DNA of 48,321 nt from a virus: the IMG/VR virus record IMGVR_UViG_3300049001_000032, positions 1-48,321 of that record; one strand, written 5' to 3'. Positions 1-48,321 of the stretch are shown one piece after another; position 1 is the first letter of the stretch; every line of letters starts with the position of its first letter. The translations under genes were made by a program, and so were the position numbers. Under the pieces are notes generated by a model that was not told where the DNA came from, did no database searches, and was given only the letters and a program-made list of their open reading frames with translations.

Positions 1-148
1 GCTTTTTGAATACCGTCCACGGGAGGGTATCACGCGACGGGCATCTGCATCCTTTATACACCCGCGCGCACCCGTCCCGCAATCGCTTGACACCAAGGAA
101 ACCATCACGTGAAAGATTCAACCTGATACTCGCAAGGAAAGGACAAGA

Positions 149-202
149 ATGCGCGCATGCCAGCAACCAGCAGAACCTACCAATCTATCGCGCCATGAAT
201 AA
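149..202 (+). CDS. 17-residue ORF with good RBS
   Basis: An ATG follows AAGGAAAGGACAAGA, a good Shine-Dalgarno stretch that resembles the one before the 57-residue gene at 9766. The frame ends after 17 codons, overlapping the next small frame that starts at 195. It could be a leader peptide feeding ribosomes into the genes downstream. The product has no recognisable feature. The stretch before it (1-148) holds no convincing gene. A TTGACA at 87-92 has no matching -10 element. Confidence 0.25.
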   Translation: MRACQQPAEPTNLSRHE

Positions 203-272
203 GAGACTCAGGGTGCGCCTCGGCTATGAGATTCCAGGCGGCGCTGAAGTGTGCGTACCAGCGATCCAATGA
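195..272 (+). CDS. 25-residue basic ORF
   Basis: A 25-codon frame beginning MNKRLRVRLGYEI. Its start overlaps the end of the preceding mini-frame, and its TGA overlaps the ATG at 269 in the arrangement ATGA. These overlaps at both ends are what support it; the protein itself is too short to classify. It may act only as a translational coupler. Confidence 0.3.
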   Translation: MNKRLRVRLGYEIPGGAEVCVPAIQ

Positions 273-634
273 ATAGCAGACCAACCGGAATCATACGCAC
301 GTTGCCTGCACTTTACGGCAACGCTTCTATCAGCGCAAAGAGGTTCAAAGCTGCGATCAAGCGACTTGAGAGCGGTGATGAAGCGGTTGTGTACATCGCG
401 CTCGCACAACGCCCGCGAATCGAAGTTTTGCACATGTATCTTTTAATCGAAGGAAAGATACATGTGCGACTCAACATCGCAGGCTACGAAGATGGTCACG
501 CGGCAGAGTGCTTTGATAAGACAATCAGACGCCCTAAGTATTGGGCTGTTTGTACCGGGCCGGTTAGCCGCCCGTCAGAGCCGATAGCGCGGCGCGGCTT
601 TCAGGGGATTAGATACACGGAAGGGCTTTGGTAA
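269..634 (+). CDS. Hypothetical protein, 121 aa
   Basis: Unrecognised protein of 121 residues. The ATG at 269 is preferred over the GTG at 251 because it overlaps the upstream stop as ATGA, although neither has a strong ribosome binding site. The stop TAA overlaps the next start as TAATG, so it is likely co-translated with the J-domain gene. The middle of the gene (codons for HMYLLIEGKIHV) contains a perfect 14-bp inverted repeat, which is unusual inside coding DNA. No catalytic or metal-binding motif is visible. Confidence 0.6.
   Translation: MNSRPTGIIRTLPALYGNASISAKRFKAAIKRLESGDEAVVYIALAQRPRIEVLHMYLLIEGKIHVRLNIAGYEDGHAAECFDKTIRRPKYWAVCTGPVSRPSEPIARRGFQGIRYTEGLW
430..467 (+). repeat. Perfect 14-bp inverted repeat (hairpin)
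   Basis: GCACATGTATCTTT at 430-443 is the exact reverse complement of AAAGATACATGTGC at 454-467, separated by ten bases. It lies inside the 121-codon gene. It has no T tract after it, so it is not a classic terminator. It could be an RNA structure, a protein binding site, or chance. Confidence 0.7.
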
Positions 635-1368
635 TGAAAGAAGACTTTCAGTTCGAAGCGTTAGAGCGCTGGCCGTATGCGAAGCCCGGCAACCGGCGCG
701 CGACGTTCAAGGCTAATTACAGCAAGACGCTCGCGCAACTTCGTGCGGAACTCTCACGAGCGGGCGCGCGCTCAGTCGTGATCCAGTCCGGCCATCGCGG
801 GGAAGACATCCGCTTCGATGGCCTGCCCAAGGTGAACGCGCTCTCTCCGCGCTTCGCTGGCGTCTGCCTCATCTTCGAGAAGTGGAAGCCTATCGGGAAG
901 AAGAACGAAGCGGGCCAGCCTCTCGGCGTTTACGAGACGCTTGAGTTCCCATGCGCGACCTATAGCCACTGGGAAGACAACTTGCGCGCCATCGTTCTCA
1001 CGCTCGAAGCTCTGCGAGCGGTCGCACGCTACGGCGTCGCAGGCACTGGCACTTCCGAGGCAGGTAAGACGGAAGAGGCGAAACAGTATGCTGGCTTCGC
1101 GCGCAAGAAAATTGGGGATGAGGGAGCGCGACACAATGGCAAGCAGGAGATGACTCCTGAAGCTGCCGCATCAATCCTGGTTGCCTGCGCAGAGGGCGGC
1201 TGGACAGTCCAGGGCGTCTTGAGTGGCCGCGCCGAGATGGAAGCGTGCTTTAAGCAGGCGGCGAAGAACTCGCACCCGGACGCAGGCGGCACAGATAATT
1301 CGTTTGTCGCGGTCAGCCAGGCCGTCGCAGTTCTGCGGAGACACTTCAACGCCGCGGCATCATCATGA
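634..1368 (+). CDS. J-domain (DnaJ-like) protein
   Basis: 244-residue protein whose last ~35 residues look like a J domain: a helix followed by HPDAGGTD (HPD at about residues 214-216), then a helix with F..V..A...L. In the DnaJ family the HPD loop stimulates the ATPase of Hsp70, so this protein may recruit host DnaK to a viral task. The first ~170 residues are unrecognised and include a tryptophan-containing helical segment. ATG 634 is chosen because AAGGG lies 8 bases upstream and it overlaps the previous stop. A co-chaperonin gene lies further downstream at 7284. The J domain is well supported; the function of the N-terminal part is unknown. Confidence 0.75.
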   Translation: MKEDFQFEALERWPYAKPGNRRATFKANYSKTLAQLRAELSRAGARSVVIQSGHRGEDIRFDGLPKVNALSPRFAGVCLIFEKWKPIGKKNEAGQPLGVYETLEFPCATYSHWEDNLRAIVLTLEALRAVARYGVAGTGTSEAGKTEEAKQYAGFARKKIGDEGARHNGKQEMTPEAAASILVACAEGGWTVQGVLSGRAEMEACFKQAAKNSHPDAGGTDNSFVAVSQAVAVLRRHFNAAASS

Positions 1369-1408
1369 GTTTGTTCTACCAACCCACAGAAAGGAGGAAG
1401 CCCACTCT

Positions 1409-1426
1409 ATGCGCTTGTACGGGTAG
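1409..1426 (+). CDS. Five-codon leader ORF after consensus RBS
   Basis: AAAGGAGG is followed 8-9 bases later by ATG and then only five codons (MRLYG) before TAG. The ribosome binding site is among the best in the window, yet it drives almost nothing. It sits between the J-domain gene and the initiator-like gene and is followed by a stable hairpin at 1496-1518, an arrangement reminiscent of a leader peptide. Chance is possible. Confidence 0.3.
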   Translation: MRLYG

Positions 1427-1495
1427 CCTTCCCGAAAATAGGCGAATGATTATATGCAACTGAAGAGGAGTGGAAGCTCGACACCGGTGCGTCTC

Positions 1496-1518
1496 AAGCC
1501 CGGCGGCAATCCGGGCTT
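1496..1518 (+). promoter_or_regulatory. Stem-loop in initiator gene leader
   Basis: AAGCCCGG and CCGGGCTT form a perfect 8-bp stem with a 7-base loop. It lies 30 bases before the ATG of the initiator-like gene and has no following T run. It may be a weak terminator or control element for that gene, working with the five-codon frame upstream. Confidence 0.4.
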
Positions 1519-1547
1519 CCACCTCGATCTCAATGAGCGGGGAAAAG

Positions 1548-2504
1548 ATGAGCGAAGAAGACGAAAAACAGGACGACAATGCTCAATGGTGGTTACCCGT
1601 CGAGGAAGACGACTCAGGCGTGATCCACGTCGAGCAGCCTGACCGGTGGGTGACTATCGCCAACACGACGGCTAGGGACAGGCGCGTGAGTCTCGCGGGC
1701 CGGGGCCTCGTTCTTTACCTGATGAGCCATAAGACGGGCTGGAAGATTCGCGTCGCCGATCTGGTCAGGCAATCGCCGGAAGGACGCGATAGGATTTACA
1801 GCCTGATTAACGAGTTAAGGCGCTTCCGTTACATCCTTCGGAACCAGAAACGGCGCGATAACGGCACATATTATTGGAAATATGCGGCTTATGGCGTTCC
1901 GGTCGGCCCTGAAATGACAGATGAAGAGTGGGCGAAAGAAAACCCCAAACGTAAGAAACGAAAGGCCGAAGGGGAATCCTTACCATTTCCTGAAAAACCG
2001 GATATGGACAAACCGGATACGGTTAAACCAGATATGGTTCGTCCAGATATGGCTCAGCCAGATACGGTCGAACCAGATACGGATGAGCCGGATGGTAAAA
2101 CTAAAGAATTACTATCCGAAGAATTACCATCTCAAGAATCACCAACCGAAGAAAAACCACACACAGAAAAGGCGTCGCCGCCGGGAGCGGCTGACGCTTC
2201 AGACGCGGGTGTGCGTGTGGGTAAAAGTAGATTCGATTGGGAAACTGCTATGGCCTGGGCGACAGAGGAGAAAGCCGCTGACCCGGATGTGCGCTCGGCG
2301 AAGGCACTCGCCATCGCAGCCTTTGAGTCGGGCAGCCGTGATTATCTGATCGAGATTTGGATTGCAGGGAAGCAGAAGAGCGAGGGCAAGAAGCTTCAGC
2401 CCGCTGACACGAACTGCTCAAAGTGTAACGGCAGTGGATGGGAGACAGTTCCGGGCAAGGGTGCGCGCCCGTGCCAATGCCGTACTGGAAAGGAAGGCAA
2501 GTGA
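1548..2504 (+). CDS. Replication initiator-like protein (helix-turn-helix, lambda O-like layout)
   Basis: 318 residues. Residues ~30-100 resemble the helix-turn-helix domain of phage replication/initiator proteins: W-x-I-x-N, then RRVSLAGRGLVLYLMSH, GWKIRVADLV and GRDRIYSLINELRRFRYI. Residues ~151-183 are a PD(M/T)xx five-residue repeat, followed by an acidic, charged linker. The last 30 residues hold a CSKCNGSGW...CQC cysteine motif seen in phage primosomal-type proteins. ATG 1548 is chosen because GGGGA precedes it closely; the ATG at 1533 has no ribosome binding site. The DNA coding the PD repeat forms iteron-like direct repeats, as in lambda O, where the origin lies inside the initiator gene. 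It probably binds its own gene; this is inferred. Confidence 0.65.
   Translation: MSEEDEKQDDNAQWWLPVEEDDSGVIHVEQPDRWVTIANTTARDRRVSLAGRGLVLYLMSHKTGWKIRVADLVRQSPEGRDRIYSLINELRRFRYILRNQKRRDNGTYYWKYAAYGVPVGPEMTDEEWAKENPKRKKRKAEGESLPFPEKPDMDKPDTVKPDMVRPDMAQPDTVEPDTDEPDGKTKELLSEELPSQESPTEEKPHTEKASPPGAADASDAGVRVGKSRFDWETAMAWATEEKAADPDVRSAKALAIAAFESGSRDYLIEIWIAGKQKSEGKKLQPADTNCSKCNGSGWETVPGKGARPCQCRTGKEGK
1998..2096 (+). repeat. Six 15-bp direct repeats (iteron candidate) within initiator gene
   Basis: Units begin at 1998, 2013, 2028, 2043, 2058 and 2073, with a partial seventh at 2088. The shared core is CC(A/G)GATA(T/C)GG followed by five more variable bases. They are in frame and encode PDM/PDT repeats. 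An A-rich stretch (about 2095-2180) follows immediately, as would suit an unwinding region. Known lambdoid origins have iterons inside the initiator gene followed by an A/T-rich segment. Origin function is inferred. Confidence 0.75.
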
Positions 2505-2788
2505 TGCCATTAACGATTACGGCTGAAGAAAAAGAACGACTGATTGAGAGTTCCCTGCAAACAATGCGCGAGTGGCAGAGGCCAATCATCATTGAAACAA
2601 ATATTACGATCACCGTCGGGTTGATCAGCATGCTTCAACTTGCGCTTCGCCACCCGGCCACGGCTGAACGTCCAACAACTGCGATAGTCGAAAGGTTCAC
2701 ACGCAACCTGATTGAAGGGCTTGATCCAACGCACGGGGATTTTTACTTATTCCTGATGCTCGGCTTTAACCCGGACTTTGACGAATAA
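2504..2788 (+). CDS. Hypothetical protein, 94 aa
   Basis: Unrecognised 94-residue protein beginning MPLTITAEEKERLIES. It contains a hydrophobic helix (IIIETNITITVGLISMLQLAL) and an acidic end. Its ATG overlaps the stop of the initiator-like gene (TGATG), and AAGGAAGG lies just upstream, so translation is probably coupled. In phages, the gene after an O-like initiator is often a helicase loader, but nothing here resembles one. Confidence 0.65.
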   Translation: MPLTITAEEKERLIESSLQTMREWQRPIIIETNITITVGLISMLQLALRHPATAERPTTAIVERFTRNLIEGLDPTHGDFYLFLMLGFNPDFDE

Positions 2789-2800
2789 CCGGAGGGTGTG

Positions 2801-3097
2801 ATGGCAGTCAGGCTTGTTCAGTTTCTCTGTCCCCATCGTCACTGCATCGTGGCGGGCGCTTACGAGGAAGGGCAGGGAAGTAAGGAGAAAACAATCGGCA
2901 TTCTCCAGGACAGTATGAGAGCGCTGGGGATAGAGGAGCGTTGCGCGTTGTGCGGCTCAACCGATCTTGAGTTTGAAGACCGGCTGACGAAATACGCGAC
3001 GATGCAGGAAGCCGCCCCGGCCCTGGGCGAAACGGCGCAAAAGAACGCGATGACGCGTGAGTTGATTGATTCTTTCCGTGCGACGCGCAGGAATTGA
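2801..3097 (+). CDS. Small zinc-binding-like hypothetical protein
   Basis: 98 residues with CPHRHC near the start and CALCGS at about residue 48, a pattern that suggests a structural zinc site. The rest is helical and charged. ATG 2801 lies five bases after GGAGG; the GTG at 2798 is too close to that site. It belongs to the same run of small same-strand genes as its neighbours. The function is unknown. Confidence 0.65.
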   Translation: MAVRLVQFLCPHRHCIVAGAYEEGQGSKEKTIGILQDSMRALGIEERCALCGSTDLEFEDRLTKYATMQEAAPALGETAQKNAMTRELIDSFRATRRN

Positions 3098-3105
3098 GGT
3101 GAACG

Positions 3106-3333
3106 ATGGAAGAACCACAAACAGAATCGGAATGGCAAGAAGCGGTTGACCTGGCGGATTTTTATCTGCACCTGCACGCGGCTGTCGCTTACGGCCTAGT
3201 CACATACACCGGCGAGATCAACGTCGAGCGGTGCCAATATATTTTGCAGTATGGGCGAGACCGAAATATCACACCGCACTCTGATGCGGTCGAGCGCATT
3301 ACGCGCAGGCTAGGGGAGGCGTTGGGGTTTTGA
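3106..3333 (+). CDS. Hypothetical protein, 75 aa
   Basis: 75 residues, acidic N-terminus (MEEPQTESEWQEAVDL), then a mixed helical body ending in RITRRLGEALGF. GAGGTGA precedes the ATG. Its stop overlaps the next start (TGATG), so it is part of a coupled series. No motif was recognised. Confidence 0.65.
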   Translation: MEEPQTESEWQEAVDLADFYLHLHAAVAYGLVTYTGEINVERCQYILQYGRDRNITPHSDAVERITRRLGEALGF

Positions 3334-3665
3334 TGAGCGGAAATAAGAATCGGGGAATTGAATTAAATGAGCGGTTCAAGCTCTTCCCGGAAGAGATCGC
3401 CGCTGATGATCCGGCTGTCATCATCCAGTATTACCGCGCTTCGTTTGAGACCTTCCAGCGACAGCTCTCAGAAATTCAGGAGGAGCACGATTTGACGATG
3501 AAGATGATGGCCGTGCTCGCTCAAAAATTCGGGGGAATGATCCAGGTGGACGACGCGGACGTGCGCGCGCTTCCAAAAGACTACTCAATCGAATTGAAGT
3601 TTTTCCCGACGACTCGGGTGTTTGTGTTGACATACCACCCGCCCGAAGGGGAGAAGGGAGTATAG
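3333..3665 (+). CDS. Hypothetical protein, 110 aa
   Basis: 110 residues with a central coiled-coil-like helix (YYRASFETFQRQLSEIQEEH) followed by a short beta-rich C-terminal part (YSIELKFFPTTRVFVLTYHPP). ATG 3333 overlaps the previous stop. It is the last intact gene before the inserted element. The function is unknown. Confidence 0.65.
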   Translation: MSGNKNRGIELNERFKLFPEEIAADDPAVIIQYYRASFETFQRQLSEIQEEHDLTMKMMAVLAQKFGGMIQVDDADVRALPKDYSIELKFFPTTRVFVLTYHPPEGEKGV

Positions 3666-3729
3666 GTGATTATGTGAGTTATGACACTTGAAGAAGAGAT
3701 CAGCGAGCAGGTTGAGTACCTCCGAATGC

Positions 3730-3801
3730 ATAGAAGTAGATGCGACTACACATAAGAAGGTGCGACTAGCACAGAAGTGAGTGCGACTGGTAAAGAAGTC
3801 G
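3730..3801 (+). repeat. Left-end array of ~20-bp motif
   Basis: TGCGACT occurs at 3741, 3761 and 3782, each preceded by an AGAAG block (3732, 3755, 3773), with a fourth AGAAG at 3794. The unit resembles ACAGAAGTGAGTGCGACT with a 20-21 base period. These are inverted relative to the copies at the other end of the element. Confidence 0.75.
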
Positions 3802-3819
3802 TTATTGACGGTGTTGCAC

Positions 3820-4035
3820 ATGGACGAATTCGACCTCGACAGCCTGACCCTTGAAGAGCACCAAGCCATCCGTAAGCTTGAGCTATTAGCCAAACGATGG
3901 CCCAAATCGCTCTGGCTCTATTCGGCCAGTGGCACGCTCTACGTCATGCGCTGCGGCGAGGACGATCCGCGCTCAACCGAACAGAAGTACGCCGTCATTA
4001 GTATCAACATCCCGAACGATGGCGGCGATTGGTAG
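3820..4035 (+). CDS. Passenger gene of the insertion, 71 aa
   Basis: 71 residues starting MDEFDLDSLTLEEHQAI, with KRWPKSLWLYSASGTLYVM in the centre and INIPNDGGDW at the end. It is the only gene within the inserted element and lies between the two motif arrays. The ATG at 3820 is more natural than the GTG at 3781, which lies inside the left array, but no clear ribosome binding site is seen. It is not recognised as a transposase; it is too small and has no catalytic triad. It looks like a small phage-type protein of unknown function. Confidence 0.55.
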   Translation: MDEFDLDSLTLEEHQAIRKLELLAKRWPKSLWLYSASGTLYVMRCGEDDPRSTEQKYAVISINIPNDGGDW

Positions 4036-4041
4036 AAAAGC

Positions 4042-4160
4042 AGTCGCGCCTTCTTCTGTGAAAACCGGAACCAGTCGCGTTCACTGTTGTGAGCAGTCGC
4101 ACTCTCTTATGTGTGAAAAGAGCTAAAACGGATGCTTTAGTCGCAATCACTTCTGTGTAT
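4042..4160 (+). repeat. Right-end array of ~20-bp motif, inverted
   Basis: AGTCGC begins at 4042, 4073, 4095 and 4139, each followed by a CTTCTGTG-like block; the best copy, at 4139, reads AGTCGCAATCACTTCTGTGT. Spacings are 31, 22 and 44 bases. These are the reverse complement of the left-end motif. Confidence 0.75.
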
Positions 4161-4338
4161 TAGGAGTACCTGCACGAACTTGATGCCGAGATAGCTAAAG
4201 AGACCGACTGGTACATTCTTGGCGATCTCCAGAAGAACTATGACGCAGCCTATGAGCGCCTTGAGAGGCTGGAGGAGGAGATGCGAGATGCCCAAGACGA
4301 GAAGAGTCGAATTTAAGTTCATTGAATTAATGGAAACG

Positions 4339-4380
4339 AAAAGGCCGTCGCGCGAGCGAATAATCGCGCGACGGCCTTTT
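4339..4380 (+). terminator. Strong intrinsic terminator (bidirectional)
   Basis: A 17-bp perfect stem, AAAAGGCCGTCGCGCGA with its complement ending GGCCTTTT, and an 8-base loop. The A run before and T run after make it work on either strand. It closes the left gene cluster after the split gene. Confidence 0.92.
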
Positions 4381-4385
4381 CAATG

Positions 4386-4410
4386 ACGGGAAAGCTCCCG
4401 TGTATTTTTC
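4386..4410 (+). terminator. Second short terminator-like hairpin
   Basis: ACGGGA and TCCCGT form a 6-bp stem with a four-base loop followed by GTATTTTTCT. It sits directly after the stronger terminator and may back it up. Confidence 0.5.
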
Positions 4411-4607
4411 TGAGGCAAAGTTGGACGCCGCGTATCGGTCGCCTCGCGCCATCAGCGCCCAAGTAAGTAGGACGCCCCGGTGAACCTGCCCCGCTTGACT
4501 CACGTGTAGGCTGAGTATCAGCCCTCACACCAGGGACTGTCAATCTCTTTTACGTTGCGTAAATAAATTATTTCGGTTACTTTGCCAATTATTGTGGGAG
4601 TTCCCGT
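4411..4607 (+). other. Intergenic region, no gene seen
   Basis: This stretch holds no supported gene. It contains a small hairpin (GGCTGA/TCAGCC at 4509-4523). Around 4537-4565, CTGTCA and TAAATA are 17 bases apart and could be a weak promoter for the gene at 4666; the -10 match is poor. No tRNA fold could be drawn. Confidence 0.4.
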
Positions 4608-4628
4608 GCCACCACAAAATGTGGTGGC
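4608..4628 (+). promoter_or_regulatory. 9-bp hairpin in 5' leader
   Basis: GCCACCACA and TGTGGTGGC pair perfectly around AAA. It is about 38 bases before the ATG at 4666. It has no T run, so leader RNA structure or stability is more likely than termination. Confidence 0.5.
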
Positions 4629-4665
4629 CTTACCTTCAACCATTCAAAGAAAGGATTTCAAGCTT

Positions 4666-4962
4666 ATGTCTGAATCATCTCACGGCACGGATGGCCGCAG
4701 TGGAGCATCAACTGGAGCTGGTGCAGCCGCACCGGCGCAGGAGACGCAGCAGAACAAGCTTAAGGACAAAAAGGACTTCGAGCCGATCACTAACGTTGAC
4801 CGCGCCGACCAGGAGCTGCGCCGCGCAGGTTACGGCCACAACGCCGTCACGCTCATCACGGACGGAATCAAGAGCCAGGAAATCTGTCTCTTCAAGAGCA
4901 CGTTAAACGAGGGACAGTTCAAACTCGGGGCATGGCCGCAAACAGCCGATCTGTCCGCCTAA
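4666..4962 (+). CDS. Hypothetical protein, 98 aa
   Basis: 98 residues. The first ~40 are low-complexity (Ser, Gly, Ala, Gln), then there is a compact part from about residue 42 (FEPITNVDRADQELRRAGYG...). ATG 4666 follows AAAGGA by ten bases; an earlier in-frame start at 4582 would read through the leader hairpin and is less likely. The gene is flanked by its own leader hairpin and a following terminator, so it is probably a single-gene unit. The function is unknown. Confidence 0.6.
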   Translation: MSESSHGTDGRSGASTGAGAAAPAQETQQNKLKDKKDFEPITNVDRADQELRRAGYGHNAVTLITDGIKSQEICLFKSTLNEGQFKLGAWPQTADLSA

Positions 4963-4973
4963 GCAAGTCAGTG

Positions 4974-5006
4974 ATAAGTGATGGGTGAGTCTCACCCATC
5001 ACTTAT
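4974..5006 (+). terminator. 16-bp near-perfect palindrome, probable terminator
   Basis: Arms ATAAGTGATGGGTGAG (4974-4989) and its complement (4991-5006) flank a single base. It lies 11 bases after the stop of the preceding gene. The following run (TAATCTTC) is only partly T-rich. Confidence 0.65.
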
Positions 5007-5086
5007 TAATCTTCAGGGGGGCGCGCGCGCTTTTGACGAAGGGGGTACTTGTTACCCGTTTGGGCCTTCGTGCAGAATCGCGTGCG

Positions 5087-5506
5087 ATGAAGAATAGGGG
5101 TCTCGCAGGCGGCTTTAATTTCGACCAACCGAAGAAATCACAAGCCTTAATCCCCACCGAAAGCTCAGTTCTCGCCAGCATACAAGATCATTGCCGCTGG
5201 AACCGTATCTATTTCCAGCGCACCAACAGCGGCAAGGTTCAAGTCGGAAAACACTGGATAAAGCTTTGCGACGAGGGTACGCCCGATCTGTTGATCTGCT
5301 ACCGGGGGCTATTTCTCGGCTGCGAAACCAAGCGGCTCAATGAGACGGCGCGTGAGACGCAAATCACCGAACACGTGAAGATCACAAAAGCAGGTGGATT
5401 CGTCATCGTCGCACATTCAAGGGACGAATTTTGTGCGGGCCTCAAGGAGATTGATAATCTCCTCAATAATCTAATCTGGATGTTGTTTGGAATCGTAAAC
5501 AGGTGA
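5087..5506 (+). CDS. VRR-NUC domain nuclease
   Basis: 139 residues fitting the VRR-NUC family of the PD-(D/E)xK nuclease fold. GTPDLL (residues 64-69) gives the acidic residue D67. E80 and K82 follow in FLGCETKR, then Q92...H96 and AGGFVIV complete the core. Such stand-alone phage enzymes are thought to cut branched or replicating DNA. The start is uncertain: ATG 5087 has no good ribosome binding site, but all catalytic residues lie well after it. The stop TGA touches a very strong terminator. The family call is firm; the cellular role is inferred. Confidence 0.78.
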   Translation: MKNRGLAGGFNFDQPKKSQALIPTESSVLASIQDHCRWNRIYFQRTNSGKVQVGKHWIKLCDEGTPDLLICYRGLFLGCETKRLNETARETQITEHVKITKAGGFVIVAHSRDEFCAGLKEIDNLLNNLIWMLFGIVNR

Positions 5507-5558
5507 AGGCCGCGTCCGCTTCTTCGACTACTAATCGAAGAAGCGGACGCGGCCTTTT
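5506..5558 (+). terminator. Very strong intrinsic terminator
   Basis: A 22-bp perfect GC-rich stem (5506-5527 with 5535-5556), a 7-base loop and a following T run. It begins in the stop codon of the nuclease gene. Confidence 0.95.
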
Positions 5559-5665
5559 GGCATTAGATGCAAACCGGGGAAGAGCTGACTTTTTGTTTGG
5601 CTACTCGAAGAGGCTCTTCCTTCGGCAAGCGCATGAGATAGACGCTCATCAATTAAAACATCCAT

Positions 5666-5702
5666 CTGTCACAAATGTATTTCTTTTTGACAGGGGTGTC
5701 AA
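5666..5702 (+). promoter_or_regulatory. TGTCA/TGACA operator-like site, copy 1
   Basis: CTGTCA at 5666, then TTGACA at 5687 and TGTCAA at 5697; the last two form a 6-bp palindrome around GGGG. It lies about 45 bases before the winged-helix gene. A similar arrangement occurs just after that gene at 6639-6678. The TTGACA has no suitable -10 at 16-18 bases. Confidence 0.4.
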
Positions 5703-5745
5703 TTTAATTTGCATGGGTGCTCTTGAAATTGAGGAAGAGCGCTCT

Positions 5746-6651
5746 ATGAGACAGGGAAAGCAGCCCTCCACTCCGGCGATCCGCTGGACACACATCGGAT
5801 TCAATTTATGGCGATGCACGGCGGTCGAAGACGCCACAGGGAGGAAAACGGTCGTCGCAGACGTGCAGGGTTACGGCGAGGAAGACCGCGAGCGCTGCGG
5901 TACATGGGATGAAGAGGAGATCGGGGGCACGTGGCGGGCTGTGATGGCCGAGGGTCGCGTGCTGAATCCGAAATATCTCTTCAAGGCTCTGTATGACGCC
6001 AAGTGTGCAGTCGAGGTCGAGTTCTTTGCGAAACTTCAGCCTGGAGTAAGCGAAGGGGAGAAAGCGGTGGTTCTTAAGGCATTATGGAAATCGCCCTGCG
6101 ATTTTCAGTTGCTATTAATCCGCACGGGATTTGAGCCTGCTCTCCTATCGGACGTGATCGCCGCGCTGCATTCGAGTCAAATGATCCGCATCGAACGTCG
6201 CGGCGCTTTTTATTACTATCTACTGGAGCCAGGAGTTTTCGAGATAGAGACCTTTCGCAAGCTCCGGTCCCGACCAGCGCGCCGGGCGACTCGCCCAGGA
6301 AAAGTGAAATATGTGGCTCCGGTTAATGACGCTCTCACGGGCAGCACCGAGTCACCGCCGGAGATGAGGCACGTCCTGGAGGGTCCGGTAGCGAAGCGCG
6401 GGAGAAAGCCACAGGATTTGACCGGGCGACGGTTCGCGCGTCTCACTGTGCTTTCGTTGTCTGAGAAAAGGATTAGAGGCTCGCGCGCTTGGGTCTGCAA
6501 ATGCCGATGCGGAACACGAAGAATCGTTCCCACTTCTCACCTGAGAAATGGACAGGTCAAGCGCTGCCGCAACTGCTCCGGGCTGGCTATGCACAAAAGA
6601 TTCGCTCGCGAGTTGCAGGAGATCGAGGCGGGGCAGGTTGTCAAAATTTAG
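5746..6651 (+). CDS. Winged-helix and zinc-motif DNA-binding protein
   Basis: 301 residues. Residues ~105-165 resemble a winged helix (VVLKALWKSPCDFQLLLIRTG, then SDVIAALHSSQMI and a beta wing GAFYYYLL). The last ~80 residues hold the phage module DLTGRRFARLTVL, then W-C-x-C-x-C-G and CRNC, often seen beside HNH or AP2 DNA-binding domains. There is no HNH domain here. ATG 5746 has GAGGAAG upstream. An operator-like TGTCA/TGACA cluster lies on each side, so it may be a self-regulating transcription factor. DNA binding is well supported; its target is inferred. Confidence 0.62.
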   Translation: MRQGKQPSTPAIRWTHIGFNLWRCTAVEDATGRKTVVADVQGYGEEDRERCGTWDEEEIGGTWRAVMAEGRVLNPKYLFKALYDAKCAVEVEFFAKLQPGVSEGEKAVVLKALWKSPCDFQLLLIRTGFEPALLSDVIAALHSSQMIRIERRGAFYYYLLEPGVFEIETFRKLRSRPARRATRPGKVKYVAPVNDALTGSTESPPEMRHVLEGPVAKRGRKPQDLTGRRFARLTVLSLSEKRIRGSRAWVCKCRCGTRRIVPTSHLRNGQVKRCRNCSGLAMHKRFARELQEIEAGQVVKI

Positions 6652-6678
6652 TCCACGTATTGACAGGATAAAGCTGTC
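6639..6678 (+). promoter_or_regulatory. TGTCA/TGACA operator-like site, copy 2
   Basis: TGTCA at 6639, TTGACAG at 6660 and CTGTC at 6674, overlapping the end of the winged-helix gene. The spacing between the first two motifs (22 bases) is close to that of the upstream copy (21). Confidence 0.38.
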
Positions 6679-6738
6679 CGAAAAGCGATCTTAAAGAACA
6701 TCCTTTGGGTCGGATAATAATCCTTATGCTCATTGCCT

Positions 6739-6756
6739 GGTCAGACTGACCCTTTT
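6739..6756 (+). terminator. Weak terminator-like palindrome
   Basis: GGTCA and TGACC flank three bases and are followed by CTTTTCT. It lies in the gap between the winged-helix gene and the gene at 6829 and could end transcription of the former. The stem is only five base pairs. Confidence 0.3.
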
Positions 6757-6828
6757 CTGATAATCCACTTGAACCTCATCTTAAACTTTAATGGGAACCC
6801 AAAGGTCTGCTTAATCGGGAGATAGTAG

Positions 6829-7140
6829 ATGAACGCTCCGGCTGCAAACGATATAATTGAATCACATTCAAGCGATTCACCCGCCTTAGACAGCGCTTGC
6901 GAGCACCAGCGCTGGGAATCCTGGTTAGATATGACGAGATTGCTCGATGGGCAGGATCAACCCACCGGCCTCTTTATCTTGAAGCTGCGACTGCGCTGTC
7001 TTCGATGCAAGATGGATTTTCTGTTTGAGCAGCAAGAGTTGGTAGCGTTCTCTACAGATCGCGTCGAGATGTCCGTTGCTATGAAGGTAGCGAATGACCT
7101 GGGTGTGCTCGATTGTTCTGAAGATGCACGTCCTTCTTGA
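6829..7140 (+). CDS. Small cysteine-containing hypothetical protein
   Basis: 103 residues. After a Ser/Ala-rich start, CEHQRWESWLDM and LRCLRCKMDFLF suggest a zinc ribbon (C-x-H and C-x-x-C). Small proteins of this build are common in phages and often bind nucleic acid or host enzymes, but no family was recognised. GGGAG precedes the ATG. The 140 bases after it hold no gene. Confidence 0.6.
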   Translation: MNAPAANDIIESHSSDSPALDSACEHQRWESWLDMTRLLDGQDQPTGLFILKLRLRCLRCKMDFLFEQQELVAFSTDRVEMSVAMKVANDLGVLDCSEDARPS

Positions 7141-7283
7141 GCTTAGAGATGATCATCTATAGTCCATCGTCTAAAGTCGTCCCGCGATAATTTACTTTCC
7201 TCCCAAAATAATGTTTACTATGGCGGCGGTCTGCGCAAGACCCATTTGTTTCCACCAAATCCATTTACCAGGAGAATTCCAAA

Positions 7284-7661
7284 GTGAGCGTCAGAGCTAC
7301 AAAAAAGAGCACGGCTTTACCTAGTATTGGTTTTCCTCTTACTGATCGCGTCCTTGTCGAGCGCGCTGAGGAGCGAGAGCAAACCAAGGGCGGAATCATC
7401 ATTCCCGACCAAGCTAAAGACAGACCGTCTGAAGGCGTGGTGGTGGCCGTCGGCCAGGGAAAGCGTCGAGCGGACGGTGAGCGAATCACGCCGGATGTCG
7501 AAGTGGGCGACCGCGTGGTCTTTGGCAAACACAGCGGCAACGAGATTGCGATTGAAGGTCGCGAACTTGTGATTATGCGTGAAGAGGAGATTTTATTGCG
7601 CTTCCCGCGAAAAGGTGAAGTCTCTATTCACATGCAGGAGCGCGGAACTGTCAAAAGGTAA
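7284..7661 (+). CDS. GroES-like co-chaperonin
   Basis: 125 residues matching the Cpn10/GroES family: [10 protein letters not shown] at residues 18-27, the mobile loop region [17 protein letters not shown] at about 29-45, then [11 protein letters not shown] and [12 protein letters not shown]. The mobile loop GGIIIP is the part that docks on GroEL. The protein is about 25 residues longer than usual at its C-terminus. It probably modifies the host chaperonin to fold viral proteins such as capsid, as gp31 of phage T4 does. No GroEL gene is seen. The start is GTG, with GGAG nine bases upstream. Confidence 0.92.
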
Positions 7662-7720
7662 ATTTATTTTTTCACCAGCCGTTGATAAACAGCGGCATAA
7701 CAGCCGGAAGGAGATAGTTC

Positions 7721-8206
7721 ATGTCCAAAGATTTAAGCGCAGAACAGGGATCTGATCCTTATCTAAACCTTGATAAGGCGGAAATCATCCCGGTTGCCGA
7801 AGGCCGAGTATTCAGGATTTATTATCCGGGTGGACGCTTTAACTTGGTAGAAGCGTCTCAAGCCGAGAGGTTCGCAAATCGGATTTTATCTCAGGTTCGT
7901 AGCGCTACTAAGGCAGAGCCTGAAGGCTCCCCTAAGTTTCAGTCCGAAGCAGTGGCCGAACCGCCGTGCGAGCAGTCGGCACCCTGCCCTGTGTGCGTAG
8001 AATATGAGAAGCGACTTTTAGACACGGGCTATTTACTGGGCAAAGCCTCACAGCCTTGGCCGGACGAGCCACCTGCTTCTCCGCCTTCATCACTTGGGGT
8101 GCGGATTTTACCGAGGCTTGATAAGGAGAAGACGAAAAATGATCTGGATTGCATCTCACGTCTTCTTTACGAACATCGGCAGACGCATGGGCCTACAAGG
8201 CGCTAA
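7721..8206 (+). CDS. Hypothetical protein, 161 aa
   Basis: 161 residues. The first ~65 look folded (EIIPVAEGRVFRIYYPGGRF, then an alpha helix). The middle is a Pro/Glu-rich linker with CPVCVEYEKRL. The end is basic. AAGGAGAT precedes the ATG. It follows the co-chaperonin gene on the same strand with a 59-base gap and no visible terminator. The function is unknown. Confidence 0.65.
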   Translation: MSKDLSAEQGSDPYLNLDKAEIIPVAEGRVFRIYYPGGRFNLVEASQAERFANRILSQVRSATKAEPEGSPKFQSEAVAEPPCEQSAPCPVCVEYEKRLLDTGYLLGKASQPWPDEPPASPPSSLGVRILPRLDKEKTKNDLDCISRLLYEHRQTHGPTRR

Positions 8207-8227
8207 AGCGGCGTAAGGGTTGTCATG

Positions 8228-8530
8228 ATGAACTTTGAACGTTGGGTGCAGTTATGCACCTGTGGCGGACCTCAGCCTGGCTTATCGGGCGACCGCGCGG
8301 ACGAGCACATGCCGGAGTGCGAGTACCGTCTCCAGTTGCAGTTGCAGGATGCCGGGCCTCAAAAGCAGATTCTTGAGCGTGGCACAAGCTACCTCATCTT
8401 CGCTGAAGATAGAGCGATGCGCGGTCGCTCTATCTTTTGTCTCAAGTGCAACCAGGAGAGTTATAACCCCCAGGATGTCGAGCAAAAGTATTGCGGGCAT
8501 TGTCATGCCTACCACATGAGCGGCGTCTAA
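8228..8530 (+). CDS. Phage zinc-ribbon protein
   Basis: 100 residues; two adjacent ATGs exist (8225 and 8228). The C-terminus FCLKCNQESYNPQDVEQKYCGHCHAYH is a zinc-ribbon pattern widespread in phage genomes. A second possible site, CTCGG...HMPEC, lies near the start. Such proteins are usually unassigned; binding DNA, RNA or a host polymerase is plausible. It is followed nine bases later by the next small gene. Confidence 0.7.
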   Translation: MNFERWVQLCTCGGPQPGLSGDRADEHMPECEYRLQLQLQDAGPQKQILERGTSYLIFAEDRAMRGRSIFCLKCNQESYNPQDVEQKYCGHCHAYHMSGV

Positions 8531-8539
8531 AGGAGTGTA

Positions 8540-8737
8540 ATGAGCATTCAAGACATGCGAATCGGCGACACGATCTTCAGCGTTGATGGGACTGTGTACA
8601 AAGTAGTGAAGAAGTTCGGCGACAAGGTAAAGGCTCGCGCAGTTGACCCACCAAAGCTTCTGAAGACATTCCGCGATGAGAAATTATTCTGTGTAGATTT
8701 TGATGATGGACTTTGGCAGGAGATTGTCAACTCATGA
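8540..8737 (+). CDS. Hypothetical protein, 65 aa
   Basis: 65 residues beginning MSIQDMRIGDTIFSVDGTVYKVVKKFGDKVKAR, a small beta-barrel-like pattern. AAAGGAG precedes the ATG. Its stop overlaps the next start (ATGA). No family was recognised. Confidence 0.65.
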   Translation: MSIQDMRIGDTIFSVDGTVYKVVKKFGDKVKARAVDPPKLLKTFRDEKLFCVDFDDGLWQEIVNS

Positions 8738-8790
8738 AAGGACAAAAGGACACGATGAAGATCGAAGACATAGCTTTTATCTGTCACTAA
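8734..8790 (+). CDS. 18-residue ORF
   Basis: An ATGA-coupled frame encoding MKGQKDTMKIEDIAFICH. It is the only open frame in the gap before the RyR-domain gene. It may be a real micropeptide, a coupling device or the remnant of a longer gene. Confidence 0.35.
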   Translation: MKGQKDTMKIEDIAFICH

Positions 8791-8835
8791 GCGAACCGCG
8801 CTTTGTGTGAATCACAGGGAGACCTATCTCAGCCT

Positions 8836-9441
8836 ATGTGGGCCGCAGCTCTTGAGTGGCAGCGCGAGAGTGCGATTCACGGCGTACAGTTTCACCTGGA
8901 TAACCCAGATGCAAGTGCCTCTGCCAGTCACGAAAGCTGGCTGAAAGAGAAGCTTGATCAAGGTTGGAGATATGGGTCTGTGAAGAACCCGGACACTGTT
9001 CCCTTCAGTGAGCTGCCGCCAGAACAACAGGCAAAAGACCATCTCTTTAGCGGTATCGTGCGCTCTCTCGTCTTTCCTATGAACTATCGCCGCGCAGATC
9101 TAAAAATGTTGGAGCGCCGACGGCGTTATGAGCGCGAGCTGAGAGACGTGGTTCATCTAGAGCGGCACATCAGACCGTCTCCCAACATGCCGCAGAATTT
9201 GTTGAGCGCGAGTATGGGTCGCGACGCAGGGCGATTTGGGGTCGAAGCTCTTGATCTGGTCGTGAAGTACAAAAACGATGAAAAGGGCGAAAACAGCCAG
9301 GGCGTCTCGTTAGACGACATCGTAGCAGCCTCCAGGAAGGCTTTTCAGGTAGCGACGAAGGCAAGGATATGGCGCGCGGTGAGTTCCGGGAATCGTTTTG
9401 ATGAGATGCTGGATTTCTTTCTATTCGAGAAGGGTGAATGA
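8836..9441 (+). CDS. RyR-domain protein
   Basis: About 201 residues. The stretch SHESWLKEKLDQGWRYG, VPFSELPPEQQAKDHLF and GIVRSL (residues ~31-79) matches the RyR repeat first named in ryanodine receptors and also found in phage and bacterial proteins linked to nucleotide or ligand sensing. The second half is helical, charged and unrecognised. The start is uncertain: ATG 8836 has AGGGAGA about 13 bases upstream; a TTG at 8803 is the alternative. The stop overlaps the next gene (ATGA). The domain call is good; the ligand is unknown. Confidence 0.7.
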   Translation: MWAAALEWQRESAIHGVQFHLDNPDASASASHESWLKEKLDQGWRYGSVKNPDTVPFSELPPEQQAKDHLFSGIVRSLVFPMNYRRADLKMLERRRRYERELRDVVHLERHIRPSPNMPQNLLSASMGRDAGRFGVEALDLVVKYKNDEKGENSQGVSLDDIVAASRKAFQVATKARIWRAVSSGNRFDEMLDFFLFEKGE

Positions 9442-9620
9442 AGTTGAGGAAAGACAAAAAACTTTACCGACAGCGGCGCAAGGCGCGAAAGAAAGCCATC
9501 CGCCACCAACACGCGGCAATGAACTTTCGCGGCATTCCTCGCCGTCTAAATGGTTCACGACTCGGATTACGCAGGCGAATGCTTATTGACTTTGCAGCGG
9601 GTTTCACAACAAATCCGTAA
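9438..9620 (+). CDS. Small very basic protein, 60 aa
   Basis: 60 residues, nearly a third Arg or Lys (for example KKLYRQRRKARKKAIRHQH). It starts by ATGA overlap after GAAGGG and ends TAATG into the next small gene. The charge suggests nucleic-acid binding. No family was recognised. Confidence 0.6.
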   Translation: MKLRKDKKLYRQRRKARKKAIRHQHAAMNFRGIPRRLNGSRLGLRRRMLIDFAAGFTTNP

Positions 9621-9769
9621 TGTGTCATTTATGGGAGCAGAACCGCTTTCAAGATACAAGCTTTAGTTCGCCGTTTTCAATAAAGCACAACATGAAGTGC
9701 TGGTTTGGAAACAATGCTCCCGAAACTGACCGATTACACAAATCCATCAAGGAAAGGACATCTCGATGA
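9620..9769 (+). CDS. Small protein, 49 aa, coupled at both ends
   Basis: A 49-codon frame starting MCHLWEQNRFQDTSF that begins by TAATG overlap with the upstream gene and ends by ATGA overlap with the downstream gene, filling a gap exactly. That double coupling is the evidence for it. It is polar, with two Cys and three His. The function is unknown. Confidence 0.5.
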   Translation: MCHLWEQNRFQDTSFSSPFSIKHNMKCWFGNNAPETDRLHKSIKERTSR

Positions 9770-9939
9770 AGAGACGATCTAAAGAGCAAGAAACAGGAAT
9801 TCTTAACTACCTGCTCTCGGCAATGAAGCTGCGAGTAAAGAAATTAAAGAAGTGGCGAGAGCAGCTTAATCAAATGATTGAGAAGGCTGAAAGCGAAGTC
9901 AATGATTTAGAGGAATCGCTTGCCGGTCTTCAAGAATGA
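9766..9939 (+). CDS. Small basic coiled-coil protein, 57 aa
   Basis: 57 residues. A basic segment MKLRVKKLKKWREQL is followed by a heptad-like acidic helix (MIEKAESEVNDLEESLAGL), suggesting a DNA-binding coiled coil. AAGGAAAGG lies nine bases before the ATG and the start overlaps the previous stop. The region after it, to 10077, holds only a 16-codon frame at 9936-9986 and no convincing gene. Confidence 0.6.
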   Translation: MKRRSKEQETGILNYLLSAMKLRVKKLKKWREQLNQMIEKAESEVNDLEESLAGLQE

Positions 9940-10077
9940 GTTCGGAATTAAGTAGTTATATGGGCCTCCTGAGAGTAAGCGCGTGACGTTCGGTTGAACC
10001 CTTCGGGGAATCCGGCCACTGATAACCCGCTCGTGAAATAAAACGGTGGCTTGCTCTCGGCCCCTTCCCCTTTCGTG

Positions 10078-10272
10078 ATGAGAACAGTCGTCAGGCTCTA
10101 CCATTTCTTCATGGCACACTTGGACGGCTACGGTGAGCCGTTTGCGCTGTGTGATGACTGCAAGCGCAGCTACCGAGTACCGGATCATTGCACGATGGAA
10201 CTCTTCTCTTATTCGACGAGCAGGCGCTGCGGCAAGTGCGGCAAGCGGGAGTCTGATAATGAAGTGGACTAA
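10078..10272 (+). CDS. Small zinc-ribbon-like protein
   Basis: 64 residues with CDDC (about residue 25) and CGKCGK (about residue 51), the usual spacing of a zinc ribbon. ATG 10078 is chosen by position, since no good ribosome binding site is visible. The end overlaps the start of the next small gene in another frame. Confidence 0.55.
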   Translation: MRTVVRLYHFFMAHLDGYGEPFALCDDCKRSYRVPDHCTMELFSYSTSRRCGKCGKRESDNEVD

Positions 10273-10381
10273 TCATGTTGAGTCGGATGGTTTCGCTTCG
10301 CGGTTTACTGGCTGCGGCTGCTCGATTCCTGTCCTCTTATTTATTCTCTTACTCGTAATTCTTTGCGGGGCGAAGCTGTGA
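10259..10381 (+). CDS. Small single-pass membrane protein, 40 aa
   Basis: 40 residues. A polar start is followed by CGCSIPVLLFILLLVILCGAKL, a clear membrane helix. GGGAG lies eight bases before the ATG. It overlaps the zinc-ribbon gene before it and the GTG of the next frame after it (GTGA). It could be a small membrane toxin, holin-like or superinfection-related peptide; the sequence does not decide. Confidence 0.55.
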   Translation: MKWTNHVESDGFASRFTGCGCSIPVLLFILLLVILCGAKL

Positions 10382-10470
10382 AAACTTTAACCGAGATGGA
10401 CGACGGAGAGTTGGTTGAATGCTCCCCCACTTCCAAAGAAGGGGATTCTTTTACAGTTAGGGAAAGGTGA
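10378..10470 (+). CDS. 30-residue acidic ORF
   Basis: GTG start overlapping the previous stop (GTGA) and stop overlapping the next GTG (GTGA). Encodes KTLTEMDDGELVE and a short polar tail. The support is the coupling on both sides. The function is unknown. Confidence 0.4.
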   Translation: MKTLTEMDDGELVECSPTSKEGDSFTVRER

Positions 10471-10700
10471 GTGGTTTTATGTTGAGGCTAAAAGCAAGGT
10501 TGATTTCTAAAGACGGTAGTCGCAGTCGAGAGCCGCTTGTGGAGGCTACGGTGGAATTTGATTCGGGCTTTGTCTCTGTTTACTCAGAGCGACTTGCCGA
10601 GAGTCCAGAGGCCGCAGAAGAGTGGCTTGCAGAACACGCCGAAGCGATTCTGTTAGCCAAGTGTTCTATCATTTTCACTCTTGAACATACTCCAAAGTAG
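10467..10700 (+). CDS. Hypothetical protein, 77 aa
   Basis: 77 residues with a beta-rich first half (LRLKARLISKDGS, then VEATVEFDSGFVSVY) and a helical second half. The start is GTG 10467 by coupling, or ATG 10479 after AGGGAAAGG. A hairpin follows the stop. The function is unknown. Confidence 0.55.
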   Translation: MSGFMLRLKARLISKDGSRSREPLVEATVEFDSGFVSVYSERLAESPEAAEEWLAEHAEAILLAKCSIIFTLEHTPK

Positions 10701-10702
10701 AA

Positions 10703-10726
10703 GCCAAATCTTGAAAGCGATTTGGC
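10703..10726 (+). terminator. Hairpin after the 77-residue gene
   Basis: GCCAAATC and GATTTGGC form a perfect 8-bp stem with an 8-base loop right after the stop. There is no T run, so termination is uncertain. Confidence 0.4.
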
Positions 10727-10780
10727 AATGGCTACGCATTCCTCTCTCACTTAAAAGAGAGTGTCTCTTGCGAGGTTTTG

Positions 10781-10837
10781 ATGAAGTCTCCCCGCGCTAA
10801 AGCAGCGCGGTTTCACTTGCGAGGTAATTATGGCTGA
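10781..10837 (+). CDS. 18-codon minigene with duplicated RBS and internal hairpin
   Basis: The ten-base sequence CTTGCGAGGT occurs at 10767 and again at 10816, each five bases before an ATG (10781 and 10830). The first drives an 18-codon frame that ends after the second start. A 7-bp hairpin (CCGCGCT/AGCGCGG, 10792-10810) lies inside it, just before the second site. This could tune translation of the gene at 10830. Confidence 0.35.
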   Translation: MKSPRAKAARFHLRGNYG

Positions 10838-11015
10838 TATGACTGCTGAGACTAAATGGTTACAAGACCATTACCGCGAACACGTTGACGCAGGCTTTGT
10901 TAACGTCGGCTCTTTGGAGAGTGCTCTAGCCGAGCAGTTTGACTATGAGTTGACCCCGACGTTAATAGCGGGCTTTCGCCCTGTTATTATTGAAGAAATA
11001 GAGTTTAATGCATGA
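10830..11015 (+). CDS. Hypothetical protein, 61 aa
   Basis: 61 residues, acidic, helical start (TAETKWLQDHYREHV) and a short C-terminal beta part. GAGG precedes the ATG. The end overlaps the next gene. No family was recognised. Confidence 0.6.
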   Translation: MADMTAETKWLQDHYREHVDAGFVNVGSLESALAEQFDYELTPTLIAGFRPVIIEEIEFNA

Positions 11016-11274
11016 AACATTATCAGACGAGGAGGAGGATGGCTTGAAAAACAAACCAATACCGGTAGGTGAAGCCACAAAGATTGCTGAATGGTACAAC
11101 TACGATCAAGTAATCATAGTTGCCTGGAATGCAGAGACCGGCGGGACTCATATCACCACTTTTGGAACTCTTCCTAAATACAAAAAGATGGCAGCGCAAG
11201 GTGGGGATCGTATCGCTGAGATTCTTGGTCTCGAAGGTCAGACAGTCTATGAAGATTATGTTGGTGAGCGATGA
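11008..11274 (+). CDS. Small conserved-looking phage protein
   Basis: Up to 88 residues. The core KPIPVGEATKIAEWYNYDQV, then VAWNAETGGTHITTFG and AAQGGDRIAEIL, resembles a family of small phage proteins of unknown role. The start is ambiguous: ATG 11008, or TTG 11044, which lies after GAGGAGGAGG, the best ribosome binding site nearby and a better match to where the conserved part begins. The stop overlaps the next frame (ATGA). Confidence 0.65.
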   Translation: MHETLSDEEEDGLKNKPIPVGEATKIAEWYNYDQVIIVAWNAETGGTHITTFGTLPKYKKMAAQGGDRIAEILGLEGQTVYEDYVGER

Positions 11275-11339
11275 AAACAAAATCTCTGATGTGTTTGCTC
11301 AAGGTTAGGTGCTGGCACATCTCCTCAAAAGAAAAATAG
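11271..11339 (+). CDS. 22-residue ORF closing the operon
   Basis: ATGA-coupled frame encoding MKTKSLMCLLKVRCWH and a short basic tail. Its stop lies in the base of a terminator hairpin. Likely the last member of this small-gene series, if real. Confidence 0.35.
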   Translation: MKTKSLMCLLKVRCWHISSKEK

Positions 11340-11362
11340 CGGGTGCAATAGTTACATCCGCT
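11338..11362 (+). terminator. Terminator-like hairpin ending the small-gene operon
   Basis: AGCGGGTG and CATCCGCT form an 8-bp stem with one G-T pair and a 9-base loop, followed by TTCAAATT. The next 160 bases (11363-11525) hold no gene. They contain CTATATAGTC at 11428, also present before the giant gene. Confidence 0.5.
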
Positions 11363-11525
11363 TTCAAATTACGAAAGATTCTGTCCCTTATAGCATACCC
11401 CCTATTTTTACGCCTCATCCAAATCTATATAGTCCACCCTCAATCGGACGTAGGATCCGAGACGGCGAAAATCAGGCATCGGCTCCCCGCCCTTTCGCTA
11501 CCATCCGTTCGGTTGAGATTCGTTT

Positions 11526-12953
11526 ATGGCTTTCTCGTTACTGAAAAAGAAGAAAGATATTGAGGATAAGCCTCTTCAGACGAGCGCTGCCACCACCACA
11601 TCACCGGCGCAATCTCAACCAGCTTCCAAAGAGAAACCCCAGTCGGCTGACGACGGCGCTGTTCATGACAGCGGGGCCCAGGCTCATCCCTGGTGGCCTC
11701 GCTTCGGCACACCGCCCTTCGTTGAGCCAAGCCGCCAAGAGCCAACCACGGAAGAGCCGATGCCAGCCGTCAACACTAACGCGGCGCGGCCTGGTCCCAC
11801 TGCGGACGCCGCTGCCCCATTGGATGACGTAGAAAGAGCGCGTCAGGAACTCGATAGGATTCAGAGCGCACCCATAACGAAAAAGAATAATCGTTTCGTC
11901 TCAGCGCTAATGGCAGCAATAGCCAAGGCAGGCGAGATGGCTCGGATCAATCTTCAGACCGGGCAGAACAACGCCCAGGGCGCGTTCGCTCTCGCCGGAG
12001 CCGCCGGAGCAGGCGCACTCGGCGGAGGCGCGATTGATCAACTCTACGACGAGAAGCAGGATCGTGCGCGCGAGGTGGCGAAAGCGCAACAAAAATATGA
12101 TTACACTCTCCAGCGCTCCGATGCTTCAGCCGCTATTGCCAAAAGGCGCGCCGATGCAGTCGAAACTGCTGCTGGCCCGCAGATTGAGCGAGACAAAATC
12201 AAGGCCCAGCGGGGTGTGCAGGAGAAGCGCCTGGAGATGGAAGAGAAACAGCGCCTCACGCAGCAATATAATTCTCTGCCCACGTTTGACCCGAATGATC
12301 CGGCTAATGCCGACTTCCTCGCACAGGCAAAGACTGCCGGTGTGAGCCTTCCGCCCAAAGAGAAGGGCGACAAAGTAAACATGACGGTCCTGCCGGATGG
12401 CCGTGTGGTCGAACAGCGTGTCAACGCCAAAGGTGATAGCTCTTACAAATATGCTGACGTGGACGGCAAGCCAATCGTCGCGCCCAAGCCTCACGATCTG
12501 AAAATTCCAGACACCTTCTACAAGGGCAAAGACAAGGATGCCTTGAAAGTTTCTGCTCTGGCATCAGTTCTCTCTTCAGGAAAATACAACAACGCCCAGG
12601 TCAAGCCGGAAATCTTGAACGCCTATGGTGGCGATATGGAGAGGGTCAACCGCGCGATCCGCAATGGCGAGCTATCGGCCAGCCAGGCTTTCAGTGATCC
12701 GCAGAAAGGCGCTGCCTTCGACGCCGAGGTGGCCGCTGCGCAGAGCAGCTCCTACTCCAGAGCGCAGGATTTCGACCGTGCGATAGATATGACCTCGCGC
12801 GACTCATCAGCCAAGCGGATCAGTTACGCACAGTTCGAGCGCGCTTACGGCCAGTACCAGCAAGATCTCGCGCGCGCGCGCTCACAGAAAGACAAGGAGC
12901 AGGCGCGCACGGAGTTCGAGAAATTTTTAGCGGGCGTTAGGCTCGTAGATTAG
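11526..12953 (+). CDS. Putative internal virion protein, glycine-rich
   Basis: 475 residues. The order is: a low-complexity Pro/Ala/Ser-rich region to about residue 95, a helical segment, a Gly/Ala-rich hydrophobic stretch (residues ~150-175, GAFALAGAAGAGALGGG) able to enter a membrane, then long charged helices and a C-terminal helical part. No enzyme motif is visible. It lies just before the gene for the giant polyvalent protein, and proteins of this composition beside ejected proteins in short-tailed phages often help DNA cross the envelope. That role is inferred from context. No strong ribosome binding site precedes the ATG. Confidence 0.55.
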   Translation: MAFSLLKKKKDIEDKPLQTSAATTTSPAQSQPASKEKPQSADDGAVHDSGAQAHPWWPRFGTPPFVEPSRQEPTTEEPMPAVNTNAARPGPTADAAAPLDDVERARQELDRIQSAPITKKNNRFVSALMAAIAKAGEMARINLQTGQNNAQGAFALAGAAGAGALGGGAIDQLYDEKQDRAREVAKAQQKYDYTLQRSDASAAIAKRRADAVETAAGPQIERDKIKAQRGVQEKRLEMEEKQRLTQQYNSLPTFDPNDPANADFLAQAKTAGVSLPPKEKGDKVNMTVLPDGRVVEQRVNAKGDSSYKYADVDGKPIVAPKPHDLKIPDTFYKGKDKDALKVSALASVLSSGKYNNAQVKPEILNAYGGDMERVNRAIRNGELSASQAFSDPQKGAAFDAEVAAAQSSSYSRAQDFDRAIDMTSRDSSAKRISYAQFERAYGQYQQDLARARSQKDKEQARTEFEKFLAGVRLVD

Positions 12954-12996
12954 TCAAACTATTCAACCTTTGCAAAGGAGCCAGTCAAGTAAACCA

Positions 12997-13581
12997 ATGA
13001 AACGTTTTTCAATTGTCCTAACCCTCCTCTTCCTCACCCTCACGATCACTACGGTTGCCAGCGCGCAGAACACGCACGCTGGCGGCCAGAGTGGGTCGGT
13101 CACAAACAACGCGCTGATCAAATCGGTCGGCGATAACAAAATCTCGTCTTCCATCGTTGCCGACGACGGCGCGACTGCCACAGTCACAGGCGCATTGGCA
13201 GTCACGGGCGTGGAGACTGTCACAGGCGCATTGACCGCATCGGGCGGCGCAAGCGTCACAGGTAGATTCGTCGGCTACTCGACCAAGACGGCGTTGACGC
13301 CAGCCGCGACTGTCACCCTGGCTTCGACCGGCGGAAATTTCTTTACTCTAACGCCCGGCGAAGATGAAACGATCAACGCCACCACGGTTGGCGTTCAAGG
13401 TCAATTGCTCTTCCTGGAGGTCGTCACTTCAGGCACTACGTCTCGCACCTTAACCTTTGGTACCAACTTCAAAAGCACGGGCACACTGGCGACCGGCACA
13501 ACCAGTGCGAAGACGTTCATGCTTCAGTTCCTCAGCGATGGAACTAATTACGTGGAGGTCACGCGCACCACTGCACAGTAA
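12997..13581 (+). CDS. Secreted or virion-surface beta-rich protein
   Basis: 194 residues. It begins with a signal peptide (MKRFSIVLTLLFLTLTITT, cleavage likely after VASAQ), which is unusual for a phage structural protein. It then has Thr/Gly/Val-rich repeats (VTGALAVTGVETVTGALTASGG) and a C-terminal beta domain (TPAATVTLASTGGNFFTLTPG to VEVTRTT) like those at the ends of phage fibre or decoration proteins. ATG 12997 is chosen for the signal peptide; AAAGGAG lies 17 bases upstream, farther than usual. It may act at the host surface or modify virions. The function is unknown. Confidence 0.55.
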   Translation: MKRFSIVLTLLFLTLTITTVASAQNTHAGGQSGSVTNNALIKSVGDNKISSSIVADDGATATVTGALAVTGVETVTGALTASGGASVTGRFVGYSTKTALTPAATVTLASTGGNFFTLTPGEDETINATTVGVQGQLLFLEVVTSGTTSRTLTFGTNFKSTGTLATGTTSAKTFMLQFLSDGTNYVEVTRTTAQ

Positions 13582-13587
13582 GTAGAG

Positions 13588-13716
13588 ATGAGCACACATT
13601 CTCCCTCTCCCAATATCACGAAAGAACGTGATCACTTCTGGACGCTGTTCGCTCTGATCGAGCTATTCATCTTCGGGGCGGGCAGCTTCCTTGTTTATTT
13701 AATAGGTGTGAAGTAG
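13588..13716 (+). CDS. Small membrane protein, 42 aa
   Basis: 42 residues. A polar start (MSTHSPSPNITKERDHF) is followed by one membrane helix (LFALIELFIFGAGSFLVYLIGV). It ends exactly where the DUF3307-like gene begins (TAG then ATG). The position beside membrane genes is compatible with a lysis or holin-like role, but there is no specific motif. Confidence 0.5.
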   Translation: MSTHSPSPNITKERDHFWTLFALIELFIFGAGSFLVYLIGVK

Positions 13717-14106
13717 ATGAGACAAACCACGCTGACATTTATTCTGCTGGCCCTATACCAGCTCAAACATTACTTGGCGGACTATCGTTTTCAGACGGCC
13801 TACATGCTGGGCAAGCTTAAGGAAGAGGGATGGGAAGTACCGTTACTGGCGCACGTGAGCGTTCATGCAGCTATGACGCTGGTAATTGCCGTGGGAGTTT
13901 GCTGGTTTAGAAGATTGCCATTCGGATTTGCGGTCTTCGCTACAATGTTTGATTTCTATGCTCATTTCACCGTTGACAGATTAAAAGCTAATCTATCACG
14001 CGATGCTGCAATGAATGAGCCAAGATTTTGGAGGCTGCTGGGGATGGATCAAATGGCGCATCATCTCACGCACTATCTCATCATCTATGCCCTCGTCCAT
14101 ATCTAG
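13717..14106 (+). CDS. DUF3307-like membrane protein
   Basis: 129 residues fitting DUF3307: YQLKHYLADYRFQTAYM near the start, AHVSVHAAMTLV, a hydrophobic central pair of helices, D-F-Y-A-H-F-T-V-D, and GMDQMAHHLTHYL near the end. The conserved His and Asp residues sit along membrane helices. The family is common in phages and bacteria and its role is not established. It follows the 42-residue membrane gene without a gap. Confidence 0.75.
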   Translation: MRQTTLTFILLALYQLKHYLADYRFQTAYMLGKLKEEGWEVPLLAHVSVHAAMTLVIAVGVCWFRRLPFGFAVFATMFDFYAHFTVDRLKANLSRDAAMNEPRFWRLLGMDQMAHHLTHYLIIYALVHI

Positions 14107-14120
14107 AAAACAATCAATAC

Positions 14121-14152
14121 TCTATATAGTCTATATACTTTAGTATATATAG
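14121..14152 (+). promoter_or_regulatory. A/T-rich dyad upstream of the giant gene
   Basis: TATATAC and GTATATA flank TTTA, next to CTATATAGTC. The gap between the DUF3307-like gene and the giant gene is almost pure A/T here and is a natural place for a promoter. The same CTATATAGTC occurs at 11428 before the other virion-protein gene. No standard -35/-10 pair is clear. Confidence 0.4.
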
Positions 14153-14174
14153 CATCTCCTTCCTCACGCTTCAG

Positions 14175-17100
14175 ATGCTCGACCCATTTGACCAGGATAA
14201 AAAAAAGAAAGCGCCGTCACCACAGGATGATGAAGGCGTCAGAGACAAAGTTTATCGCCTTGGTCGCAGTCTGATTTCTCAAGACGGCAAGCGTGAAATC
14301 CCCGATGATGTCATAGACGAATACATGAAAGTGACCGGATTAGAGTCCGGTCACAAGCAAACCTACGGTGACGGCTCACTCGTCACCGGACGGCGCAATA
14401 AAAATACCAGGGAGCGTGCCGTCGGCTTCTCTCAAGCACTGCCCTCCACCATCAGGCAATATAAACACCCGGACGGGCGCACGTATGATCCCGCGAATGA
14501 AGAAGACAATATCCTCGGCGGCCTGCGCTACCTCAATGATGGGGTGAAGGCATCGAAAGGCGATGCGGATGGCGCGCGCATCTGGTATTTCGGTGGGCCT
14601 GGGCCTCATTCGCATTACATGCAGACGGGCCAGGTCCCGAAAGGCAGTGACTCAAACGGAACGACGTTTGGCGACTACCTGAAATCAACCGGCGGAGGAA
14701 GTAGAAGACGCATCGGGCAGGCGACCGCCGACACATTTTCTGAAGATCTCTCGCAGAACCGCTATTTTAATCTCGTCGCGGGCGAAGAAGACAATCAAAG
14801 CAATCGTTATTTTGATCTCATCTCAAAAGATTCTGCGCTGACACCGGCCAGTCCGAGAGGGAGGCGGGGTCGCGCGGAGATTCATCGACAGAGCTATATG
14901 CACAAAAGGAACGAGGATGGCAGCGTTTCTTCATACGACGAGGCCGGACAACTCGTTGGAACTGGCAAAGCTGGCCGTGAGCGGCCATATGGCGTCGTTC
15001 CAGCACCTGAGTCAGATACTGAAATACCCGATGTTTCGGGAAATCGTTACATGCAGGCCGCGCAAATGGCCGAAAACGCGGTGGATACGGGCGGTAGTGC
15101 CGCACCTGACGCTACTCCAGTAAATGACGAGCCTAGTAGTCAGCCCTCCACACCACCGGAAGCGAGCCTAGAGGGGCAGCAAAGCGCGGGAAACGATATT
15201 CAGGGGACTCTTCCCACTAATCTTCCCACTAATACATTACGCGTTCCCGTTAAAGCGGGAATGTCCCAGATTGACATTCTGAGGGCCGGTCTCCAGATGA
15301 AGGCACGTGCGCGAGGTCTCGACGATAAAGGGGCGGAAAGTTATGCCAACGAGATCGCGGGAAAGATCGTTGCCAGTGGCGGCGACCCGTCGCTCCTCGG
15401 CGCGGATCAGAAGAGCAAGGTGGGCGATGCCGCACTCAATAATATTTACACTCACGGCTACGCCGATCTGTCATTCAACGATCCAGCTTACGATCAAGCC
15501 CTCGAAGAAAAGTTAAAATTGAGTGCTGCTCCTGCTGCACAGGCTAATTCAGTCATCAAAGGTTTAATTGAGCCGGGCAATATTGACCTCATGCATCGCC
15601 CCGTCGTGAAAAATGCGGACGGCTCAATCAGCACTGTTCGCTCCGTCTCCGTTAACATGGACGGTCGGGAAATATTGATCCCAACTGTCAGCGACGACGG
15701 AAAAATCCTCTCAAATCAAGATGCCATCCAGCAGTACATAAGGACAGGCAAACACCTCGGCATTTTCGATAATCCAGACGATGCGACTGCTTACGCTCAA
15801 CAGTTACACCAAGAGCAGGAGAAGCTGTACGCTCCAACTTCTTCATTACAACCTCAACTCAATTCCGAAGGTCAGCCATTCGACGAATTTACTTCACCAA
15901 CCGCTGACGAGCGCGCAGCCATCGAGCGCGGCCAGCAGCTTCCTAACGCGATTGATATTGTCAGTAATGAGGCTGTAGCTCTCAACCAGAAGCGCCGCGC
16001 CAGACAAGCCGAGCACATCAAGCGCGAGCAGGCCATACGGCGACAAGTAGAGCGCGCACGCGCACAGGCAAATACGAGGACAGCCGATCCAGATGATCCA
16101 GATGAGCTTGTGCCCGGCTTAAACATCGCAGAGTCAGGACGTGAGGCGAATTTGAAGTTGAGGGATGCGACGGCGGCCAGCATCTCTGATTTTGTGCGAA
16201 ACATAGTTGGGAGAGTGGACGCTGCGCGTGAAAGAGTGCGCCAGCAAGTCCTGAACGAACAGCATGAGGCTTACAACTCGCCGGGCCCCTTCACGCCTAT
16301 GTCCGCTGCGGATATTGATGAAGAAGTTAATCGCAGAGTCAGGGCGGGCCAGATTCCACCACCGCAGATGAGTCTCGCCGATCTCAAGCATCAGGACGAT
16401 GAAAACTTGAGAGCGTCTTCTGTCTCTGCGCTTGCGCCTGGCGAATTCGTTGAAGCGCAAAGAAGAGCAGATGATGAGTGGCGATATGAGGAATCTGTCA
16501 GAGGAATACTGAGAGACCAGGCCAGGTTAGCAAGCGAACATCCGAGAGCAAGGGAAAAGACACTTGATAATCTTCTGAATCGCCATCCTGAATTGAGGAA
16601 ATTACCGCCGGAGGAATTGGCTTCTAAAGTCAACGACATTTCCGACCTGGAAAGCGATCCGTGGTTTATACGGAACGTGAGACAGGGCGCATGGTCGGGC
16701 GCAGCGAGTATCGTAAAGGACATCAGCAATGTTATTGATATTTTTAATGGCGCAGACACTCTCACGAATGTCAGAGACACGCTGCGCCAGAAAGCTAAAG
16801 GTGAAGCGTCAACAGTTCAGCTTTCGAGAGAGCTTCATCCTGACGAAGAAGGCACCGCGTCCGAACTAGGACGTGGTTTAGGAAATCTAGCGTTTGCAGA
16901 AGGCCCTAAGCTCTATCTCACAGCCGGTTTGGAGGGAGCGCAACTCCCGGTGCTCGGCGTAATCTCGGCTGAAGATCGTGGCCCGGCTGAAGTGCTCAAG
17001 GGTGCAGTGATGGGTTACCTCTATCACAAGGGAATGGGGATCACCCACAGGCTGGGGAAAATCGGCAACGCACTTATCTGGACGGCCATACCGGCAGTTG

Positions 17101-20100
17101 AATCGAAGGTTGAGAACCCGAACCAGTCATGGGGAAAAGCAATCGCTGGAGCGCTTCCTATGGGCGCATTGTCTGCGCTTGGTGGAGGCAAAGAAGAACA
17201 AGCAGAAGTAATTGACTCGGAAGGGCGCAAGCGTGACGCTACGGTTCGAGACCTGGATGGCATCAATAATGGAGACCTTCAGGTTGTCCAACCGAAGACT
17301 GACACTCTCACTCCCGAAACAGTTCCTGACGACAACAAGCTGAAGCTGGATGTAGAGCCTGGCAATCGCATTATCGAAAACGGGAAACCGACCGGCAAGA
17401 TGTTCGATGCCGAAGGCACGATCGTGCCTTTCAAGGAAACGACCACAGAGCCGGAGACCGTGGTCGCACCCTCCGATAAGCAGATAACTCCTGCACAAAA
17501 AGGGCAAGCAAGCAATAAGAAGGAAGCTAAACCAGTTGAATCTAAAAAAGCCGACATGATGTCTGACTCCGAACTGATAGCGGAAGGTGAAGCGATTCGG
17601 ACAAATATCGAGCGTGAACTAAATGAGTCAGTTACTTTAGTCAGCGGTGAAGTCCACGAGAAAGGGATTACTTATTTCTATAAAACTGGATCAGGGAAAA
17701 AGATTGAGCGCATTGTTTTGGATGAAACGCGGGGCAACGAGCCTTCCAGGGGTGAAGAAAATATTTCACCCCTCCCAGAAAACCAGAAAGCCGAATCTGA
17801 TGAGAAAGCGGTTGATCCGCAGATACAGCGCGATATAAACCAAGAGAACGTAATTGCCACTCAATCTGGGCAAGAAGAGCCGAGCGAAGAGACGGCGGGT
17901 AAGGAGATGGTCAAGCCGCTTCGTAAGCTCGGCTATACGGATCAGGGCTACATCGTGCACGCGATGGCGAAGAACGTCGCGGAGAAGATTCTCGCTGACG
18001 GCATCAGGGAAGATGAATTCCATCGTATTAGCGAGCTTGTCGGGAAACGAGAGGGTATCAGTCCTCTTCGCCAGGTAAATGAGTATGCAGAGGCTGGCGA
18101 GCGCGCAATTTTACGTGGTGAGCGTGTGCCAGACATGTCAGAAGAGCCGTTAGATAAGAAACAGATAGACGCACGCACCGCAGAAGATTTATTGCAGCTG
18201 CCTGAGACGCAGAAAAGGTTAGAAAATACAACGGATGATATTTCGGGTCTGGTCGAGCGCTTTCACGCGAAGACTAAAAACTATCAACCTAACGTTTTCT
18301 ATCATGCGACCGGCGGGTTAGGTGAAGCGGGCGTTGGGCGCGGTCTGTATGTAGGCCGAGACCGTGAGGCCCTGAATAATTTCTATAATATGGACGGAGG
18401 CAAAGTCGAAGCTTACGAAGGTAAACCGCGCTTTCTCGACCTCACCGATTTTGATGCGCTCGAAAACTTTGAGCGCGAAGCAGAACAGAAATTCGGTAAA
18501 CTAGCGGACAACGATCAAGTAAGAAAGCTTGCGCTTGAGCGTGGTTTTGATGGCATTCGTTATTACGACCCGGAGACTACGGGCGAAGAGTTTGTCGTTT
18601 ATAACCAGAAGTCCCTGAAAAAGGCCACATCAAAACCACCTGGACAACTGAGCGGTTTTGCTGATGAATCTATCTTACGAAACGCTCTTGACGTAAACGG
18701 TGAACAGCCTGCGCTATTCAAGGCCATCAATAGTATCCCTGAGATTAAAAAAGGAATCCTTAAAGAGCTTGGGAGCGGCGCGCGAGTAGTTGGACAACAT
18801 AACTCCGGCACGGGAATGCCTCATGCCGGAGCGTGGGAATTTCGGGCTGCAAATGGCGACTCAATTTTTGTAGACCAAGCCTTTGCTGGTGAGAAGCTGA
18901 GCGATACAGGAGCGAAGTTTATCGGTGAAAACGAAGGCAAGCCCTACGTCGAAGGCGTGTATGTCAGTAGAGAGACTCCTTCCCCTGCAACAAAAGGACT
19001 GCCATCAGAGATCAAAAATCAGAATGGTTCAGCGAGACTGGAGGGATTGCGCTATGTGAAATCACTCAAGAGCGGACACATCAGGGCTTATGCTGAGAAA
19101 TATCTCAACTCCCTCCTCGACGGTAGCACTGCTCCGAGCGATAATGCTCTAGCATTCAAAACTGCTAAGGATGTCCGTTCAAATCTCGACAAAATTGTCT
19201 CGGAGCAAAAAGCGAAAGATGAACACATACGAATTATTGATGCAAACGCATTGGGAGCTGGAATTTCATCCGATAGCAATAGAAATGCGCCGGGCGAGCT
19301 ACGGGAAAATGACGGGTCTCGGAACAAGTCCACTGCCGCTCCTGAACGAACTAGCGAAACTAGCGAAAACAAAGCCAGAGAGCCTGAAGAAAAGCCAACG
19401 CTCGCCGAGCGCATCGCCAGGCGACTCCAGGAAGAGCACAAGCAGTCGGAATCTGAAAAGCAGGCAGCGCAAAGTGATCGCGCTCCCGAAGTCAAAGGAC
19501 AGCTCGATCAAATCCAAGAGCGCAAGAAAGCGGTCTTCGATAAACTCAACAAATTAGCAGACGAGCGCTCGCGTAAACTCTCCAGCATTCCTCTTCCCTC
19601 ATTGGAGGAGATTGAAACTGTTGCGGAACTTACCCAACTCTACATTGACGAAGGTCTCACAAAATTCAAGGAAGCTGCTCACCGCTTCGTCGAAGATTTC
19701 GGCGAGAAAGCGCATCTCTTTGGCCGTGCCTTTGAAATAGCCTGGGAAGAGTTAAAGGCAGACGGCGCAGCCATTGACGATGCAGGCAAGTGGGGCAATG
19801 CACCGTTTGAAAATGAAAAACCGGTTGAGGCTAAACCGGTCGCCCAAGTTAGCGAAATACCAGAAAGCCAGAAAACTGGCGAGAGCTACAAAGCCAAGAC
19901 TGAAGACGGCACCACAGTTCAAGTTCACCCGGCGGTACTCGACCGTTCACAAATCTTAACTTCATTCGATGAAGGCTATCCAGAGGTGTGGCAGCCGCGC
20001 GACCGCTCACGCGCAGCGAGCCGTGAACAGATCGGGCGCATGGCCGCCAAGCTCGACCCAGAGTTCCTCGACGACTCGCCGAAAGCCGGTGATGGCCGTC

Positions 20101-23100
20101 CCCTAGTTGTGCCCGTCGAGGTGGAGGGCGAAACCAAGTATGCGGTAATCAGCGGCAACGGTCGCACGGCTGCGATAGATGAAGCTTATGATGCTGCCAA
20201 TGAGAGCGCAGAGAAATATCGTGAGTTCGTCAAGGGTAAAGACGCTGATGCAGCGTCTACCGGGAAACCCGTCTACGTCGGGATCATCAGTGATGCTAAG
20301 AGTCTCGACCTTCCGAAATTCGCGCAGGAAGCAAATAGCTCAAGTGTTGCGCGCATGGGCGCGGCAGAACAGGCCAAGACAGATTCCGAGAATATCACTC
20401 CTCAGCTCATGGCGAAGTTCTACCCGACGGATGACGGCCAGATCAATACGGCTGCCAATCGTGAATTTACGCGCGACTTTATAGAGCACGTTGCGGGCGC
20501 GAGCGAGCGCGGAGAACTGCTAACTTTAGATGGCCGTCTCTCCATCGAAGGAATAAAGCGCGTGCGCAACGCTGTCTTTGCGAAAGCTTATGGCTCAACC
20601 CCGGAAGGCTTAACCGCGCTCGCCAAACTCGCCGAAGACCCGGAGAATAACGTCCGCTCGATCACGATGGCGCTACTGCACAAGGCCGGGCGCTTTGCGG
20701 AATTGAGAGAGGCTATCAAAGACGGCTCACGCTATGACCTGGACATCACCAACGATCTTGTCTTAGCCATGCGTAAGCTATCAGCGCTGCGTGAAGACGG
20801 CAAAACTGTAGATGAATATCTTAAGCAGATGGGACTATTCGGCTCAGAGTTTGATGATTTTCAGAAGCGTGTCCTGACCGTTTTAGATGAGAACAAACGC
20901 AGCACGCGCGCCATCAATGAAATTTTAGATAATTATCTACGCGGGGCGAACGAGGCGGGCGATCCTCGTCAGGGCGGATTTTTTACTAGCACAAAACCGG
21001 AAAAGAGCGCATTATTTGAGGCAAGCGTAAAGGAGGCCACACTTGGCACAGGCGACCAAACAGGACTCTTCGACGAAGGCGAAAAAACAGGAGGCGCAGG
21101 TGAACGCCTTCCGCTACCTGATCAAGCGGTCGAAGAAGAAAGACAGCAGGACCTTCCAGCAGATGGCACCGAAAACGGGTCAACCCGTGAAATAGCTCCG
21201 GCAGCCGCGCAATCCACCAATGCGGCAAAGGCCGTTACTCATCTTCTCTCAAAACTAGGGATTCTCAACGAAGCGAATGCACCCGGCGAATTCTACCGGA
21301 CAATTAAGAACCCGCCATATCTTGATCTAGTCTTAGAGCGTCACGGCGACCGTCTCTATGTGACGCACTGGATTAAAGAGGATGGCTATTCGAGGATTGA
21401 TTCGGAGATGGCCTGGGATGTCACCCCTGATGGAGAGCTTCGCCTCGCCGAGACAGCCGTGCGCGGTCCCCAGGGTGAAGTGCGTGGATTAGACAAGAGG
21501 TTTGCTACCATGTTCGCCAAGAACCTGCTCGACCAGGGGTTCGCTCGTGGCGAAGTCATAAGAGGAGATTTAAGTGCTGAACATCTCGGCGGAAATCTGG
21601 AACCAGATAGCAAGGATCGGCGCTCAGAGGGGGATACTCTCGGCGTTCGGCCAGAAGTTCCTGGGACTCAACCAGGACAAGCTGACGGTAGCCTATCAAG
21701 CGGAAGCCGACCGGTTGGAGAAGATGGGGACGGACCCGGACGTGGTGACGGCCTACCTGGAGATAGCGCCGCATCTCGCGGACAGGCGAGCGATCAGCTT
21801 CTGGCTGAAGAATCACCAGGGGATGAGGAGAACTTTCCCGGAAGTGAACTCGATTCAGCAGGCGGTGATGATCGAGTCACAAGCGTATCATCTGACCACA
21901 CGCCAGCAGAGCGAGTTAGAGAATCTGCTACAAGCCCTGAACAACTAGCCCAGAAGCGCGAAGCGCAAACCCACGCCGAAAAGATCAAGATCAAGGTCGG
22001 CGACCAAGAGAATATCCGCGCCACACTTCCCTTTCTTCTACCGGAACAACAGTCTGATGTCGTCTTCGCCGAATCGCGTCTTATTAAAGAGCCTGATGGC
22101 TACGGCGTGATGTTTACGAACGGCACCGGCACCGGTAAGACTTTTACAGGTCTGGGCCTCGTCAAAAGATTCGAGCGCCAGGGGAAAGAGAACATCCTGA
22201 TTGCCGCGCCTACCGACAAGATCATCAAGGACTGGATTCGCTCGGCTAAGAATCTCAATCTCGAAATCAACCAACTCGACGATACCAGCAGCAACGGCGA
22301 GAGCGGCATCGTTATCACTTCATACGCCAATCTAGCGGCGAATGATTCTCTGGCGGAGAGGGCGTGGGATTTAGTTGTGGCCGATGAATCTCATTACCTT
22401 GGGAGCAACGCCGAAGGGCGCGACACGGGCGCGCTCGACGCTTTGCGCGCGATTACCTTGCACCCGGACGGAAAATACCGACGCGCGAAGATGATGCTCA
22501 GAGAGCTGTACGACGCGGAAGAAAAAGCCTGGAGAGATAAAGCGGCGTTTGAAGCTTCTGATGACAAGGAAAGAGCGAAAGCAGCAGATGAGAAAGCGCG
22601 CGCTCTTCGCGCTGAGATAGATGAAAAGAGTAAGCCGATTTACCAGGAAGTGGAAAATGCTTCACCTGATGATCGCACGCGCGTCGCTTTCCTGTCGGCC
22701 ACTCCATTCGCTTACCGCAAGTCGGTTAAGTATGCGCAGGGCTATCTCTTCGACTGGAACGAGGGGCATGACCTCAACCGCTCGCGTGGCTATAACGAGC
22801 CAAGCCCGGAAGAAGCTTTCTTCGTCCAGCATTTCGGCTACCGCATGCGCTACAACAAGCTGACGGAGCCGGATGCACAGGTCAATACCGACTTGATGGA
22901 GCAGCAGTTCAATAAGCACCTCAAAGATAAAGGTGTGCTCTCAGGCCGGAGTCTGGAAGTGCCTGTTGACTACAGCCGCAAGTTTGTCCTGGTTAATGAT
23001 GCTGTGGGTCGCAAGATTGACGACGGCCTGGATTTCCTCCTCAACAATGAAGAGGGCAAGTATCGCCCGCTCTATGACCAGCTCAAGGAGAATTTCAAAT

Positions 23101-26100
23101 ATCACAACCGGATGTTCCTTCTGGAAGCTCTTAAAGCGCGTCATGCGGTTGATCTCGTGCGCAAGCAGTTGGAGATGGGTCGAAAAGTAGTCGTCTTCCA
23201 TGATTTCAATAAGGGTGGAGGCTTTCACCCGTTCGAGTTCAGGCGAACAGGCGAAAATGTCACGCAGTACCGCGACGGCCAGTCTGAGACGGTCAACATC
23301 AACGATCTGATCGATGATTTCAATCGAGAGCGGCCAGATTTGGTGCAGATGGATTTCTCTAATCTGAAATCTCCGATTGAGACATTCCGGGAAGCTTTCG
23401 GAGACAAGGCGCTGTTTTTTAACGGGACGATTCCTAAAAGGGAGCGCGCCGCTAACGCCGATCTATTCAATGCAGACGGTTCCGGCCATGATCTGCTTGT
23501 CGTCCAGTCGGACGCCGGGCGTGAAGGCATCAGCCTTCACGATACGACAGGCAAGCATCAACGTGTGCTCTTAAACCTCGGCATGCCCGTCAAGCCCACC
23601 GCCTCAACCCAGATAGAGGGTCGGACCTACCGGCTGGGAAACATGACGGATTCGCCCTTCCTCTATTTCAACACGGGCACAAACTTCGAGCGCTGGACAT
23701 TCGCCTCGAAGATCGCCGAACGCGCTTCCACGGCAGAGAATCTTGCGCTCGGTGAAGATGCGCGCGCGCTCAAGCAATCTTTCATAGATTCATTCGAGGA
23801 TGCGGACCCGAACTACAGGCCGAGTGTGGACGAGGGTAAAGGCGGCAAAGAGAGAGACCGCGCGAACTGGCAGGAGATTTCAGCTTTCGAGAGAGCGAAA
23901 ACTTACTACTTCGGCCAGCTCAAGAAAACCAGCCGCAACAAGGCAAAAGAAGGGATTGATTACTTTGCCACGCCGGAACCGTTGGGTCTGAAGATGGTCG
24001 AGTGGGCTGGCATTCGTCCCAACGATAAAGTATTGGAGCCTTCAGCCGGTCACGGTGCAATCGCTCGCTACTTCCCGGAACACTCGGATCGCGTCATGAT
24101 CGAGCCGAGCTTTGAACTGGGGACGCGCGCTGCGCTTCACTCCGGCGCTCGTCTCGTCTCGGATAATTTCGAGAACCATCACATCGTCAATAAGTATGAC
24201 GCGATTGTGATGAACCCGCCGTTTGGTGTGGGCGGCAAAACCGCCATCGAACATTTGGAGAAAGCCACCCTGCACCTGAGAGACGGCGGGCGCATAGTCG
24301 CGCTTCTTCCTGAAGGCGCAATGGCTGAGAAACGGCTCGAAAGATTCCTCGACGAGAATCCTGTAGCAAAACAAGTATACAAGTTAGCCGACATCAAGTT
24401 GCCGCGCGTCACTTTTGAGCGTGCAGGTACATCCGTCGCAAGCCACGTGATCGTGCTTGAGAAGCATACGGACCCGGAGAGAGCCAACTCAATCTACGAG
24501 CGCAATCGCGATTTCACGGATGCCTCCACGATTAACGATTTCTTCGACCGCATAGAAAACCTCGACATGCCGGAGCGTGTGCCCGTTCCTGAGACGGAAG
24601 AAGCGCGCGCACCCGAAAGCTCGATGTTCAAAGCTGAAGAGTTCATGCACACGCGCGACCGTGGCGCGAAGATGTACGTGGCTAATCCGGTCGAGCATCT
24701 GGGCGACCAGTTTTCTGAGGCGATCCGATTAGCCAAAAAGCATGGAGGATGGTACAGCAAGTTTAAGCAATCTGGCGCGATTCCAGGATTCCTATTTAAG
24801 TCCGACCAGGCGCGTAATGATTTCATGAGCGAGGCCGAGACCAGATTCCGAAAAGAGGAGCCGGAAAAGGCTACCGGCACATACGGCAAACCCTTCGACG
24901 AAAGCACAACGGAGATGCACACGGAGATGCACGCCGGAGTTCCCTTCCTGCGTTCGCTGTTTAGTCCCCGCGAGCGCGTTGATTCGGTCAGCACGCCTGA
25001 CGCCTTGAAGAGCGATTTTGAAGAGGTCGAGCGACGCTGGAGAGAAGCAAAGGGAGCTACAAGCCCAAGCATCTTTCAGAAGGCGCGCGAAGGATTAGCG
25101 GGCATCTATCGCTCGTTCAAGCGGAGCGATATACACATTAATCCGAATCAGAGTAAAGAGATGGCAGCCATCTCGGATGTGTTGCGCCAATACAAGTCAA
25201 CACCGGCGTGGGCAAAGGCCGTGGCGTTCGACAAGATTTTAGAGGTGACGGAAAACCTGGGTAAGAAACGGCTCGACATCTTTACGCGCATGGTCGCGCT
25301 GCCTGACATCATCCGGGACATCGAAGAAGGAAAATATACCGATCCCGATACAAACGAAATGCGCGAGATGCCGTTCGGCTACCAGTCGAAGGAAGAAGTC
25401 GAGCAGGATCTGGCTAAATTTCAAAAACTGGTGGACGCCAATCCCGCAATCGGTGATGCGCTTAAGAGGCGCTCTCAGTTTGTCCGTGGTCTCACCGAAG
25501 AGCTTGTGCGGCACGAACTTTTAGATCCAAAAGTTCTCGAAGACGGGCGCTACTATCACCGCCAGGTCATGAAGTACCTGAATGGTGACGATCAGTATTT
25601 GGGTACAGGCTCACGCGACGTGCGCGTGCATCGCAAAGGTTTTCAGAAGGCACGCGCCGGTGGAGGCGATTTCAACACCGCATACCAGGAAGCGGAATAT
25701 GAGTGGACATCGCAGGCGCTTTCTTTGATCGCACGCAAAGAAACTCTCGACCGGCTGCAAGAACTATCGGACATCAAGGATTCCCTGGTGCGTCGCGCCA
25801 AGGCTTTTAATCTAAAAGCCATCGTCGAGCATGGAGGCGAGGCGGCAGAGGAAGCACTGGCGAATTTCTCTCGCGAGATCGGCAAGGCTACGCTCTCTCT
25901 CTACGAAAAAGCTGAAGAGGGCGAGCTGAAACCCGTCGGCGGTCGCTTCGACGATCTTCTCGAATCACTAGAGCAGGGTATCGAAGAGAACAATGCTCTA
26001 AATGCTGACCGCGACGCGAAAGAGAAAGAGCCATTTAGATTCCAGCATGAGGACTGGTTCAAATTCTTAAGCCACTTAATTGAGAACAAGCTTGAAGGGA

Positions 26101-28412
26101 GCGCAGAAGCTTCCCGCATCTTCCGTGCTATCGCCGGGCGCGAGGCTTTTATCAAAGAGACCTTGGGGCAGCGCTATCGAAGCTTTGAAGATTTAGTTCC
26201 CGCGACGCACAGCGTCTGGCAGCCTGAAAAGGGAAACCATTTCTTCATGTCGCCAACAGTTGAAGAGAGCGCGCTTGATGAGGTGCTCGCCGGTGATCGG
26301 GAACTTCAATCTGAAGACGTGCGACAGATGTTGACTGTCGGCGGCAAGCGAGAGCAATGGGTGATCCCGTCAGAACTGGCGCGCACGCTCGACGAATTCA
26401 ACCCGCCGCGCGAGGAGAACCCGTTTGCGCGCTTGATGGAAGGCGCGCAGACTACGTGGAAGCAGTGGACGCTTCTGAACCCCTTAAGGGTGCTGCGCTA
26501 CAACGTCAATAATCTTTCGGGTGACGTGGACATCGCCCTCGCTTACGATCCGCGCATTATGAAGGGTTACGTGAAGGCGGCGCGCGATATGTGGGCCTAC
26601 CAGATCAAGAACAAAGGAAGCGCGAAACTTAAGAGTGAGCTTCAGGATGCCATCAAGCGCGGCGTGGTTGATTCCGGCCTCTCCATCTCCGAAATTCCCG
26701 ACATCAATAAAGAAGGCGCATTCCAGCTTTTGACCGAGCGCCGCGCCGGAGTCCTGGCGCGAGGTGTGCGCTCATACTGGAACGGCGTCAAGAATTTTAC
26801 CAACTGGCGAGAAAACATTTTGCGCCTGGCGGCCTACCGCTATTTCCAGGGAGAGATCGCGAAGGGCAAAAAGGTGTACGGAGCCTCGACGCGCTCACAG
26901 GTGGATGCGATTCGTGACCCGCAGGATCGGGCGGCGAAACTCGCTCGCGAGTTGATCGGCGATTACGGCAACGTGTCGGTTGCCGGTCGCTGGATTCGCA
27001 GGCACATGATTCCCTTCTACTCGTGGATTGAGATCAATGCTCCTCGCTACGCGCGCATGCTCCGAAATCTCCCGGATGAGGGGCGCAAGGGGGCCGCCGC
27101 GCGGGGAGCTGCTGTTCTTGCCGGACGCACGGCTGTGAATGCTGGCAAGTTTGCACTGAAAGCGCATCTGCTTTACCTGCTCGTGCAGGCTTTCAATTAT
27201 ACTGTCTTCCCCGATGATGAAAAGAAGCTTCGAGGCGAGGGGCGGCGTAATGAATTAATCTTGGGGCGCGACGACCAGGGAGAGATTAGAACGCTGCCCA
27301 TTAAGGGCGCTCTCTCGGATGCTTTGGAATGGTTCAACTTCGACGATTACCCGTCGGATATTCAGGACATCCTTACAGGCAAGGCTGATTTTCTCGACAA
27401 GGCCGCTGAAGCGGTGAAAGCGCCCGTGGAGAAAATTATCAACTCGGCAAACCCATTTGCGAAGACGATCCTTGAGACCACTTTGGGGAGAAGCGCCTAC
27501 CCGCACATCTTTGAAGATGGTAAGAGCTTTAATTTTGCTGCACGTCCTATTCGAGACCGCGCGCAATATGCGGCGAAATCGTTTTCCGTCGAGCCGCTTT
27601 ACAATCTGTACCGGAGAGTGACGGGCAAGCCGCCCTATCCGTCCAGGCCCGCGGGGAAAAATCCAGCGATGAACCTGCTTGATTCCCTGCTGCTCTATAA
27701 GACCGATCCGGGCGAGGCGGCTTACATGCAGATGCGCGGAGTTGTTTCCGATTATGCGAAGGCTCAAGGGAAAGAGACGGCTGGCAGCGATCCAAGCGAA
27801 AAATCAAACGCGGTTTTTTATTTCAAACTGGCGACTCGCTGGGGTGATGATGTGGCCGCTGCCAAGTGGCTTGATGAATATCGTCGCCTGGGTGGAACTG
27901 ATAAAGGCTTGGATCAAAGTGTGAAGGTTGCGCATCCACTTGGACAACTCGCCAAGAAGGATTGGCGCACTTTCATAGATCAACTCCCTGCGAAGGATCG
28001 TCAGACGCTCGATGAGGCGCTTGCGTGGTATTCAAAGAGCTACGGCGAGCTGTCGGACAATGCGAACCTGAAGCCGGATTACCGGTTGAGTCGTGAGGAG
28101 GTCGAGCACAACCGGCGAGTTGATGAGAAAGCAGAAGAGTTTCATAAGATAGTGAACGATGCAGAAGGTTTGACTGACAAGCGCAAGAAATTGCTGCTTG
28201 CGGATATTACGCGCAGACTCACGCGCGCGAAATTGAACCCAGATAAGGAAGAGCGCGATTTGAAGAGCGCACGCGAGCGCTTCGACGATACGGCAAAGGG
28301 GATCGAGGAGGACTTACGGTCGAAGATTAAAGATGCTCAGGCCGACAGCTCGGACGAAGCTAAAGAGAAGGGATTTGTGCTAAAGCCGAGAAGGAAGATT
28401 GTGGAACAATAA
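14175..28412 (+). CDS. Giant polyvalent protein (transglycosylase, ART, ParB-like, helicase, methylase), 4745 aa
   Basis: One continuous 4745-residue reading frame. Residues ~45-165: lysozyme-like transglycosylase (GLES, E57 catalytic candidate). ~468-552: GNIDL...RPVV / IPTVSDDG module typical of phage ejected proteins. ~915: hydrophobic segment. ~1372-1485: ADP-ribosyltransferase-like ([16 protein letters not shown]). ~1915-2160: ddrB-like ParB domain ([10 protein letters not shown] at 1992). ~2600-3170: SF2 helicase of strawberry-notch type (GTGTGKT 2650, DESH 2737, FLSATPF 2839, [10 protein letters not shown] 3146). ~3270-3390: N6-adenine methylase (EPSAGHG 3288, NPPF 3347). ~3520: LPD-like [11 protein letters not shown]. 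~4090-4500: long C-terminal domain with a membrane helix near 4329. This is the polyvalent type thought to enter the cell with the DNA and counter defences. The ATG has no Shine-Dalgarno. Confidence 0.85.
21574..21948 (+). CDS. Candidate overprinted gene inside the giant gene, 124 aa
   Basis: A GTG start preceded at seven bases by GAGGAG opens a 124-codon frame in a different phase from the giant gene. The product ([20 protein letters not shown]..., ending [11 protein letters not shown]) has normal amino-acid variety, amphipathic helices and a tryptophan-containing core. Over the same bases, the giant protein is a disordered Gly/Ser/Asp/Glu-rich linker between the ParB-like and helicase domains. 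This is what is expected if the second frame is the constrained one. It is not recognised as any family. Translation is inferred. Confidence 0.6.
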
Positions 28413-28561
28413 TATAATAACGGCTGATGTGGAATTAAAAAGCTTAGGAAATCGAAGCAATTTTTGCTCTGAACGGGTAAATTGATCGCTTGCTGTCTCG
28501 CTAAGCCCTTTGTTTTCAATTGGCGTGTTTTTAATTCCACATCAGCCGTTATTATATTATT
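28408..28561 (+). repeat. 34-bp perfect inverted repeat with 86-base structured spacer
   Basis: Arms at 28408-28441 and 28528-28561 are exact reverse complements, one side starting within the last codons of the giant gene and the other ending just before the stop of the minus-strand gene. The spacer contains further pairing (GCTTAG/CTAAGC and AGCAA/TTGCT). It probably ends transcription from both sides, but the long spacer is odd for a terminator. A small inserted element or structured RNA are alternatives. Confidence 0.85.
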
Positions 28562-28564
28562 ATA

Positions 28565-28915
28565 TCAGCTAAATTCAACATACACGTCCGGGTGCTTTTC
28601 CAGCCAGTCAACCATCTCGTTAAAGATATTAAACCCCTCCTCATCAGGTTCAAGCATACCTTCCGCTTTCAGTTTTTCACGGAACGCAGCAAAATCTGTT
28701 GGGCGAACGACGCCAATATCATCGCAGAAGTAGTTATGCTTATCACCTTCAGGGCAAGAACATGTTCTGTGATGCTCATAAGGGACATCATAAATTAAAC
28801 TAACGAAGAGGCCCCGCCTTGTGAACCGCATCGTGTATTCTTCAGGCACGTCACCAGCCCACTTGGTCTTAAACTTATCGCCGGTCAAACGATACCAGCC
28901 AATATCCATTCCCAT
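28565..28915 (-). CDS. Hypothetical protein, 116 aa (minus-strand cassette)
   Basis: 116 residues starting MGMDIGWYRLTGDKF. CSCPEGDKHNYFC in the middle could bind a metal; the C-terminus is helical and acidic. The start is uncertain: ATG at 28915 lies right after the stop of the upstream 59-residue gene, with GAGG about 15 bases before it; a TTG at 28942 would overlap that gene. The DNA is visibly richer in A/T than the flanking genes, suggesting later acquisition. The function is unknown. Confidence 0.6.
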   Translation of the reverse strand: MGMDIGWYRLTGDKFKTKWAGDVPEEYTMRFTRRGLFVSLIYDVPYEHHRTCSCPEGDKHNYFCDDIGVVRPTDFAAFREKLKAEGMLEPDEEGFNIFNEMVDWLEKHPDVYVEFS

Positions 28916-28919
28916 AAAT

Positions 28920-29099
28920 TTATTTGTAATCCTCAGTTTCAAGTAATATATAGCTTGATTTACAACTCAAAAGAGTTCGAGTCCATATCTCAAAACCTCC
29001 TTGAATAAACGGCAAATCTATAACGTGATACCAGACACCGCCTGTTAGTCTTCGATACCATTTAAATCTGCTGAAAAACACATCCAGGAATTTAGTCAT
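28920..29099 (-). CDS. Small protein, 59 aa (minus-strand cassette)
   Basis: A 59-codon frame beginning MTKFLDVFFSRFKWYRRLTG, rich in aromatic residues (VWYHVIDLPFIQGGFEIW) and ending LLETEDYK. It fits between the genes on either side on the same strand, and its composition looks like real protein. Its ribosome binding site is weak. The YRRLTG segment recalls WYRLTG at the start of the next gene, but the similarity is too short to claim duplication. The function is unknown. Confidence 0.55.
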   Translation of the reverse strand: MTKFLDVFFSRFKWYRRLTGGVWYHVIDLPFIQGGFEIWTRTLLSCKSSYILLETEDYK

Positions 29100-29123
29100 A
29101 CATTTTTATCTTCAGAGATAAAT

Positions 29124-29501
29124 TTAACGGAGGAAACGCGGTAAGTCCGTCTGATCACCTTTGCCTCTCAAATTATTAATCCACCGGTGCATCTCATGCG
29201 TCTCGCCGTATTTTATCTTTTCCTGGTCTGATGATTTATCCCAATCAGTAAAGAATTTCTGCGCGCTCGTGATCTGTTCGTCCCAGCATGCTTGCGCGCT
29301 CTTCTGCGGCGCATTCTCTATGCACGTGTGAAAGGCATGAATGGCGAAGCCCTCGATGGTTGCTTCCATGCGTCCCTCAATCCATCCAAGCTTATAAGCA
29401 TCGGTCGCTCTGATATTTTGAACGCCCGATTGTTGTCCATTAGCAAAAGCTAATATAAGTGTGGCCGAAATGAGCAATATGATTGCTCCGATTGTTTTCA
29501 T
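29124..29501 (-). CDS. Secreted hypothetical protein, 125 aa
   Basis: 125 residues with a signal peptide (MKTIGAIILLISATLILAFANG) and a mature helical domain containing two cysteines (HTCIENAPQKSAQACW) that could form a disulfide in the periplasm. GGAGG lies seven bases before the ATG. It is the first gene of the three-gene minus-strand cassette. Its start is only 27 bases from that of the divergent KTSC gene. An exported moron product (superinfection or envelope effect) is plausible but unproven. Confidence 0.65.
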   Translation of the reverse strand: MKTIGAIILLISATLILAFANGQQSGVQNIRATDAYKLGWIEGRMEATIEGFAIHAFHTCIENAPQKSAQACWDEQITSAQKFFTDWDKSSDQEKIKYGETHEMHRWINNLRGKGDQTDLPRFLR

Positions 29502-29528
29502 TTGAAGCCTCCAGAGGAAGAAACTCGA

Positions 29529-29771
29529 ATGCTAGAAACTCAGCAGCTAAAGGAAGTTACTCGCAAAGCCACACCGGAATCAAGCAACGTCGTCGCACAC
29601 GGGTATCACCCGGAGACTCAGACGATGGTAATTGAATTCAAAGGCGGGAGCCTGTATCACGCGCCCGGTGTCTCCCAGGAAGAGTATGACGCGCTGGATA
29701 ATGCGGAGTCGGTAGGACGCCACTTCCACCGTCACTTGAAAAGCAAATATCCTTTCCAGCGAGTCGAATAG
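29529..29771 (+). CDS. KTSC-domain protein
   Basis: 80 residues fitting the KTSC domain: VVAHGYHPETQTMVIEFKGGSLYHAPGV, then EEYDALDNAESVGRHFHRHLKSKYPFQ. This small domain occurs in bacterial and phage proteins, sometimes beside lysyl-tRNA-synthetase-like parts, and its action is unclear; nucleic-acid binding is suspected. AGAGGAAG precedes the ATG. It opens the packaging gene cluster. Confidence 0.75.
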   Translation: MLETQQLKEVTRKATPESSNVVAHGYHPETQTMVIEFKGGSLYHAPGVSQEEYDALDNAESVGRHFHRHLKSKYPFQRVE

Positions 29772-29781
29772 GATTTGAGCG

Positions 29782-30318
29782 ATGGCGGGAAAACGTGGGC
29801 GTAGCGGTCGAAAGAAAAAGACCCAGCCGAAAAAAGAAGTGGAGACCTCACAGCCGGTCGAAGTAAAGCAGCCGGAGCCGGGCCGCGACGAGACGGGTAA
29901 ATTCGCGCCGGGCAATCCCTTTGGCTTTCAGCCCGGTCAATCCGGCAATCCAGCGGGTCGTCCGAAGATTCGCACTCTGACGGAGGCTTACAGGAAATAC
30001 CTGGCTGAGCCTCACCCCGACTATGCCGGATTATCGCGTGCAGAAGTCATCGCCATGCGTCAATGCGCAATCGCCGAGAGCGACGACAAGGGTTCGACTA
30101 ATGCCGCAAAGGAGATGGCCGACCGCACGGAAGGCAAGCCTCGTCAATCGGTTGAAATCCATGACCCGAATTTCAAAGCCAAGCAGGAATATTACGAACG
30201 ACTGATAGAAGCGATCACGCGCACAGCTTCACAAAGTAACCTCACCTACTCCCGCATGGAAGTGATTGAGCGCATTGCAACCTACAAACCAGAAATCCTC
30301 AGCTTCCTCGATCACTGA
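29782..30318 (+). CDS. Putative terminase small subunit (DUF5681 type)
   Basis: 178 residues. A basic low-complexity start is followed by GNPFGFQPGQSGNPAGRPKIRT (residues ~44-66), the DUF5681 signature found in proteins just before terminase large subunits. A helical part follows (TNAAKEMADRTEGKPRQ), and the C-terminus is a coiled helix. It overlaps the large-subunit gene by 53 bases. The DNA-recognition role in packaging comes from the family and the position. Confidence 0.7.
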   Translation: MAGKRGRSGRKKKTQPKKEVETSQPVEVKQPEPGRDETGKFAPGNPFGFQPGQSGNPAGRPKIRTLTEAYRKYLAEPHPDYAGLSRAEVIAMRQCAIAESDDKGSTNAAKEMADRTEGKPRQSVEIHDPNFKAKQEYYERLIEAITRTASQSNLTYSRMEVIERIATYKPEILSFLDH

Positions 30319-32398
30319 CGGCCCACCGCCTCCTTTCCCTGATTTCCTCGACGAAGTAATCCAGCGCGAGTTGTCAATCTTCGACGCCTTAACCGGCGAA
30401 GAACTCATTTTAGGCAAGACGCCGCAGCAGGAAAAGATCGAGACCGACTGGCGCACGTGGCTGGACGCACAGTTTAAGGGAAAGCTCTTCGCCGGATTCG
30501 CGCCTCATCACGAGCGGTTCTGGGATTGGGTCTGGGACATCAAGCGCGGCGTCAGGTCTCGCCCTTTCGTCGCGATCTGGCCGCGCGGCGGCGCTAAATC
30601 CACCTCGGTCGAGATGGCTTGCGCGCTCGTGGGCTGTACGGGCAAGCGCAAGCATATCTGGTACATCTGCGAGACGCAGGAGCAGGCCGATCAGCACGTC
30701 GCCAATATCGGGGCCATGCTCGAATCGCCGGAATTCGCCCGCCTCTACCCGGAACACTCCCGCCCGCTCCTGAACCAGATGGGCATGTCGCGCGGCTGGA
30801 AAGCGAACCTGCTGCGCACGTCCGGGGGCCTCACCATTCTTGCTATCGGCTTGAGAGCTGCCAAGCGCGGTTTCAAGACGGATTTTCAGCGACCCGACCT
30901 TTTCATCCTCGACGACGTGGACGCGCGCCACGACAGCCCGGAAATGACGGCCAAGAAAGTAGAGATGATCACGGAGTCGCTTTTGCCATCAGGCTCCGGC
31001 GATTTCACGGTGCTGGCTGTTCAGAACCTCATCCATAAAAACTCTATCTTCTCGCAGCTCGCCAGGACGCCGCGACAGGGCGGCGCAGACTGGCTTTCGG
31101 ATCGCATCATCTCAGGACCCGTTAAAGCTCTGAATAATTTTCGATATGAGCGCATCCCGGATGATACGGAAGATGAACGTCTCGAATCGGCTGAGACGGC
31201 GGACGGCTGCCGCTGGAGAATTATTTCAGGCACGCCCACCTGGTCAGGCATGGACGAGGATGAGTGCTACAACAAGATCAAGACCTACGGCATCCAGGGT
31301 TTTCTTCGTGAGTGCCAGCACGAAGTAGACATACCACTGAAAGGCGCTCTCTTCCCGGAATTCGACGAACTGTTTCACGTCGTTACCGAGTCGGAGATGA
31401 TTGAGTTCTTCGGCGAGTTGGTGCAGGACGAAAAAGGCGAGTTCACGATTCCTTTCCAATGGAGCTTGGCGCGCACGCAGGATTGGGGAGCGACACCAGG
31501 CCACCCGTGCGTCACTCTCTATGGTGCGCGGCCATACCAGGGACACCCGCTCAATGATTGCGCCTTCATCTACCGCGAGATCGTCTTGCCGGAGTTTCCG
31601 CTTCAAGAAGATTCCAATATTCTCATCAGCCCGAAGCGCGTCAAGCAGGCGATGTTCGACGCTCAGAAGAAGTACGGCGAGCGCGGGAATATTGTCTCTG
31701 ATGAAGAGCCGCGCATCATCGTCTCAAAAATCGGTCACGAATCATCTCCGGCGCGCAATACCTACATCGAAGATCAAGGCGACGGGCTGGGCGTTGTCTT
31801 TTTCGACAAATCAGAGCCGAATCGCCAGGCCGGAATCCCCCAGATACAGAACTATCTTTCGATTGATTACTCGAAGCCTCATCCGTTCAGGAAATTCCCC
31901 AAAGGGTTCAAGCTGGATAAAAAGGATGTCTCAAATTTACGGATCATGGGTCGGCCCCGCATCTTCCTCGTCGTTAAGGATGAGCAGGGAGCGCTCTACG
32001 TAGACCCGGAAGGCCAGTTGAAGGTCAAGGACTGGAAGAACGCTGCCGGGCTTGCGCGCCTGCGCTGGGAGATTCCCAAGTACCGCAACCACGTGGACAC
32101 GCAAGGCAATGAAGCCCCCTTGCCGAAAAACAAGAAAGATGACGACGCGGTGGACGCGCTTAAGAACATGGCCGAGCACTTCTTCGCGCCGCTCAATGAA
32201 TTGACGCGCACGGACAAGATTGAGGCCCTATTACCGCAGAACTCGAAAATGGATAGCATCATGCAGTTGCCCGAAAATGAACGGGCGGGTGCGTTCGCCT
32301 CGCGGCAGCACCAGGTCAACAAGATTGAGAAGCAGATGGGGCCGAAAGTGTACGGGCGCGCAGCGCGTATGCGTAAGCAGATGAAGGACGGCAGATAG
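30266..32398 (+). CDS. Terminase large subunit
   Basis: 710 residues. ATPase half: Walker A WPRGGAKST (105-113), Walker B LFILDDVD (212-219). Nuclease half: QDWGATPGH with D406 and, near residue 640, DDDAVDALKNM, as in the RNaseH-like nuclease of packaging motors. It pumps DNA into the head through the portal and cuts it. The start is TTG 30266, after GGAAG and inside the small-subunit gene; later starts would still leave the ATPase intact. Both active centres look complete. Confidence 0.9.
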   Translation: MSALQPTNQKSSASSITDGPPPPFPDFLDEVIQRELSIFDALTGEELILGKTPQQEKIETDWRTWLDAQFKGKLFAGFAPHHERFWDWVWDIKRGVRSRPFVAIWPRGGAKSTSVEMACALVGCTGKRKHIWYICETQEQADQHVANIGAMLESPEFARLYPEHSRPLLNQMGMSRGWKANLLRTSGGLTILAIGLRAAKRGFKTDFQRPDLFILDDVDARHDSPEMTAKKVEMITESLLPSGSGDFTVLAVQNLIHKNSIFSQLARTPRQGGADWLSDRIISGPVKALNNFRYERIPDDTEDERLESAETADGCRWRIISGTPTWSGMDEDECYNKIKTYGIQGFLRECQHEVDIPLKGALFPEFDELFHVVTESEMIEFFGELVQDEKGEFTIPFQWSLARTQDWGATPGHPCVTLYGARPYQGHPLNDCAFIYREIVLPEFPLQEDSNILISPKRVKQAMFDAQKKYGERGNIVSDEEPRIIVSKIGHESSPARNTYIEDQGDGLGVVFFDKSEPNRQAGIPQIQNYLSIDYSKPHPFRKFPKGFKLDKKDVSNLRIMGRPRIFLVVKDEQGALYVDPEGQLKVKDWKNAAGLARLRWEIPKYRNHVDTQGNEAPLPKNKKDDDAVDALKNMAEHFFAPLNELTRTDKIEALLPQNSKMDSIMQLPENERAGAFASRQHQVNKIEKQMGPKVYGRAARMRKQMKDGR

Positions 32399-32497
32399 AT
32401 GTCAAAAGAAGCCATTGAATTTATTGAAACGGTCGCGCTGTTCATTCTTATAGGATTTCTTTTCTGGGTAGGTTCAAAGTATGGCGATAAATTATGA
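32399..32497 (+). CDS. Small membrane peptide, 32 aa
   Basis: 32 residues starting right after the terminase stop: MSKEAIEFIETVALFILIG, then FLFWVGSKYG, one clear membrane helix. It overlaps the next gene by 17 bases in a different frame. The ribosome binding site is weak. Possibly a lysis-related or membrane-acting micropeptide. Confidence 0.45.
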   Translation: MSKEAIEFIETVALFILIGFLFWVGSKYGDKL

Positions 32498-32870
32498 GGA
32501 ACTTGGAAAGCGTCTTGGTTACTTGCACAAAGCACAGGATGAATTCTTTGAAGACTTGAAACGGCATCTGCCCGTTCCACGCGTGAGCGATCAGATTATG
32601 GCGCTGGCGGGCGCGCGCGCGCCCTGGTTCAACGCGGCTCTCTGGGCGAGTGAGAATCTGGCCGAAAGGCTGCAAATGCTCGAAACACCGGGCGAGATGA
32701 TCCGGCGCGCTACCTTGATCGGTGAACAGGTTGAACATTTCACTTTCGCCGTGCTCGATCTTTCTCAAGAAATGGGACTCAGCTTTTTCGAGACCCTTCC
32801 CCTAGTTGTGCCGCGCAGGTACATCAACATGGCCGCTATCCCACCCGAAGCCAGTCCGATTTTCCAATGA
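32481..32870 (+). CDS. Hypothetical protein, 129 aa
   Basis: 129 residues, all helical in appearance (NYEELGKRLGYLHKAQDEFF at the start, aromatic-rich middle, PLVVPRRYIN near the end). It lies between terminase and portal genes. Its stop overlaps the next start (ATGA). A head or neck role is possible but unsupported by motif. Confidence 0.6.
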   Translation: MAINYEELGKRLGYLHKAQDEFFEDLKRHLPVPRVSDQIMALAGARAPWFNAALWASENLAERLQMLETPGEMIRRATLIGEQVEHFTFAVLDLSQEMGLSFFETLPLVVPRRYINMAAIPPEASPIFQ

Positions 32871-33340
32871 CATCTCTTTTCATCCTCACCCTCCTCATCG
32901 CAATTGTGCTGGCGGCCTTTCTCGCGCGCGCGCAAGGCAAACTTGCTGCGTCTGAAGCGCGCCACGTCGCGCGTGATGAAACGATAGCGATCCTCCAGGA
33001 CGACAAGCGCGCGGCCCAGGAGCAGACAAGTGATGTTCTTGAACGCTGTCTGGTCAAGAATTACGTTTATCCGCTCGCAGATAATTCCGCTTCAGGCGCA
33101 AGCAGTCCGCCTCAGACACGCATACCGCCGAAAGACGGTCGCCTGTATCGCCGCCACACGCTGGGACCTATCGAATCACGCATCGCGGATCAAAAAGCTG
33201 AAGAAGAGAGAGAGGAAGCGAAGTCAGCAGCAGTGCCCACGCGCGACGATGATAGCGCAGAGCTATCCCCAAATGATGAAGAGAGCCTGATGCTCGCCTT
33301 AGATAACGATAACCCACGCAAAGACCTGCCAGCGGATTAG
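32867..33340 (+). CDS. Membrane-anchored coiled-coil protein (spanin-like candidate)
   Basis: 157 residues. An N-terminal membrane helix (LFILTLLIAIVLAAFLARA) is followed by a coiled-coil-like helix, then a polar Pro/Ser-rich and acidic tail. This build resembles inner-membrane spanins (Rz type), but no embedded Rz1 lipoprotein with a lipobox was found in the overlapping frames. The ATG overlaps the previous stop. The spanin call is only a possibility. Confidence 0.5.
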   Translation: MTSLFILTLLIAIVLAAFLARAQGKLAASEARHVARDETIAILQDDKRAAQEQTSDVLERCLVKNYVYPLADNSASGASSPPQTRIPPKDGRLYRRHTLGPIESRIADQKAEEEREEAKSAAVPTRDDDSAELSPNDEESLMLALDNDNPRKDLPAD

Positions 33341-33348
33341 GAGTAGCG

Positions 33349-33909
33349 ATGACTGAGCGAGCAATCTATTTTCTCGACACCGAGTTTATGGAAGACGGGC
33401 GAAAGATTGATCTTTTGTCAATCGGAATCGTGGCGCTCGACGGGCGCACCTTTTATGCGCAACTCGCGGACGCGGATTGGAGCCTGGCAAGTGATTGGGT
33501 GACGAAGAATGTGCTGACTCACATGCAGCGTTGCTCATCCGGTCTCTTAAAGTTCGATCATCGTCATAAGTTCGATCCGTGCGTCGCGGTTGATTGCCCG
33601 TGGCGAACTCGCGACGAATTGCGAGATGACCTCCTGAAGTTCTTTAACCCGGAAGAGTTCGGCAAGCCTCAAATCTGGACTTACTACGGCGCATACGATT
33701 GGGTCGTCCTGTGTCAACTCTTCGGCCCGATGATAAAACTTCCGAAAGGCTGGCCGATGTACTCGATGGACATCAAGCAGCTCGCAGTCTACCTGGGCGA
33801 CCCTCAACTCCCATCGCAGGGTAAGGGTGAGCATCACGCCCTTGCTGATGCTCGTTGGAATCAGGGAGCCTGGGAATTCCTCACCAATCTAAAACGTGAA
33901 GGCAAGTAA
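33349..33909 (+). CDS. DEDDh 3'-5' exonuclease (Rv2179c-like)
   Basis: 186 residues. FLDTEFMEDG gives D10 and E12; YYGAYDW gives D117; HHALADA gives H162 and D167, completing a DEDDh active site. FLDTEF...IDLLSIGIVALDG matches the Rv2179c-like 3'-5' exoribonuclease family. Its place between terminase and portal genes is unusual; it may trim RNA or single-stranded DNA. It starts eight bases after the previous stop. Confidence 0.78.
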   Translation: MTERAIYFLDTEFMEDGRKIDLLSIGIVALDGRTFYAQLADADWSLASDWVTKNVLTHMQRCSSGLLKFDHRHKFDPCVAVDCPWRTRDELRDDLLKFFNPEEFGKPQIWTYYGAYDWVVLCQLFGPMIKLPKGWPMYSMDIKQLAVYLGDPQLPSQGKGEHHALADARWNQGAWEFLTNLKREGK

Positions 33910-33915
33910 TAGGTA

Positions 33916-36399
33916 ATGGAGCAGACCTCACCAGTAGCAACCGCCGATGCGACCGCCGAAGATGATTCTTCCGCGTCAGCGCCGGAGCGCGCCCGCCCCA
34001 AGCGCCAGTTCAAGCCCTTCAAACAATTCGTCCTCGATCTCATCAAGGAAGTTGACTCGGAAGGCAAGGATGAGCGCAAGCAGCGCGCCGGAGTCATCAC
34101 CACCAACTGGAATTATTACCGTGGGAATCATTTCGGCTTTCTCGGTAAAGATGGTACGTGGAAACAGCTACTGGATACAACGGGACTGCACCGATTCAAC
34201 CAGTTCGGCCAGATCGTTGACGCGCTCGCTAAAGAGTGGGCGGCTGCCGGAATCGAGATCAACGTTGATCCGCGCTCTTCAGACCCGATGAAGGTGGCCG
34301 CAGCGTCCGTGGGTCAGGACATCTCAGAACTCTATATCGAAAAACTTTGGGACGAATGGTTTGAGCAGGCGATGGCGAAGTACGCCATGCTCTCGCGCCG
34401 CTACTGGATTTACACGCGTCACTCCACGGAAGTCGAAGGCTACACAGAGCAGCTACCCATCTCAGAGAAAAAAGATGTTCGCTTTCCCGGCATCTACGTC
34501 TGCGAGCAGGGTATGACGGGGCCGGTCGAAAGACTGGAGAAGGCGACAGGGCCTGAAGGTCAGGCGCTCACGGGCGGCTGCCCGCACTGCGGCGGTCGAG
34601 TCGAGATCATCGGAGGCTTCGACGAGCAACTCCCAGTTCGCACCGGTTACGAAGATGTCAACACGGGCGACCTCACGTCCGAAATAGTTGATCCAGCCGA
34701 AATAGAGATTTCAATCGAGTCTCGCCTTTCGGCAGAAAACTCGCCATGGCTTCGTCGCGTGCGCCGCACAAAGCTCTACAAGATTGAGAATATGCACCCG
34801 GATTACGTCGTCGGCGCTGGCACCGATAAAGCCAACGACTTTGACGACTTTCCCGGCGTCTATGAGCAGGACAGGCTGGCGCGCTCCAGTGGCACAAACG
34901 GCTATCTGAGCGGTGATGATTACCCGTCGGGGACGAAGAGCGTTCTTTACAAGCAATACTGGTTCAAGGAGGAGATGTATCGCTCCTGGGTGAGTCCGTC
35001 AAACTCCCGCGTCGCGGGTGTCGAGATCAAGCAGGGTCAGAAGCTCACTGATATTTTCCCTGACGGGCTGTATGTCGCCATGTGCGACGGCGATCTCCTC
35101 TGTTTCGCCAATGAAGACAAAGATGCTGTCTGGGTGATGGGCGTCTATAAGATTGACCCGACAAGCCCGGACGGCAAGGGCCTCGAAGACTTAGTTGACA
35201 TCCAGCGCATGCAGAACGAGATCGTCTCGCTCATCTTCGATCACCTGATGCGCAATGCTTCTCCACCGACAATCGTTGACGGTCAGCTCATCAACGGCGA
35301 CGATTTTACGGGCGACCCCGGAACAATCTCTTACACAAAACAAGGGTTTATCCGGGACAAGCCGATCAGCAATTTCATTCATCAGCTATTCGGCCCCGAG
35401 CTTGGCGGCGACATCTTCAACTTCTTCACGATGACGAGCGAGGCGCAGAAGAACGTCTCCTCAGTACATGACGTGATGACGGGCGGGGGCGATCCCGGCA
35501 CAGAAACTTTTCGTGGTCTCGCGCTCCTTCGTGAGCAGAGCACGTCAAGCCTCGTCCCGGCGCTGATGATTAAAGCGTGGGTCAAGGAAAGATGGACGGC
35601 CCAGGTACTTGAAATCGTGCGGCAGACGTGGCCGTTACAGCGCTATCTCGATCTGAAGAAAGATTGGGGCGAAACGGCGGTGCGCGCTTTCCAGAAATCG
35701 AATATCAAGCGCGACTTCAAAATCCGTTATACCCCCGGCACTCACATCCCGCGCACGAACCTGGAGGAGCTGCAAAACATCCTCCAGTTCTTGAAGAATG
35801 GCGGGATTGATCCGAACGTCCCTGAAAAGATCAAAGTCTTCATGGCGCGAAGGCTCGGCGTCCAGTATGAGGCAAACACTTTCGAGAAGGATTTGCGCTC
35901 GGCGAAAATCAGGTTTGAGAAGATGCGTAACGGCGTGCGCTTCTATGAGCAGAGAGGCATGCCTCTACTGGTTCTCTCACCCCAGGGAGAGCGCGTGGCT
36001 AATCCACAGCTTGTGGCTGCCGTCTCGGCGCTCGCGCCCGTTAAGGAGCGAACCGACAATCATACCGTTCACATTGATTTTTATATCGAGCAGATTAAGT
36101 CGCTCGAAGAGGATCAATCTGAAGAGAGCCTGTTCTTTGAGGCTGTGATACTGGAGAAGATCGCGGAGCATGACGATGCAATAGTGCATCGCGCGCAGGA
36201 TATGGCCGCTGATTCGGTGGAAGCTCAACAACCGATTGAGCAAGCGCAAAAAGAGGCTGCGGCGGCGCAGGCTGAAGAGGAAACAGTGCGCGATCAGCAG
36301 AAAGCGGAGCACGCCTCATCTCTCAAGCAGGCAGAGGCGCAAGCTGCACAGCCGCCGCTTCAGCCGCCGGTTGTGAGCGCGCCGCAGCTTGGTGCTTAA
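33916..36399 (+). CDS. Portal protein
   Basis: 827 residues, the size of portals in short-tailed phages. After a low-complexity start, RKQRAGVITTNWNYYRGNHFG, FNQFGQIVDALAKEWAAAG and EQAMAKYAMLSRRYW fit the clip/wing part. MQNEIVSLIFDHLMRNASPP and VHDVMTGGGDPGTETFRGLALL fit the stem/crown region. Residues ~220-226 contain a CPHCGG pair, odd for a portal, maybe an inserted zinc loop. The C-terminus is a long Gln/Ala-rich coiled coil. It forms the ring through which DNA enters. The call rests on overall pattern and on position after terminase and before scaffold/capsid. Confidence 0.8.
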   Translation: MEQTSPVATADATAEDDSSASAPERARPKRQFKPFKQFVLDLIKEVDSEGKDERKQRAGVITTNWNYYRGNHFGFLGKDGTWKQLLDTTGLHRFNQFGQIVDALAKEWAAAGIEINVDPRSSDPMKVAAASVGQDISELYIEKLWDEWFEQAMAKYAMLSRRYWIYTRHSTEVEGYTEQLPISEKKDVRFPGIYVCEQGMTGPVERLEKATGPEGQALTGGCPHCGGRVEIIGGFDEQLPVRTGYEDVNTGDLTSEIVDPAEIEISIESRLSAENSPWLRRVRRTKLYKIENMHPDYVVGAGTDKANDFDDFPGVYEQDRLARSSGTNGYLSGDDYPSGTKSVLYKQYWFKEEMYRSWVSPSNSRVAGVEIKQGQKLTDIFPDGLYVAMCDGDLLCFANEDKDAVWVMGVYKIDPTSPDGKGLEDLVDIQRMQNEIVSLIFDHLMRNASPPTIVDGQLINGDDFTGDPGTISYTKQGFIRDKPISNFIHQLFGPELGGDIFNFFTMTSEAQKNVSSVHDVMTGGGDPGTETFRGLALLREQSTSSLVPALMIKAWVKERWTAQVLEIVRQTWPLQRYLDLKKDWGETAVRAFQKSNIKRDFKIRYTPGTHIPRTNLEELQNILQFLKNGGIDPNVPEKIKVFMARRLGVQYEANTFEKDLRSAKIRFEKMRNGVRFYEQRGMPLLVLSPQGERVANPQLVAAVSALAPVKERTDNHTVHIDFYIEQIKSLEEDQSEESLFFEAVILEKIAEHDDAIVHRAQDMAADSVEAQQPIEQAQKEAAAAQAEEETVRDQQKAEHASSLKQAEAQAAQPPLQPPVVSAPQLGA

Positions 36400-36401
36400 T
36401 T

Positions 36402-36427
36402 TAGGTACTTAAAATAGGTACTTAAAA
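36402..36427 (+). repeat. Tandem 13-bp repeat at a convergent gene junction
   Basis: TAGGTACTTAAAA occurs twice in a row between the portal stop and the Acb2-like gene. Together with flanking GCTTA and TAAGC it can also fold into an imperfect stem. It may act as a terminator or mark the edge of the minus-strand cassette. Confidence 0.6.
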
Positions 36428-36441
36428 TAAGCGTTGAGGCT

Positions 36442-36657
36442 TCATTGACCGTTGTTAGCGATGCAGTCGTTGACGGCCATACGCGTCTCACGGAGTTTTC
36501 TACAGGCAACAGTTTTGCTTGGGCCTTCCGGCATCAGGTCCCAAAGCTTATCGCCGAATTCCTGAAAGGTTGCATTGACTTGCGGGTAGAGATCGCGCGT
36601 GCGGTCATCCGGCGTATGATAGTTGAGTGTTTCAAGAAATTCCTGTTTGGTTCTCAT
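36442..36657 (-). CDS. Acb2/Tad1-like anti-CBASS cyclic-nucleotide sponge candidate
   Basis: 71 residues that fit the small two-helix Acb2 pattern: NYHTPDDRTRDLYPQVNATF, a helix EFGDKLWDLMPEGPSKTVA, then RKLRETRMAVNDCIANNG. In known Acb2 proteins the P-x-(G/S)...A...L...M..N..IA..N motif builds a hexamer that soaks up cyclic oligonucleotides made by CBASS. AAGGAGAG lies nine bases before the ATG, inside the end of the upstream minus-strand gene. The call is by sequence pattern and is fairly confident; activity is not shown. Confidence 0.68.
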   Translation of the reverse strand: MRTKQEFLETLNYHTPDDRTRDLYPQVNATFQEFGDKLWDLMPEGPSKTVACRKLRETRMAVNDCIANNGQ

Positions 36658-36660
36658 GGA

Positions 36661-37863
36661 TTAAGACTCTCCTTTTTTCAGTCCGCATGAATGACATGCT
36701 TCATTGCCCGCTTCGTTCCAGACCGGATCGAGATGGCCGGGACACACCCAGCCGTCGCCGGATGGTGGTGTAACACCGTAGTCAACTCCGATGCCCACAG
36801 ACCAGCCAGGCTTATAACCGCCCGGCGCATCCTTATCTTGAATTAAAGCAGGTATCCCCGCGCCGCGATAATTAATTGGAAGCCGGCGCACTCCAAAAGT
36901 ATTGTCAATCACATGCGGAAGGCCCTTGATGTAAGGTGAATTAAACCCACGCATCAGAGCATCATTAACTTCTTTTAGTCTGGACTTAATTATGAAGGTC
37001 GGCTTCTGGAAGAAATTGCAGGCGGAAAGTGGATATGTAACGACCTCTACTGTCTCGACCTCCTGCATGAGTAGATGATTGAGAGTGCAATCGTCGGGTC
37101 CGTCGCAATCATTATCGCGGCACATCATATCGCGGAAATTTTCAGCGATGTCGTCAAAGGGTTCGCCTCTGGCTTCCCACATCTCCAGAAGCGCATTCAT
37201 CTCTTTTTCGGCAATGCGGTTCTTCTCATAATGAGTCTCGGTCAGAGTTACGACGAGCTGCTCGCCTTCAATCCTAAAAATCGTCTCGTCGTTTTCCGTA
37301 TAAGGAGCGATCCCTCCAGACGGCAATGTGACTTCAACGTGATCAAAGGGTTCGTCCGCGCGAACGGACGTGCAGCCGTCTAAGCGTTCAATATTTTTCA
37401 TGCGAGCCTCCATAGTCCCGTCTCCGAACATCGTTAGATTGTGTCTGAACTTCAGTTGAGTACGGCTTTTCTCCCACTCAGTCCACCATTTTTCGTATGG
37501 AGACCAATCACAAGACGGAGAGAAATGGTTGTTTGTGAGGTAGATGTAATCACGCGGAGCTTCCGGGCAGGAAAAAATTGGTATGCTACCGTAAGTAACT
37601 TCCGTCGTATGTACCCGCCCGCAGAATTGGCATCCCCGCGCGTGCAGCACCACTGATTTGACATTTGCAGCCTCATCTATCACGAACATCCATCTCGCTT
37701 TCCTCGGTGGGATGAAAAAGTATTGGTCGTCAACTAAGTACGTCTGCCCTTCTGGCACTCTCGGACACATGTAGCCCGTCCAGCCGCCGGGCATCTCCAG
37801 AGGTGCGTGATCTCGTTGGCAATCTCTGCAATACACGCCCGCTATTGTGGGGCTATTTCCCAT
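36661..37863 (-). CDS. Cysteine-rich hypothetical protein, 400 aa
   Basis: 400 residues with paired cysteines at the start (CRDCQRDH), middle (CQFCGRVH) and end (CPGH...CHSCGLKKG), suggesting several zinc ribbons around a large unknown domain. ATG 37863 follows AGGGGG by about 11 bases. It is cotranscribed with the Acb2-like gene, and its final codons carry that gene's ribosome binding site. The pairing hints at a defence-related function, but this is only by association. Confidence 0.6.
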   Translation of the reverse strand: MGNSPTIAGVYCRDCQRDHAPLEMPGGWTGYMCPRVPEGQTYLVDDQYFFIPPRKARWMFVIDEAANVKSVVLHARGCQFCGRVHTTEVTYGSIPIFSCPEAPRDYIYLTNNHFSPSCDWSPYEKWWTEWEKSRTQLKFRHNLTMFGDGTMEARMKNIERLDGCTSVRADEPFDHVEVTLPSGGIAPYTENDETIFRIEGEQLVVTLTETHYEKNRIAEKEMNALLEMWEARGEPFDDIAENFRDMMCRDNDCDGPDDCTLNHLLMQEVETVEVVTYPLSACNFFQKPTFIIKSRLKEVNDALMRGFNSPYIKGLPHVIDNTFGVRRLPINYRGAGIPALIQDKDAPGGYKPGWSVGIGVDYGVTPPSGDGWVCPGHLDPVWNEAGNEACHSCGLKKGES

Positions 37864-38033
37864 TAATTTCAATACCCCCTATTGTTGCGTTCCCGCCAAA
37901 GCCATAGCCTCACACTCGCGCGCACCCATACCGCGCGCGAAAAATCCGAGGCAGGCGTCCTCGTCAAAAACGCCAGGGGACCTCAAAGGGATTTAACCCA
38001 TCCAGCACCCGGCGAATAAGGGAAAGAGCAGAT

Positions 38034-39413
38034 ATGCCAGACGACAATCTCATACCAGCTACAACAGAAATCAGCTTTGCTGAATTCGGCCTCGACGTGG
38101 ACTCGGTGAAAGACCCCACCGATTCACCTTCCGGCGATACCGAAAATCTGACGGGCGACTCAGCGCAGACGGATAAACAAGCGAAGGAAACGGACGCGGA
38201 AGGTACAGCCGCGAAAGTGTCTGAAGCTTCGGTTGATCCCAATGCCAAACCGGACGCGACCCAAAAGGGAGAAAAGACTGAGGGCGATAAGCCTGAAGAC
38301 AAAGAAGCGAAAGATTTAGCGAAGCAGGAAGTTCCAGAAGAGCTGAAAGAGCCAGGCCCGGACGCCAATACTCCAAAGGTCAGAGAGTGGGGCAAGCGAC
38401 AGGCTGCACGTGCTGAAGAGGCCACTCAGGAACTTGAAACTGCACGTCCTGTGCTCCAGTTGGCAGATGAGATCGGAGGCGAGCGGGCGCTCAAGGCTAT
38501 TTCGCCTTTCGTCCAGCAGCTTCAAAGAGCCAACTCGACCGGAACGGAAATTTTCTCTGAGCTTCAGAAAATCATTCACCCTGAAAAATTGAACGACCTC
38601 GGCTGGGAATTTGTTAAGTCGGAGGAGAGCCAGACAGCACTCTGCCAGGAATTTTTCGGCGACGGCGCAACGCCTGAAGAAGTCGAAAAAGCCTGGACGC
38701 TCTACTCCCAAGGCAAACTCACGGACGAAGGCGCGGGCAAAAAGGGCGCGATAGGTAAAGACGCGACTGACGACACGGAAGATGCGGATGATCTCTTCAT
38801 CCCGGAAAAGACGCGCAACAAGATCAAAGACCTTGAAAAGTTCAAGGATGAGACCTTGCGCCGTCAATCCGATGAGGATGAGCAGAAACAGTCTACAGAG
38901 GTGCAGCAAGCTTTGAGCACTTTTGACAATGATTGCGCTTCCGCCGTTGATTCTGTCGTCAAGGAACTGAAGTTGGAAGTTTCCGACTCGGACGACCCCG
39001 TTGAAAAGACCCGCAAGGAATTCGCCGCAATCCTCACGCGCATCGGCGCTCACACGCTCTATATGAGAGACAAGTCTCTCAAGGATCGCTACGACAACGC
39101 CAAGGACTGGATCAAAAAGAAAGCCGTTGATAAGGCCGAAGACGACAAGCCGAAAATCGTCAATTCTTTCCAACATCACGCGACGCGGATCGGCAAGTGG
39201 TTCTCCAACCTGATCGAAGACTCACGGGAACTCCAACGATTACAAGCAACCTCACGGGCTGACACTCGCAAAGACCTCTCGGGCAAAGACGCATCGAGCG
39301 CCAGTGAACGCGATCTCAAAAAGGCCGCCTCAGCGCATGCCGCTGGCTCAGCCGAATGGGAAGCGGAATTAGCAGGCGACATTAGCGACATGTTCCGCCA
39401 GCGTCAGCGATAG
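38034..39413 (+). CDS. Putative capsid scaffolding protein
   Basis: 459 residues, strongly acidic, rich in Glu, Asp, Lys and Ala. The first ~110 residues are disordered and repetitive (Asp/Thr/Glu/Pro), then long helices follow. Scaffolds of short-tailed phages have this make-up and lie directly before the major capsid gene, as here. AAGGGAAAGAG precedes the ATG. The 170 bases upstream, between divergent genes, probably hold promoters for both directions; no certain motif is seen. The call is by composition and position. Confidence 0.7.
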   Translation: MPDDNLIPATTEISFAEFGLDVDSVKDPTDSPSGDTENLTGDSAQTDKQAKETDAEGTAAKVSEASVDPNAKPDATQKGEKTEGDKPEDKEAKDLAKQEVPEELKEPGPDANTPKVREWGKRQAARAEEATQELETARPVLQLADEIGGERALKAISPFVQQLQRANSTGTEIFSELQKIIHPEKLNDLGWEFVKSEESQTALCQEFFGDGATPEEVEKAWTLYSQGKLTDEGAGKKGAIGKDATDDTEDADDLFIPEKTRNKIKDLEKFKDETLRRQSDEDEQKQSTEVQQALSTFDNDCASAVDSVVKELKLEVSDSDDPVEKTRKEFAAILTRIGAHTLYMRDKSLKDRYDNAKDWIKKKAVDKAEDDKPKIVNSFQHHATRIGKWFSNLIEDSRELQRLQATSRADTRKDLSGKDASSASERDLKKAASAHAAGSAEWEAELAGDISDMFRQRQR

Positions 39414-39446
39414 CTCCAGCCCCTCACCGATTGGAGTAAAGGACAA

Positions 39447-40709
39447 GTGGATACAACTACCAGCAATATCGGCCCTCAATTAAAGGAGAAAGTAGCCAGC
39501 AAGATTGAGGATGCCGTCGAGAAAGCAACTGAGACGTGGAACCTGATTGAGAAAGGCAAGACGGAATCCACGAATGCTCTGGGCTACCGACTGCCCTCAT
39601 CAGTCGAAGACAACGCTTCGGAGCTGTGGTCTTCGGTTGAAGGCGACGATTTCCCGGAAGGCGATACGGACGTACCCGTCTCAATGAATGTGAAGTACAC
39701 CCGCGTCTATAAGACGGGCACGATCACGGGTGACGTTCGCAATCACGAGAAGGATCCGGACAAGATCGGCTCGATCATTTCCAGTAAGTTCGGTCGCGCC
39801 GTGATGGATTTGAAAAAGTCCATCAACCGGATGCTCTTCGGAGAATCATCCGGAGAACTCGCTCGCATCAGCGCAATCAACACGGGCACGCGAACTATCA
39901 CCTGCGCGACAACCGTCAACCAGTTCGGCGTTCGCAAGGTCAAGAAGCGCCATAAGCTCGAAGTCCGTTCTGCGGGTGGAGCGTTGCGCTCAACAAACAC
40001 GGATTACCTCGTGGTCGAGTCAATTGACCGCGACAACGATAACTTCGTGTACAAAGCCGCTCCGGGTCTGGCTGGGGATGCAGCAATCAACGACCTGCTG
40101 ACGCTCAAAAAGAGTTACGGGAATGCGCTTCACGGACTCGACTATCACCTGGGAAACAGTGGCGTCTACCAGAACGTGACGCGAGGGGCCACGAACCCCG
40201 CGCTCAACGCGATGGTCATTGATGCGCAGACGGAATACCTGTCGGCTTCGATGATTGACAAGCTGATCAACGGGATGACGTTCAAGGCGGGCGAGGAGAA
40301 CTCGGACGACCTGATCATTACCTGGAGTCCGGCGCAGAAGCAGCAGTATTGGAACTTGGGCTATCGCCTGCAACAGATCGCTGGTGGTGCCAAGAAGTTC
40401 GACCTCTCGTTTGAGGGCGCGACGCACCAGGGAATCCCGACCCGCGTGGACGTGGATTGCCCGAACAACTCGCTCTACTGCTGGAGACCGTCGAAGCTGA
40501 AGCGTTACCAGCTTGAACCCATCGGCATGATCGACATCGGATTCGGACTCCTCAGCCCGAAGAACGCTGCCTCAGGCCAGGGCCACGCCGACGCTTACAA
40601 CTTCTACATTGGTGGCAAGTTCGAGATCGGATGCCAGACCCCGCACCTGCTGGGTGGCCGCATCAGCAACCTCAACACCGTGGGTCTGCCCGATGGCCGC
40701 GACGCCTAA
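39447..40709 (+). CDS. Major capsid protein
   Basis: 420 residues with the make-up of a HK97-fold-like capsid protein: a helical N-terminal arm (QLKEKVASKIEDAVEKATETW), a beta/alpha core, VKYTRVYKTGTITGDV, a spine-like segment (DLKKSINRMLFGESSGEL), and an A-domain-like end with VDCPNNSLYCWRPSKLKRYQ. Start GTG, after AAAGGA. It lies right after the scaffold and before a large hairpin. No enzyme motif is present. Position and size support the call strongly; the exact subfamily is not recognised. Confidence 0.82.
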   Translation: MDTTTSNIGPQLKEKVASKIEDAVEKATETWNLIEKGKTESTNALGYRLPSSVEDNASELWSSVEGDDFPEGDTDVPVSMNVKYTRVYKTGTITGDVRNHEKDPDKIGSIISSKFGRAVMDLKKSINRMLFGESSGELARISAINTGTRTITCATTVNQFGVRKVKKRHKLEVRSAGGALRSTNTDYLVVESIDRDNDNFVYKAAPGLAGDAAINDLLTLKKSYGNALHGLDYHLGNSGVYQNVTRGATNPALNAMVIDAQTEYLSASMIDKLINGMTFKAGEENSDDLIITWSPAQKQQYWNLGYRLQQIAGGAKKFDLSFEGATHQGIPTRVDVDCPNNSLYCWRPSKLKRYQLEPIGMIDIGFGLLSPKNAASGQGHADAYNFYIGGKFEIGCQTPHLLGGRISNLNTVGLPDGRDA

Positions 40710-40732
40710 AGGCTGAACTCACCTAACAGATT

Positions 40733-40800
40733 CGCGCGTCCCCCGCGTGCCACACCAATTAATTGAGAATTGGTTTCAAGGGGCACACGGGGGACACGCG
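40733..40800 (+). terminator. Long hairpin after the major capsid gene
   Basis: Outer arms of 19 bases (40733-40751 and 40782-40800) pair with two mismatches. Inside, ACCAATT and AATTGGT pair perfectly around a 7-base loop. There is no T run. It may partly stop transcription, or stabilise the capsid mRNA end so that capsid is made in excess over the genes beyond. Confidence 0.65.
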
Positions 40801-40819
40801 AACCCGAAAGTTAAACGCG

Positions 40820-41080
40820 ATGGCATTTGTAGCAACATTAATAAAAAAGATCGAACCGGCGCATCGCCCCGTGATCGAAATCTTTCATTACACGAAACTC
40901 ACGACCGACCACACAGGGACAATCGTGTCCACCAACTTGAACCAGGTCACGGCGATTGATCTAGCCTCCGGGGCATCCGGCGCAGCGGCGCGCACGGCAG
41001 GCTCTGCCAAGAGTTTTGATCTCTCGGGCATGGGCAACGAGACAAGCGGCGTGATTATCCTCGAAGGCAACGATCTTTAA
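40820..41080 (+). CDS. Small virion (decoration-like) protein
   Basis: 86 residues. VIEIFHYTKLTTDHTGTIVSTNLNQVTAIDLASG and SGVIILEGNDL give a beta-rich, Gly/Ala/Thr-containing pattern, suited to a capsid decoration or head-stabilising protein. Its place directly after the capsid gene supports this. Its ribosome binding site is weak. It ends TAATG into the next gene. Confidence 0.5.
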   Translation: MAFVATLIKKIEPAHRPVIEIFHYTKLTTDHTGTIVSTNLNQVTAIDLASGASGAAARTAGSAKSFDLSGMGNETSGVIILEGNDL

Positions 41081-41994
41081 TGAGTCAATACGAACTCAAC
41101 GACGAGCGGATCGAGACAATCCGTAATTACGAGAAGCCTTACGAGCCGGTTGAATTCCAGGAGAAGTTGACCGAACTCGGCGGGCGCATAGGCGCTGCCG
41201 GTGAGTTCACTGGTAAGCCTCAGCTCATCATTGTCTGGGGACCGGAGTTTCTCATGACGCGCTGCGGCAAACTGCGGCCCGTTTTTACCACAGGGCATTT
41301 CATCGAGCGCGGAGTTGCGCGCTTCGGCCTCGTGGACCCAAAGACGCGTGAGGTCAAGCGCGTCAGTGAAAAAGTATTTAAGAAGGTCGCACGTCGGCAT
41401 CCTGAGCGCGTCGCGGTACTTAGAAAGCAGACGGAGCATGAATGGATCGGGCGACCGCGCTGGTTCATCCTGCAATACATCCCGGAACACTTGATCCAGG
41501 ACAACCCTTTTGATTGGGAACTGGAGCGTCACGACTGGTGGTTCAACCCGGACACGCGCCGAACCGAATGGACCGACATGATCGGCCCCTACCCTTACGA
41601 CGGTCGCTACGAATTCTTTATCGAAGTCTGCACCGAATCAGGCGAATTTCGTGACTTAGACGAGGGGGTCTTGTCGTTCATTTCATACGCCCTCCAGCAG
41701 AGAGAGAAATATCGCCAGACGCAAACCGACGAGGAGGCAGTCAATCAGATCATCGAGGACGCGGAATTAGCGCGCCAGAAATTGGCCCAGGAAGTAAGTG
41801 AAGCTCTGGAAGACGAGATCAAGGGGCCGATTGCGCGCGCCATCCTGCAATTGCCGTTTGTCTCTGCCCGGTCTGGCCGTGCAGAGCTACAAAACCTGAT
41901 GACCAAGCACGGTCGGGCGAGCGAAAAAATCACCATCAATAAAGATGGTCAGAAAGAGGTCTTGAAGATCAATGACAAACGAAGAGTTGGTTGA
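41080..41994 (+). CDS. Hypothetical virion-associated protein, 304 aa
   Basis: 304 residues. The first ~180 look folded and aromatic-rich (RPRWFILQYIPEHL, YDGRYEFFIEVCTESGEF). The end is a long charged helix (QQREKYRQTQTDEEAVNQII...). It starts by overlap with the small protein gene and overlaps the next gene by 23 bases. It lies in the head gene cluster, but no family was recognised. Confidence 0.6.
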   Translation: MSQYELNDERIETIRNYEKPYEPVEFQEKLTELGGRIGAAGEFTGKPQLIIVWGPEFLMTRCGKLRPVFTTGHFIERGVARFGLVDPKTREVKRVSEKVFKKVARRHPERVAVLRKQTEHEWIGRPRWFILQYIPEHLIQDNPFDWELERHDWWFNPDTRRTEWTDMIGPYPYDGRYEFFIEVCTESGEFRDLDEGVLSFISYALQQREKYRQTQTDEEAVNQIIEDAELARQKLAQEVSEALEDEIKGPIARAILQLPFVSARSGRAELQNLMTKHGRASEKITINKDGQKEVLKINDKRRVG

Positions 41995-42439
41995 GCTGCG
42001 TGAGAGAGTCGAGCGCGGGCTTAACCCGTCGAATAAGGAAGCGCGTGAACTCCTTGATGACGTTCAAGAGGCGAGAGCGCGTCGCGATCTTGCATTGTCA
42101 CAGGCCGAAGAGCTGCGCGGGGATTTACAAGAAGCCGGGGCGGTAATCGAGCGTCAGGGCGAAATCATCTCCGAGCGGATTGCTCTCGCTCAGGCTGCGC
42201 GAGCCGCTTCAATCAGTTCAACCGAAATGCCGGAGGCTCAAGCCAGGGCTTTACCAGAGCCTCCCTCACATGGCGACCTCGCAAGTGAGCCTCCGGCAGA
42301 CAAATTACAACCGGCAGCGCCGCCGTCAACCACCGTCGAGCTTTCCGAGCCTCCTTCACAGGAAGACGTGGCCGAAAGCTCCCCTTCCCTCACTGCTGCC
42401 TCGACCGAGCCTCCAGCAGAAGTAACGGAGAACAGCTAA
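41972..42439 (+). CDS. Coiled-coil protein with EPP-rich tail
   Basis: 155 residues. Residues ~1-75 form a coiled coil (EARELLDDVQEARARRDLALSQAEELRGDL). The tail repeats an EPP motif (EPPSHGDL, EPPADK, EPPSQEDV, EPPAEV), probably disordered. Its start lies within the previous gene. Such proteins can be scaffold-like or internal, but the function is unknown. Confidence 0.6.
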   Translation: MTNEELVELRERVERGLNPSNKEARELLDDVQEARARRDLALSQAEELRGDLQEAGAVIERQGEIISERIALAQAARAASISSTEMPEAQARALPEPPSHGDLASEPPADKLQPAAPPSTTVELSEPPSQEDVAESSPSLTAASTEPPAEVTENS

Positions 42440-42442
42440 ATC

Positions 42443-43492
42443 ATGTCTGATTCCACATGGGCAAGCGGCGCTAAAGAGTCGCAGCAAAGATTACTCATGC
42501 CCGTCGTTGACCGCATTGGCGACGACGCGCCGGTGATGGACGAGTGGGCCACGCGCTACGGCTTTTCGCCCGCCATCTCTTATGACCTGGCTGATCGCGT
42601 TGGAAGTCGCTACGTCGGCTTCGCCATGATCCATAAGCGAGGACTCGCCGTCTTCCGCGAAATCCCGACCGTAATCCGCAACGAGTCGGACGATGCGCTT
42701 GATAACGAGAATGCTCCGGGACGCGTCAAGCGCATGCGCTCACCCTACCTGTGCTCGTCTGATCTGGTTCGCTCGTATCACAAGCAGGGCTTTACCGTGC
42801 TTGAGACGCTGACGGGGAAAGAACCGAAAGAGGCGTGGAATCTGTTTACGACCGTGCTCGATACGGAAAAAGGCACGCTCGTCAAAACAATTGACCACCT
42901 GAAGAATGCCGCCAAAACCTCTATCAAGAATTCACAGTTAAGCCCGGACGCCAAAGAGAAGGCTGAAGAACTGCGCGTGGAGATGCTCAGAGCTTGTCAA
43001 ATCGCGCACGCCTGGACGACGGCCAAAGTGATGGGTCTCGAAAAAGAGATGGAAGACTCACGCTTAAAGAACGGAGTCGGAAAGAGCGCGCCTGACCCGA
43101 AAGACCTGGAGCGTTATCAAGAGATCGAGCGGAGCCTCCCGGAAAACCGCGCCGGAGAGCAACAGGCCGGGTTTGTCCGCGACATCGTGGACGGGCTGGG
43201 CCGTGCCATTCAGCAACCAGCGCGCGCGCTACCGGAGATCAGCCACGACGAGCGCGACGCTGAATTAGCGGAGATGCGTCAGCAGATGAAAGTCCTCATG
43301 GCGGGTTACAACAGACTCCTCAGTGAGCAACCACCGATTGAAACGCTACAGACTCCACCTCAAGAGACGGCCACCAAGCCTGAGCGCGCCGCGCGCGCAT
43401 CTCGCGCGCAACAGAAAGCTGAAGACGAGAAAAATCAAAAAGCCGGTAACGCGGACGCTCGACGACTAAATGCCGAAGAACCGGCTGAATAA
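42443..43492 (+). CDS. Hypothetical virion-associated protein, 349 aa
   Basis: 349 residues. The first ~110 contain WATRYGFSPAISYDL and GFAMIHKRGLAVFREIP, folded; the rest is mostly helical with a Gln/Ala/Glu-rich end that may be disordered. It starts four bases after the previous stop and lies among head genes. No motif was recognised. Confidence 0.6.
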   Translation: MSDSTWASGAKESQQRLLMPVVDRIGDDAPVMDEWATRYGFSPAISYDLADRVGSRYVGFAMIHKRGLAVFREIPTVIRNESDDALDNENAPGRVKRMRSPYLCSSDLVRSYHKQGFTVLETLTGKEPKEAWNLFTTVLDTEKGTLVKTIDHLKNAAKTSIKNSQLSPDAKEKAEELRVEMLRACQIAHAWTTAKVMGLEKEMEDSRLKNGVGKSAPDPKDLERYQEIERSLPENRAGEQQAGFVRDIVDGLGRAIQQPARALPEISHDERDAELAEMRQQMKVLMAGYNRLLSEQPPIETLQTPPQETATKPERAARASRAQQKAEDEKNQKAGNADARRLNAEEPAE

Positions 43493-43540
43493 CACTGCGG
43501 CAGACTCCGTGGCGTAAAGGCCGATGTGTGGTGATGACAA

Positions 43541-44248
43541 ATGACCTTAGACGAAGTAATCGGCAACATCTACGTCAACTGCGACGGGCCAACCGACGCC
43601 GTGTTGCCGCTGGGGTCTGTCATCCCCATCGTCGGCCAGACCAATGCCTACTATAACGCCGGACTGGAGCTTTCAGAGCAGCACTGGTACTTGAAGAAAA
43701 AGGATTTCTGGCCGGTCGAGCCGGATGTTGAAATCCCGAACGGCATTACCTACTCTGACGCGCGCAAAGTCGAGATGCGCGACGGCAATGCTCCGGCGCT
43801 CGATCCCAACCTTGAACTCTTCGATTCCTACATGCGGAGCGTGGACAACGTAGGTTTTGCCGCGCTCACGGAAAACTCTCACGACCGCGAATACGCTTAT
43901 TGCATTTACGACACGAATCCTCATCGCATCAGGTTCTCATGGAATCCAGGGCTATACGGCGACATGGTGCGGCTCTGGTACGTGCCCTTAGTCGCCACCC
44001 CTGATGCGCTCGATAAGCAGCTCTCTCTTCCCTCTTATTACCACTACATGGTCGCGCATCGCGCCGCTCTCAGGTGTTTGCCGATCATGCTCAAACGCGA
44101 TAGTTCGCTCGCAGATTTCGTCCGTGCGCAGCAGATGACGCTCGGACTCGAACTGAAAGATTGGGAAGCGCAGTTTGAAGTCTGGAAGCGCACGCCCCGT
44201 CAATCGGCGCGCACGCGCATGGGCGCATTCAACCGCAACCGTAGTTGA
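43541..44248 (+). CDS. Putative head-to-tail adaptor protein
   Basis: 235 residues. The C-terminal helices PSYYHYMVAHRAALRCLPIM and FVRAQQMTLGLELKDWEAQFEVWKR, with a basic tail, resemble the adaptor (gp4/gp11-like) proteins that bind under the portal. The N-terminal part is beta-rich. The position after capsid genes and before tail genes agrees. The family call is by pattern only. Confidence 0.6.
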   Translation: MTLDEVIGNIYVNCDGPTDAVLPLGSVIPIVGQTNAYYNAGLELSEQHWYLKKKDFWPVEPDVEIPNGITYSDARKVEMRDGNAPALDPNLELFDSYMRSVDNVGFAALTENSHDREYAYCIYDTNPHRIRFSWNPGLYGDMVRLWYVPLVATPDALDKQLSLPSYYHYMVAHRAALRCLPIMLKRDSSLADFVRAQQMTLGLELKDWEAQFEVWKRTPRQSARTRMGAFNRNRS

Positions 44249-44269
44249 GTCTGGAGTTAGGAGTCGTAG

Positions 44270-44989
44270 GTGGCAACAGTGAAGGCAGATTTCGATACCG
44301 TGATGAAGGTGGTCATCAAGATCATCAACGCCGGTACGCGTGTGCCCTCCTGGGCAACAACGATTGAAGACGACAGGCGCGTGCCCGAATGGGTCAAAGA
44401 AGCTGTGCTCGCAGCCGACACGGCTGTCTGCCTGGCAATCATCGAAACTGAAGGCCATTCGTTTCTGTCGGATTTTACGGCTCCCTCGGACGAGCTGACC
44501 GATCCAGGCTCAGGCGTTGAAATCCCCGCGCATCCGGGCGTCTGCGGAGTAGTCAGAGTAAAAATTAATGCGAGCGATAGCGTTTTCGTTCCAGGCAGCC
44601 CGGCTGACAGCCTGACGGACATTCTCCAGTTCAAACGAAACTCCATCTTTGGAAGCAAGGGGCATACGGATGGGGCAAGCCTTCTGGGTGGCTTCTACTT
44701 CATCCAGGGCAACATCCTGCATTTTACGGGCGCGCGCGCAACCGTTGATCTGGCGCTCACCTATAGTCCCATCAACTTGCCTTACACCTGCCAGGCTCCC
44801 CTAGTCTATTCGGGCACAGTCGCCGCCGATGCGGTCTCAAGGCTCGTGACTGAAGGCGACGACGCGATGACGCATTCGATGAACCTCACAATCAGCAAAG
44901 GGGATATGGCCTTGATCCGCGGCGGAAAAATAGTTGTTCCGAGCTACACCGCGTTCCTCAAGGCAGCAGAAGATGGCCGCGCTAACTGA
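44270..44989 (+). CDS. Putative virion connector protein, 239 aa
   Basis: 239 residues, mixed alpha/beta with many Gly, Val and Asp. SLLGGFYFIQGNILHFTGARATVDLALTY is a beta-rich stretch. GTG 44270 follows AGGAG by about seven bases. Its end overlaps the next gene. Its place between the adaptor candidate and the nozzle candidate suggests a neck role, not proven. Confidence 0.5.
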   Translation: MATVKADFDTVMKVVIKIINAGTRVPSWATTIEDDRRVPEWVKEAVLAADTAVCLAIIETEGHSFLSDFTAPSDELTDPGSGVEIPAHPGVCGVVRVKINASDSVFVPGSPADSLTDILQFKRNSIFGSKGHTDGASLLGGFYFIQGNILHFTGARATVDLALTYSPINLPYTCQAPLVYSGTVAADAVSRLVTEGDDAMTHSMNLTISKGDMALIRGGKIVVPSYTAFLKAAEDGRAN

Positions 44990-45521
44990 AACAGAAGCCG
45001 TTGATTGGGTCTATAACAAGCTAAAGCTGAACCAGCAGCCCGTCTCGAACATGACGATCCCGCGCACCCTGGGACTCATTCCTGTTGCCCTGCGCGAGAT
45101 GGGAGACCTGGTTGCCGCCCGTCCGGACATCGCACAACTCCTCCAGCGCGTGTATACGGTCGGCGTCGTAAGTGGCGTCGGCGACTGCACGGATAAGATC
45201 AATTCGACACTTGAGCCGCAGATGCTTTTCCACCGAATAGTTCGGATCACGCACGGCACATCGAAGAAGCAACTCAATATTCTTTCGGATGAAGCGAAGC
45301 TCGACGTGTGGCAGACGCCGCTTCTGATTCACTGCGCGTTGAGCGACCGCTCAGTAAAGACACGCAACGTGGACGGCAAGCGCACGACACTCACGGGCAC
45401 GCTCTATGTCTACGCGAATTTTATTCCTGCGCTCTCCGACATCATGGAGCAACTCAAGAAAATGTTTTTGAATGTGCTGCTTCGGCAAATCTGGCCGGGT
45501 GCGCCCGCGCAGGAATTGTGA
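44973..45521 (+). CDS. Hypothetical neck or tail protein, 182 aa
   Basis: 182 residues. LTETEAVDWVYNKLKLNQQP and VALREMGDLVAARPDIAQLL give a helical first half; the second half is beta-rich with a polar tail. The start at 44973 lies inside the previous gene. No family was recognised. Confidence 0.55.
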   Translation: MAALTETEAVDWVYNKLKLNQQPVSNMTIPRTLGLIPVALREMGDLVAARPDIAQLLQRVYTVGVVSGVGDCTDKINSTLEPQMLFHRIVRITHGTSKKQLNILSDEAKLDVWQTPLLIHCALSDRSVKTRNVDGKRTTLTGTLYVYANFIPALSDIMEQLKKMFLNVLLRQIWPGAPAQEL

Positions 45522-45537
45522 GGTGTGAGCAAAGTTG

Positions 45538-46026
45538 ATGACCTGGTTGAGCAAGCTTGAATCAATTGTATCCCGATTACTAGATGAGGTCGGAGGAGGT
45601 GAACCGTATTTCGATAAGTTCGATGAGTTGATGCGTCACGGCGAAAACCTGGAGATCGTAAAGCGGTTGCTTAAAGTTCAAGGCCATATCGTGGCGTCTG
45701 GAAGATTCGGCTCTTACCTGGGCGAGCTTCAACAGCAAGGCGCTCTCCAGTTGAAAGCTAACTTCATTCTTGTCACGGGCGGACTGAGAAAGGGTGCGAC
45801 GGCAAAAGTAGAGTACCAACGCGCGAGCGCGAGCGGAGACTTCACGTTTGTAGATGACAGCTACTATTCGGGGATCACAGAGCGACAAGTTAAATCCTTA
45901 CTCGAATCACTAGGAGCTAAAGTCACAAGCACGAGAGTTATCTATGATGGCAGCCCTTCAAAAGCTCCGCACGTTAAAGCTCTATTTCGCTACTACGATA
46001 ACTATCCCAGACAGGACGCGCGATGA
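45538..46026 (+). CDS. Phosphoribosyltransferase-like protein
   Basis: 162 residues. FTFVDDSYYSGIT at residues 102-114 matches the PRPP-binding loop of PRTase-fold proteins, followed by a helix and VTSTRVIYDGSP. The rest of the fold is plausible (ANFILVTGGLRKG before it). Such a nucleotide-salvage or nucleotide-signalling type enzyme is out of place among tail genes. The loop looks intact. Alternatively it is a non-catalytic PRTase-like binding protein. It ends ATGA into the next gene. Confidence 0.6.
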   Translation: MTWLSKLESIVSRLLDEVGGGEPYFDKFDELMRHGENLEIVKRLLKVQGHIVASGRFGSYLGELQQQGALQLKANFILVTGGLRKGATAKVEYQRASASGDFTFVDDSYYSGITERQVKSLLESLGAKVTSTRVIYDGSPSKAPHVKALFRYYDNYPRQDAR

Positions 46027-46703
46027 AGAACGAAGAGAGACAGCCTCCAATTCCAGAGCGCGGCGTGCCCGGATTCCTGAAGTGGGATGAGGAGAAAGAG
46101 AAAAAGTTTCAGGAAGAGCAGCGCACACTTCGCGCCGCACAGCACTCACTAAAAAATCTCTCCACCTTCCACCGGCGAATCATTGCCGGACAGGCACGCG
46201 AGGTGAGTCTTCGCTCGACACTCGACGTGCTGCGCTATGAGCAGGACGAGGAAAGCGTGGATCACACCGAGCGAATCCGCCAGCTTGAGAACCAACTCGC
46301 CGAGGCACTGTCAGAGCAGGGGCTGTTCATGGAAGCCTCTACGACTGCCAAGGAATTTGATCTTCAAAGCAAATATAGCGCGATTCATAACGCGATCTGG
46401 AGAGACGACCAGGAAGATTGCGCATGCGAACACATGGAAGCAATGGGACCAGGCGGCGCTCGCGTGCGTGTCCTTAAGCACGGCGTTGATGCTCTTCTCA
46501 CTTCGATCAAGCACGGGCGAGAGATGCCGCTCGTGCGCTGCCGCTGCGGACACTTGAACGTGCGGGCTTTGCCCCGCGAGTTGGCTGAGCACGAGCGGAT
46601 GCGCGCGCGCGTTACTCAACTCACGCGCGGGCTGACAAAGCACATGGCCGTGAGCGTCACAGCCTCCGGGCAACTCGATCACAGGGGGTTGAAATTGAGA
46701 TAG
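46023..46703 (+). CDS. Hypothetical protein with cysteine pairs, 226 aa
   Basis: 226 residues. A long helical, Gln/Glu/Arg-rich first half is followed by CACEHMEAMGPGG and CRCGHLNVRALP, possible metal sites. It starts by ATGA overlap after the PRTase-like gene and is followed directly by the nozzle candidate. The function is unknown. Confidence 0.55.
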   Translation: MKNEERQPPIPERGVPGFLKWDEEKEKKFQEEQRTLRAAQHSLKNLSTFHRRIIAGQAREVSLRSTLDVLRYEQDEESVDHTERIRQLENQLAEALSEQGLFMEASTTAKEFDLQSKYSAIHNAIWRDDQEDCACEHMEAMGPGGARVRVLKHGVDALLTSIKHGREMPLVRCRCGHLNVRALPRELAEHERMRARVTQLTRGLTKHMAVSVTASGQLDHRGLKLR

Positions 46704-48321
46704 ATGGTCGAGGCGTTACTCACATACCAGGCTCACGGCGGCTACTCCAGCGCGTATGACGAATTCGAGTTGCCAGCGCTCTACATGGGCGAAGGAAGCG
46801 AGAATCTTCTGCCCGGACCAAAGGGCCGCGTCGAAGTCTTCAAGGGTCTGACCGACACAGGCACGGGCGGGCGCGTGCTTTTTAACGTGGGCGATCATAT
46901 CGCCTCTCTGAACGATTACACTTCCGGCTCCCTGATTAAAGGCTCCGGCACGATTGTCGGCTATACGCACAACTCGCTTTTTTACGCCGGAGCAGGCCGC
47001 GTCTATTTCGACGACCTAAGCCTCGGAGCTGCCGCCTCTTCAACTCTGGCGATGCTGCTTGAGTCCAACAACTCCTACACAGATCCGCTCTCAGGTCCCT
47101 ACCAGGTAGGACTCGCGCAACCCTCCGCGCCGGGACTCACGACCAAAACTCCGAGCGCCGGACTGACGGGCTTTTCGGCTGCGATCTCAGCCCAAGCGAC
47201 GCGAATTCGTTCCTATACGGGCGGCGAATCTGTGAGAAGCCCGGCTTCGGTTGTGATCGTGACAAACAGTGAGACGGCGCTAGTCTCGTTCCCGCTTCCA
47301 GATTCAAACGGGCAGGATCGCTGGGGGCTGTATTTGCCGCATCACGGGTTCCCTTTTGGCCCTTACTTCCTCTTTAGAGAAATCCTGCTGACGGAGTTGG
47401 CGACAATTGACGGCTATCCGCGCGCCATCGAGATTGATTACAACGACGCCCAGCTCCAGGAAATCCTTGCTCCGCTCGATCTCTATCCACCGCCAGCGTC
47501 AACGCATCTGGCGCACCTCGAAGACGTGCTCGCGGCCATCGGTGGCTTAGGTGACATCTCGACCGGAGTGACAACGACTTCTGGCGGAACCTGCGTTGCG
47601 CCAAGCGTGCCGGGCAAGCCCGAAGGCTACCCGCCCGACTGGTACATGTTCCTCATCGAAGCGCCCGTTCACGTGCTGCCCGTGGCGGACGGCTATAGCT
47701 GGATTCTCGGCAACCGGAGCGTGACGGCGCTCTCTTACGTCGGAGGGCCTGAGCGTCCTTTGCGGCTTCAGCTTCAGTGGCCGACAACCGGCATTGATGC
47801 TCCTCACAATGCGTGCATCGCAGACGGAGTGCTCTATCTAGCGACGCACGGCGGGCCTGCGCGCATGGGGCCTCTCGGACAGGTTGACCGCGAGTGGGCG
47901 GCGGATGTGCGCAAGGATATGAAGGCGTGGATTCTGGCCGACACTATCTGCGGCCACCACCTGGACGATAACTTTGTCGTCTACGGGTGCGGGCGAGAAC
48001 TCTTTGCCTACAGCACGCTCCGGGACGTTTGGTCGGCGAAGCTCAAGATTCCAAATTCAATTCCGGGCAACATTCTCTCCTGCGTCACTGACGGCAAGCA
48101 GCTTAAGATCACGCTCGACAATGGCGGCACACTCGACCTCTACAAATTCAATGTGGGCGCAGGCACGACGGCGAAATACGTTTCGGGCTGGCTCTCAACC
48201 ACTGATGAGACCGAGATGCGGCTCTTTGATTTCCGCGGCTCGATGACGCTCGACAACATAGCGAACCAGATCAGTTTCACATTCCATGCCAACGGCGATG
48301 GCGCAACAGCGGTCAAATCTT
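46704..48321 (+). CDS. Putative tail nozzle protein, truncated by the window edge
   Basis: The frame is open from ATG 46704 through the last base (at least 539 residues), so the C-terminus lies outside. The protein is beta-rich with many aromatic and Gly residues (FYAGAGRVYFDDL, YFLFREILLTELATIDGYPR, GYSWILGNRSVTALSYVGG, LYLATHGGPARMGPLGQ), as in tubular tail-tip proteins or beta-propellers of short-tailed phages (gp12/gp10-like). The position after the adaptor candidates supports this. A stabilising or nozzle protein is most likely; no catalytic site is seen. Confidence 0.6.
   Translation, partial: MVEALLTYQAHGGYSSAYDEFELPALYMGEGSENLLPGPKGRVEVFKGLTDTGTGGRVLFNVGDHIASLNDYTSGSLIKGSGTIVGYTHNSLFYAGAGRVYFDDLSLGAAASSTLAMLLESNNSYTDPLSGPYQVGLAQPSAPGLTTKTPSAGLTGFSAAISAQATRIRSYTGGESVRSPASVVIVTNSETALVSFPLPDSNGQDRWGLYLPHHGFPFGPYFLFREILLTELATIDGYPRAIEIDYNDAQLQEILAPLDLYPPPASTHLAHLEDVLAAIGGLGDISTGVTTTSGGTCVAPSVPGKPEGYPPDWYMFLIEAPVHVLPVADGYSWILGNRSVTALSYVGGPERPLRLQLQWPTTGIDAPHNACIADGVLYLATHGGPARMGPLGQVDREWAADVRKDMKAWILADTICGHHLDDNFVVYGCGRELFAYSTLRDVWSAKLKIPNSIPGNILSCVTDGKQLKITLDNGGTLDLYKFNVGAGTTAKYVSGWLSTTDETEMRLFDFRGSMTLDNIANQISFTFHANGDGATAVKS

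Follow-up and report, generated by a model that had tools for sequence, protein, structure and literature searches.

IS21, Mu and Tn7 are established examples of elements with multi-site ends, and in IS21 the terminal inverted repeats (TIRs) are built of multiple direct repeats that are needed for transposition (PMC10122671). Tn7, Tn402/Tn5053 (TniA) and Mu carry several ~20-bp sites at each end, which point the same way within one end and the opposite way in the other, and have TGT...ACA termini, whereas IS21 usually has two repeats per TIR and a terminal CA-3'. Tn7, Mu and Tn402 duplicate 5 bp of the target, and some IS21 members generate 8-bp duplications. Much smaller elements, which encode no recognisable transposase, are known from phages. 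The mycobacteriophage mobile elements MPME1 and MPME2 are ~440 bp long, have inverted ends, carry one small ORF without transposase features and insert into phage genes (PMC3029335, PMC4351075), with a 6-bp addition of unexplained origin at the left end and no direct duplication (PMC3029335). Mobile insertion cassettes (MIC) consist of transposon ends flanking a non-transposase passenger gene and are moved in trans (PMC5444012); TIME, a group of Tn3-derived miniature elements, has the same passenger-gene, in-trans layout (PMC13367494, PMC4133298).

Here, we describe a 442-bp segment of a tailed-phage genome (positions 3722-4163, plus strand), which we read, with a probability of roughly 60%, as a non-autonomous transposon-like cassette that was inserted into a small phage gene and would be moved in trans by a multi-site DDE transposase.

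Genomic context of the element

The window, i.e., the whole stretch of DNA that was analysed, is a 48,321-bp virus record of a tailed phage, with matches to terminase large subunit, portal and major head families. The capsid matched a PHROGs major head family and had no matching record in the collections. Probes made from the interrupted gene, the gene upstream of it, the terminase and the capsid recovered no close kin among GenBank phages or in IMG/VR, collections that possibly omit records very near this phage. The phage GroES is presumably Acidobacteria-like, and the array pattern described below was absent from the one Acidobacteriota plasmid record searched.

A single 4,745-aa ORF occupies positions 14175-28412; read from its translation, it looks like a giant polyvalent protein with helicase-like and methyltransferase-like stretches. 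At the end of this ORF, before the minus-strand ORFs, lies a perfect 34-nt inverted repeat with 86 nt between its arms (28408-28561). No clear direct repeat was seen at its edges; it may act as a terminator in both directions or represent another miniature element. Another inverted repeat, of 25 nt and nearly perfect (96%) with a 1-nt spacer, spans the junction of two ORFs (5506-5556) and may represent a hairpin or an assembly artefact. A perfect 22-nt inverted match connects the giant ORF (25778-25799) with the capsid gene (40416-40437), 14.6 kb apart, and three 13-bp tandem copies of GGTACTTAAAATA extend from the last part of the portal gene to just past it (36391-36429). A perfect 18-nt stem, terminator-like in form, is located just 3' of the interrupted gene (4338-4381).

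A small gene rejoined by removal of the element

The initial annotation proposed that the flanking gene rejoins in frame when positions 3722-4163 are removed, and this was borne out: joining the flanks yields a 61-codon gene (MTLEEEISEQVEYLHELDAEIAKETDWYILGDLQKNYDAAYERLERLEEEMRDAQDEKSRI, then a stop), rich in charged residues and coiled-coil-like. With the 4,745-aa ORF of this phage as the source of codon frequencies, the score of the rejoined gene was +25.4 bits; its two alternative frames gave -27.0 and -24.1, and each half taken separately was positive in the same frame as the whole. The 5' part (3681-3721, plus strand), which includes the left copy of GAGTACCT and whose frame continues in 4172-4316, scored +6.8 bits, while the 3' part (4164-4316, plus strand) scored +19.8 vs -26.1 and -23.2 in the other frames. 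The reading frame of the left half now continues into the element and meets a stop after 24 aa. The right half has a TAG directly upstream and its only in-frame ATG at 4281, near its end, and is therefore unlikely to be expressed now. A search for homologues or an intact version of the interrupted gene, which had been suggested as a check, returned none from the collections searched, as expected for a phage without close relatives in them; thus, the intact gene is reconstructed from this sequence alone.

The element is bounded by edge repeats and by a 29-nt imperfect terminal inverted repeat (CTCC[G/T]AATRCAYAGAAG..., 79% identity). The edge word GAGTACCT occurs as exact copies at 3714-3721 and 4164-4171, as previously noted, and is a candidate target duplication; for random phage stretches, the probability that the 27-28 nt just outside the two terminal motifs share a word of 8 nt or more was 0.009. 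Because the terminal inverted repeat overlaps the edge word, the length of the duplication is ambiguous, with readings of 8, 7 and 5 bp. Exact register of the ends requires either the 7-bp reading (AGTACCT), which leaves CC...GG as the ends, or the 5-bp one (GTACC), which leaves TCC...GGA, and the 8-bp reading offsets the ends by one base, giving the termini CCGAATG/CTAATAC. The right edge ends in TTAG or TAGGA and the left in TTCGG or TCGGA. The reconstructed empty site contains a 17-bp dyad, GCAGGTTGAGTACCTGC.

Inverted arrays of a bipartite motif

Both ends carry copies of a bipartite ~20-bp motif (consensus CAYAKAAG-N4-YGCGACTR), the half-sites of which are about one helical turn apart. 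Allowing up to three mismatches, CACAGAAGNNANTGCGACT matched exactly seven positions in the 48.3-kb window, all inside the element (plus strand, 3729, 3749 and 3770; minus strand, 4042, 4073, 4095 and 4139), compared with 0.56 expected, and none of 100 shuffles reached seven. The left array (3728-3790, plus strand) consists of three direct copies beginning at 3728-3729, 3748-3749 and 3769-3770, with spacings of 20 and 21 bp, and the right array (4040-4158, minus strand) of four 22-nt sites with low coordinates at 4040, 4071, 4093 and 4137, spaced by 31, 22 and 44 bp. The copies are thus direct within each end and inverted between ends, in agreement with the arrangement first reported (three to four copies on the left and four on the right), the fourth left copy at ~3790 being degenerate. 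Most spacings are near multiples of a helical turn. The best matches between the arrays are not nested, with the third left copy pairing best with the fourth right copy and the second left copy with the first and third right copies; therefore, the arrays fit repeated protein-binding sites better than a single RNA stem. On this anatomy, they are best read as candidate binding sites of an end-pairing transposase.

Cargo gene and searches for related elements

In keeping with the original description of a 442-bp element with one small non-transposase gene, the arrays enclose a single cargo gene (3823-4035, plus strand) encoding a protein of the 71-aa class (KRWPKSLWLYSASG...NDGGDW), to which no function was assigned. 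Its coding score was +13.5, compared with -16.7 and -17.7 in the other frames. Homologues were found at 11 loci, namely seven IMG/VR contigs, two bacterial contigs (one from Rhizobium) and two GenBank phages, and the alignment has the core KRWPKSLWLFSxSGxLxVMR...NDGGDW. One of the homologues (L013:4926-5156) has stop codons in the frame tried and may be frameshifted or mis-assembled. The motif was found in none of the nine homologue loci scanned, which suggests that the cargo is an ordinary small phage gene carried by the element. Flanks at eight loci likewise contained no comparable inverted arrays. Since the cargo occurs elsewhere without the arrays, these are not part of its regulation in the loci checked. 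The predicted fold of the cargo (pLDDT 78.6) had no significant structural match.

Relatives of the element ends were sought in IMG/VR, a plasmid collection and ~840 sampled bacterial genomes, a thin sample of 98,000 drawn from two phyla, and none was recovered. Other copies of the motif arrays, a search for which the initial annotation had suggested, were thus not encountered in these collections. The array pattern was absent from 398 genomes belonging to the phylum of Rhizobium sp. Root483D2, from 289 belonging to its class and from 145 belonging to the phylum of the CSMAG_2461 genome; either end, used as a short blastn query, gave no match in the plasmid collection. Looser and stricter patterns run against IMG/VR produced candidates that were rejected: the single-site pattern gave 16 matches, all isolated and with no array around the three inspected; the two-site pattern gave two, both due to chance; and the three-site pattern gave seven, which were tandem or coding-type repeats unrelated to the motif. 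Neither an autonomous partner nor a second copy of the element was found in the collections searched. No transposase or integrase was recognised among the ORFs scanned against PHROGs and Pfam, which comprised part of the ORFs of the window, and the enzyme therefore probably comes from elsewhere.

Comparison with known transposons

Like Tn7, Tn402/Tn5053 and Mu, the element has several ~20-bp sites per end in direct orientation within and inverted orientation between ends, and a 5-bp duplication, one of the in-register readings, would agree with theirs. However, its full edge repeat is 8 bp, its in-register ends are CC or TCC instead of TGT...ACA, and it is only 442 bp long and without transposase genes. 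The sites of the Tn402/Tn5053 group are TniA-type repeats of 19 bp. There is a partial likeness between the motif and the Tn402 repeats of plasmid R751, CAGAAGTGATCTGCACC and CAGAAGACGACTGCACC, with which it shares the half-site CAGAAG-N4 and a similar second half (CTGCAC vs TGCGAC) at a 1-nt offset. This resemblance is short, and the motif profile scored the R751 Tn402 ends no higher than background; from these sequences, Tn402 would appear to be a lead rather than a family to which the element belongs. The multiple direct repeats within its inverted ends also recall IS21, whereas the element has three or four sites per end and no terminal CA, and neither istA nor istB was recognised among the ORFs scanned. 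The view taken in the initial annotation, of a gene-splitting insertion with multi-site ends and no transposase of its own, fitted all tests. Its argument that a duplication of 8 bp sets the element apart from the Tn7, Tn402 and Mu families is less secure, because a 5-bp duplication is possible in register and 8-bp duplications occur in some IS21 members.

In size and habit, MPMEs are the closest known kind, given their ~440-bp length, single small ORF, inverted ends and location in phage genes. However, they encode an unrelated 123-aa protein and have other end sequences without arrays. MIC and TIME ends are recognisable from a known autonomous family; here, in contrast, the recipient is a phage and no parent was found.

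Alternative explanations

The arrays might instead be operator, iteron or origin sites of the phage, with the edge repeat and the gene fragments arising from coincidence or old decay. Direct repeats of 20-22 bp do resemble iterons, the replication initiator gene (1470-2504) sits 1.2 kb upstream of the element, and, like an origin, the motif occurs at a single place. However, 15-bp tandem units inside the initiator gene itself (1995-2153) are a better iteron-like candidate and a possible iteron origin, which makes an origin at the arrays less likely and weakens the objection, foreseen at the outset, that the motif is a fixed phage origin. It would also require several coincidences, namely inverted arrays that flank a gene, an edge repeat and a coding-like rejoined frame, and we consider this explanation unlikely, although it is the strongest of the alternatives. 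Less probable still is a mini-island moved by a tyrosine recombinase, in which GAGTACCT would serve as the core for crossover and each array as a set of arm-type sites within its end. The identical 8-bp core with inward arm arrays fits an attL/attR layout, and the dyad of the reconstructed empty site points in the same direction, but such a dyad is weak evidence because ~4% of phage bases sit in one. Recombinase arm sites are usually about 10 bp and not bipartite 20-bp sites, no integrase was recognised among the ORFs scanned, and the outer sequences form an inverted repeat, like transposon ends.

Movement of the element by the mechanism of MPMEs, as one of their relatives, is improbable in spite of the likeness in size, gene content, ends and insertion habit. 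MPME1 of phage Hope has no repeat arrays at its ends, and comparison of its 123-aa protein with the cargo showed the two to be unrelated (BLASTP E 5.3). Where MPMEs gain 6 bp at one end (PMC3029335), the present element has a direct repeat. Homology to MPMEs was accordingly rejected for both protein and ends, and what is left of this explanation is a shared mechanism. A self-splicing intron, or another RNA element excised from the transcript, would account for the reading frame that is restored upon removal, and a strong fold was predicted for the RNA strand (-185.9 kcal/mol, z -7.8). This fold, however, follows from the arrays being inverted. There was no Rfam match at the gathering cut-off and no intron family among group I/II covariance models at E up to 5, and an exact 8-bp border repeat is unexpected for an intron, leaving an RNA element as the least credible of the alternatives.

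A proposed cassette moved in trans

The reading as a transposon-like cassette draws on the seven motif copies, none of which recurs elsewhere in the phage, on their inverted arrays, on a terminal inverted repeat that reaches the edge repeats, and on a broken gene that, once rejoined, has a single frame with codon usage like that of coding sequence. Against it stand a single copy across all searches, the lack of an intact interrupted gene and of a transposase among the scanned ORFs, and termini with neither the TGT...ACA of Tn7, Tn402 and Mu nor the terminal CA of IS21. The support for this reading is anatomical.

From these features, we infer transposition, the class of the enzyme and capture of the cargo as follows. 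The host, or a co-resident element, would supply in trans a DDE transposase whose protomers each have two DNA-binding domains. This enzyme would bind the bipartite sites (three left and four right, inverted), pair both ends and join them to a staggered cut. The joining would duplicate 8 bp of the target or, for ends in register, 7 or 5 bp. A small phage gene, known from many unrelated phages, would have been captured as cargo between the arrays.

Collectively, the element is a one-off in our searches and probably represents a novel form of the ultra-small mobile phage elements already known. If the reading as a cassette is true, paired-end machinery like that of Tn7, Mu and IS21 could serve an element that has hardly anything besides its ends and one gene, and a searchable prediction follows, namely that other small phage genes are flanked by the same arrays. 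A bolder and rather doubtful proposal is a phage-specialised family of minimal single-gene transposons, in which array-ended cassettes of ~0.4 kb would carry small genes between unrelated phages via a transposase with an undescribed type of end. Apart from illegitimate recombination, homing nucleases and MPMEs, little is available to explain how small genes hop between unrelated phages, and such a family, if it exists, would directly account for the mosaicism of phage genomes at the level of small genes.
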